Assembly: GCA_004570315.1 (NCBI GenBank)
Contig: SPQI01000347.1
Span: 1 to 45,972, forward strand
Origin: Oxalobacteraceae bacterium OM1
Lineage (GTDB): Bacteria > Pseudomonadota > Gammaproteobacteria > Burkholderiales > Burkholderiaceae_D
DNA: 45,972 nt
Reading direction: 5' to 3'
In this document: positions 1 through 45,972 of the stretch, one piece after another
Position numbering within the stretch: the stretch's first letter is position 1
Layout: every line of letters begins with the position of its first letter
Translations under genes and position numbers: made by a program
The notes under the pieces: generated by a model
The model's database searches: none
Seen by the model: the letters and a program-made list of their open reading frames with translations, nothing else
What the model was told of the DNA's origin: nothing

Positions 1-1030
1 CGCCCAATACCTGGTAGTCCGGCGGCAGCAGGCTGGGCTCCGCCAGGAAGGCCTCGAACAACTCCTTCACGATGCGCCGCGCTTTGCTGGTCATGCGGTT
101 GACCAGGTAATGCTGGTAGAGGTTATCGCGCAGAAAGCGCTTCAGCACCGCAGCTTCCTGCTTCATCGATTCCGAAAACGTGATCAGCGGCGGCGCATTG
201 CGCACGTCGTCGACACTCTGCGGCGACTGGCTTGCGATACGCTCCATCGACGCGCCGATGAGGTCGACGATCAGCGCATTGATCATGCGGCGTATCGTCT
301 CGTGGATGGCGCGGCGGCCCGTGATGCCGGGGTACGCGCCCTCGACTTCATGCCAATGCCGGGCATAGAAATCGACTTCATCCAGCTGTGCCGTCGTGAT
401 CAGGCCGGAGCGCAGGCCGTCGTCGATGTCGTGGTTGTTGTAGGCGATTTCATCGGCGAGGTTGGCGAGCTGGGCTTCGAGCGTGGGCTGTTTCTTCTCG
501 ATGAAACGCTGCCCGACATCGCCGAGCTTGCGCGCGTTGTTCAATGAGCAGTGCTTGAGCACGCCCTCGCGCGTCTCGAACATTAGATTCAGGCCGTTGA
601 ACGCGCCGTAATGCTCCTCCAGCTCGTCGACCATGCGCAGACTCTGCAAGTTGTGTTCGAAGCCGCCGAAGTCCTTCATGCAGGCGTTCAACGCATCCTG
701 GCCGGCGTGGCCGAACGGCGTGTGCCCGAGGTCGTGCGCCAGCGAGATCGCTTCGACGAGATCTTCATTGAGCCGCAGGTTGCGCGCGATGGAGCGGGCA
801 ATCTGCGCGACTTCGATGCTGTGCGTGAGCCGCGTGCGGAACAGGTCGCCTTCGTGATTCACGAAGACCTGCGTCTTGTATTCGAGTCGGCGAAACGCGG
901 TGGAATGAATGATGCGGTCGCGATCCCGCTGGAATTCCGTGCGCGAGGCCGGCCCCGGTTCTGCGAAGCGCCGGCCTCGCGATGCTCGCGAACGCGCGGC
1001 ATAGGATGCGAGGTGGGCTTCGAAATCCAT
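1..1030 (-). CDS. dgt: dGTP triphosphohydrolase (3' end beyond the window)
   Basis: HD-superfamily hydrolase of the dGTPase family, which converts dGTP to deoxyguanosine and triphosphate and so helps control dNTP pools in the cytoplasm. About 343 residues are visible and the frame stays open to the left edge, so the C-terminus is missing. The metal-binding set expected of the family is present: His70 (RLTHSIEV), the His99-Asp100 pair in [13 protein letters not shown], and Asp193 in [16 protein letters not shown]. The ATG at 1030-1028 shares its first base with the aroB stop (TGATG), so the gene is translationally coupled to aroB and is read as the last visible member of the pil-aro-dgt transcription unit. 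I see no frameshift. Identity is secure from the motifs. Preference for dGTP over other dNTPs is assumed from the family. Confidence 0.93.
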
Positions 1031-2127
1031 CAGCGGGAACAGGCCTGGAGTGTGGCGAGCAAGGCGCCCTGCGGGACCGGCATCACCACCGACGTGCCGA
1101 GCGGGCGCAGCAGAATGAACTTGATCTGGCCGCCTTCGTTCTTCTTGTCGACCTCCATCAGCTCGAGCCAGCGTTCCGGCGCCAGCTCGGGCGGCGTGGT
1201 CGGCAGGCCGGCAGCGGCCACGACGGCACGGATGCGCGCTACCGTGGTGTCGTCGATGAAACCGAGGCGCTGCGACAGATCCGCGGCCATCACCATGCCG
1301 CAGCCCACAGCCTCGCCGTGCAGCCATTCGCCATAGCCGAGACCGGCTTCGATGGCGTGGCCGAAGGTGTGACCGAAGTTGAGGATGGCGCGCAGCCCGC
1401 CCTCGCGCTCGTCCTGGCGGACCACGTCCGCCTTGATTTCACAGGAGCGACGAATGGCGTAGGCCAGCGCATCGGGATTGCGCTGCACGAGCGCAGCGAT
1501 GTTCGCCTCGATCCAGTCGAAGAACGGCACATCGATGATAGCGCCATGCTTGATCACTTCCGCCAGCCCGGCGCTCAGCTCGCGCGACGGCAGAGTCTCG
1601 AGCGTACCGGTGTCGGCGATGACGGCCTGCGGCTGGTAGAAGGCGCCGATCATGTTCTTGCCGAGCGGGTGATTGATGCCGGTCTTGCCGCCGACGGAAG
1701 AGTCGACTTGCGAGAGTAGCGTCGTCGGCACTTGGATGAACGGCACGCCGCGCATGTAAGTCGCGGCGGCAAAGCCGGTCAGGTCGCCGATCACGCCGCC
1801 GCCGAGTGCAACGAGCGTCGTCTTGCGATCGCATTTCTCGGACAGCAAGGCGTCGAACACGCGCATCAGGCTGCCCCAGTTTTTTTCTTCTTCACCGTCC
1901 GGGAGAACGACGGTCGTCACCTGCTTGCCCGCGGCCTGCAATGCCGATGCGACGCGCTCGAGGTAGAGCGGCCCTACTGTCGTGTTGGTGACGATGGCCA
2001 CGCGCTTGCCGGCGACATGCTGCGCCAGCAGGGCGCCGCCGAGCAGGTGCTGGCCGATGTAGATCGGATAGCTCCGCTCGCCCAGATCGACTTGCAGATG
2101 GACCGGGGAGGAAGAAAGCTGCGCCAT
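1030..2127 (-). CDS. aroB: 3-dehydroquinate synthase
   Basis: Second step of the shikimate pathway: it cyclises DAHP to 3-dehydroquinate using NAD+ and a divalent metal, in the cytoplasm. The product is 365 residues, normal for the family. The glycine-rich nucleotide site is [13 protein letters not shown] (about residues 107-119). The substrate/metal region follows with [12 protein letters not shown], the Glu of [11 protein letters not shown], and the His residues of [11 protein letters not shown] and LHGEAVG. It lies 7 nt after aroK and its TGA overlaps the dgt ATG, so aroK-aroB-dgt are co-translated. The aroK-aroB pairing is common in proteobacteria and supports both calls. Confidence 0.96.
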
Positions 2128-2134
2128 GGAAAGT

Positions 2135-2698
2135 TCAGTTGCCGGTTTGAGTGCCGTCCCCGGCGCCGGAGGCTTCCAGGTTCAGCTTGGAAATGATGTG
2201 CTGTACCAGCGATTGTACGTTAGGACGGCCGGTTTCGATGACCATATCGGCAACTTCGAGGTAAAGCGGCTCGCGTTCGCGGGCCAGCTGCTCCAGTTTC
2301 TGACGCGGATCGGCGGTGCGCAGCAGAGGCCGGTTCTTGTCGTGGCTGGTGCGCTGGAGAATGTTCTGGATGCTGGCGCGCAGGTAGATCACCGTGCCGC
2401 GCGTCTTGAGGTATTCCCGGTTCTCGGGTCGGAGGACGGCGCCGCCGCCCGTGGCGAGCACGATGCCGGACTGCGCCGTCAGATCGCGGATCGCGTCGGA
2501 TTCGCGCTGGCGAAAGCTGGCTTCGCCTTCGATTTCGAAGATCAATGGAATCGAGGCGCCGGTACGCGCCTCGATTTCATGGTCAGAATCGACGAACCGC
2601 TTGTCGAGCTTGCGGGCCAGGGCGCGGCCGACGGTAGTCTTGCCGGCACCCATGAGGCCTACGAGGAAGATGTTTTCGGTCAATTTGGCAAGTTGCAC
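2135..2698 (-). CDS. aroK: Shikimate kinase
   Basis: Phosphorylates shikimate at O3 with ATP. The P-loop GLMGAGKTT sits near residues 14-22, followed by the substrate-binding segment [13 protein letters not shown] and the Gly-rich [10 protein letters not shown]. The length of 187 residues fits type I/II shikimate kinases. The start is uncertain. The GTG at 2698 overlaps the end of the upstream lipoprotein gene by 19 nt. A TTG at 2683 would overlap the lipoprotein TGA as TTGA and would give a 182-residue protein beginning [14 protein letters not shown], closer to the usual N-terminus. Neither start has a good Shine-Dalgarno sequence, which suggests coupling to the upstream gene. aroB follows 7 nt downstream. 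Confidence 0.94.
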
Positions 2699-4665
2699 GC
2701 ACGGAAGCCGTAAGGGCTGATGACGGCACTGGACGGGGACACACCCGTTACGCCGCTGACATCGGCAATATTACCGGGCGGCGGAGTGTTTTGGTCCGAC
2801 AGGTCCGTTGCCAATACCGGCAGGAAATATGCTGCCGTTTGATACGTTGCCTCTGTACCGGAGACGGTTCCACGGATCGTCAGCTGCACTTCTACCCAGT
2901 TGCCGCGGTCCTTCGGATACGTCAACGACACTTTAGCTTGCCCATTGGCGTCCGTCGTGCTGCTCGCCGTTACCGAGACAGGCAGTCCCGGTTCGAGTAC
3001 ACCGCTACCGTTGGTGTCTTCACCCGCGTCGAGGATGCCGTTGTGGTTGACGTCCTCATTCAAGCAAACGGACACGCCCTGACGCGCCCAGGCCTTGTTC
3101 GCCGTGTCGTACACATAATACCCCTTGGCATAGCGGGTAGGATTGACCGACGCCGTGATGGCCACGTTCGGGACCGGGTTGCCGGCTACGTCAGTGATCA
3201 CGACCGAATAATCCTGCTGATAGCTCGCGTTCGTCGGGGCGGAAATCGTGTTGCCCGTACCGGCCTGGATCGAGATTGACTTCTTGGATACGGTGAGTGC
3301 CGTCGTCGCCGAAATGCTGGTTCCCTGGATCTTGGCCTGGATGACGACGCCATTCTTCGGCGTATCCGCCGTTCCCGCGACGAACAGGACCGATGCAGTG
3401 CCATTCGCGGCAGTAATCACGGGGCTCGCGTCGGAAAGCGTGCCGCCGCTGCCATCGGCCACGATGGAGAATTCGACCACCGCATTCTTGACGAAGTTGT
3501 TGAAGGCCGAGCCGTCCCGCACGATGGCAGTAATGGTGCTCTTTTCCGTCTGTCCATTGGCTGAGTTCGTCCCGATGACGGCAGGATCGGCCTGGAGGGT
3601 AATCGTTGCCTGCGACGTGAGCGCTGCAACGAATTCCAGATTGCCTTGTGCCGACGGACCACCCGGTACGGTCGCGGTTACCGTTGCGACACCAGCCGTG
3701 TCCGACTTGAGATACACCGGCTGCGAGTCACCAGACACCAGGTTGACGGCGCTCGATGCCAGCTGTGTCGCGCAGGTGCTGTCGCTGTAAAGCTTGCCGC
3801 GCGAGGTCGTGAGATTGACGCTACCGGACTGACCGACATTGTTGACCTCATACCGCGATACGACTTTGGTGCAAGACGTCGTCGTCAATGCCTGGCTTGT
3901 CGCGTTGTTCTGACTATCCACCATGGCAACCGAAATTTTCGCCGCATTCACGTTGACGGGCACGGAAGCTGACGTGCCCTGAGCCGACACCGACAGCGTG
4001 TCGGTACCCGACTGCGACGCTGTCACGGTCAACACGACCTGGCCCAGCGAGTTGGTCAGGGGAGCGGACGACGAGCCGCCGTTGGACGTCTTTACCGCGA
4101 TGCCGTTGCCCTTCTGCGAGGCGAACGTCACCGGAACATTGGCAACCGCATTGTTCGACGAATCCTTGACGGAAACCGTGAAGTCGCCCGTTCCGCCGGC
4201 ACTGATCGTGCCGGGGCCGACGATGGTCACCGTGGTGTTCACGACATCCACTGTGCCCGATGCGGTTTGCTCACCGGCTTTTACAGTGACTGTGATGCGG
4301 CGGTTGGTGCGATCGCCGGCCGTTCCGAGCAGCGCCTTGGCTTGGCCGTTCTTGTCGGTCTTGGCGTCGACATTGCTGAGCGCGCCGGAACTCGCTGTAA
4401 ATGTTACGGGAACGTCTGCCACCGCAATGTTGTTTGCGGTCTTGACGAGTGCTGTGACCGTGACTTCCGTGCCCGCCGTGCCCGCCGATTTGAGTTCGGC
4501 GCTACTGAACAGAATGGAGATGGATCCGACGTTGTTGCTCGTGGAGCCCAGCACGGTGCCGGGAGACCCGCCGCCGCCGCCGCACGAAACGAGCGCGACG
4601 CTCGTCAGCATGCCGGTTGCGGCTCGCAGAAAACGGTGGAACAGCGAGCTTGCTTTTAAATTCAT
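2680..4665 (-). CDS. Ig-like repeat lipoprotein, probable surface or pilus-associated protein
   Basis: 661-residue predicted lipoprotein of unknown function. A basic N-terminus and hydrophobic stretch end in LVSC with Cys28 as the lipidation site, followed by a glycine linker (GGGGGS). The body is a series of Thr/Ser/Val-rich beta repeats of the invasin/bacterial Ig-like (Big_1) kind, each with phrases such as [27 protein letters not shown] and [15 protein letters not shown]. Residues 538-560 carry two back-to-back D-x-N-x-N/S-G type calcium loops ([12 protein letters not shown], then [11 protein letters not shown]). There are few Cys. It starts 65 nt after pilQ with AAGGG upstream of its ATG, and its 3' end overlaps aroK, so it is most likely transcribed with the pil genes. 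A role in adhesion or pilus function is inference from position and domain type only. Confidence 0.85.
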
Positions 4666-4730
4666 ATCCCTACCCTTAATGTGACGTTCTTGGTTTTGTT
4701 GTCTGTGTGCTTCTTGTTATACGTGGCGGT

Positions 4731-6902
4731 TCAGCGTGCCGTCAGTCGATCGGCCACCACTTTCGGCGTAATGAAGATCAGCAGTTCCGTCTTGTCGTTG
4801 GTACGGCCGGTCGACTTGAACAGATGCCCCAGCACCGGTAGATCGCCGACGAGCGGTACTTTTTGTTCCGATTCACGTTCGACCTGCTGAAAAATGCCGC
4901 CAAGGACGACCGTGCCGCCGTTTTCAACCAGGACTTGCGTCTTTACGTGCTTGGTGTCGATTGCGAAGCCGGCACGCGTTTCGACGCCCACGCTATCCTT
5001 GTTCACATCCACATCCAGAATGATGTTGCCGTCCGGCGTGATTTGCGGCGTCACTTCGAGCTTGAGGTTGGCTTTGCGGAACTGAATCGAGGTCGCACCG
5101 CTGGAAGTCGCGACCTGGTATGGCAGCTCGGTGCCCTGCTCGATCACCGCTTTCAGCTGGTCCGCGGTTACGACGCGGGGGCTCGAGATGATTTTCCCCT
5201 TGCCGTCCGCTTCCAGTGCGGACAGTTCCAAGTTGAGGAAACGGTTCGCCGCCGATGAGAACAAACTGATGGCCAGGCTAGTCGGCGTAGCGCCGTTAAT
5301 GCCTGCCGCAGGCAGATTGATGAATTGCGTGTTGTTATAGCTGGAATCGGTGACCGCGGTCTGGCCGGTCTGCTCGCCGACACCGGTATAGTTGCCCGTC
5401 ACGGCAATACGGTTATTCCCTGAGATCTGGTAGCCCGGATCGCCGCCTCGGATGCCGCGCAGGTCGGAGAAACCGAGCTTGGCGCCCAGATTCTTGCTGA
5501 ACTTGTCGTCCGCTTCAACGATGCGCGCTTCGATCAAGACCTGTTTCGATGCAATATCCGTCTTCTCGACCAGCTTGCGAACTTCTTCGATCTTAGACGC
5601 AATGTCGGTCACAAAGAGCTGGTTGGTGCGTGGATCGATCACCGCACTTCCGCGCTTCGAGAGCACACTCTTCTTGGCATCACCCCCGGAACCGTCGATG
5701 CCGAACACCTGCTTGAACGATTCCGCCTTCTGATAATTGAGCTGGAACGTCTCGGTACGCAAGGGTTCCAAATCCGCGATCTGCGCTTTTTGCTCCAGCT
5801 CGAGCTTTTCCTTGGTGAGCAGTTCGTCGCGCGGCGCGATCCAGATGACCGAACCGTTCTTCCGCATGTCGAGGCCTTTGGCCTGCATGACGATGTCGAG
5901 CGCCTGGTCCCAAGGCACATCCTTGAGGCGCAGAGTGACGTTGCCAGTCACGGTATCGCTGGTGATGATGTTCAGGCCCGTGAAATCTGCGATGACTTGC
6001 AGCACGGCGCGCACCTCGACGTTCTGAAAGTTCAAAGAAAGCCGCTCGCCACGATATCCCTGCGTGCCTTGCACGAGCTTGTTCGGGTCTTCCTTGATCG
6101 GCTTGACGTCGATGACGAGCTGCCTGTCGCTCTGGTAGGCGCTATGCTCCCACAGCCCGTTCGCCGCGATATCGAGACGAACGCCGTCGCCCTTCGGTGT
6201 CGCTGTCACGGTGCGCACCGGCGTTCCGAAATCCGTAACGTCGAGCCTGCGGCGCAGCACTTCGGGCAAACCCACCTTGAGCAAATCGACGGAGATCGTC
6301 TGCCCTTGTTGCCGGACATCCGCCGCCACCTGACTGCTGGGCAGTTCGATGACGATGCGTCCTTCGCCGTTCGCGCCACGCCGGAAATCGATGTCGCGCA
6401 GTTGCTGCTTGCCGGGTGCCACCGGGTTTGCGGCTGCAACGGGTACCCCGGACGCCGTCACGGGCGTTGCCACACCGCCCGACCCGTCGATCGCCACGAC
6501 GAGCGTATTGCCATCGACGGTTGTCGCATAGTTCAACGGGCGGTTGAGATTGAAGACGAGTCTGGAACGGTCGCCCGCCTGCACCACGTTGACGTTCCTT
6601 ACGTCGGAGAGCCCGATCTCCTGGACGGATTTGCCCGTGCCGTTTGCCGTGTTTGCGAAATCCAGCGCGATACGTGACGGGTTAGTGATCGTGAAGCCGA
6701 TGGGCGGTTTTGTGATCGGGTTCTTCAGGCCAACCTTGACGATCACGTTTGCGCCTTGCTGATTGGCCGTGATCGACTCGATGGCATTTTCCTGTGCGGC
6801 CACTTGAGCACAGAGAAACAGCGAGCCGATTGCGACCAGCGGCAGGCGGAACAGGCTGTTGAAGCCCCTCGAGAATTCGCCGTTGCGGACTACTGCGTTC
6901 AT
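4731..6902 (-). CDS. pilQ: Type IV pilus secretin
   Basis: Outer-membrane secretin that forms the gated pore for the type IV pilus. The product is 723 residues. Order: signal peptide (hydrophobic stretch ending near AAQENA), a first AMIN domain (ESITANQQG... to LVVAID), a second AMIN-like domain (LRDIDFRRG...), an STN/N0 domain (LSLNFQNVEVRAVLQVIADF), an N1 domain, and the C-terminal secretin domain with the conserved VPLVGDLPVLGHLFKS and ELLIFITPKVV. I chose the ATG at 6902, not an upstream GTG-type extension. It overlaps the pilP stop as ATGA and has AGGAG eight bases upstream. AMIN domains bind peptidoglycan. pilP and pilO partner it across the periplasm. It is the last pil gene of the block. 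Confidence 0.97.
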   Translation of the reverse strand: MNAVVRNGEFSRGFNSLFRLPLVAIGSLFLCAQVAAQENAIESITANQQGANVIVKVGLKNPITKPPIGFTITNPSRIALDFANTANGTGKSVQEIGLSDVRNVNVVQAGDRSRLVFNLNRPLNYATTVDGNTLVVAIDGSGGVATPVTASGVPVAAANPVAPGKQQLRDIDFRRGANGEGRIVIELPSSQVAADVRQQGQTISVDLLKVGLPEVLRRRLDVTDFGTPVRTVTATPKGDGVRLDIAANGLWEHSAYQSDRQLVIDVKPIKEDPNKLVQGTQGYRGERLSLNFQNVEVRAVLQVIADFTGLNIITSDTVTGNVTLRLKDVPWDQALDIVMQAKGLDMRKNGSVIWIAPRDELLTKEKLELEQKAQIADLEPLRTETFQLNYQKAESFKQVFGIDGSGGDAKKSVLSKRGSAVIDPRTNQLFVTDIASKIEEVRKLVEKTDIASKQVLIEARIVEADDKFSKNLGAKLGFSDLRGIRGGDPGYQISGNNRIAVTGNYTGVGEQTGQTAVTDSSYNNTQFINLPAAGINGATPTSLAISLFSSAANRFLNLELSALEADGKGKIISSPRVVTADQLKAVIEQGTELPYQVATSSGATSIQFRKANLKLEVTPQITPDGNIILDVDVNKDSVGVETRAGFAIDTKHVKTQVLVENGGTVVLGGIFQQVERESEQKVPLVGDLPVLGHLFKSTGRTNDKTELLIFITPKVVADRLTAR

Positions 6903-7429
6903 TTTTTGTTCTCCTGCAGCTCTAACTTCGCTTCGCGCTCGACCCACTCTCCTGCCGCGTCGCGCACGATCTCTTTGATCTGGACATCGGATTCGGAAAT
7001 CTTGACGATTCGTCCGAAGTTTTGTCCGACATGATTGCCTACCTTAGCCTGGAACACCGCCTTGTCAGCCTGCAGCAATGCATAGGTGAGGCCGGGCTTC
7101 TCCAGCGTGCCCACCATCTTGATGGTGTCGAGCGGATAGCTTTCGAGCGGTTCCTTGCGCCGCTCCATGTCCGGACGAATGCCATTGCCGGTACCCGTCT
7201 GCAGCTTCGCCAGCGCGATCGAAAGCTTGATCGGGCTGAATGGGTCGACTTCGCTCTTCATCGTGTACGAGAATGGAGTGAACTTCTTCGGCTCGGCAAT
7301 CTTCTGTACCGTGACCGGAGTAACCCGCTTGGTCTCGTCCATCCACTGCTTCACTTCCTGCACGCCGCCATCGCCACAGGCAGTTAGAACAAGAGCCGCA
7401 AGAAGCGGCGCGATCGAGATCGGCTTCAT
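6899..7429 (-). CDS. pilP: Type IV pilus inner-membrane-linked lipoprotein PilP
   Basis: 176-residue lipoprotein that links the PilN-PilO inner-membrane complex to the PilQ secretin. The signal peptide ends in LTAC with Cys18 as the lipid anchor. A flexible segment follows, then a C-terminal beta domain (DTIKMVGTLEKPGLTYALLQAD, VGNHVGQNFGRIVKIS) that in this family contacts the N0 domain of PilQ. Its ATG overlaps the pilO stop (ATGA) and its own stop overlaps the pilQ start, so the three are translationally coupled. Length and order match the canonical pilMNOPQ operon. Confidence 0.95.
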   Translation of the reverse strand: MKPISIAPLLAALVLTACGDGGVQEVKQWMDETKRVTPVTVQKIAEPKKFTPFSYTMKSEVDPFSPIKLSIALAKLQTGTGNGIRPDMERRKEPLESYPLDTIKMVGTLEKPGLTYALLQADKAVFQAKVGNHVGQNFGRIVKISESDVQIKEIVRDAAGEWVEREAKLELQENKK

Positions 7430-8088
7430 TTCTTCGCTCCCTTGCTCTTGTCTTTTTCTGCCGCCTTGCGCTGTGCCGCAACCTCTTCGCGGTCAAGGTA
7501 GCGGAAGGTTTTCGCCACCGCCTCGAGCGTCAGCACGCCGTCCTTGCCCGTCACAAGGTTCAGATTGTTCAGCGTGACGATGCGGGGAAGATTGGCGATG
7601 TCGCTGGTGAAGGCGCCGACGTCGTGGTAGCCGCCGGTTACCTTGATGTCGATGGGCAGCTCGGCGTAGTAATCCTTCACCACGACCTGCCCCGGTTTGA
7701 ACAATTCGAACTGCAGGCCGCGCCCGAGCCCGGACTGGTTGATATCCGAAAGCAGCGCATCCATTTCGGCTTTGCTCGGCAGCTGCTTCTCGAGCGTCGC
7801 GACATATTCGCCGACCTGCTGCTTCTGCTTGCGCAGGGCCTCGAGGTTGATCGCCTGCTGGACCTTAATCTTGTATTGGTCCTTGAGTTTCTGCTCTTCC
7901 TGCTCTCCCTGTTCGAGCTCGGTCCGCTGGCCGTCGAGGTAGAGGAACCAGCCGAGCACGATAACGGCGACGGTCGTGAGCACCGCGCACAACATGCGCG
8001 GTACGATCGGCCACTGGCCTGGGTCGCGTCCGTTCAATCCGCGGAACTGCTCCGCGACGGTCTTGCCAAAGTTTTTCAAGTCAGCCAT
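7426..8088 (-). CDS. pilO: Type IV pilus alignment protein PilO
   Basis: 220-residue bitopic inner-membrane protein of the pilus alignment subcomplex, which pairs with PilN. Residues about 31-50 form one membrane helix. A Glu/Gln/Lys-rich coiled coil follows (about 54-105), then a ferredoxin-like periplasmic domain (LPIDIKVTGGYHDVGAFTSDIANLPRI region). The C-terminus ends in a Lys-rich tail. GAGAG precedes the ATG at suitable spacing. The gene begins 14 nt after pilN and its stop overlaps pilP. Confidence 0.95.
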   Translation of the reverse strand: MADLKNFGKTVAEQFRGLNGRDPGQWPIVPRMLCAVLTTVAVIVLGWFLYLDGQRTELEQGEQEEQKLKDQYKIKVQQAINLEALRKQKQQVGEYVATLEKQLPSKAEMDALLSDINQSGLGRGLQFELFKPGQVVVKDYYAELPIDIKVTGGYHDVGAFTSDIANLPRIVTLNNLNLVTGKDGVLTLEAVAKTFRYLDREEVAAQRKAAEKDKSKGAKK

Positions 8089-8102
8089 GGTCGTCTCTCA
8101 CA

Positions 8103-8741
8103 TCATGGTTTCTTGGATGCGGCGACGGCAGCGACCTTGGGGCCGGCAGCGCTGATATCCGGCGCGCCTTCCTTGTCCTTGTCGCGGGGACGCTTGATGC
8201 CGACGTTGACGGTGAAGTCGAACACGCGCTTCGAATCCTTGCCTTGTCCGACGGCGGTGGAACGGATCTCGATGAGGTCGGGGCGCTCCAGCCACGGCGA
8301 ATGGTTGCTCAAGTTGCGCAACAGTTCCGACACACGCTCGTTCGACTGCGCGTAGCCGGCGAGAATGACCCGCTGGTTCTCCTGCTTCAGGCTACGCAGA
8401 TAAATGCCCTCCGGTACCTGCTTCACCAATTCATCCATCAGGTAAACCGGCTGATTGCGATCGCTCTGCAAGTCCTCCACCGCCTGTTGCCGCGCTTTCA
8501 GACCATCGATTTCCTGCTTGAGTGTGGCAATTTCCTTGATCTGCGCATCCAGTTTGTCGTTCTCGGCCTTGATGAAGCCGTTTCGCTGGTTTTGATTCGC
8601 GATCTGCGCCGCGATGAAGCCGGCGTATGCGATTTGAAGTCCCAAGCCGATGAGACCGGCCAGCACCAGCAGGCGAACGAACGCGGCCTTCCGCTGGCGG
8701 CGCTTTTCCTCGCGGTGCGGTAGTAAATTGATGCGTACCAT
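8103..8741 (-). CDS. pilN: Type IV pilus assembly protein PilN
   Basis: 212-residue inner-membrane protein whose N-terminal cytoplasmic tail (MVRINLLPHREEKRR) is the conserved PilN segment that docks in the groove of PilM. A membrane helix spans about residues 22-42, followed by a coiled coil with many Gln/Lys/Glu and a periplasmic domain (PEGIYLRSLKQENQRVILAGYAQS). The start is fixed by this tail and by the overlap with the pilM stop (TAATG). A longer frame upstream would extend into pilM and is rejected. A Lys/Pro/Ala-rich tail of about 30 residues closes the protein. Confidence 0.96.
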   Translation of the reverse strand: MVRINLLPHREEKRRQRKAAFVRLLVLAGLIGLGLQIAYAGFIAAQIANQNQRNGFIKAENDKLDAQIKEIATLKQEIDGLKARQQAVEDLQSDRNQPVYLMDELVKQVPEGIYLRSLKQENQRVILAGYAQSNERVSELLRNLSNHSPWLERPDLIEIRSTAVGQGKDSKRVFDFTVNVGIKRPRDKDKEGAPDISAAGPKVAAVAASKKP

Positions 8742-9820
8742 TAGTCGAACCTCCGCATCGCCAGGCCGCAGGCCACCAGGAATGCCGGCGCTTCCGCGCG
8801 CAGCTGCTTTTCCCGGATGTTGGGTGATAGTTGCATGCCCTGGAACGGGCTCACCACAGAGGTGGAAATCTTTGTGCGATCCGCCACCATTTCGACGAGG
8901 CCAGGAATGATCGCACAGCCACCGGCGATGAAAATCTGATCGATACGCGTAAAGGGCGTGGACGTATAGAAGAATTGGATGGCCCGAGTGACTTCCAGGG
9001 CGACGCTGTCGAGAAAGGGCTCCATCAGCTCGCGCTCCCATCCTTCCGGCAGCTCTCCCGAACGCTTCTTGCTTTCGGCATCCTCGAACGACATGCCGTA
9101 CGCTCGCACGATATCCTGGGTGAGCTGATTGCCGCCGAACGGCTGCTCGCGCTCATACAAGGTCTGACCGTCCATCAGCATGGACACGTGCGTGACCTGG
9201 GCGCCGATCTGGAACAGTGCGACGATCTGGCCTTCGCCGCCTTTCGGCAATTGAGCCGTGACGCGGTCGATGGCGCTCCGGGCCGCGTACGACTCGATGT
9301 CCATCACCATGGCTTTCAACCCGGCCGCCTCCGCCACGGCTACCCGGTCCTCCACCTTTTCCTTGCGCGTCGCGGCGATCAGCACTTCGACGTCGTCCGG
9401 AGCGTTCTGCGCCAGGCCGATGACGTCGAAGTCGAGGCTGACTTCATCAAGCGCAAAGGGAATGTACTGGTTGGCTTCGCTTTCGACCTGCACTTCAAGC
9501 TGGTCGTCGGAGAGGCCGGCGGGGAGGATGATCTTCTTGGTGATGACGGACGCGGGCGGCATGCCGAGGGCGACCTGCTTGGAGCGCGTTCCGCTTTTCT
9601 TCCAGACGCGCCGCACCGCTTCGCTCACCTGTTCGATGTTCTCGATGTTGCCGTCAATGACCGCGCCGCGCGGCAGCGGCTCGCTGGCGAAGCGCTCGAG
9701 CCGGTATTCGCCCTTACCCGCGTCGGACAGCTCGACGAGCTTCACGCCGGAAGTGCTGATGTCGACGCCGACCAATGGCTGGCTCTTCTTGCCAAATAAC
9801 GATCCCAGATCTATAGCCAA
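8741..9820 (-). CDS. pilM: Type IV pilus actin-like protein PilM
   Basis: 359-residue cytoplasmic actin/FtsA-fold ATP-binding protein that recruits PilN and couples cytoplasmic motor parts to the alignment complex. Features seen: LVGVDISTSGVKLVEL (phosphate 1-type loop near the N-terminus), VESEANQYIPF, and FIAGGCAIIPGLVEMVADR near the C-terminus. The only start that leaves the conserved N-terminus intact is TTG at 9820, preceded by GGGGAG seven bases upstream. It is the promoter-proximal pil gene, divergent from mrcA, and is coupled to pilN by TAATG. Confidence 0.95.
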   Translation of the reverse strand: MAIDLGSLFGKKSQPLVGVDISTSGVKLVELSDAGKGEYRLERFASEPLPRGAVIDGNIENIEQVSEAVRRVWKKSGTRSKQVALGMPPASVITKKIILPAGLSDDQLEVQVESEANQYIPFALDEVSLDFDVIGLAQNAPDDVEVLIAATRKEKVEDRVAVAEAAGLKAMVMDIESYAARSAIDRVTAQLPKGGEGQIVALFQIGAQVTHVSMLMDGQTLYEREQPFGGNQLTQDIVRAYGMSFEDAESKKRSGELPEGWERELMEPFLDSVALEVTRAIQFFYTSTPFTRIDQIFIAGGCAIIPGLVEMVADRTKISTSVVSPFQGMQLSPNIREKQLRAEAPAFLVACGLAMRRFD

Positions 9821-10131
9821 GGGTCGCTCCCCTAAAATGTGGCTTATTGCGTGAACGCACCACTTATTTACCTGTCGAAATACTGGATACTTCCCACCCG
9901 ACTGCTAAAATTCTGTTTAAAAACCGGTATTTAGGTGACATATATCCATTGTTACATTAAATCCTAGCAACAAGGTTCGGACGCTGTAAAGGGATTTCCT
10001 GAGGGGAACATGCAACTCCGTTGCCAATTGCCCACGTTGCCGAAAGCAAAATATTAGCATCTTGGAAATATGCCGTCGAATTGCCGGCCGGTATAATTTC
10101 CCTGTTCACCCACCTCCCACCGCCTCCCCGC
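9821..10131. promoter_or_regulatory. Divergent pilM / mrcA intergenic region
   Basis: A 311-base AT-rich gap between divergent genes, so both the pil operon and mrcA must start here. On the plus strand a perfect TATAAT lies at 10092-10097, about 35 nt before the mrcA ATG, without a clear -35 partner. On the minus strand several AT-rich tracts (around 9900-9960) could serve pilM but I cannot choose one. No open frame here looks like a gene. Confidence 0.5.
10092..10097 (+). promoter_or_regulatory. Candidate -10 box for mrcA
   Basis: Exact TATAAT placed so that transcription would begin near 10104, upstream of the mrcA ATG at 10132. No good -35 hexamer is found at 16-18 bp spacing. A start near 10104 would exclude the TTG-initiated N-terminal extension that begins at 10021. 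Confidence 0.4.
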
Positions 10132-12486
10132 ATGCGTACTGAAAACTCCCCGGGCGACTCGTCTTCCGCCACGCCCCGGCCCCCGTCTCCCCGCTCTGCG
10201 GCGGCCCGCATCGTCCTCGCCCTGGTCGGCGGCACGCTCGGGCTGGTGCTGGCGGGCGCGCTCGTCATCGCATTTGCGCTGGCGCTGGCCTACCCCAATC
10301 TGCCGCAGCTGGACGCGCTGACCGACTACCGGCCCAAGATTCCGCTGCGAATCTTCTCCGCCGATAACGTGCTGATCGGCGAATTCGGCGAGGAACGCCG
10401 GAACGTGGTCCGCATCAAGGACGTGCCGGAGGTGATGAAGAAGGCGGTGCTGGCGATCGAGGACGACCGTTTCTACGAGCACGGCGGCGTCGATTACGTC
10501 GGCATCCTGCGCGCGGCACTGCACAATGCGACTGGCGGCGCCAAACAGGGCGCGTCCACCATCACACAGCAGGTCGCCCGCAACTTCTTCCTGTCCAGCG
10601 AGCAGACGCTCAAGCGCAAGCTCTATGAAATCCTGATGGCCTGGAAGATCGAGCAGAACCTGACCAAGGACCAGATCCTCGAGGTGTACATGAACCAGAT
10701 TTATCTGGGTCAGCGCGCCTACGGTTTCGCCTCCGCTGCGCAGATCTATTTCGGCAAGCCGCTCAAGGACATCACCGCCGCCGAGGCCGCGATGCTGGCC
10801 GGCCTGCCCAAAGCGCCTTCGGCCTATAACCCGGTGGCCAATCCCAAGCGGGCGAAGGTGCGCCAGCAGTACATCCTGGAGCGGATGGCCCGCCTGGGCT
10901 ATCTCACCGACGCGGAATACGAGGCGGCCAAGAATCAGCCGCTCAAGATCAAGACCGATACCAACGAGTTCGGCCTGCATGCCGAATATGTGGCCGAGAT
11001 GACCCGGCAGCTGGTGTACGAACAGTTCAAGGACGACACCTACACGCGCGGCATCAACGTCTACACCACCATCACCAAGGCCGACCAGGATGCCGCCTAC
11101 CTCGCGTTGCGCCGCGGCGTGATGGATTACGAGAAGCGCCACGGCTACCGCGGCCCGGAAGGCTACATGGAGATCCCGTCCGCGAAAGACGAGGCGGAAG
11201 ACGCGATCGAAGTTGAATTGGCCGAACATCCGGACAGCGACGACATCGTAGCCGCGGTCGTGCTCGAAGCCTCGCCCAAGCTGGTGAAGGCGGTGCTGTC
11301 TTCCGGCGAAGAGATCGAGATCACCGGTCCGGGCCTGTCCTTCGCGACCAATCTGCTGAGCGACAAGGCGCCGCCAAACCGCAAGGTCAAGCGCGGGGCA
11401 ATCGTTCGCGTCATGCAGGAAAACCATGCCTGGACCATCACGCAGATGCCGGAAGTGGAATCCGCCTTCGTCGCGGCCAACACCGCCGACGGTTCGATCC
11501 GCGCGCTGGTCGGCGGCTTCGATTTCAACCGCAACAAGTTCAATCACGTGACGCAGGCGTGGCGCCAGCCGGGCTCCTCGTTCAAGCCGTTCATCTACTC
11601 GGCTTCGCTCGAAAAGGGCCTGTCGCCGTCGACCATCATCAACGACTCGCCGATCAGCTTCGACGCCGGCCAGACCGGCGGCCAGGCGTGGGAGCCGAAG
11701 AACTACGACGGCAAATATGAAGGTCCGATGCCGATGCGCCGCGGCCTGACGCTGTCGAAGAACATGATTTCGATCCGCATCCTGCACAAGATCGGCGCGA
11801 AATACGGCCAGGAATACGCCACCCGCTTCGGCTTCGATGCCGACAAGAACCCGCCCTACCTCACTCTGGCCCTCGGCGCCGGCGCGGTGACGCCGCTGCA
11901 GATGGTGGGTGCCTACGCGGTCTTCGCGAACGGCGGCTACAAGGTGAGCCCGTACATCATCTCGAAGATCACCGACGCCAGCGGCAAGACGCTCTCCGAA
12001 GTGGTGCCGGACAAGGCCGGCGACGAGAACATCCGCGTGATTGACGAGCGCAATGCCTTCCTGATGGACAGCATGCTGAAGGACGTGGTCCGCAAGGGCA
12101 CGGCGGCGAAAGCCGGCCAGATCCTGAAGCGTCCGGATCTCGCCGGCAAGACCGGTACAACCAATGACTCGGTTGACGCCTGGTTCGCGGGCTACCAGCC
12201 GCGCATCGTGGGCATCGCCTGGATCGGTTTCGACCAGCCCAAGAACCTCGGCAATCGCGAGACCGGCGGCGGCCTGGCGCTGCCGATCTGGGTCAACTAC
12301 ATGCAGAAGGCGTTGAAGGACGTGCCGGTGGAAGAACGGTCGGTCCCCGAAGGAATCATCCAGGCCAACGGCGACTACTACTATGCCGAGAACCCGCCTG
12401 GCACCGGGGTGCGCAGCCTCGGCATGGGCGATCGCCCGCCAGAGGAAGAAAGCCACCGCGACGAGGTCAAGAACGAGCTGTTCTGA
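10132..12486 (+). CDS. mrcA: Penicillin-binding protein 1A (bifunctional class A PBP)
   Basis: 784-residue peptidoglycan synthase with glycosyltransferase and transpeptidase activity, anchored in the inner membrane. A membrane helix spans about residues 20-46. The GT51 domain follows, with catalytic Glu110 in AIEDDRFYEHGG and the GASTITQQVARNFF motif. An OB-like insert comes next, then the transpeptidase with Ser482 in SSFK (482-485), SKN at 542-544 and KTG at 673-675. All catalytic motifs are intact. The ATG at 10132 was preferred over a TTG 111 nt upstream, because that extension overlaps the candidate -10 box and looks non-coding. mrcA divergent from pilM is a classic proteobacterial arrangement. 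A terminator follows at 12505. Confidence 0.96.
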   Translation: MRTENSPGDSSSATPRPPSPRSAAARIVLALVGGTLGLVLAGALVIAFALALAYPNLPQLDALTDYRPKIPLRIFSADNVLIGEFGEERRNVVRIKDVPEVMKKAVLAIEDDRFYEHGGVDYVGILRAALHNATGGAKQGASTITQQVARNFFLSSEQTLKRKLYEILMAWKIEQNLTKDQILEVYMNQIYLGQRAYGFASAAQIYFGKPLKDITAAEAAMLAGLPKAPSAYNPVANPKRAKVRQQYILERMARLGYLTDAEYEAAKNQPLKIKTDTNEFGLHAEYVAEMTRQLVYEQFKDDTYTRGINVYTTITKADQDAAYLALRRGVMDYEKRHGYRGPEGYMEIPSAKDEAEDAIEVELAEHPDSDDIVAAVVLEASPKLVKAVLSSGEEIEITGPGLSFATNLLSDKAPPNRKVKRGAIVRVMQENHAWTITQMPEVESAFVAANTADGSIRALVGGFDFNRNKFNHVTQAWRQPGSSFKPFIYSASLEKGLSPSTIINDSPISFDAGQTGGQAWEPKNYDGKYEGPMPMRRGLTLSKNMISIRILHKIGAKYGQEYATRFGFDADKNPPYLTLALGAGAVTPLQMVGAYAVFANGGYKVSPYIISKITDASGKTLSEVVPDKAGDENIRVIDERNAFLMDSMLKDVVRKGTAAKAGQILKRPDLAGKTGTTNDSVDAWFAGYQPRIVGIAWIGFDQPKNLGNRETGGGLALPIWVNYMQKALKDVPVEERSVPEGIIQANGDYYYAENPPGTGVRSLGMGDRPPEEESHRDEVKNELF

Positions 12487-12504
12487 CCGCGGCAGCCGGA
12501 AAAT

Positions 12505-12532
12505 GCCGAAGCGCCACGCTTCGGCTTTTTTT
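12505..12532 (+). terminator. Rho-independent terminator of mrcA
   Basis: Perfect 9-bp stem GCCGAAGCG / CGCTTCGGC with a 3-nt loop, followed by seven T. It lies 19 nt after the mrcA stop and its T run touches the stop codon of convergent cyaY. Confidence 0.9.
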
Positions 12533-12863
12533 ATTGGGCGAGCGACACCGCCACGCCACCCTGTTCGCTAACCAGCCGCGACAGCGCAGCAAACAGTTCG
12601 CTGCCGTCGCGGGTGTTGACCCAGGCATCGCCTTCGCGCCGGTAGTGGAAGCCACCGGAGCGCGCGGCGACCCAGATTTCCTGCATCGGCGCCTGGCTGT
12701 TGACGATGATCTTGGAGCCGTTGTCGACGAATTCGATGTCGAGCACGTTGCCGCTGCGGGCGCATTCAATGTCGATGTCGCCCTCGTCGGCCAGGCGCGT
12801 GAGAGCGCTTTCGATAGTGCCGAGCGTGGCGTCGGCCAGGGCCAGGAATTCGGTTTCGGTCAT
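12531..12863 (-). CDS. cyaY: Frataxin-like iron donor CyaY
   Basis: 110-residue bacterial frataxin that binds iron and modulates Fe-S cluster assembly on IscS/IscU. It has the acidic N-terminal helix (ESALTRLADEGDIDIECARS), then the beta-sheet core with SKIIVNSQAPMQEIWVAARSGGFHY and a final helix (GSELFAALSRLVSEQGG). Length and motif match the family. It is divergent from lptM-lysA with only a short gap, and convergent with mrcA. Confidence 0.95.
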   Translation of the reverse strand: MTETEFLALADATLGTIESALTRLADEGDIDIECARSGNVLDIEFVDNGSKIIVNSQAPMQEIWVAARSGGFHYRREGDAWVNTRDGSELFAALSRLVSEQGGVAVSLAQ

Positions 12864-12901
12864 GCTACACTCCGATGAGATTGGATCCTGCCATTTTAAT
12901 C

Positions 12902-13075
12902 GTGAAGCCCTCTTCCCATTCGCCCGCCGGCTGCGTCGCCGTCTGCGTCACCGTCGCTCTCGCATTGCTCGCGGGCTGCGGCCAGAAGGGACCGCTCTAC
13001 CTGCCGGCCAAGCCGGCGCCCGCCGCCCAGACGCCGGCCACGCCGCCGGCCCCGGAAGCACCTGCCTCGAAGTAA
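12902..13075 (+). CDS. lptM: LptM/LppL-type small lipoprotein
   Basis: Small lipoprotein with the family signature LAGCGQKGPLYLP: a hydrophobic signal segment ends at the lipidated Cys of LAGC, followed by GQKGPLYLP and a Pro/Ala-rich tail. In Escherichia coli LptM assists maturation of the LPS translocon LptDE. That role here is by family. I prefer the GTG at 12902 (57 residues, signal peptide of normal length) over the in-frame ATG at 12875 (66 residues). The ATG lies only 11 nt from the divergent cyaY start and close to a candidate extended -10 element (TGCTACACT, 12863-12871), which would put it at or before the transcription start. lysA follows after 4 nt, the usual context for this gene. 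Confidence 0.85.
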   Translation: MKPSSHSPAGCVAVCVTVALALLAGCGQKGPLYLPAKPAPAAQTPATPPAPEAPASK

Positions 13076-13079
13076 GCTT

Positions 13080-14363
13080 ATGTCGCATTTCTCTTATCGC
13101 AACGGCGTGCTCTGCGCCGAGAATCTTCCCTTGTCCGACGTCGCCGAGCGCTTCGGCAGCCCGACCTATGTCTATTCGAAAGCAGCATTGACGGAAAACT
13201 TCGCTGCCTATGCCGACGCCTGCAAACGCGCCGGCCACGGCGACAACCAGGCGCTGGTCTGCTATGCGGTCAAGGCGAACAGCAACATCGCAGTGCTCAA
13301 CGTGCTGGCACGCCTCGGCGCCGGCTTCGACATCGTCTCCGGCGGCGAACTGCAGCGCGTGCTCGCCGCGGGCGGCAATCCGCGCAAGGTGCTGTTCTCG
13401 GGCGTCGGCAAGACGCGCGAGGAAATGCGCCTCGCGCTCGAGCACGACATCCTGTGCTTCAACATCGAATCCATCGACGAGCTCGACCGCCTCAACGAAG
13501 TGGCCGGCGCCATGGGCAAGATCGCGCCGATTTCTCTGCGCGTGAACCCGAACGTCGACGCCAAGACGCATCCCTACATCTCCACGGGTCTTCGCGAGAA
13601 CAAGTTCGGCATCGCCTACGAAGACGCGCTGCCGGCCTACCTGCGCGCGAAGTCGCTGCCGCACCTGCACATCACGGGCATCGATTGCCACATCGGTTCG
13701 CAGCTCCTCGACGACGCGCCGCTGCTCGAAGCGCTCGACCGCCTCATCGATCTCGCAGACCTTCTCGCGGCGGAAGGTATCGCGCTGCATCATCTCGACA
13801 TCGGCGGCGGCATCGGCATCGCGTACAACAACGATACGCCGGTCGCCATCGGCGACTACCTCGGCCGCGTATTCCAGCGCATCGATACCTGGCGCGCCGA
13901 ACGTTACGACGGCAAGCCTATCCAGATGTTGTGCGAGCCGGGCCGCTCCATCGTCGGCAATGCGGGCGTGCTGCTGACCAAGGTGGAATACCTGAAGCAC
14001 GGCGCGGAGAAGCACTTCGCCATCGTCGATGCAGCGATGAACGATCTCATGCGTCCTGCGATGTACGAAGCATGGCATGGCGTGCAGGCGGTCGCGCCGC
14101 GCAGCGAAGCGACGCAGGTCTACGATATCGTCGGGCCGGTCTGCGAATCCGGCGACTGGCTGGCCCGCGCGCGCGAACTGGCGCTGCACCCGGGCGACCT
14201 GCTGGCGATCATGTCGGCTGGCGCCTATGGCATGACGATGGCCTCCAACTACAACACCCGGGGCCGCGCGGCAGAAGTGATGGTCGACGGCGACCAGGCT
14301 TACCTGATCCGCAAGCGCGAGACGCCGGCCGAGCTGTTCGCGCTGGAATCCATCCTGCCCTGA
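13080..14363 (+). CDS. lysA: Diaminopimelate decarboxylase
   Basis: Last step of lysine biosynthesis: decarboxylates meso-diaminopimelate with PLP. The product is 427 residues with an alanine-racemase-type TIM barrel. The PLP lysine is Lys65 in CYAVKANSN. Other sites seen are HIGSQ, the phosphate-binding DIGGGIGI, the substrate-binding CEPGRSIVGNAG, and the catalytic Cys355 in GPVCESGD. The C-terminal beta domain has GAYGMTMASNYNTR. It begins 4 nt after lptM and probably shares its promoter. All active-site elements are intact. Confidence 0.97.
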   Translation: MSHFSYRNGVLCAENLPLSDVAERFGSPTYVYSKAALTENFAAYADACKRAGHGDNQALVCYAVKANSNIAVLNVLARLGAGFDIVSGGELQRVLAAGGNPRKVLFSGVGKTREEMRLALEHDILCFNIESIDELDRLNEVAGAMGKIAPISLRVNPNVDAKTHPYISTGLRENKFGIAYEDALPAYLRAKSLPHLHITGIDCHIGSQLLDDAPLLEALDRLIDLADLLAAEGIALHHLDIGGGIGIAYNNDTPVAIGDYLGRVFQRIDTWRAERYDGKPIQMLCEPGRSIVGNAGVLLTKVEYLKHGAEKHFAIVDAAMNDLMRPAMYEAWHGVQAVAPRSEATQVYDIVGPVCESGDWLARARELALHPGDLLAIMSAGAYGMTMASNYNTRGRAAEVMVDGDQAYLIRKRETPAELFALESILP

Positions 14364-14370
14364 CCGCCTC

Positions 14371-15120
14371 ATGCGCCGCGCCGCCGCATTCCTGGCCGCC
14401 GCCGTTCTCGGCGGCCTCGCCGGCGGCGCCTTCGGCGCGCACCCGCTGGTGACCGAGGACGCCTGGACACAAGATCCGGGCCGTCACCAACTTGAACTCA
14501 ACACCGACACCATCCGCGACATCGACGGCCCTGACCGCATCGCCGGCGCGACGCTGACGTACGGCTGGCGCGAGGGCCTCGACCTGTTCACTTCCCTGCC
14601 GCTGGGACTGTCGTCACCGCGCGGTTGGGGCGATGCCTCGGTCGGCGTCAAATGGCAATTCGCCAAGCGCGACGCCTTCACCTTCGCATTGAAACCGGAA
14701 TTATTTCTGCCGACCGGCAGTGAAATGAAGGCCTTGGGCACCGGCAATCCAAGCATCGGCGTGACGCTCGTCTCCAGTGCCGTACTGGACCGCTGGCAGT
14801 GGCACGCCAATGTGGCAGCGAACATCAACCGCTATCGGCGCGAAGAAGACCGTGCGCGATTCCGCAATGTCATTTGGCGGGTGTCGAGCGCCGTGGAATA
14901 TGCGCTGACGGAGAAGCTGCAATGGCTGCTCGATGCCGGGCTGTCGCATTCGCAGGAGGCGGAGGTGACGCGCCTGCCGATGCATCTGGTCACCGGCTTC
15001 ATCTATTCACCGAATTCCGATCTCGACCTCGATGCCGGCCTGCGTCTGAACCGCCGTTGCGGCGACTGCGGCACACTCGGCACGCGTCAATTCGGCGTCG
15101 GCCTCACTTGGCGGTTCTGA
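14371..15120 (+). CDS. Outer-membrane beta-barrel protein (phenol MetA-type family)
   Basis: 249-residue exported protein. The first 23 residues form a signal peptide (MRRAAAFLAAAVLGGLAGGAFGA). The rest alternates polar and aromatic/hydrophobic residues in short strands (QLELNTDTIRDIDG, LTYGWREGLDLFTSLPLGL, QFGVGLTWRF) and ends in Phe, as outer-membrane barrels do. The pattern, including HPLVTEDAWTQDPGRHQLEL near the start, resembles the group annotated as putative MetA-pathway transporters. The substrate is unknown and phenol is not implied. It starts 7 nt after lysA and may be co-transcribed. Its last 34 nt overlap the 3' end of convergent msrQ. Confidence 0.75.
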   Translation: MRRAAAFLAAAVLGGLAGGAFGAHPLVTEDAWTQDPGRHQLELNTDTIRDIDGPDRIAGATLTYGWREGLDLFTSLPLGLSSPRGWGDASVGVKWQFAKRDAFTFALKPELFLPTGSEMKALGTGNPSIGVTLVSSAVLDRWQWHANVAANINRYRREEDRARFRNVIWRVSSAVEYALTEKLQWLLDAGLSHSQEAEVTRLPMHLVTGFIYSPNSDLDLDAGLRLNRRCGDCGTLGTRQFGVGLTWRF

Positions 15121-15731
15121 GCGCGCGGCTGAGCGAACCACGACCAGTAGGCGCGCGCCGCCAGCAGCACCAGCACGACGGTGCCGAACACGATGGGCTG
15201 CTCGAAATCGTGCTTGCCCGCCTTCATCCACCAGTAATGCAGGATGCCCAGCGGCGCAATCACATAGACCAGCCGATGCAGCCATTGCCAGCGCTTGCCG
15301 CCGAGGCGGCGCACCATCGCATTGGTGCTCGTCACGGCCAGCGGAATCAGCAGCACGAAGGCCGCGAAGCCGACGGTGATGAATGGCCGCTTGACCACGT
15401 CCTTGAGCATTTCGTCGATGTCGAAGAAATGGTCGAACCAGAGGAAGGTCGTGAAGTGCAGCGCGGCGTAAAAGAAAGCGAACAGGCCGAGCATGCGGCG
15501 CAGCTTGATGAGCCAGTTCCACTTCGACAGCCGGCGCAGCGGCGTGACGCCGAGCGTGATGCACAGGAGGTACAGCGTCCAGTCGCCTGTGTTGCGGGTG
15601 ATGAACTCGATCGGGTTCGCGCCGAGCTTATCGGTGAAGGCGAACAGCACGAGACGCGCGAACGGCAACAGCGCGGCGAGAAACACGAGAGACTTGACCG
15701 TCGTCAGCTGACGAGGAGAAGGATTCCACAT
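15087..15731 (-). CDS. msrQ: MsrQ, haem-binding membrane subunit of the methionine sulfoxide reductase system
   Basis: 214-residue polytopic haem b protein that passes electrons from the respiratory chain (or a flavin reductase) to periplasmic MsrP. About six membrane helices are seen, with candidate haem ligands in AALHFTTFLWFDHFF, WQWLHRLVYV and GILHYWW. This is the ferric-reductase-like transmembrane fold of the YedZ family. The gene follows msrP by 54 nt on the same strand, the standard msrPQ order. The C-terminal Arg/Pro/Asn tail is encoded opposite the end of the outer-membrane protein gene. Confidence 0.94.
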   Translation of the reverse strand: MWNPSPRQLTTVKSLVFLAALLPFARLVLFAFTDKLGANPIEFITRNTGDWTLYLLCITLGVTPLRRLSKWNWLIKLRRMLGLFAFFYAALHFTTFLWFDHFFDIDEMLKDVVKRPFITVGFAAFVLLIPLAVTSTNAMVRRLGGKRWQWLHRLVYVIAPLGILHYWWMKAGKHDFEQPIVFGTVVLVLLAARAYWSWFAQPRAQNRQVRPTPN

Positions 15732-15785
15732 CGGAGCACCTGAAGAGAAACGGCGCAGCGGCTGCCGCGCCCAAGACCGTATACG

Positions 15786-16766
<981 letters not shown>

Positions 16767-16857
16767 GGCGGCTCCGGTGATTGAGATTGCTGCTTGGTCA
16801 GCTGGCGATGCAGAAACCTTACACCAATTTCACCGGAGCCTCAGGGAGCGGCTCGAT

Positions 16858-18027
16858 TCAGAGCGCGCCGTAGGAATGCAGGCCGGAGAGGAACATGTTC
16901 ACGCCGAGGAAGGCGAAGGTCGTCACCAGCAGGCCGACCAGCGCCCACCACGCCGCGACCTGCCCGCGCAGGCCTTTCATCAGGCGCATATGCAGCCACG
17001 CGGCGTAGTTGAGCCAGACGATCAGCGCCCAGGTTTCCTTCGGGTCCCAGGACCAGTAGCCGCCCCAGGCCTCGGCTGCCCACAACGCGCCGAGGATGGT
17101 GGCGATGGTGAAGAAGGCAAAGCCGACGGCGATGGCCTTGTACATCACGTCGTCCAGCAACTCCAGCGACGGCAGGCGGTCGGCGAGGACGCCCTTGCTC
17201 TTGAGCAGGTAGGCCACCGACACCATGGCCGCCAGCGAGAAGGTGCCGTAGCCGATGAAGTTGGCCGGCACATGGATCTTCATCCACCAGCTCTGCAGCG
17301 CCGGCACCAGCGGCTGGATTTCCGCGGCCTCGCGGCTCACCGTGTACCAGAGCAGGAAGCCGACGGCCGCCGAGATTACCAACAGCACGAACGGGCCGAG
17401 CTGGCGGGTGGCGTAGCGTTGTTCGTAGTAGAGGTAGAACAAGGCGGTGATCAGCGAGAACAGCACGAAGACTTCGTACAGGTTCGAGATCGGGATGTGG
17501 CCGATGTCCGCGCCGATCAGGTAGGACTCGTACCAGCGCACCAGCATGCCGGTGAAGCCCAGGATGACGGCCGCCCAGCACAGCTTGCTGGCGAGCGCGC
17601 CACCGGTCGGTGCCTTCAGCACGAAGCCGCCCCAGTAGAACAGCGTCGACAGGAAGAACAGCGTGCTCATCCACAGGATGGCGGACTGGCTGGAAAGGAA
17701 GTACTTCAGGAAGAACTTCTGGTTGGCGGCGTCGAGCGTGCCGCCGTAGAGCGCGATGGCCGAGAGCGCCAACACGGCGAGCAGCGCCATCACCCAGCGC
17801 ACCGGCTTCCATTGCCAGCCAAGCCAGGCAAAGGTCGGTGCCGACATCAGCAGGATGCCTTTTTCATACGCATCCATGTAGGCGCCGTACCGGTTGAATG
17901 CGAACAACACGCCTGCGAGCAGCGCGGCCGCATAGAGCCAGTCGATGGCCGACAGGCGCTTGAAGAAGCCGGCCGGCGGGGTATAGGTCGGGGCCTGGGT
18001 GGCGTGGGGGGCTTGGGTCAGTTCCAT
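16858..18027 (-). CDS. ccsB: System II cytochrome c biogenesis protein, WWD haem handler (CcsB/ResC type)
   Basis: 389-residue polytopic membrane protein that, with ResB, exports haem and attaches it to apocytochromes c. The tryptophan-rich WWD signature ALWAAEAWGGYWSWDPKE lies near residues 315-332, between membrane helices, with conserved His residues on either side (for example KIHVPANFIGYG and WLHMRL). The ATG at 18027 has AGGAG eight bases upstream. A frame starting 33 nt further upstream lacks this. It follows resB by 40 nt in the same direction. Some authors call this protein CcsA, and naming varies between clades. Confidence 0.93.
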   Translation of the reverse strand: MELTQAPHATQAPTYTPPAGFFKRLSAIDWLYAAALLAGVLFAFNRYGAYMDAYEKGILLMSAPTFAWLGWQWKPVRWVMALLAVLALSAIALYGGTLDAANQKFFLKYFLSSQSAILWMSTLFFLSTLFYWGGFVLKAPTGGALASKLCWAAVILGFTGMLVRWYESYLIGADIGHIPISNLYEVFVLFSLITALFYLYYEQRYATRQLGPFVLLVISAAVGFLLWYTVSREAAEIQPLVPALQSWWMKIHVPANFIGYGTFSLAAMVSVAYLLKSKGVLADRLPSLELLDDVMYKAIAVGFAFFTIATILGALWAAEAWGGYWSWDPKETWALIVWLNYAAWLHMRLMKGLRGQVAAWWALVGLLVTTFAFLGVNMFLSGLHSYGAL

Positions 18028-18067
18028 CGTGATTCTCCTGCGCCGCGTCGGGCGGCACATGACAAGC

Positions 18068-20158
18068 TTATGCCGATTGCGCCAATTGCGCTTTCAGCGT
18101 CTCGAATTCCTTTTCGAAATCCAGGGTCTTGCGCTGCGTGCTCATCGCCATCAGCGCCTGCGTGCCGCCATGCGGGCCGGGCTTGAGCCAGATCCACAGG
18201 CGGCGCTCGCGAATGTACAGCATGGAGAACACGCCGAGCACGAGCAGCAGGCAGCCGAAGTAGACGACGTTCTTGCCCGGCGAGCGCGTCACTTGCAGCA
18301 CCGAGGCCTTCACTTCGTCGAATCCGCGCAGCTGCAGGTAGACCGGCGCGCCATAGAAGAACGCATCGGACATCGCATTGGTGGCGATCTGCAGGAAGCG
18401 TGCATGCTTCTCGTCGGCCGCGACCGGCTTCAGCCCGTCCTTCTCGCGCGCAGCTTGCCACAATTCCCACAGGCTGCCGTTCAGGATTTTCATGAAAATG
18501 TCGGCCGCCTTTTCCTGTTCGCCGGCCGGCACTTTTTCGAGGAATTTCGACACGGCCAGATACCCGCCGCCGTTCTCGTCGCCCGCGAAAATGCCCATGC
18601 CGCGCACCGCCGAGGCTTGCAGCTGGGCGCGCAGCTTCTCTGATTCCGGCTTCGACTCGGGCATGGCGCGCTCGGCATAACGCTTGGCGGCAACTTCACG
18701 CAATGCCGGATCGGCAAGCGCCGCGCGCAGGCGCACCCAGTCCTCGACCGTATCGTTGTCGTCGGCCGGAATACGCAGGTAGCGGAACGGCTCGTCCGGT
18801 GCCGTGCGCACGCCGGAGAGGAAGACATACGCGCCGTCGATCAGCACCGGCTGCATGTAGTTGTGATACTCGCGTGCCTGGCCGTTCTTGTCGCGCAGCT
18901 TGTACTGCACGCTCGGGCCGACGTTTTTCAACTCCTTGCTGTTGGCGTTCTTCGCTGCCGAGCCGAGCTGCTTGTTCAGGCCTTCGGTAAAGCTCTTGTT
19001 CTGGTTCACCGCCCGCACGTCCTGGCCGGTGTTCTCGACGTTGAATGGACGAAAGCCGCTCCACTCGACGGTGTATTCGGTGCCGCGGCTGCTGGCGAGC
19101 GGCGTGGAGCCGCCGACTTCGCCGGCGACTTCGAAGGTCTTTTCGCTCGGCCCGACCATCGGGTACCCGGCCAGCTTGAGCTTGCTGCCGCCGTCTTCGA
19201 AGCTCGACTGGTAGACCGCCACGCCCTTGTAGATCAGTGGCTCGTTCACCTTGATCGTCGCCGGAAAACTCTTGCCGGTCTCGTTGTCGCGCACGACGAC
19301 TTCGCTGGCAAAGAGCTTCGGCATGCCGGTCGAATAATGCTCGATAATGAATTTCTTGAGCTGGATGCTGAACGGCAGATCCTGGATGAGCACGCCTTCC
19401 TGGCGCGGGATGATGGCGGTGCTGCTGGTGGCGCCCTCCGGAATCAGCGTGTTGCCGCGGAAGGTCGGGTTGGCAATGGGCAGGCGATGCTGGGCCGGGA
19501 TCTCGGCGATGATGCCGTTGCCGCCGAACGGCGTCTTGCCGAAGGCCCATTCCTGGAAGCGGATCGGCAGATCGGAATCGAGCAGGCCGCCGATGCAGAT
19601 GATCACGATGGCGCTGTGGGCGAAGATGTAGCCCCACTTGTTGGCGGCGCCCTGTTTCGCCGTCAGCAGCACGGCGCCATCCTTGGCGACGGACTTGACC
19701 TTGTAGCCGGCCGCCGCGACGCGCTCGCCCAGCTGCTGGGTCAGCACGCCGGCGTCGGCGCCCGCGTGCCATTCGGCATGGTGATGGAAATTGCGCAGCG
19801 ACTGCTCGCGCACGTTTTCGCGCCAGCTCCGCATGTCCTTGAGCATCTTCGGCGCGTTGCGGATGATGCACAGCGTGGTCGAGACGACCAGGAAGCTCAT
19901 GATCAGCAGGAACCACCAGACGCTATAGACCGCGTACAGTCCCAGCTTGCCGAAGACCTCGAACCAGAACGGCCCGAACTGGTTGACGTAGTTCGGCATG
20001 GGCTCGTTCTGCTTGAGCACCGTGCCGATGATCGAGGCGATCGCAATGATGGTGAGCAGGCTGATGGCGAAACGCATCGAGGACATCAGCTCCACGATGT
20101 CCGCCAGCCAGCGCCGTTCGGTCTTCAGTTGCAACCCGGAGGTTGTCGTTGCATCCAT
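18068..20158 (-). CDS. resB: System II cytochrome c biogenesis protein ResB
   Basis: About 696 residues. Three N-terminal membrane helices (MRFAISLLTIIAIASIIGTVL, WWFLLIMSFLVVSTTLCII, FAHSAIVIICIGGLL region) are followed by a large periplasmic domain of about 400 residues and a final helix (VVYFGCLLLVLGVFSMLYI). This is the ResB/Ccs1 layout that partners the WWD protein in haem ligation. I chose the ATG at 20158 (MDATTTSGLQLK). The alternative GTG at 20209 would run through the terminator hairpin of the upstream cytochrome gene, so those 17 codons are unlikely to be translated. It lies upstream of ccsB in one unit, next to a c-type cytochrome that needs this system. Confidence 0.94.
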   Translation of the reverse strand: MDATTTSGLQLKTERRWLADIVELMSSMRFAISLLTIIAIASIIGTVLKQNEPMPNYVNQFGPFWFEVFGKLGLYAVYSVWWFLLIMSFLVVSTTLCIIRNAPKMLKDMRSWRENVREQSLRNFHHHAEWHAGADAGVLTQQLGERVAAAGYKVKSVAKDGAVLLTAKQGAANKWGYIFAHSAIVIICIGGLLDSDLPIRFQEWAFGKTPFGGNGIIAEIPAQHRLPIANPTFRGNTLIPEGATSSTAIIPRQEGVLIQDLPFSIQLKKFIIEHYSTGMPKLFASEVVVRDNETGKSFPATIKVNEPLIYKGVAVYQSSFEDGGSKLKLAGYPMVGPSEKTFEVAGEVGGSTPLASSRGTEYTVEWSGFRPFNVENTGQDVRAVNQNKSFTEGLNKQLGSAAKNANSKELKNVGPSVQYKLRDKNGQAREYHNYMQPVLIDGAYVFLSGVRTAPDEPFRYLRIPADDNDTVEDWVRLRAALADPALREVAAKRYAERAMPESKPESEKLRAQLQASAVRGMGIFAGDENGGGYLAVSKFLEKVPAGEQEKAADIFMKILNGSLWELWQAAREKDGLKPVAADEKHARFLQIATNAMSDAFFYGAPVYLQLRGFDEVKASVLQVTRSPGKNVVYFGCLLLVLGVFSMLYIRERRLWIWLKPGPHGGTQALMAMSTQRKTLDFEKEFETLKAQLAQSA

Positions 20159-20170
20159 GTGTTCATCTTC

Positions 20171-20200
20171 AAAAGCAAAAGGGGCGGCCTGTGCCACCCC
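20171..20200 (-). terminator. Terminator after cytochrome c4 gene
   Basis: Read on the minus strand: GGGGTGGC, loop ACAG, GCCGCCCC (8 bp with one G-T pair), then TTTTGCTTTT. It lies 52 nt after the cytochrome c4 stop. A second hairpin (GCGGGC / GCCCGC) lies between them. Confidence 0.75.
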
Positions 20201-20251
20201 CTCCGTCACTGCTTGAGCTGCCTGAGTGCGGGCTTGTGCCCGCCGATCTTT

Positions 20252-20911
20252 TTACTTCAGGCCGGCCATGTAATCCGCGACCGCCTGGATCTCGTCATCC
20301 GACATCCGCTTGGCGATGGTGTTCATCTGCGGGCTGTTCTTGCGCGCACCCGAGCGGAAGCTGGTCAGCTGGGCGATCGTGTAATCCTGATGCTGGCCTG
20401 CCAGGCGCGGGAACTGCGCCGGGATGCCGTTGCCGCTGGCGCCGTGGCAGGCTGCGCAGGCCGGCACGTTCTTCTCGGCGATGCCGCCGCGGAAGATCTT
20501 CTTGCCCAGGTCGATGGTGTCCTTGTTCTTTGCAGCGCCCGGCTTGGCTTGCTGCTTGTCGAGGTAGGCGGCAATGTTCTTCATCTCGTCTTCGGACAGC
20601 GCCTTGGCGATCGGGCTCATCACCGGATTCTGGCGTGCCGGCGTCTTGAATTCGGTGAGCTGCTTGACGATGTAGGTGTCGAACTGGCCTGCCAGTTTCG
20701 GGTTCTGCACGATCGTCGAATTGCCGGCCGCGCCGTGGCAGGAGGCGCAGGCCGGGATGTTGCGGCCGGCGTCGCCGTTGGTGTAAAGCGCTTCCCCTTT
20801 GGCCGGATCGGCCTTCGGCGCCTTCTGCTCTTCCGCCGCGAAGGCCGCCGACGAAACGGCCAGCATTGCGACAAACACGGACTTCAAAATCGGTTGGAAC
20901 GCACGGTTCAT
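20252..20911 (-). CDS. Dihaem cytochrome c4
   Basis: 219-residue periplasmic (possibly membrane-associated) electron carrier that feeds terminal oxidases. A signal peptide ends near AAFAAEE (about residue 26). Two homologous halves each carry one haem site: Cys55-Ala-Ser-Cys58-His59 and Cys152-Ala-Ala-Cys155-His156, with likely Met ligands in NPVMSPIA (Met98) and SPQMNTIA. The two-domain symmetry is typical of cytochrome c4. The ATG at 20911 has CAGGG upstream. A 40-residue upstream extension is rejected because it would precede the signal peptide. It sits just before resB-ccsB, its likely maturation machinery. Confidence 0.94.
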   Translation of the reverse strand: MNRAFQPILKSVFVAMLAVSSAAFAAEEQKAPKADPAKGEALYTNGDAGRNIPACASCHGAAGNSTIVQNPKLAGQFDTYIVKQLTEFKTPARQNPVMSPIAKALSEDEMKNIAAYLDKQQAKPGAAKNKDTIDLGKKIFRGGIAEKNVPACAACHGASGNGIPAQFPRLAGQHQDYTIAQLTSFRSGARKNSPQMNTIAKRMSDDEIQAVADYMAGLK

Positions 20912-21064
20912 GCAAACACCCTGATGACTTGATATTAAAATTGTTGGCCGGCTTGCCGCTGCGCCGCAATTCCGGAAGCAGAACCCGGACGCAGGACAAT
21001 AACCCCTTATTGTACAATAGCTTTCCGGCACTTTGCCTCGCTACGGCGCTTTTTCTGCCCTCTC

Positions 21065-21748
21065 ATGTCCCTGCTCTGGCAAGCCCGCTTTTTCACGACG
21101 GTCAACCATCTGAGGGACTTGCCCAAACTGCAAGTCCCCGAACTCGCTTTCGCCGGCCGCTCCAACGCCGGCAAGTCGACCGCGATCAACATCCTGTGCA
21201 ACCAGAAACGCTTGGCCTTCGCCTCGAAGACGCCCGGCCGGACTCAGCACATCAACTACTTTTCGCTCGGCGGCGCGCACGTCGCCCAGCATCGCAAGGA
21301 CGCCACCAGGGTGGACGAAATCCGCGCCCTGCTGGTCGACCTCCCGGGCTACGGCTATGCGGAAGTGCCGGGCGAAGCGAAGCTGCATTGGAACCAGCTG
21401 CTAGGTAACTACGTCCAATCCCGCGAACAACTGGCCGGGCTGGTGCTGATCATGGATAGTCGCCGCCCGTTCACCGACCTCGACGTGCAGATGCTGGAGT
21501 GGTTCGCCCCCACGGGCAAGCCGGTCCACTGCCTGCTCACCAAGGCCGACAAGCTCAACCGCAACGAATCGACGAACGCCCTGCGGCAGGCCCGCACGGT
21601 GCTGGGCAGCTACGTCGACGCCTCCGGTCAGCCGTTCCCGTTTTCCGTACAGCTCTTCTCGGCACTGAAGCGCATCGGCATCGAAGAGGCCGACGCGAAG
21701 ATCCAGGAGTTGTTGGGTTTCTCCGAAGAGCAATCCGCAGCTGAGTAG
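21065..21748 (+). CDS. yihA: Ribosome-biogenesis GTPase YihA/YsxC (EngB)
   Basis: 227-residue TRAFAC GTPase needed for assembly of the large ribosomal subunit. G1 is GRSNAGKS (31-38), the G2 region is [14 protein letters not shown]3 is DLPGYG (92-97), G4 is TKAD (159-162), and the G5-like [12 protein letters not shown] follows. There is no helicase or KH extension, as expected for this family. It is divergent from the cytochrome c4 gene. The gap contains the palindrome TTGTACAA (21010-21017), which gives a TACAAT-like -10 on either strand. Confidence 0.95.
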
Positions 21749-21808
21749 CCGCACCCGTCAGAGAAAACGTGAGCGAATCCGAAGGAGAGCAAGCGATTCG
21801 GAGAGCGG

Positions 21809-21930
21809 GCCCCTGCCCAGTGCGTTGCGCAATGGTCTGAGGTCGGGTTCGAGAAGCGCAGTCGTACTTGAGTACGACGAGCATCGCAGGACCCGAGATC
21901 GGGCCATTTCGCAACGCAATGGGCAGGGGC
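21809..21930. repeat. Long imperfect palindrome (122 nt)
   Basis: The outer arms are GCCCCTGCCCA (21809-21819) and TGGGCAGGGGC (21920-21930). Inside them TGCGTTGCG pairs with CGCAACGCA, then TCGGGT with ACCCGA. At the centre GTCGTACT (21861-21868) pairs with AGTACGAC (21871-21878) around a 2-nt loop. Mismatches and internal loops lie between the blocks. It does not end in a T run on the plus strand, so it is not a simple terminator for yihA. It may be a dispersed intergenic repeat of this lineage. I cannot test copy number from one window. Confidence 0.6.
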
Positions 21931-21967
21931 AAAAAAAAACCCTGGAGAAAGGGGAAGATCTCCAGGG
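21931..21967 (-). terminator. Strong minus-strand terminator of the candidate sRNA
   Basis: Perfect 9-bp stem CCCTGGAGA / TCTCCAGGG with a 10-nt loop and nine T on the minus strand. It is one of the strongest intrinsic terminators in the window, yet no minus-strand CDS precedes it before hemB. Confidence 0.85.
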
Positions 21968-22045
21968 CAGTAACGCCTTATCGCTAATGCCACGATAGGC
22001 CCCGCTCAGGGAGGAGAAGCGGGAGGTGAGTGATCACCTAATGCT
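21931..22045 (-). ncRNA. Candidate structured small RNA antisense to the hemB leader
   Basis: Read on the minus strand there are four consecutive hairpins: AGGTGA/TCACCT (22024-22039); CCCGCT/AGCGGG (22001-22023) with an 11-nt loop UCUCCUCCCUG; GCCTATCG/CGATAAGGC with one bulge (21975-22000); and a terminator stem CCCTGGAGA/TCTCCAGGG (21940-21967) with loop UCUUCCCCUU, then nine U (21931-21939). No minus-strand protein gene lies upstream, so the terminator needs an RNA of its own. C/U-rich loops complementary to GGAGG are a known feature of several bacterial base-pairing RNAs. The 5' end and promoter are not identified. An alternative reading is a hemB 5' leader element on the plus strand, but the plus strand lacks a T run after the strong stem. 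A computational motif called the hemB RNA has been reported upstream of hemB in Betaproteobacteria, and this may be the same element. Confidence 0.6.
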
Positions 22046-22094
22046 GAGACGGAAGCCGGCCGGGAAAGTTCATCATTGCTACGAAAATTTTTAA

Positions 22095-23135
<1,041 letters not shown>

Positions 23136-23143
23136 GCGCCAGC

Positions 23144-23172
23144 GGATGCCGCCGGACAATTCGACGGCATCC
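23144..23172 (+). other. Hairpin after hemB
   Basis: Perfect 8-bp stem GGATGCCG / CGGCATCC with a 13-nt loop, 8 nt after the hemB stop. Only a weak pyrimidine tail (TCTACTCC) follows, so it may be an mRNA 3'-end stabiliser or a poor terminator. Confidence 0.45.
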
Positions 23173-23182
23173 TCTACTCCGC

Positions 23183-23256
23183 CGGTCTCCATTCGCAAGC
23201 GTTTTGCGGCTACCATTGCCCAAAACATGGGCGCCGCCCGACAAGAATGGAGACCG
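23183..23256 (+). promoter_or_regulatory. Inverted repeat that buries the ribosome binding site of the next gene
   Basis: CGGTCTCCATTC (23183-23194) is the exact complement of GAATGGAGACCG (23245-23256). The right arm contains the GGAG that serves the ATG at 23259, and also the alternative ATG at 23247. A nested pair GTTTTG (23201-23206) / CAAAAC (23221-23226) could extend the fold. In RNA this 12-bp stem would block ribosome access, so translation may be conditional. That is inference. Confidence 0.5.
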
Positions 23257-23258
23257 CG

Positions 23259-24515
23259 ATGTTTCAAAAGATCATCACCCTCGCCACGCCTGTTTTTTTC
23301 CTGCTCATTTTCCTCGAGCTTGGCGTCGGCCTCCTGCGCAAGAAGAACACTTACCGCTTCAGCGACACCCTCAACAGTCTGAGCCTCGGCGTCTACAGCC
23401 AGTTGTTCGGCGCCTTCCTGCAGGTGCTGCGCGTCGGCATTTACGCGTGGCTGTTCCAGCACGTCGCGATCTTCCATCTGCCCGCCGACAGCATCTGGAC
23501 CTGGGTCTCGGGCCTCCTGCTCTACGACCTTTGCTACTACTGGCTGCACCGCATGGGTCATGAAGTGAACGTGCTGTGGGCGGCGCATGTGGTGCATCAT
23601 CAGAGCGAGCGTTACAACCTCTCGACCGCGCTGCGCCAGACCAGCAGCGACCTGCTCCTCAGCTGGATCTTCTACACGCCGCTCGCCATCCTCGGCTATC
23701 CGGTCGAAGTCTTCGCGGTGATCGCGCTGATCGACCTGCTCTACCAGTTCTGGGTGCACACCGAGCAGATCGGCCGCCTCGGCTGGTTCGACCGCGTGTT
23801 CGTGTCGCCCTCGAACCATCGCGTGCATCATGCGGTGAACGACATCTACCTCGACAAAAACTACGGCGGCATCCTCATCCTGTGGGACCGCCTGTTCGGC
23901 ACCTACATTGACGAGCTGGAGCACGAGCCGGTGGTCTATGGCACGCGCGCGCCGCTGCAGAGCTGGAATCCGATCTGGGCGAACATCGAGGTCTACAAGG
24001 TGATCTGGCGCGACGCCTGGCATGCGCGACGCTGGAGCGACAAGGTCAAGGTGTGGTTTGCCCGCCCGGGCTGGCATCCGGAGGACGTCGCCGCGACATT
24101 TCCGTCCACGCCCTTCGACATTGCGCATCCGGTCTACGAGCCGCCGCTCTCGCGCGGCGAACAGCTCTACTGCCTCGCGCAGTTCACCGTCACGCTGCTG
24201 GTGACCACGCACTTCCTCGATGCCTATCCGCGCATCAGCGCCTCGGAAGCCGCCGGCTATGCGCTCTGGCTGGGTGCCGGGCTGTGGATCGTCGGCGGCT
24301 TGCTCGAGCGCCGGCCGGCCTATATCCTGTGCGAGGCGGTGCGCCTGGTGGCCACCGCTGCCGGAGTGTGGGCCAGTGGCGCGTGGTTCGGCAATGTGGC
24401 CCTGCCGTTCGCCGCGCAAGCCGCCATTGCCGCGTTCGCCGTCGCGTCGCTCGTCGCCCTCTGGCTGACGTTCAAACGCGCGCCGGCGGCCCATGCACAT
24501 TTATCAGCTCAATAA
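23259..24515 (+). CDS. Fatty acid hydroxylase / sterol desaturase family membrane protein
   Basis: 418-residue integral membrane di-iron oxygenase-family protein. The histidine boxes are HRMGH (residues 97-101), HVVHH (110-114) and HRVHH (187-191), with an extra His in WVHTEQIG. They lie among several membrane helices, and the C-terminal third adds about four more helices. The substrate is unknown; candidates are membrane lipids or hopanoid-like molecules. The start is taken as the ATG at 23259 because GGAG lies six bases upstream. An ATG at 23247 would add four residues. The ribosome site lies in a 12-bp inverted repeat. The gene overlaps the CorA-family gene by 23 nt, so the two are probably co-expressed. 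Confidence 0.85.
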   Translation: MFQKIITLATPVFFLLIFLELGVGLLRKKNTYRFSDTLNSLSLGVYSQLFGAFLQVLRVGIYAWLFQHVAIFHLPADSIWTWVSGLLLYDLCYYWLHRMGHEVNVLWAAHVVHHQSERYNLSTALRQTSSDLLLSWIFYTPLAILGYPVEVFAVIALIDLLYQFWVHTEQIGRLGWFDRVFVSPSNHRVHHAVNDIYLDKNYGGILILWDRLFGTYIDELEHEPVVYGTRAPLQSWNPIWANIEVYKVIWRDAWHARRWSDKVKVWFARPGWHPEDVAATFPSTPFDIAHPVYEPPLSRGEQLYCLAQFTVTLLVTTHFLDAYPRISASEAAGYALWLGAGLWIVGGLLERRPAYILCEAVRLVATAAGVWASGAWFGNVALPFAAQAAIAAFAVASLVALWLTFKRAPAAHAHLSAQ

Positions 24516-25578
24516 CACCCACGTCACCCAACTCGACGGCTGCCCCGCCGTCCCGCCGCAGGACGGCTTTCTCTGGATCGATGCCACGCATGACGAAGTG
24601 GCCGCGGACACGGCCGCCTGGCGCGACGGCGTGGAGCGCGCCACCGGCATCCACATCTATGATCCGCACCTGCGCGATGCCGTCAATCTCGCGCATCCGT
24701 CCTACTTCGATTCGACGCAGGACTACGCGCTCGTCGTGTTCCGCAAACTTGCACCGGAAGCGACTGGCGAACCGCCAGCCGACGACAACGACGCGCCGCG
24801 ACGCAAGATCCCCGCGGCGCTCACGCGACTGAACACCCGCCCGGTCACCTTCCTGCTGATGGAGCGCGCGCTTGTCACGGTGCACGCCGCGAACAGCCGC
24901 ATCATCGACGCCACGCGCACGCGCCTGCTCGACATGACGCGCAAGCGCGAGGGTAACGGCAACGGCCCGCGTCCGCCCGGATCGCCGCTGGAGCTCATGC
25001 TGCGCATCCTGAACGCCATGGTCGACCAGTACCTCGACCTGCGCCAACCGCTCACCAGCCAGATCGACCGCTGGCAGCGCGCGCTCTTGAGCCCGACGCA
25101 TCGCTTCAACGACTGGAATGCCCTGCTCGACGCGCGCATCGAACTGCGCAAGCTCGACCAGCTTTGCGAAGGTCAGCACGACGCGATGCAGGAACTGCGC
25201 GATTACCTCGTCGATGCCCACGACGCTAGCGAGAACAGCCGCTATCGCGACTTGCTGCTGGTGCGGGTGAACGACGTGATGGAGCACATCACGCGCGTGC
25301 TCAACCATGCGCGGCGGCTGGAATCGACCATCGAATCGGCGGTGCAGATCCACTTCTCCGCGATGGCGCATCGCACCAGCGAAATCATGCGCACGTTGAC
25401 GGTGATCACCGCGCTGTTCATGCCGCTCACGCTCATCACCGGCATCTTTGGCATGAACTTCGTCGACATGCCGCTGCTGAAGAGCAAGGACGGCTTCTGG
25501 ATGACGATGGCGCTGATGGCCGTGATCGTCGTGGTGCTGCTGTTCTTCTTCCGCCGCAAGCGCTATCTTGAAGAATGA
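24493..25578 (+). CDS. CorA-family divalent metal transporter
   Basis: 361-residue member of the CorA/MIT family of pentameric Mg2+/Co2+ (or Zn2+) channels. A long cytoplasmic N-terminal alpha/beta domain is followed by a stalk helix and two C-terminal membrane helices. The family signature Gly320-Met-Asn322 sits in LITGIFGMNFVDMP at the pore mouth, and the protein ends in a basic tail (RRKRYLEE). The metal cannot be told from sequence; it could be CorA-like uptake or ZntB-like transport. Its start lies inside the end of the upstream membrane protein gene. A terminator follows at 25591-25623. Confidence 0.88.
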   Translation: MHIYQLNNTHVTQLDGCPAVPPQDGFLWIDATHDEVAADTAAWRDGVERATGIHIYDPHLRDAVNLAHPSYFDSTQDYALVVFRKLAPEATGEPPADDNDAPRRKIPAALTRLNTRPVTFLLMERALVTVHAANSRIIDATRTRLLDMTRKREGNGNGPRPPGSPLELMLRILNAMVDQYLDLRQPLTSQIDRWQRALLSPTHRFNDWNALLDARIELRKLDQLCEGQHDAMQELRDYLVDAHDASENSRYRDLLLVRVNDVMEHITRVLNHARRLESTIESAVQIHFSAMAHRTSEIMRTLTVITALFMPLTLITGIFGMNFVDMPLLKSKDGFWMTMALMAVIVVVLLFFFRRKRYLEE

Positions 25579-25590
25579 GAAGGTAAGGCG

Positions 25591-25623
25591 CAAAAGAAAA
25601 GCGCCCGTCGAGGCGGGCGCTTT
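25591..25623. terminator. Bidirectional terminator between corA-like and peroxiredoxin genes
   Basis: Stem AAAGCGCCCG (25598-25607) / CGGGCGCTTT (25614-25623) with a 6-nt loop between convergent genes. On the minus strand it continues TTTTCTTTTG, a good U-rich tail for the peroxiredoxin transcript. The plus-strand tail is only TTTG. Confidence 0.8.
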
Positions 25624-25640
25624 GTCGAGACGGCTGCCGC

Positions 25641-26279
25641 TTACTTGTTCGGCTGCGGCGTCATACGCAGGTAGGGTCGCGGGGCCGTGTACCCCTTCGG
25701 AAATTTCTGCTTCAGCGTGGCTTCGTCCTGGATGCTCAGCGGGATGATCACGTCGTCGCCATCGCGCCAGTTGCCCGGCGTGGCCACGGTATAGCCGTCG
25801 GTCAATTGCAGCGCATCGATCACGCGCAGCACTTCATCAAAATTGCGACCGGTGCTCATCGGGTAGGTGATGATCAGACGCACTTTCTTCTTCGGGTCGA
25901 TGACGAACAGCGAACGCACCGTCATCGTTTCCGACTGGTTCGGGTGGATCATGTCGTAGAGCTGCGCGACCTTCTTGTCGGCGTCGGCGATGATCGGGAA
26001 GCCGACGACGGTGTTCTGGGTTTCCTCGATGTCCTTGATCCACTGGACATGCTTGTCGGCCGGGTCCACGGACAGCGCGATCGCCTTCACGTTGCGCTTG
26101 TCGAAGTCCGATTTCAGCTTGGCGGTCAGGCCGAGTTCGGTGGTGCACACCGGCGTAAAGTCGGCGGGGTGGGAGAACAGCACGACCCAGGAGTCGCCGG
26201 CCCACTCGTGGAAGCTGAGCTTGCCGATGGAAGAGTCTTGCTCGAAATCGGGTGTGGTATCGCCAAGGCGCAGGGTCAT
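25641..26279 (-). CDS. 1-Cys peroxiredoxin (Prx6 type)
   Basis: 212-residue thiol peroxidase that reduces hydrogen peroxide and organic peroxides. The peroxidatic Cys45 lies in HPADFTPVCTTELG. I see no second Cys in the protein, so there is no resolving cysteine and an external reductant is needed. The long C-terminal extension (from about residue 150, with PGNWRDGDDVIIP) is the Prx6 arm. Pseudomonas LsfA is a related 1-Cys enzyme. It has its own promoter (see 26309-26337) and an intrinsic terminator downstream, so it is probably monocistronic. Confidence 0.93.
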   Translation of the reverse strand: MTLRLGDTTPDFEQDSSIGKLSFHEWAGDSWVVLFSHPADFTPVCTTELGLTAKLKSDFDKRNVKAIALSVDPADKHVQWIKDIEETQNTVVGFPIIADADKKVAQLYDMIHPNQSETMTVRSLFVIDPKKKVRLIITYPMSTGRNFDEVLRVIDALQLTDGYTVATPGNWRDGDDVIIPLSIQDEATLKQKFPKGYTAPRPYLRMTPQPNK

Positions 26280-26308
26280 GTCAGTCTCCCAAAAATTGTT
26301 GAACGGCC

Positions 26309-26337
26309 AATATACGGTGCGTCGGCACCGTCTTCAA
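26309..26337 (-). promoter_or_regulatory. Sigma-70-type promoter of the peroxiredoxin gene
   Basis: On the minus strand TTGAAG (26337-26332) and TATATT (26314-26309) are 17 bp apart, about 30 nt before the peroxiredoxin ATG. The spacer contains a small dyad GGTGC-cgac-GCACC, a possible operator. Confidence 0.6.
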
Positions 26338-26382
26338 GTACAAAGAAGTTAGCTGCTTATGCGATGCCCGTTATAACCGGCA

Positions 26383-28248
26383 TCAAGCTCCAGTCGCCCG
26401 TTGCAGGGATTGCAGGAAGCGGTCGGCGTTCTGGTATCCGACCACGCGCCCTCCCGTGACTTCCTGGCCTTGCTTGTCGAAGAAAATGATGCCGGGCGGA
26501 CCGAACAGACGGAAGCGCTTGAGCAAAGCCTTGTCGTCGTCGTTGTTCGCTGTCACGTCGGCTTGGACCAATACCATGTCCGCGAATTGCGTCTGGATGC
26601 GCGGGTCGGTGAACGTCAGTTTTTCCATTTCCTTGCAGGACACGCACCAGTCGGCGTAGAAGTCGAGCATGACGGTCTTGCCCTTGGCCTGCGCGATCGC
26701 CGCGTCCAGTTCCGCGACCGATTTGACACGACGGAATTCCGTATGCGCCGGTCCGCCCGTACGCAGATGGGCGAGCGGCGCGAGCGCGTCGCGGCCCCCG
26801 GTCGCCAGCCCCACGAACTGCACCAGGCCCAGGGCCGCAAAGACCAGGCCGATCGCCTTCGCCTGCCATCCCGACCGCTTACCCCACAGCAAATAGCCAC
26901 CGTAGCCGACGCCGAGCAAGGCCCAGCCGAGCATCGGCAACCAGCCCGGCAGGACCGGCGTGACGATCCAGATGGCCAGTCCCAGCATCAGCACGCCGAA
27001 GAAGTTCTTGACCGTTTCCATCCACGCCCCGGCCCGTGGCAGGAGCGCGCCCGCCGACACGCCGACCAGCAGCAGCGGCACGCTCATGCCAATGGCCATG
27101 GCGAACAATGCGCTGCCGCCGATGAACACATCGTGCGTCTGGCTGATGTAGAGCAGTGCCCCCGCGAGCGGCGCGGCCACGCATGGGCCGACGATAAGCG
27201 CCGAGATCGCACCCATGCCGAAGACGCCGGCCATGCGTCCAGCGGACTGGCGATCCGACGCCTGGGAGAGCTTGGTCTGAATGGCTGCCGGCACCTGCAG
27301 TTGGTAGACGTTGAACATCGAGAGCGACAGCACCGCCATCAGCAGGGCGAATGCGCCCAGCGCCCAGGGGTTCTGCAGGCTGGCCGACAAGCCCTCGCCG
27401 GCCAGGCCGGCCGCGACGCCGAGCGCGGTGTAGACCAGCGCCATGCCCAGCGAATAAGCGACGGACAGCGCAAACCCGCGCCGGCGCGTGGGTGCCCGAT
27501 CTCCGACGATGATGGAAGACAGGATCGGCACCATCGGCAGCACGCAGGGCGTGAACGACAAGCCGATACCGAGGAGGAAGAAGAGCGGAAGGATGGCCAT
27601 CAGACTGCCGCTCTTGAGCGAAGCTTCGATGCGGCCCATCTCCGAATCACCGGCCGCCTCCGACTGGACGGCCGCGCCAAGCGCAACCGGCGTCGCTGCG
27701 GCTGTAACGTCCGGAGACGAGCTGGCCGGCACGGACGCAGCCGCGCCCGACGTGACGGAAGCACGCTGTCCGCCATCGCTACCCGACGATACCGCGCTCG
27801 TGGTCGTTGCGGCCGCGGCCGGCGGCGTCAGCCTTGCCTGCGCTTCCTGTGGCGGATAGCAGAGCCCGGCGTCGGCGCAACCCTGCCCGGTGGATTTCAG
27901 CGTGAACGTGCCGCTCGCTTCGACCGGAATGCGAATGACGACCTTGTGCCGATAGGTCTCGACGTCCTTCTGAAAGGTCTCGTCGAACTTCACCTTGCCG
28001 GGCGGGATGGCAGGCGTGCCGAGCTTCGCGCCGTCAGCCTTGAAGGCGAAGCGCTCGCGGTACATGTAGTAGCCGTCGGCAATGACGTAGCTGACCTCCG
28101 CGGTCTTCGCGTCGATCATGCGCGCGGAGAACTGGAAGGCCTTTTCCGGATCGAGGTAGTCGTCTTCGGCACGCGCGGCGACGGCAAACACGAGGGTCAA
28201 CAGGAGGGACGCGGCGTGCAGGGCGCGTTGCAGGTTCAGCTTAAACAT
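26383..28248 (-). CDS. dsbD: Thiol:disulfide interchange protein DsbD
   Basis: 621-residue inner-membrane transporter of reducing power from cytoplasmic thioredoxin to the periplasm. Signal peptide (to about residue 27). The N-terminal DsbD-alpha domain has the Cys124/Cys130 pair (GCADAGLC). An Ala/Ser/Pro-rich linker leads to the membrane domain with Cys235 (FTPCVLPMVP) and Cys356 (VGPCVAAPL). The C-terminal thioredoxin domain has Cys535-Val-Ser-Cys538 (YADWCVSCKE). All six redox cysteines are present. The start is one of several close ATGs; I took 28248, which overlaps the cutA stop region. It can serve System II cytochrome c maturation by keeping apocytochrome CXXCH thiols reduced. Confidence 0.95.
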   Translation of the reverse strand: MFKLNLQRALHAASLLLTLVFAVAARAEDDYLDPEKAFQFSARMIDAKTAEVSYVIADGYYMYRERFAFKADGAKLGTPAIPPGKVKFDETFQKDVETYRHKVVIRIPVEASGTFTLKSTGQGCADAGLCYPPQEAQARLTPPAAAATTTSAVSSGSDGGQRASVTSGAAASVPASSSPDVTAAATPVALGAAVQSEAAGDSEMGRIEASLKSGSLMAILPLFFLLGIGLSFTPCVLPMVPILSSIIVGDRAPTRRRGFALSVAYSLGMALVYTALGVAAGLAGEGLSASLQNPWALGAFALLMAVLSLSMFNVYQLQVPAAIQTKLSQASDRQSAGRMAGVFGMGAISALIVGPCVAAPLAGALLYISQTHDVFIGGSALFAMAIGMSVPLLLVGVSAGALLPRAGAWMETVKNFFGVLMLGLAIWIVTPVLPGWLPMLGWALLGVGYGGYLLWGKRSGWQAKAIGLVFAALGLVQFVGLATGGRDALAPLAHLRTGGPAHTEFRRVKSVAELDAAIAQAKGKTVMLDFYADWCVSCKEMEKLTFTDPRIQTQFADMVLVQADVTANNDDDKALLKRFRLFGPPGIIFFDKQGQEVTGGRVVGYQNADRFLQSLQRATGA

Positions 28249-28573
28249 CGACATCTTTCTTCGTTTCATGGGCAACCCAGCCGAGGTAAGCGGGCAGACC
28301 GGCGGCGATCGGCACGGCGAGGATTTCCGGGACGTCGTAGGGATGCAGCGTCTTGATCGCCGCCTCGAGTGCATCATAGCGCTCGTGCACGGTCTTGATG
28401 AGGAGCGTGATCTCCGCCGCCTCCTCGACCGCGCCTTGCCAGCGGTACACGGAATGTACACCCGGCAGCGAATTCACGCAGGCGGCGAGGCGCTGCTCGA
28501 CCAAGGCGCGGGCAATGCGCTGCGCGGTGTCCGTATCGGGCACGTTCGTCATGACAAGCAGGGTCTGTTGCAT
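28241..28573 (-). CDS. cutA: Divalent-cation tolerance protein CutA
   Basis: 110-residue trimeric PII-like protein whose name comes from copper tolerance in E. coli; its true role is unsettled. Conserved elements seen: LLVMTNVPDTDTAQRIARALVEQ, the ACVNSLPGVHSVYRWQG motif with the conserved Cys32, and TLHPYDVPEILAVPI. The ATG at 28573 is preceded by GGAGCGGAAC at proper spacing. The gene's end overlaps the dsbD start, and cutA-dsbD linkage is common in proteobacteria. Confidence 0.95.
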   Translation of the reverse strand: MQQTLLVMTNVPDTDTAQRIARALVEQRLAACVNSLPGVHSVYRWQGAVEEAAEITLLIKTVHERYDALEAAIKTLHPYDVPEILAVPIAAGLPAYLGWVAHETKKDVDV

Positions 28574-28611
28574 AGTCGTTCCGCTCCGTTCTGCTCCGCC
28601 GAACCTGGCAG

Positions 28612-29397
28612 TCATTTCAACAGCCGGCGCCGCGTGAGTACCGTGGCAATGTAGAAGCCGGCAACGCAATACGCGACGAGGATGGCGAGATTCGCCAGCA
28701 CGTGTTGCGGCCAACCGCCGAGGATGAGCGGGCGGATCAGCCGCACCGCTGCGCCGAGCGGCAAGGCCTGCGAAATGCTCTGTAGCCAGGCCGGCAATTG
28801 CGTGGTCGGGAAGTACACGCCGGACAGGAACATCATCGGTGTAAGAACCAGCGTGAAGTAGTAGGTGAAGAAATCGTAGCCCCGCGCCAGCGCGTTGACG
28901 ATGAGGCCTATCGACGCAAAGGTCATCCCGACCAGGAACAGCAAAGGCAGCACGAGCACGATCTGCGGATGGCGGCCGATGCCCAGAGCGAAGATCACGC
29001 CCAGGATCGCGACGCCGGAAAACAGCGACTTGGTGGCTGCCCACAGCATCTCGGCCAGCACGACGTCGTCCAGAGCGAGCGGCGCGTTCATCAGCGCGTC
29101 CCAGGTGCGTTGCACATGCATGCGCGAAAACGCCGAATACAGCGCTTCGAACGAGGCGGCCATCATGATCGACATGCAGATCGAGCCCGACGCCAGGAAT
29201 TCGATATATGGAATGCCGTCGATGCGCTGCAGGAGGCTGCCGAGGCCATAACCGAACGCGACCAGCGTGATCAGCGGCTCGGCGATGTTGCCCAATACGC
29301 TGGCCACGGCCAGCTTCTTCCAGACCAGGAAGTTGCGACGCCAAATCGGCAGGAAGCGCAGCGAGAATGCCGGCGCGCTGTAATAGACGGAGCTCAT
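28612..29397 (-). CDS. ABC-2 type export permease (NodJ-like)
   Basis: 261-residue permease with six predicted membrane helices. It carries the ABC-2 signature region near LTPMMFLSGVYFPTTQLPAWLQ and ends in a short basic tail (LTRRRLLK). It resembles NodJ-family permeases that work with NodI-like ATPases to export lipids, polysaccharides or drugs. Nothing here suggests nodulation. Its ATG is one base from the ATPase stop (TGA-C-ATG), so the pair forms one transporter. Confidence 0.9.
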   Translation of the reverse strand: MSSVYYSAPAFSLRFLPIWRRNFLVWKKLAVASVLGNIAEPLITLVAFGYGLGSLLQRIDGIPYIEFLASGSICMSIMMAASFEALYSAFSRMHVQRTWDALMNAPLALDDVVLAEMLWAATKSLFSGVAILGVIFALGIGRHPQIVLVLPLLFLVGMTFASIGLIVNALARGYDFFTYYFTLVLTPMMFLSGVYFPTTQLPAWLQSISQALPLGAAVRLIRPLILGGWPQHVLANLAILVAYCVAGFYIATVLTRRRLLK

Positions 29398-29398
29398 G

Positions 29399-30331
29399 TC
29401 AGTCCCTCATCTCGCGTCCCGTCAGTTTCAGGAACAGGTCTTCCAGGTTGGCCGGCCGATGCAGATAGCGCACGCCCTCGACGCCTTGCAGGTTGGCCAG
29501 CAGCGGCCGTGCATCGTTCGTATAGCAGAACACGGTCTCGCCGCTGACCTCCAGCCGCGCCGAACGCACCCTGCCCTTGGCATCGGCCCAGGCCATGGCG
29601 TTGTCGCCATAGACTTCGACCACTTCCGCCTCGATATGCTGCGCGATCAGCTCGCGCGGCGGCCCTTCGGCAATCATCTCGCCATGATCGATGACCACCA
29701 GCCGGTCGCAGAGTCGCTCGGCCTCATCCATGAAGTGCGTCGTGAGGACAATCGTTTTGCCGTCCGCCAACAGGGTTTTCAGACGGTCCCAGATCATGTG
29801 GCGAGCCTGCGGATCGAGTCCGGTGGTGGGCTCGTCCATGAAGATGAGGTCAGGATCGTTGACCAGGGCGCGCGCCAGCGTCAGGCGGCGCTTCATGCCA
29901 CCAGACAACTCGCCAATCCGGGCGTCGCGCTTTGCCGTGAGATTCGCGAACTCGAGCAGCCGTGGAATTCGGTCTTCGATTTCCTTGTCGCGCATGCCGA
30001 AGTAGCGTCCGAAGACAAGCAGGTTTTCGGCAACCGTGAAGTCGGGATCAAGGTTGTCGCCTTGCGGCACTACGCCGACCCGCAGGCGTGCCGGACGGGC
30101 GTCGCGCGGAATGCTGTGCCCGACCAGCGTGATGGTGCCGCTGTCCGGCTCCGTCAACCCAAGACAGAGCCGCAGCGTGGTCGTCTTGCCAGCACCATTC
30201 GGACCGAGGAGGCCGTAGCACTCGCCGCGCCGGAGAGCGAACGACAGGCCGTTGACCACGACATTGCGCTTCTCGCCGTTGCCATAGGTCTTGCACAGCG
30301 CAGAGACGGAAAGGATGCTGGAGGTGTCCAT
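29399..30331 (-). CDS. ABC transporter ATP-binding protein (NodI-like)
   Basis: 310-residue cytoplasmic ATPase. Walker A is GPNGAGKTT (43-51), the Q-loop is [14 protein letters not shown], the signature is LSGGM (142-146), Walker B is LIFMDEP (162-168), and the H-loop is [14 protein letters not shown]4162-like C-terminal region follows (to [19 protein letters not shown]). This belongs to the DrrA/NodI class of exporter ATPases. It is the first gene of a possible run ATPase-permease-cutA-dsbD on the minus strand. The substrate is unknown. Confidence 0.92.
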
Positions 30332-30669
30332 GCCCGCTAGCTTGCCAGCTCAAAAAACGACCATCTTGCCATAAGCGAAGCGTTGGATTTGTCGTTGCTT
30401 TGTCGATGCAGGACTAGGCGTGGGCAATTTCGATCGTTGTTCTGCGCCGGCTTGCAGCGGCGCAGGGTCCGCATCGTTCGGGCTACATGGTCTGCCGGAT
30501 ACCGTCGGAATGGGCGCCGCGTTTTGGGCCGCTCGTTATCGCGCTACGCTGCCAGAGTGCGGGCCCCTTTTGCTGCGCAAGCGACCTGCCATTGCCATCT
30601 GCCTTGCGGCTAGCCAGAAAAGCAAAAAGCCAGGCAATGCCTGGCTTTTTGATGATAGCTAGACCGTGC
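30332..30669. other. Intergenic region between ABC ATPase and rplQ
   Basis: 338 bases without a convincing gene. It holds a perfect 8-bp hairpin CTGCGCCG / CGGCGCAG (30442-30465) and the strong terminator at 30624-30650. The promoter of the ABC operon must lie here on the minus strand but no good hexamer pair is visible. Short open frames on both strands look random. Confidence 0.55.
30624..30650. terminator. Terminator at the end of the alpha (ribosomal) operon
   Basis: AAAAAGCCAGGC / GCCTGGCTTTTT: a near-perfect dyad about 20 nt after the rplQ stop, with T runs usable on both strands. On the minus strand the tail reads TTTTTGCTTTT. Confidence 0.88.
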
Positions 30670-31065
30670 TTATTCAGCGGACGGCACTTCTGCCGCGTCG
30701 CTGATTTCCGGACGATCGACCAGCTCGACGAAGGCCATCGGCGCATTGTCGCCCTGACGGAAACCCATCTTCAGGATGCGGATGTAGCCGCCGTTGCGGG
30801 TGGCGTAACGCGGGCCCAGTTCCGAGAACAGCTTGCCGACGATCTCGCGGTCGCGCAGGCGGGAGAAGGCCAGGCGCTTGTTTGACAGGTTGTCGGTCTT
30901 GCCCAGGGTCAGGATCGGCTCGACGACGCGGCGCAGTTCCTTCGCCTTGGGCAGTGTCGTTTTGATCGCTTCGTGGCGCAGCAGGGAAACGGTCATGTTG
31001 CGCAGCATCGCAAGGCGGTGCGACGAGGTGCGGTTCAGTTTGCGAAGGCCGTGACGGTGACGCAT
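30670..31065 (-). CDS. rplQ: 50S ribosomal protein L17
   Basis: 131 residues; the N-terminus [23 protein letters not shown] is diagnostic for bL17. It is the last gene of the alpha operon, separated from rpoA by an unusually long 206-nt gap that contains hairpins and a 14-bp palindrome. AAAGGAA precedes the ATG. A bona fide terminator follows. Confidence 0.97.
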
Positions 31066-31147
31066 GGTAATTCCTTTCTAAGTGAGTTTTCAGTCCAGCT
31101 CTTCTATCGTTCGGAACGCAGTCCGACGCGGGCCGGTATTCGGTTAT

Positions 31148-31161
31148 TCAAAACGTTTTGA
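31148..31161. repeat. Perfect 14-bp palindrome between rpoA and rplQ
   Basis: TCAAAACGTTTTGA, fully self-complementary, 83 nt before rplQ. It could be a regulator site or an RNA processing or pairing element. No function is assigned. Confidence 0.5.
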
Positions 31162-31189
31162 CAAGGGATACAGCGACTGCTTTACCGCT

Positions 31190-31210
31190 CCCTCCCCTTC
31201 GCGGGGAGGG
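31190..31210 (-). other. GC-rich hairpin between rpoA and rplQ
   Basis: CCCTCCCC / GGGGAGGG, a perfect 8-bp stem with a 5-nt loop and no T run on either side. It may stabilise the rpoA 3' end or tune rplQ expression. Confidence 0.5.
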
Positions 31211-31271
31211 CCGGTCCGGGAATCGGTTGCCCGTCTTCCCAAGCGCCCCTCGAAAGAGGCGCAATTCTACC

Positions 31272-32249
31272 TTACTTCTCCAGACCGGCCGGCGGCCAGT
31301 TCTCGAGCTTCATGCCCAGTGTCAGACCACGGGATGCCAGCACTTCCTTGATTTCGTTCAGGGACTTGCGGCCGAGGTTCGGCGTCTTGAGCAGTTCGTT
31401 CTCGCTGCGCTGGATGAGGTCGCCGATGTAGTAGATGTTCTCGGCCTTCAGGCAGTTTGCGGAACGGACGGTGAGTTCCAGATCGTCCACCGGACGCAGC
31501 AGGATCGGATCGACGGCCGGAGCGCGCGACGGGGCTTCTGCAGCCGCCTCGGTGCCTTCCAGCGCGGCGAATACGTTCAGCTGATCGACCAGCACGCGAG
31601 CCGACTGGCGGATCGCTTCTTCCGGCGAAATGACGCCGTTGGTCTCGATGTTCATTACCAGCTTGTCGAGGTCGGTACGCTGTTCCACGCGGGCGGACTC
31701 AACGGCATACGACACGCGACGCACCGGCGAGAACGACGCATCCAGAATGATACGGCCGATGGTTTTGTTCGCATCTTCCGACAGACGGCGCACGTTACCC
31801 GGCACATAACCGCGGCCCTTCTCGACCTTGATCTGCATGTCGAGCTTGCCGCCTGCAGTCAGGTGAGCAATTACGTGATCCGGATTGATGAGTTCCACGT
31901 CATGCGGCAGATCGATGTCCGATGCCAGCACGGCGCCTTCGCCTTCCTTCTTCAAGGTCAGCGTAACTTCATCGCGATTGTGGAGTTTGAACACGACGCC
32001 TTTGAGGTTGAGCAGCATATCGACCACGTCTTCCTGCACGCCGTCCAACGATGAGTACTCGTGCACGACACCGGCGATCGTCACTTCGGTCGGCGCATAG
32101 CCGACCATCGACGACAGCAGTACGCGACGCAGGGCGTTGCCCAGCGTATGGCCGTAGCCACGTTCGAACGGCTCCATCACGACGCGGGCCTGGCCGGCAG
32201 CGACGGCTTCAACTTCAATAATGCGGGGTTTCAACAGACTGTTTTGCAT
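31272..32249 (-). CDS. rpoA: RNA polymerase alpha subunit
   Basis: 325 residues. The N-terminal assembly domain has [31 protein letters not shown]. The linker near residues 230-250 is Ala/Glu-rich. The C-terminal domain ([19 protein letters not shown]... [13 protein letters not shown]) binds UP elements and activators. Preceded by AAAAGGACATTCC and by a terminator-like hairpin after rpsD. Confidence 0.98.
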
Positions 32250-32303
32250 GGAATGTCCTTTTCAATACCCTCGGCTCGTTACACCGATAAGGCTGATGGC
32301 ATC

Positions 32304-32335
32304 ACAAAGAAACCGCCCCATCGAAGGATGGGGCG
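32304..32335 (-). terminator. Terminator-like hairpin between rpsD and rpoA
   Basis: On the minus strand CGCCCCATC / GATGGGGCG (9 bp, 4-nt loop) is followed by GTTTCTTTG. It lies inside the operon, so it may be a partial terminator or attenuator that lowers or separates rpoA transcription. Confidence 0.6.
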
Positions 32336-32353
32336 ACGGGGTACTACTCGGAA

Positions 32354-32977
<624 letters not shown>

Positions 32978-33068
32978 GTTGCTTTCCTTATTCAATGACG
33001 CCCCGTCCAGCCGCAAATGCGGTCTGCCAGGCGCTAGTCTGATCTGCCTGCTATCAGACGGTGGTCTT

Positions 33069-33099
33069 AAGAACAAAACCCGCCAAGGTCATTGGCGGG
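33069..33099 (-). terminator. Intrinsic terminator between rpsK and rpsD
   Basis: Perfect stem CCCGCCAA / TTGGCGGG with a 5-nt loop, followed on the minus strand by TTTTGTTCTT. It lies about 30 nt after the rpsK stop and before the GTG of rpsD. Confidence 0.75.
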
Positions 33100-33129
33100 C
33101 AACTGACTGCTACTGCAAACGCGTTGCGC

Positions 33130-33534
33130 TTAGATGCGACGGCGCTTCGGCGGACGGCAGCCGTTGTGCGGAACCGGCGTCACGTCCTGAATCATGGTGA
33201 TCTTGATGCCGAGGCTGTTCAGTGCGCGCACAGCCGACTCACGGCCCGGGCCCGGGCCCTTGATACGGACTTCAAGGTTCTTCACGCCATACTCGACAGC
33301 CACGCGGCCAGCGGCTTCTGCAGCCACCTGTGCGGCGAACGGGGTCGACTTGCGTGAGCCTTTGAAGCCAGCACCGCCGGACGTTGCCCACGACAGCGCG
33401 TTGCCTTGGCGGTCGGTGATGGTGATGATGGTGTTGTTGAAGGACGCGTGGATGTGCGCGACGCCTTCGGCAACATTCTTCTTAACTTTCTTGCGCACGC
33501 GTGCTGCTGCGGCGTTGTTCGGGGCTTTTGCCAT
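33130..33534 (-). CDS. rpsK: 30S ribosomal protein S11
   Basis: 134 residues; uS11 hallmark segments [36 protein letters not shown] and the C-terminal [18 protein letters not shown]. The extra Ala/Lys-rich N-terminus is usual in Betaproteobacteria. It starts 28 nt after rpsM. Confidence 0.97.
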
Positions 33535-33562
33535 GATGAGTTCCTATCCGACTTAACCTGGA

Positions 33563-33928
33563 TTATTTCTTCAGCGCTGCTGCGGCTTTGCGCGGGCCCT
33601 TGCGGGTACGTGCGTTCGTGCGGGTACGCTGGCCACGTGCCGGCAGGCCTTTGCGATGACGCAGGCCGCGATAGCAACCCAAGTCCATCAGACGCTTGAT
33701 GTTCATCGACACTTCACGACGCAGGTCGCCTTCGACGACGAAGCGGCCGATCGCATCACGCAGCTTCTCCAGCTCGTTGTCGTCAAGATCCTTGACCTTT
33801 TTCGTGGTCGAGACACCGGTCTCGTCGCAGATCGCTTGAGCGCGCGGGCGACCGATACCGTAGATGGCGGTCAGGCCAATGACGGTGTGCTGGTGGTTGG
33901 GGATATTGACCCCTGCAATACGTGCCAT
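33563..33928 (-). CDS. rpsM: 30S ribosomal protein S13
   Basis: 121 residues; [25 protein letters not shown] at the start and the basic tail [18 protein letters not shown] are typical of uS13, a head protein that contacts L5 and tRNA. It lies between rpmJ and rpsK. Confidence 0.97.
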
Positions 33929-33956
33929 TCGTTATTCCTCGATCAATAACGTTAAG

Positions 33957-34070
33957 TTAACCTTGGCGCTGCTTATGGCGCGGTTCGGTGCAGATGACAC
34001 GGACGACGCCCTTGCGCTTGATGATTTTGCAGTTGCGGCAGATCCGCTTGACTGATGCGAGCACCTTCAT
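33957..34070 (-). CDS. rpmJ: 50S ribosomal protein L36
   Basis: 37-residue bL36, short but clear: [20 protein letters not shown], then [16 protein letters not shown]. The four zinc ligands Cys11, Cys14, Cys27 and His32 are all present, so this is the zinc-binding form. It lies between infA and rpsM, its usual place. Confidence 0.96.
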
Positions 34071-34104
34071 TTTTGCCCTCTTTCTTGCTTAGTTCTGGTT
34101 ACTG

Positions 34105-34323
34105 TCATTTCGTCCGGAACACAATGCGTGCCCGGCTCAAATCGTAGGGTGTCAACTCCACCGTCACCTTATCGCCTGGCAGGATGCGGATATAGTTCAT
34201 CCGCATCTTGCCGGAAATATGCCCGAGTACGACATGCCCGTTTTCCAACTTAACGCGAAACGTTGCGTTCGGCAGATTCTCGAGAATCTCGCCTTGCATC
34301 TGGATAACGTCGTCTTTTGCCAT
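34105..34323 (-). CDS. infA: Translation initiation factor IF-1
   Basis: 72-residue S1/OB-fold protein ([20 protein letters not shown], then [20 protein letters not shown]). It binds the A site of the 30S subunit during initiation. It lies between secY and rpmJ, as in other Burkholderiales. Confidence 0.97.
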
Positions 34324-34355
34324 TCGGTCTCTGTTCTCTTGGGGCGATCCGCAGC

Positions 34356-35687
34356 TTAGCGCGTCGGCATTCCGCCCTTAAAGTTCGCCTTGCGCAGCAG
34401 AGATTCATATTGCTGCGACATCACATAGTTCTGCACCTGGGCCATGAAATCCATCGTGACCACCACGATGATCAGCAGGGAAGTGCCACCGAAGTAGAAC
34501 GGCACCTTCCAGCGTGCGATCAAGAATTCAGGCAGCAAACACACCAGCGTGATGTACAAGGCACCGGCCAGCGTCAGGCGCATTAAGATCTTGTCGATGT
34601 AGCGCGCCGTCTGTTCGCCCGGACGGATGCCCGGCACAAATGCACCGCTCTTCTTCAAGTTGTCTGCCGTCTCCTTGCTATTGAACACCAGTGCGGTGTA
34701 GAAGAAGCAGAAGAAGACGATGGCAACTGCATACAGCAACGCGTGAATCGGCTCGCCCGGCGCCAACGACGCCGCCAGATCCTTCAGGAAGCGCACGAAG
34801 CCATTCGTTGCGTCGCCCGACGTGAACCAGCTCGTCACCGTTGCCGGGAACAGGATGATCGACGATGCAAAGATCGGCGGAATCACACCTGCCATGTTTA
34901 GCTTCAGCGGCAGATGGCTGCTCTGACCGCCGTAAATCTTGTTGCCGACCTGCCGTTTCGCGTAGTTCACCAAAATCTTGCGCTGACCGCGTTCGATGAA
35001 CACGACCAGGTAAGTCACTGCTGCCACGATCACACAGATCAAAATTGCGGAAATCGGGCTCATGGAACCGGTCCGAACCAGCTCAAACAAACCGCCAACC
35101 GCGTTCGGCAACCCCGCCGCAATACCCGCGAAGATAATGATAGAGATGCCGTTACCCAAACCGCGCTCGGTAATCTGTTCGCCCAGCCACATCAGAAACA
35201 TCGTGCCGGTCACCAGCGTAACGACCGTGGTCAGACGGAACGCCATGCCAGGGTCGATCACCAGGCCAGCTTGCGACTCCAGCGCGACAGCAATACCGAA
35301 CGCCTGGAACATCGCCAGCAGCAGCGTGCCGTAGCGCGTGTACTGCGTAATCTTGCGCCGACCCGCCTCACCTTCCTTCTTCAACGCTTCTAGCTGCGGC
35401 GACACGATCGACATGAGCTGCATGATGATCGACGCCGAGATATACGGCATGATCCCCAGCGCGAAGATCGTGAAGCGCGACAAGGCCCCGCCCGAGAACA
35501 TGTTGAACATGCCCAGAATGCCGCCCTGATTCTGCTTGAACAGCTGCGACAGCTGGGTCGGGTCGATACCCGGCACCGGTATGTGTGCGCCAATGCGGTA
35601 CACCACGAGAGCGCCCAGCAGGAACCACAAGCGGCCCCACGGAAAACCGCTGGCCGCACTCTTAGCGAGTTGGGGTGTGGTCGCCAA
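34356..35687 (-). CDS. secY: Preprotein translocase subunit SecY
   Basis: 443-residue channel subunit of the Sec translocon with ten predicted membrane helices. Seen: the plug-region [27 protein letters not shown], the [12 protein letters not shown] segment, and the cytoplasmic loop ending [13 protein letters not shown]. It sits between rplO and infA in the spc operon. Confidence 0.98.
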
Positions 35688-35712
35688 TGTCTACTCCAAA
35701 CCTGACGGCCGC

Positions 35713-36144
35713 TTAGGCGACCGAACCACCAGCAGCTTCGATCGCGGCTTTGGCACCCTTGGTGGCAACCATTCCCTTGATCGTGACTTTCTTGGTGATC
35801 TCACCAGCCTTGATCACGCGTACGTTACGAGCCAGCTCGTGAACCAAGCCAGCTTGCTTCAGCGCGAGCATGTCGATTTCTACAACAGGCAGCTTTTCCA
35901 GATCACCCAAACGGACTTCAGCCTTGTACGGCGTTGCGAGCGATTTAAAGCCACGCTTCGGCAGACGACGCTGCAGCGGCATTTGACCGCCTTCAAAACC
36001 GACCTTGTGGAAGCCGCCCGAGCGGGACTTCTGACCTTTGTGACCGCGTCCGGCCGTCTTGCCCAGGCCGGAGCCGATGCCACGGCCCACGCGGCGCTTG
36101 GCGTGCTTCGCACCCGCGGCCGGTTGAATATTATTCAGTTCCAT
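35713..36144 (-). CDS. rplO: 50S ribosomal protein L15
   Basis: 143 residues; the ATG at 36144 ([20 protein letters not shown]) has GGAG seven bases upstream. A start 18 nt further upstream is rejected. The glycine/arginine-rich [19 protein letters not shown] segment is typical of uL15. Confidence 0.97.
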
Positions 36145-36170
36145 GATTTGCTCCGTTCGCAAGCCTCGGC

Positions 36171-36350
36171 TTACGACACCACTTTCACGAGATAGGAAAC
36201 CTTGTTGATCATGCCGCGAATCGACGGAGTGTCTTGCAGTTCCGCTACCGAATTCACACGACGCAGGCCTAGGCCGCGCACGGTTGCGCGGTGATCCTGA
36301 CGCGTACCGATCAATCCTTTGACCAGTTTCACCTTGATAGTGTTAGCCAT
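36171..36350 (-). CDS. rpmD: 50S ribosomal protein L30
   Basis: 59-residue uL30 ([20 protein letters not shown], then [14 protein letters not shown]). The start at 36350 follows the rpsE stop by 10 nt. A longer in-frame extension into rpsE is rejected. Confidence 0.96.
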
Positions 36351-36360
36351 TCGGGTCACC

Positions 36361-36882
36361 TTAACCGAAAATTTCTTCGACCGACTTGCCGCGCTTGGCA
36401 GCAATTTCGGACGGCGTGCTCATGCTCGCCAAACCGTTCAAAGTGGCGCGAACCATGTTGTACGGATTGGTGGAGCCGTAGGCCTTCGCCACGACGTTGG
36501 TCACACCCATCACTTCGAAGATCGCGCGCATCGGGCCGCCGGCGATTACGCCGGTACCGTCTTTCGCCGGAGAGATCATGACGGTGGAAGCGCCATGTTT
36601 GCCGGTCACGGTGTGTTGCAGCGTGCCGTTCTTCAGCGTGACTTTGACCATCTTGCGACGCGCTTCTTCCATAGCCTTCTGCACGGCCACCGGCACTTCT
36701 TTCGACTTGCCCTTGCCCATGCCGATGCGGCCATCGCCATCACCAACCACGGTCAGCGCAGCGAAACCCATGATACGGCCGCCCTTTACCACCTTGGTGA
36801 CGCGGTTGACCGCAATCATTTTCTCGCGCATGCCGTCGTCGCGCTCTTCGCCCTGCGGCGTCTTTGCTTGCATTTTTGCCAT
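36361..36882 (-). CDS. rpsE: 30S ribosomal protein S5
   Basis: 173-residue uS5 with the double-stranded RNA-binding-type domain ([39 protein letters not shown]) and the conserved [20 protein letters not shown]. It helps decoding fidelity. A normal member of the spc operon. Confidence 0.97.
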
Positions 36883-36894
36883 GACGATTCTTCC

Positions 36895-37257
36895 TTAGAA
36901 CTTCAGACCGGCTTCGCGGGCTGCCTCGGCAACTGCTTTCACACGACCGTGATAGCGGAAACCGGAACGGTCGAACGCGACTTCGGTAATGCCAGCCTGC
37001 AGTGCCTTCTCGGCGACGCGCTTGCCAACCAGTGCGGCAGCGGCAGCGTTGCCACCCTTGCCGGACTTGCCAGCCAGTTCCTGGCGCACTTCGGTTTCCA
37101 GCGTCGATGCAGACGCCAGCACCTTGGCATCCGGGCTGATGATGTTTGCGTAGATGTGAAGGTTGGTGCGATGCACAGCCAAGCGGTTCACCTTCAACTC
37201 TGCGATCTTCGCGCGCGTTTGGCGTGCGCGGCGCAGGCGTGATTGTTTCTTGTCCAT
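36895..37257 (-). CDS. rplR: 50S ribosomal protein L18
   Basis: 120-residue 5S rRNA-binding uL18 ([20 protein letters not shown] ... [23 protein letters not shown]). The ATG at 37257 has AGGGG upstream. A TTG two codons earlier is less likely. Confidence 0.96.
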
Positions 37258-37269
37258 CGTCAACCCCTA

Positions 37270-37803
37270 TTACTTCTTCTTGGTTTCTTTCAGCGTCACC
37301 ACTTCGTCCACATAGCGGACGCCCTTGCCTTTGTAAGGTTCGGGGCTGCGGTACGCGCGGATCTCGGCAGCGGTCTGGCCGACCTTCTGCTTATCGACAC
37401 CCTTGATCAGGATTTCGGTCTGCGACGGCGTTTCGACTTTCACGCCAGCCGGCATCTGATGCACGACCGGGTGCGAGAAGCCGAGGGACAGGTTCAGCTT
37501 GTCGCCTTGGGCCTGGGCCCGGAAGCCCACGCCGACCAGCGACAGCTTCTTCTCGAAGCCCTTGGTCACGCCGTTGACCATGTTGTTTACCAGCGCGCGC
37601 AGCGTGCCGGACATGGCGTTCGCTTCACGGGAATCATCAGCCGGCGCGAACAGCAGGGTGTTGTTTTCGTTCGTGACCTTGACCAGACCGTTCAGCGGCA
37701 TGGAGAGGGTACCGAGCGAGCCTTTAACGGTGATGCGATCTTGCGCAATCGTCACTTCCACACCGGCCGGAAGTGCGATGGGCATTTTACCTACACGAGA
37801 CAT
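37270..37803 (-). CDS. rplF: 50S ribosomal protein L6
   Basis: 177-residue uL6 with two similar domains ([19 protein letters not shown]; the C-terminal [15 protein letters not shown] is the signature). It binds near the GTPase centre of 23S rRNA. Confidence 0.97.
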
Positions 37804-37813
37804 CTTGCACTCC

Positions 37814-38209
37814 TTAGGCCACGTAGCAAATGACTTCGCCGCCGACGCCAGTCGCGCGCGCCTTGCGGTCGGTCATCACGCCCTTCGGGGTCGAGACGAT
37901 CGCTACGCCGAGGCCATTCATCACTTGCGGAATATCGTTCTTGCCTTTGTAAATACGCAGGCCCGGACGGGAGACGCGCTCGAGGCGCTCGATCACGGGG
38001 CGGCCGGCGTAGTACTTCAGGCCAATCTTCAGTTCTGCCTTACCTTCCGCTTGATCCACAGCGTAGTCCTCGATGTAGCCTTCGTCCTTCAGGACGTTGG
38101 CAATCGCGACCTTCACTTTGGACGACGGCATAACAACCGTCGTTTTTTGCACGCCCTGAGCGTTGCGGATGCGGGTCAGCATATCGGCGATAGGATCGCT
38201 CATACTCAT
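37814..38209 (-). CDS. rpsH: 30S ribosomal protein S8
   Basis: 131-residue uS8 ([15 protein letters not shown] ... [20 protein letters not shown]). In E. coli S8 represses spc operon translation. The ATG at 38209 is favoured over one 6 nt downstream because AGGAG is eight bases upstream of it. Confidence 0.97.
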
Positions 38210-38223
38210 CGCTTATTCTCCTA

Positions 38224-38529
38224 TTACCAGCTAGCTTTAGTAATACCCGGGATCTCGCCGCGCATGGCGATTTCACGGATCTTCGTACGGGCCAGGCCGA
38301 ATTTGCGGAAGGTACCGCGCGGGCGACCGGTCAGCTTGCAACGATTGCGCTGACGAGTCGGATTCGCGTTGCGCGGCAGCGCCTGCAGCTTCAGGCGCGC
38401 TTCGTAGCGCTCTTCTTCCGATTTCGACTGGTCGTCGATGACGGCTTTCAACTCGGCACGCTTGCCGGCGAATTTCTTCACCAGGTCGGCGCGCTTTTGT
38501 TCACGGTTAATCAGTGCCAGTTTTGCCAT
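38224..38529 (-). CDS. rpsN: 30S ribosomal protein S14 (zinc-independent form)
   Basis: 101-residue uS14. It lacks the CXXC zinc pairs and has the long form typical of proteobacteria ([20 protein letters not shown] ... [18 protein letters not shown]). Confidence 0.97.
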
Positions 38530-38536
38530 GGCAGCC

Positions 38537-39076
38537 TCAGTTTCTGAACGGGAATTTAAATGCGGCGAGCAGAGCTTTCGCTTCGTCGTCGGTCTTCGCA
38601 GTCGTGGTAATGCTGATGTTCATGCCACGCAGTGCGTCGATCTTGTCGTACTCGATCTCGGGAAAGATGATCTGCTCTTTCACGCCGATGTTGTAGTTGC
38701 CACGACCGTCGAATGCACGACCGGACACGCCACGGAAGTCACGGACGCGCGGCAGCGCGACGGTGATCAGACGATCCAGGAATTCGTACATGCGAGCGCC
38801 ACGCAGGGTCACCATGCAACCGATCGGATAGCCTTCGCGAATCTTGAAGCCTGCAATTGCCTTGCGGGCCTTGGTCACGACGGGCTTTTGACCGGCGATC
38901 TTGGTGAGGTCGCCGACAGCGTGCTCGATCACCTTCTTATCCGCAACCGCTTCCGACAGACCCATGTTCAGGGTGATCTTGGTGAGGCGCGGGACTTCCA
39001 TCACTGACTGGTAACCAAACTGCTTGGTCAGGTCGGCGACGACTTTATCTTTATAAAATTGCTGGAGACGGGCCAT
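38537..39076 (-). CDS. rplE: 50S ribosomal protein L5
   Basis: 179-residue uL5 that binds 5S rRNA and contacts P-site tRNA. Seen: [41 protein letters not shown], and the C-terminal [20 protein letters not shown]. Confidence 0.97.
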
Positions 39077-39082
39077 GATGTC

Positions 39083-39397
39083 TTACACCTTAACGACTTC
39101 GCCATTGGACTTGTAGACGCGAGCCTTCTTGCCGTCCACAACCTTTACGGCCGCACGATCTGCCTTGCCCGTTGCCGCATTGAACAATGCAACGTTGGAC
39201 ACGTGGATCGGCATCAGCTTGTCGACGATGCCGCCGGTGGAACCGGTCATCGGGTTCGGACGCACAGCTTTCTTGGCGACGTTGATACCCTCAACCACGA
39301 CGTAATCGGTGCCGACGCGCTGCGTGACCACACCGCGCTTGCCCTTGTCCTTACCGGCCAGGACGATGACCTCGTCGTTTTTACGAATCTTATCCAT
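39083..39397 (-). CDS. rplX: 50S ribosomal protein L24
   Basis: 104-residue uL24 with the KOW motif ([18 protein letters not shown]), an early assembly protein near the exit tunnel. It follows rplN by 9 nt. Confidence 0.97.
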
Positions 39398-39406
39398 GAC
39401 GACTCC

Positions 39407-39775
39407 TTACAGAACTTCCGGCGCCAGCGAGACGATCTTCATGAAGCGCTCGGTACGCAGTTCGCGGGTCACAGGGCCAAAAATGCGCGTGCCGATCGGC
39501 TCAAGCTTGTTGTTCAGCAGGACGGCAGCATTGCCATCGAACTTGACCAGCGAGCCATCCTGGCGGCGCACGCCCTTGGCGGTGCGGACGACCACGGCGT
39601 TATAAATTTCACCTTTCTTGACGCGGCCGCGCGGAGCTGCGACCTTGACGGTGACCTTGATCACATCGCCGATGCTGGCGTAACGGCGCTTGGAACCGCC
39701 CAGCACCTTGATGCACAGGACTTCACGCGCGCCCGTGTTGTCGGCTACCTCGAGCCGGCTCTCAGTTTGAATCAT
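39407..39775 (-). CDS. rplN: 50S ribosomal protein L14
   Basis: 122-residue uL14 ([20 protein letters not shown] ... [22 protein letters not shown]), first gene of the spc block. It is preceded by a 247-nt leader with a good sigma-70-type promoter (39986-40014) and several hairpins. Confidence 0.97.
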
Positions 39776-39808
39776 AGTATTTTCTTTCCCAACTTAATCC
39801 GCTTAACC

Positions 39809-39822
39809 GCCCGACATCGGGC
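39809..39822 (-). other. Leader hairpin before rplN
   Basis: Perfect GCCCGA / TCGGGC dyad 34 nt before the rplN ATG in the spc leader RNA. It could affect rplN translation or leader stability. Confidence 0.4.
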
Positions 39823-39900
39823 CAGCGGTCAGTCTTGGTCCTGTCAGCCGACTTACAGACAAGCCGGCCGATTAGGTGGACGGTTTCAAAAACTACTGTT

Positions 39901-39919
39901 GCGCAACCGCGGGTTGCGC
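39901..39919 (-). other. Second leader hairpin before rplN
   Basis: Perfect 8-bp stem GCGCAACC / GGTTGCGC with a 3-nt loop in the spc leader. On the minus strand a TTTTT occurs about eight bases after the stem, so it is attenuator-like at best. Confidence 0.4.
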
Positions 39920-39985
39920 GTACTTTTCGAACTGCAGGTAAAACTTCAAAGCCCTCACAGATGACCTGCAAGAGCCAAGCCCAGC

Positions 39986-40014
39986 ATTATGGCACCATAA
40001 CACTGGGCTGGCAA
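39986..40014 (-). promoter_or_regulatory. Promoter of the spc operon (rplN onward)
   Basis: On the minus strand TTGCCA (40014-40009) and CATAAT (39991-39986) are 17 bp apart, each one mismatch from consensus. It lies just after rpsQ. The spacer and -10 are covered by a 14-bp dyad (39979-39992 / 39995-40008). Confidence 0.7.
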
Positions 40015-40022
40015 CTACTTTT

Positions 40023-40295
40023 TTAGACGATCTGTGCGACTTGCACGACACGTGTCACGGACCATGCCTTGGTCTTGGAGATCGGGCGGCCTTCCTGGAT
40101 TTCGACGGTGTCGCCTTCCTTGGCCTGGTTGTTTTCATCGTGCGCGTGATACTTGTTCGAACGCACGACGATCTTGCCGTACAGCGGATGCTTGACGCGA
40201 CGCTCGACCAGGACGGTGACGGTCTTGTCCATCTTGTCAGAGACCACCTTGCCAATCAGCGTGCGCTTGAGCGCAGTTTTGACTTGATCGTTCAT
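40023..40295 (-). CDS. rpsQ: 30S ribosomal protein S17
   Basis: 90-residue uS17 OB-fold protein ([20 protein letters not shown] ... [20 protein letters not shown]). The ATG overlaps the rpmC stop (ATGA). Last gene of the S10 block. Confidence 0.97.
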
Positions 40296-40486
40296 TGCTT
40301 GGCGTCCTTCTGATTCATGACCGTCTTTACGCGCGCGATATCGCGGCGCACCTTCTTGAGCTGCGCGGTGTTGTTCAGCTGTTGCGTCGCGATTTGCATA
40401 CGCAGGCTGAATTGCGCCTTCAGCAGCTCGTTAAGCTCTTTTTGCAGAGCGTCCTGATCCTTGCCGCGGAGTTCAGATGCTTTCAT
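40292..40486 (-). CDS. rpmC: 50S ribosomal protein L29
   Basis: 64-residue uL29, two helices ([20 protein letters not shown] ... [17 protein letters not shown]). It sits at the peptide exit and helps bind trigger factor and SRP. It overlaps rpsQ. Confidence 0.97.
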
Positions 40487-40498
40487 GATTGACTCCTG

Positions 40499-40918
40499 TT
40501 ATTGGCCGACTTGACGGAGCACGAAGGTGGTCGCCAGCGGCAGCTTGGCGGCAGCCAGGCGGAACGCCTCGCGCGCCAGCGCCTCGTCGACACCGTCCAT
40601 CTCGTACAGCACTTTACCTGGCTGGATTTCAGCCACGTAGTACTCCGGATTGCCCTTACCGTTACCCATACGGACTTCAGCCGGCTTGTTGGAAATCGGC
40701 TTGTCCGGGAAGATGCGAATCCAGATACGGCCGCCACGTTTGATGTGACGGGTCATGGCACGACGGGCCGCTTCGATCTGGCGCGCGGTGATACGGCCGC
40801 GAGCCACGGCCTTCAGGCCGTATTCACCGAACGAGACGGCGGTGCCGCGCTCGTGCGAAATACCTTTGTTGCGGCCCTTCTGCTCTTTACGATATTTTCT
40901 GCGTGCGGGTTGCAGCAT
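40499..40918 (-). CDS. rplP: 50S ribosomal protein L16
   Basis: 139-residue uL16 ([20 protein letters not shown] ... [20 protein letters not shown]), which organises the A-site region of 23S rRNA. It starts 2 nt after rpsC. Confidence 0.97.
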
Positions 40919-40920
40919 GT

Positions 40921-41751
40921 TTATTCTCCTGCTTTCTCAGCCGGGGCTGCAGCGTCGGCCTTCTTCGGGGCACGAACGCGCTTAGCGCCGGGAGTCGAAG
41001 TGCCTTCGGAGCCCTCGGGCTTCTTGGCGCGCGGACGTCCACCGGGTTTGCCGTCGTCGCGACGCGGACCACGACGCTTCTTGTCGTCGTCAGCCGGCGT
41101 TTCGATCGTCGGTGCCTCGCCGCTGGCGAGACGGTCACCCTTGTAGACCCAGACCTTGATGCCGATGATGCCGTAGGTGGTTTCAGCTTCGCCAAAACCA
41201 TAATCGATGTCGGCACGCAGAGTGTGCAGCGGCACGCGGCCTTCGCGATACCATTCCTTGCGAGCGATTTCGATGCCGTTCAGACGGCCTGACGACATGA
41301 TCTTGATGCCTTGCGCGCCGAGACGCATCGCGTTCTGCATGGCGCGCTTCATCGCGCGGCGGAACATAATGCGCTTCTCGAGCTGCTGAGCAATCGAATC
41401 AGCGATCAGCTGCGCGTCGACTTCCGGCTTGCGGATTTCTTCGATGTTCACGTGCACCGGCACGCCCATCATTTTGGTCAGGTCGGACTTAAGGAGTTCG
41501 ATGTCCTCGCCCTTCTTGCCGATTACAACGCCCGGACGGGAGCTGAAGATCGTGATGCGTGCGTTCTTGGCCGGACGCTCGATGACCACGCGGCCAACCG
41601 AAGCGTTCTTCAGCTTCTTCTTCAGGTAGGTGCGGACATTGAGGTCCTCGTTGAGCATCGTGGCAAAGTTTGCGTTGCCAGCGTACCAACGGGAGCCCCA
41701 GTTACGCGTCACCGAAAGACGGAAGCCGGTCGGATGAATTTTCTGTCCCAT
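40921..41751 (-). CDS. rpsC: 30S ribosomal protein S3 with long C-terminal tail
   Basis: 276-residue uS3. The KH domain has [11 protein letters not shown] (VIGKKG, 76-81). The conserved core ends near [19 protein letters not shown]. About 60 further residues rich in Arg, Lys, Pro, Ala, Asp and Glu follow, absent from the 233-residue E. coli protein. Tails of this kind are common in Burkholderiales. Confidence 0.97.
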
Positions 41752-41760
41752 CGTGACTCC

Positions 41761-42090
41761 TTAGTTACCGACAGTCACGTAGATGTGACAGGTTTGCTTC
41801 GAAAAACGATCGCCGCGGCCCTTGGCGCGAGCGATGAAGCGCTTCATCACACTGCCTTGCTCGACGAAGATCGTCTTGACTTTCAGCTCGTCGATATCCG
41901 CGCCATCGTTGTGCTCGGCGTTCGCAATCGCGGACTCGAGCACTTGCTTGATGATGACCGCGCCCTTTTTCGGGCTGAAGGCCAAGATATTCAACGCCTG
42001 ATCAACTTTTTTCCCGCGGATCAGGTCGGCGACCAGACGGCCTTTTTGGGCCGACAGGCGAGCGCCACGGAGGGAAGCTTTAGTTTCCAT
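41761..42090 (-). CDS. rplV: 50S ribosomal protein L22
   Basis: 109-residue uL22 whose beta-hairpin lines the exit tunnel ([19 protein letters not shown]). The N-terminus [20 protein letters not shown] is typical. It follows rpsS by 8 nt. Confidence 0.97.
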
Positions 42091-42098
42091 ATCGGACC

Positions 42099-42374
42099 TT
42101 ATTTCTTAGCCTTCTTGTCGGCGGCGTGACCCTTAAACGTACGGGTCAGCGCGAATTCGCCGAGCTTGTGACCAACCATGTTTTCAGACACATAGACCGG
42201 CACGTGCTGTTTGCCGTTATGCACCGCGATCGTCAGACCGATGAAATCGGGCAGGATCGTCGAACGACGCGACCAAGTCTTGATCGGCTTCTTGTCTTTC
42301 GTCGCATGCGCCGCTTCGACTTTCTTTACCAGGTGGGCGTCGCAGAACGGCCCTTTTTTCAATGAACGAGTCAT
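42099..42374 (-). CDS. rpsS: 30S ribosomal protein S19
   Basis: 91-residue uS19 ([20 protein letters not shown] ... [19 protein letters not shown]), which forms a heterodimer with S13 in the 30S head. Confidence 0.97.
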
Positions 42375-42384
42375 GTTTTACCCC

Positions 42385-43212
42385 TTATTTCTTGCCGCGG
42401 CGCGAGACGATCATCGAAGTCGTGCGCTTGTTGCTGCGCGTCTTCTTGCCCTTGGTCTGCTGGCCCCACGGGGACACCGGATGGCGACCTGCCGACGTAC
42501 GGCCTTCACCACCGCCGTGCGGGTGGTCGATCGGGTTCATGACGACGCCACGGACCGTCGGGCGGATACCGCGCCAACGCGTCGCACCGGCCTTACCGAT
42601 CTTGCGCAGGTTGTGCTCACCGTTACCAACTTCACCGACGGTAGCACGGCACTCGATATGCACGCGGCGCACTTCGCCGGAACGCAGACGAACCTGAGCG
42701 TAAGTGCCCTCACGCGCCATCAGCACGACGCCAGCGCCCGCGGTACGGGCCATCTGGGCACCTTTACCCGGCAGCATTTCGACGCAATGCATCGTCGTAC
42801 CGACCGGAATGTTGCGGATCGGCAGGCAGTTACCGGCCTTGATCGGCGCTTCCGAGCCGTTCATCAGCTGGTCGCCGACAGCTACGCCCTTCGGGGCGAT
42901 GATGTAGCGACGCTCGCCGTCGGCGTAGCACAGAAGAGCGATATGCGCGCTGCGGTTCGGGTCGTATTCCAGACGCTCTACCTTCGCCGGGATGCCGTCC
43001 TTGTTGCGACGGAAATCGACGACGCGATAATGTTGCTTGTGACCGCCACCGATGTGACGCGTCGTGATGTGGCCGTTGTTGTTACGGCCGGCTGTCTTGG
43101 ACTTCTTTTCGACGAGCGAGGCGAGCGGACGGCCTTTGTACAGGTCGGGATTGACGACCTTGACCATGCCGCGGCGACCAGCCGACGTCGGTTTCATTTT
43201 CACGAGTGCCAT
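42385..43212 (-). CDS. rplB: 50S ribosomal protein L2
   Basis: 275-residue uL2, near the peptidyl transferase centre. It has the conserved C-terminal block [20 protein letters not shown] with the essential His. The start overlaps the rplW stop (TAATG). Confidence 0.98.
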
Positions 43213-43529
43213 TATTTAGCCTCCTCGGTGAAGTTGATTTCCTGACCCGGCTTCAGGGAGACGTACGCTTGGCGCACATTGTTGCGGCGACCGATGAAAC
43301 GGCCAGCACGCTTTTCCTTACCTTGGCGGTTCAGCACTTGCACGGATTCGACCTGCACCTTGAACAGCAGCTCGACAGCAGCCTTGATCTCGGGCTTGGT
43401 TGCGTCCGGCGTTACGCGGAAAACAACTTGCTCATTCTTTTCTGCGACGAAGGTGGCTTTCTCCGAGATGACCGGAGCGAGCAGCACTTTCATCAAACGC
43501 TCTTCGCTGAATTTCTGAGTCGCGCTCAT
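43212..43529 (-). CDS. rplW: 50S ribosomal protein L23
   Basis: 105-residue uL23, tunnel-exit docking site for trigger factor and SRP ([20 protein letters not shown]). The ATG at 43529 overlaps the rplD stop and has AGGAG upstream. Confidence 0.97.
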
Positions 43530-44146
43530 GCCAGCATCTCCTCAATCTTGGCCAATGCGGGCTTGGTGATCAGCACTTTTTTGTAGAACACCAGCGAAAC
43601 CGGATCAGCGTGACGCGGCTCGACGATGAGCACGTTCGGCAGGTTGCGCGAAGCGAGCAGCAGGTTTTCGTCGACGTTGTCGGTAATGACGAGCACGGAC
43701 TCCAGGCCCATGCCTTTCAGTTTTTGCGCCAGCAGCTTGGTCTTCGGAGCGTCGACAGACAAATTTTCGACGACCGACAGACGGCCTTCGCGAGCGAGCT
43801 GGGAAAGGATCGAGCAGACGCCTGCGCGATACATCTTCTTGTTGACCTTGTGCGAGAAGTTCTCGTCAGGGCTGTTCGGGAAGATGCGACCACCACCACG
43901 CCACAGCGGGGAGGACGACATACCAGCACGTGCGCGGCCAGTGCCTTTTTGGCGCCAAGGCTTTTTGGTCGTGTGGCTGACTTCTTCACGATCCTTCTGC
44001 TTGCGATTACCGCTGCGAGCATTGGCCTGGTAGGCAACGACGACTTGATGGATCAGCGCTTCGTTATAGTCGCGACCGAAAATGGTATCCGGTGCAGCGA
44101 CGTTGGAGGCGGCCTGTCCTTGTTCGTTCAGGAGCTTCAGTTCCAT
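43526..44146 (-). CDS. rplD: 50S ribosomal protein L4
   Basis: 206-residue uL4 with the long tunnel-reaching loop ([39 protein letters not shown]). In E. coli L4 also regulates its own operon, which is relevant to the structured leader upstream of rplC. Confidence 0.97.
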
Positions 44147-44149
44147 CGA

Positions 44150-44806
44150 TTACGCTCCCTTCTTAGCTTTGACTTTGACAGCCGGGCGAACGATCACTTG
44201 GCCGTTCTTGGCGCCGGGAACAGCGCCCTTGACCAGCAGCAGCTGGCGCTCGGTGTCGACGCGTGCGATCTCGAGATTCTGCACGGTGGTAGTGACGTCA
44301 CCCATGTGACCGGTCATGCGCTTACCCGGGAAGACGCGACCCGGATCCTGCGCCATACCGATGGAACCCGGCACGTTGTGCGAGCGGGAGTTACCGTGGG
44401 TAGCGCGGCCGGAACCGAAGTTGTAGCGCTTGATCGTACCGGCATAGCCTTTACCGATGGACACGCCTTGCACGTCCACCTTCTGGCCGGCCTCGAACAT
44501 CGTGACGGGAATGACTTCGCCCGCTTTCAGTTCGGCGGCTTTGGCTGCGTCGATACGGAATTCTTTGAGGACGGTACCAGCTTCGACACCCGCTTTCGCG
44601 AGGTGACCGGCCGCCGCTTTATTGACGCGGGAGGCACGGCGCTGACCGAAGGTGACCTGCACGGAGTTATAACCATCCGTTGCGTCGGTTTTGATTTGCG
44701 TCACGCGGTTGTTAGACACGTCCAGCACGGTAACAGGAATCGTATCCCCGTCATCCGTGAAGATGCGCATCATACCAACCTTGCGACCAACAAGGCCTTG
44801 GCTCAT
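44150..44806 (-). CDS. rplC: 50S ribosomal protein L3
   Basis: 218-residue uL3 ([20 protein letters not shown] ... [20 protein letters not shown]). The ATG at 44806 has GGAG upstream. A start four codons earlier is rejected. It is preceded by its own candidate promoter and a 175-nt structured gap. Confidence 0.97.
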
Positions 44807-44862
44807 TGTTTTCTCCATTCCTGCCTACGATTGGGCAGGGCTGATGTTTGTACTACCAAAAC

Positions 44863-44890
44863 GTAATGGCACGGGAGGCCGTGCCATTAC
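44863..44890 (-). other. 12-bp leader hairpin before rplC
   Basis: Perfect stem GTAATGGCACGG / CCGTGCCATTAC with a GAGG-type 4-nt loop, followed on the minus strand by GTTTTGG. It begins about five bases after the predicted transcription start, so it would form the very 5' end of the rplC mRNA. It could be an attenuator or a regulator-binding site. Confidence 0.6.
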
Positions 44891-44901
44891 CGAAGCCCGT
44901 C

Positions 44902-44930
44902 ATTGTAACCCGCTTTTTCGCATACCACAA
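44902..44930 (-). promoter_or_regulatory. Candidate promoter for rplC
   Basis: On the minus strand TTGTGG (44930-44925) and TACAAT (44907-44902), 17 bp apart. The -35 lies inside one arm of an 11-bp inverted repeat (44921-44931 / 44947-44957). Confidence 0.55.
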
Positions 44931-44957
44931 TACGCACAAAGGCGAAATTGTGGTATG
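44921..44957. repeat. 11-bp inverted repeat overlapping the rplC -35 region
   Basis: CATACCACAAT and ATTGTGGTATG, perfect, 15 nt apart, just after rpsJ. It is either an mRNA hairpin at the rpsJ 3' end or an operator. Confidence 0.6.
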
Positions 44958-44981
44958 TGCGTCGCTACAACGACATGGCGA

Positions 44982-45299
44982 TTACTGCAGCTTGATCTCG
45001 ACGTCCACGCCGGCCGGCAGGTCCAGCTTCATCAGGGCGTCAACCGTCTTGTCGGTCGGGTCGACGATGTCCATCAGGCGCTGGTGGGTACGAATTTCGA
45101 ACTGGTCGCGCGAGGTTTTGTTAACGTGCGGCGAACGCAGGATGTCGAAACGCTGGATGCGGGTCGGCAGCGGGACCGGGCCCTTCACCACGGCGCCGGT
45201 GCGCTTGGCGGTGTCGACGATTTCCTGAGCGGACTGGTCGATCAGACGATAGTCGAAGGCTTTCAGACGGATGCGGATTTTCTGGTTGGGAGTGGACAT
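44982..45299 (-). CDS. rpsJ: 30S ribosomal protein S10 / NusE
   Basis: 105-residue uS10 ([20 protein letters not shown] ... [12 protein letters not shown]), both a ribosomal protein and, as NusE, an antitermination factor. The ATG at 45299 follows a leader of about 70 nt from an extended -10 promoter. A gap with its own promoter signal separates it from rplC. Confidence 0.97.
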
Positions 45300-45376
45300 G
45301 CTATTTCCTTAATAAAGAACGAACCGGCTGGGCGCCGGCAATAAGTGTCTGGTCCTACTGTACAGCAAAGCGAGCA

Positions 45377-45385
45377 AGTATATCA
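45377..45385 (-). promoter_or_regulatory. Extended -10 promoter upstream of rpsJ
   Basis: TGATATACT on the minus strand, an extended -10 (TGn + TATACT) with no good -35. Transcription would start near 45370. Confidence 0.55.
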
Positions 45386-45440
45386 CCAATTCAGAGGGGA
45401 TCGATAAAAGTTCCGCCTCCTGTGGCCTTGCTTAAACGCC

Positions 45441-45501
45441 AGGGGCGGAACTGCAAGCTCCGCCCCTCTTGTTGCGCCGGACAGGGCTCACGCCCCGTCC
45501 G
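45441..45501 (-). other. Two hairpins in the tuf 3' region
   Basis: CGGACGGGGC / GCCCTGTCCG (45478-45501, 10 bp with one G-T) and AGGGGCGGA / TCCGCCCCT (45441-45467, 9 bp). Neither has a T run, so they may protect the tuf mRNA end or aid Rho-dependent termination. Confidence 0.5.
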
Positions 45502-45515
45502 TTGATCGCGGCTGA

Positions 45516-45972
45516 TTAGTCAGCCAGGATCTTGGCAACCACGCCGGCGCCAACGGTACGGCCGCCTTCGCGGATTGCGAAACGCAGACCTTCTTCCATT
45601 GCGATCGGAGCGATCAGCTTGACGACGATCGACACGTTGTCGCCCGGCATCACCATCTCTTTGTCTGCCGGCAGCTCGATCGAGCCGGTCACGTCAGTCG
45701 TACGGAAGTAGAACTGCGGACGGTAGTTGTTGAAGAACGGGGTGTGACGGCCGCCTTCTTCTTTCGACAGGACATAGACCTCGCCGGTGAAGTTGGTGTG
45801 CGGCTTGATCGAACCCGGCTTAGCCAGAACCTGGCCACGCTCGACGTCTTCACGCTTGGTGCCGCGCAGCAGCAGACCGACGTTGTCGCCTGCCTGACCC
45901 TGGTCCAGCAGCTTGCGGAACATTTCCACGCCGGTAACGGTGGTCTTGACGGTGTCCTTGATACCGACGATT
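45516..45972 (-). CDS. tuf: Elongation factor Tu (5' part beyond the window)
   Basis: C-terminal 151 residues or so of EF-Tu, covering most of domain 2 and domain 3. Seen: [40 protein letters not shown], and the tail [18 protein letters not shown]. The frame continues off the right edge, so the GTPase domain is not visible. Its position before rpsJ matches the str-S10 arrangement. Confidence 0.97.

What the first reader, a model, noticed from the sequence alone, without database searches (positions are those of the whole stretch)
21931..22045. Structured small RNA antisense to the hemB leader, with an anti-Shine-Dalgarno loop
Seen: four tandem hairpins on the minus strand. The last is a 9-bp stem followed by nine T, an intrinsic terminator with no minus-strand gene ahead of it. 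The second hairpin displays UCUCCUCCCUG in its loop and the terminator loop is UCUUCCCCUU. Known: loops of this type occur in base-pairing RNAs such as rhizobial and Rhodobacter CU-rich sRNAs and neisserial sibling sRNAs, and a computational hemB RNA motif has been described upstream of hemB in Betaproteobacteria. Inference: an independent sRNA on the strand opposite hemB, possibly tying haem supply to other mRNAs.
Basis: partly seen in the sequence, partly recalled or inferred. Interest (0 to 1): 0.72.

Follow-up and report, generated by a model that had tools for sequence, protein, structure and literature searches.

The report
Known small RNA with stress promoter
This is a small regulatory RNA of a known family found in many related bacteria; the DNA in front of it suggests that a cell-envelope stress signal switches it on, rather than that it exists to control the haem gene it is named after.

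Summary
Window 22045-21931 (minus) folds into four tandem hairpins ending in an intrinsic terminator (z -5.6). It matches Rfam RF02837 'anti-hemB' (60.2 bits, cut-off 49.5). A Burkholderia cenocepacia relative, ncS04, is published as a 105-nt transcript reported to bind Hfq (passages). So the family is known.

Two results go further. The link to hemB is positional and optional: of 157 copies read, 122 lie opposite hemB, 16 beside yihA with no hemB in the fetched flank, 19 beside neither. And 128 of 156 copies have an ECF/sigmaE-type promoter motif (GAAC/GAAAC, about 16 bases, TC-N-A) at the right distance, about 3 expected (pattern relaxed after a stricter one gave 93 of 157). 24 of 34 copies without hemB keep it. 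A looser form precedes rpoE itself in 22 of 30 loci.

Best reading: a trans-acting, probably Hfq-dependent and sigmaE-controlled sRNA whose almost invariant CCUCCC loop pairs with Shine-Dalgarno sequences. A haem role is unsupported. No target was established (porin test negative), and the published relative showed no significant change in the tabulated conditions.

The parts
22066..22071 (-). -35 element GAACTT of an ECF/sigmaE-type promoter
   Evidence: exact site (the same pattern has 10 sites in the own genome, 4 for the reversed control); motif class present in 128 of 156 copies, about 3 expected
22045..22049 (-). -10 element TCTCA, spacer 16
21931..22039 (-). anti-hemB sRNA (RF02837), predicted transcript of about 109 nt; 5' end inferred
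   Evidence: cmscan 60.2 bits over 21932-22026; fold z -5.6; start inferred from the -10 position and the published 105-nt length of ncS04
22024..22039 (-). hairpin 1 (AGGUGA/UCACCU), varies between lineages with pairing kept
   Evidence: 4 of 6 pairs with two-sided changes in the family set; all 6 across the order
22001..22023 (-). hairpin 2, stem CCCGCU/AGCGGG
   Evidence: stem almost invariant in the family; its 3 consensus pairs show two-sided changes across the order around a near-constant loop
22007..22017 (-). anti-Shine-Dalgarno loop UCUCCUCCCUG, proposed pairing site
   Evidence: CCUCCC in 111 of 113 copies
21975..22000 (-). hairpin 3
   Evidence: 6 of 9 pairs with two-sided changes in the family set
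21931..21968 (-). hairpin 4, intrinsic terminator with CU-rich loop UCUUCCCCUU and nine U
22122..23135 (+). hemB (ALAD), divergent neighbour
   Evidence: PF00490, E 1.2e-140
21065..21748 (+). yihA (engB) GTPase, convergent neighbour
   Evidence: PF01926 (the name yihA is recalled); neighbour in 130 of 157 copies

Best explanation
The feature is an anti-hemB sRNA gene (Rfam RF02837). The host is probably one of the Oxalobacteraceae: own-family loci are identical in this stretch to named Paucimonas and Noviherbaspirillum records. Shown by sequence: a conserved unit of promoter motif, 5' hairpin, CCUCCC-loop hairpin, third hairpin and U-tailed terminator, read on the minus strand, that often keeps its form away from hemB. 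Inferred: transcription by an ECF sigma factor of the RpoE (sigmaE) type in most Betaproteobacteria, with a sigma70-like extended -10 promoter taking over in part of Burkholderia. Inferred: with Hfq on the U-tail, the CU-rich loop (and perhaps the CCCC of the terminator loop) pairs with purine-rich ribosome-binding sites of several mRNAs and lowers their translation under envelope stress, working like MicA/RybB of E. coli (recalled) or the CU-rich double-hairpin RNAs of Burkholderia. Its place between yihA and hemB would be an inherited address, not its function.
For: RF02837 match. Published ncS04: 105 nt, TSS, 3'RACE, a Northern panel, Hfq co-purification (passages). Covariation; strand asymmetry. 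Near-invariant loop. Order-wide presence: 190 of 300 genomes over the cut-off. Context: 122 of 157 copies opposite hemB, none on the hemB strand, 13 on the yihA strand without hemB, 3 opposite yihA without hemB, 19 with neither; in 3 of 6 hemB-less loci looked at, response-regulator ORFs resembling pilG/pilH follow instead. Multi-copy genomes, tandem copies included. Promoter motif: 128 of 156 copies; mononucleotide shuffles predict 2.9, random windows 2.8; 104 of 122 hemB-linked, 12 of 15 yihA-only, 12 of 19 neither. A matrix trained on 36 of 43 family loci finds 50 of 113 held-out copies above the 99% point of dinucleotide shuffles. rpoE upstream regions carry the same class of site, by a looser pattern and without a shuffle control, in 22 of 30 loci; the own genome has RpoE (TIGR02939, 321.8 bits). 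In B. cenocepacia the published length puts the TSS 6 nt beyond the homologous -10.
Against: ncS04 showed no significant qPCR change in biofilm, stationary phase, starvation, glucose medium, osmotic stress, low pH or low iron, and short stress exposures including SDS and H2O2 largely did not induce sRNAs. The B. cenocepacia promoter lacks the motif, which may explain this but was not tested. 28 of 156 copies lack the motif, and 63 of 113 held-out copies fell below the family-trained threshold. The pattern was relaxed after seeing the sequences. The strict pattern GAACTT-N16/17-TCTNA is not rare: 10 sites in the own genome, 4 for the control. The sigma factor is not identified; the own genome has further ECF-like genes. 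The one direct target test failed: porin start regions against background p = 0.087, or 0.60 against best-of-starts.
Confidence: 0.6

Rival explanations
1. A cis-antisense regulator of hemB: the sRNA pairs with a long hemB leader, or its transcription interferes with the hemB promoter, and so tunes haem synthesis.
For: 122 of 157 copies lie opposite hemB, the model's 5' end 60-249 nt from the estimated start in all but two (31 and 909); a review says hemB was predicted as a target of Bc7 (passage).
Against: 35 of 157 copies have no hemB in the fetched flank, 13 of them turned to the yihA strand. The gap varies and in the window is 83 nt from the predicted TSS. The loop does not favour the hemB start region (-7.3). 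Low iron did not change ncS04.
Confidence: 0.12
2. A housekeeping sRNA from an ordinary promoter; the sigmaE-like motif is a lineage accident or is read by another factor.
For: No significant change of ncS04. Extended -10 TGGTATATGATA instead of the motif in B. cenocepacia, B. ambifaria, B. ubonensis and some other Burkholderia and Trinickia loci. sigma70-like boxes in a few other lineages.
Against: 128 of 156 copies share the two-box motif against about 3 expected, including 24 of 34 copies without hemB.
Confidence: 0.18
3. A plus-strand hemB leader structure whose mirror image looks like an sRNA.
For: The plus strand also folds better than its shuffles (z -3.37).
Against: G-U against A-C counts favour minus (65 to 14, 138 to 37), though not on the misaligned projection (205 to 183). 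The U-tract follows the minus strand only. Copies without hemB exist. Transcripts of the relative were reported in the orientation opposite to both neighbours.
Confidence: 0.03

Closest known systems
Rfam RF02837 anti-hemB (Burkholderia RNA 7; ncS04 of B. cenocepacia; Anti-hemB of B. pseudomallei)
   Same: Full-length match over the gathering score, same gene context, same loop and terminator architecture.
   Different: The window copy has a sigmaE-type promoter motif; B. cenocepacia and close relatives have an extended -10 form instead. Longer third hairpin and a terminator loop with CCCCUU.
RF02278 Betaproteobacteria toxic sRNA / double-hairpin RNAs (ncS27, BdhR1) and Bordetella S17
   Same: CU-rich loop facing ribosome-binding sites and U-tailed terminator (passages); the RF02837 model weakly hits several own-genome RF02278 places.
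   Different: About 60 nt, two hairpins, multi-copy; the 6 own-genome places checked score -1.6 to -11.1 on the promoter matrix, threshold 10.1. The window does not match RF02278 at its cut-off.
Alphaproteobacterial ar14 (RF02344) and CU-rich 'cuckoo'/CcsR sRNAs (the latter two recalled)
   Same: CCUCCUCCC-type loop in a hairpin; control by stress sigma factors in Rhodobacter is recalled.
   Different: ar14 scores 20.4 bits against a cut-off of 58.8; not a member.
MicA, RybB, MicL of enterobacteria (recalled)
   Same: Proposed logic: RpoE-type promoter, Hfq, trans repression.
   Different: No sequence homology tested or claimed; porin repression not supported here.

Membership tests
RF02837 anti-hemB | Covariance-model score above the gathering score | tested here: met
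   60.2 against 49.5 bits, model 1-81 of 81
RF02837 anti-hemB | Location opposite and upstream of hemB | tested here: met
   hemB at 22122 (+), sRNA on minus
RF02837 anti-hemB | Expressed as a discrete Hfq-associated transcript | not testable with these tools
   Published for ncS04 (passages); not for this organism
RpoE (sigmaE) regulon sRNAs | GAACTT-N16/17-TCTNA-type promoter at the start site | tested here: met
   22071-22045; motif class in 128 of 156 copies
RpoE (sigmaE) regulon sRNAs | Transcription depends on rpoE | not testable with these tools
   Needs a mutant; the published Burkholderia relative showed no significant change in the tabulated conditions
RpoE (sigmaE) regulon sRNAs | Represses outer membrane protein mRNAs | tested here: inconclusive
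   Porin start regions not clearly better than background; 2 Pfam-confirmed porins and 1 just under the cut-off among 46 perfect-SD candidate ORFs
RF02278 double-hairpin sRNA | Score above the gathering score | tested here: not met
   No match at the gathering cut-off in the window
ar14 (RF02344) | Score above the gathering score | tested here: not met
   20.4 against 58.8 bits

The most novel reading that the evidence does not exclude
anti-hemB is the sigmaE-dependent envelope-stress sRNA of Betaproteobacteria: an ancient promoter-plus-sRNA cassette that moves and duplicates as a unit and represses many mRNAs through one near-invariant anti-SD loop, with part of Burkholderia having rewired it to constitutive transcription.
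Probability: 0.45. Interest if true: 0.65.

Novelty: new member of a known kind. Interest (0 to 1): 0.48.

Why it matters
The family's name ties it to haem, and the passages I saw assign it no established function. If the promoter evidence holds, the name misleads and the sRNA becomes a directly testable candidate for an RpoE-controlled sRNA arm in Betaproteobacteria. None of the titles listed by my three searches on that subject (one listed, 12 of 29 listed, none) concerns one; I did not open those papers. A promoter change in Burkholderia would also explain why the one species studied showed no regulation.

Tried and rejected
Haem/hemB antisense role: rejected as the main function because 35 of 157 copies lack hemB in the fetched flank and the loop does not favour the hemB start.

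Porin targets: 30 genus porin loci, 29 scored, 1 (L436) without a usable ATG. Loop-duplex energy mean -7.43 against -6.60 for 41 window ORFs, p 0.087; against best-of-starts (-7.70) p 0.60. At least one porin start (L443) looks misplaced, and the background ORFs are uncurated; the one with the strongest energy (195 aa at 2126) has no Pfam match and is probably spurious.

Conserved perfect-SD targets: GGGAGGAG-N3-10-ATG has 9 sites in the own genome, reversed control 1. For GGGAGGAGA-N2-9-ATG, 76 of the 78 matches in 19 genomes were fetched; 46 ORFs of at least 60 aa were clustered; the largest clusters have 3 members, so no clear common target.

Mistakes corrected: the first hemB translation was out of frame (redone in 43); the first structure projection was off by one (redone in 63); MAFFT misplaces hairpin 3 of the window against other lineages, so the RNAalifold consensus was used there. 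A first, stricter promoter pattern gave 93 of 157; the relaxed pattern was chosen after seeing those sequences, so its 128 of 156 is partly post hoc, although shuffles and random windows used the same pattern.

Dropped rows: alignment A1 holds 43 own-family copies; A2 holds 113 of the 157 copies; 1 of 157 was left out and 1 of 114 (upstream stretch too short). The copies fetched are mostly the best-scoring ones, not a random sample.

Papers: passages only for PMC3521395, PMC5688073 (sections 7 and 8 read whole), PMC6515984, PMC6321483, PMC2864571, PMC11722255, PMC6337395, PMC4603805, PMC13414033; PMC7011215, PMC10175445 and PMC10987360 were searched for terms without a hit. MicA/RybB/MicL, CcsR and cuckoo RNAs and the sigmaE consensus are recalled.

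Full report
What is there. The minus strand of 22045-21931 folds into four hairpins with z -5.61; the plus strand gives -3.37. The last hairpin has a 9-bp stem, a CU-rich loop and nine U. cmscan against all 4227 Rfam families gives one match at the gathering score in the whole window: RF02837 anti-hemB, 21932-22026 minus, 60.2 bits, E 1e-11. The flanking genes are yihA and hemB, both on plus. A simple scan found no sigma70-type promoter in 21600-22300.

What is known. B. pseudomallei Anti-hemB was listed as a trans-acting RNA among sRNAs with Rfam homologues (passage). B. cenocepacia ncS04, 105 nt, lies between BCAL0264 and BCAL0265, opposite in orientation to both, as here. It was mapped by dRNA-seq and 3'RACE, appears in a Northern panel, and was reported as Hfq-bound (passages). 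Its level did not change significantly in any condition of the paper's qPCR table. A review reports hemB as a predicted target of Bc7 (passage). Three papers in the library hold the term 'anti-hemB', one of them for an antibody; none holds 'RF02837'.

Reality and strand. In 43 own-family loci the window's own structure keeps 96.3% of cells paired, with 14 two-sided pairs and 62 two-sided cells against shuffle means of 6.5 and 13.8; slid versions reach at most 8 pairs and 20 cells. Across the order (113 copies) 18 of 19 RNAalifold pairs show two-sided changes, while CCUCCC stays in 111 of 113. The stem of hairpin 2 changes in whole blocks in some lineages (for example CACG/CGUG) around the loop. 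G-U cells exceed A-C cells 65 to 14 and 138 to 37, as expected if the minus-strand RNA is the functional one. Both structures were predicted on that strand, which leans the count; without the two pairs that are G-U in the window the first is 39 to 11, and on a projection with hairpin 3 misaligned the count was 205 to 183.

Distribution and context. 190 of 300 order genomes and 81 of 145 family genomes have a match over the cut-off; none of 14 control genomes does. Of 157 copies read with their flanks, 114 lie between yihA and hemB opposite both, 8 opposite hemB with yihA not found, 13 on the same strand as yihA without hemB, 3 opposite yihA without hemB, and 19 with neither. Absence means not within about 1.3-1.5 kb or before the contig end. 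In 3 of 6 hemB-less loci looked at, response-regulator ORFs resembling pilG/pilH follow (named by eye). Some genomes have several copies (G234 six, four over the cut-off), and tandem copies occur. This argues against a role that needs pairing with the hemB transcript.

Promoter. Upstream of the sRNA in most family loci stands GAA(A)CTTTT, about 16 bases, TCNNA. In the window it is GAACTT 22071-22066 and TCTCA 22049-22045; the strict pattern has 10 sites in the whole genome against 4 for the reversed control, so a single site alone would prove little. Over all copies 128 of 156 have the motif class at the right distance; mononucleotide shuffles predict 2.9 and random windows from the same loci 2.8. 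The classes are 104 of 122 hemB-linked, 12 of 15 yihA-only and 12 of 19 neither. A matrix trained on 36 family loci picks 50 of 113 held-out copies at a 1% null rate; many of the rest carry GGAACTAAT-like variants or lack it. The own genome has RpoE, and in 22 of 30 rpoE loci of the family, the window's own genome among them, a site of the same class by a looser pattern lies at a nearly fixed place before rpoE, as expected of an autoregulated RpoE. I therefore read the sRNA promoter as sigmaE-type; which ECF factor reads it is inferred.

Exceptions are informative. B. cenocepacia, B. ambifaria, B. ubonensis and some other Burkholderia loci have GGAACCCTT or similar followed by TGGTATATGATA, an extended -10 form, and no matching pair of boxes, whereas many Paraburkholderia loci combine GGAAACTTTT with TGGTATATCATA. 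Counting the published 105 nt back from the U-tract in a B. cenocepacia record leaves 6 nt between this -10 and the TSS, which anchors the promoter position experimentally in a relative. A promoter change may be why ncS04 looked constitutive; this is inference.

Mechanism. Shown: near-invariant loop, conserved terminator, conserved promoter-like element; published: Hfq association of a relative. Inferred: loop pairing with Shine-Dalgarno sequences. Attempts to name targets failed or stayed weak: porin starts do not differ clearly from background, and perfect-SD candidates share no dominant orthologue, although two related porins in two genomes and one more just under the Pfam cut-off are among 46. 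The hemB start region is not a preferred site.

Verdict. The finding is real and belongs to a known family. Its value lies in the reinterpretation: an order-wide, probably sigmaE-controlled, trans-acting sRNA rather than a haem antisense RNA. No title or passage that I saw in searches makes that link; most listed papers were not opened, and the library lacks most subscription papers.

Noticed in passing
window 21809-21932: A 120-bp near-perfect palindrome (fold z -11.4, -91 kcal/mol) fills most of the gap between the yihA stop and the sRNA terminator. Its 56-bp core occurs once more in the own genome (C295, 86%) and a 38-bp piece (89%) in L165 near its sRNA.
   Followed up: partly
G000 contigs C101:5915, C147:4673, C115:7111 (L168-L170): The own genome carries three RF02278 double-hairpin sRNAs over the cut-off, and a weaker match about 500 bp away on C147.
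   Followed up: partly
L074, L076, L082: Tandem anti-hemB copies starting 178-184 bp apart, with no hemB in the fetched stretch, resembling sibling sRNAs.
   Followed up: partly
L032, L093, L108, L232 upstream of the sRNA: In this lineage the sigmaE-like motif is missing and a sequence containing TGTCTTGGACATA stands there, which looks like a regulator's operator.
   Followed up: no
L036, L103, L026: The sRNA lies downstream of yihA on the same strand and ahead of response-regulator ORFs resembling pilG/pilH, with no hemB in the stretch.
   Followed up: partly
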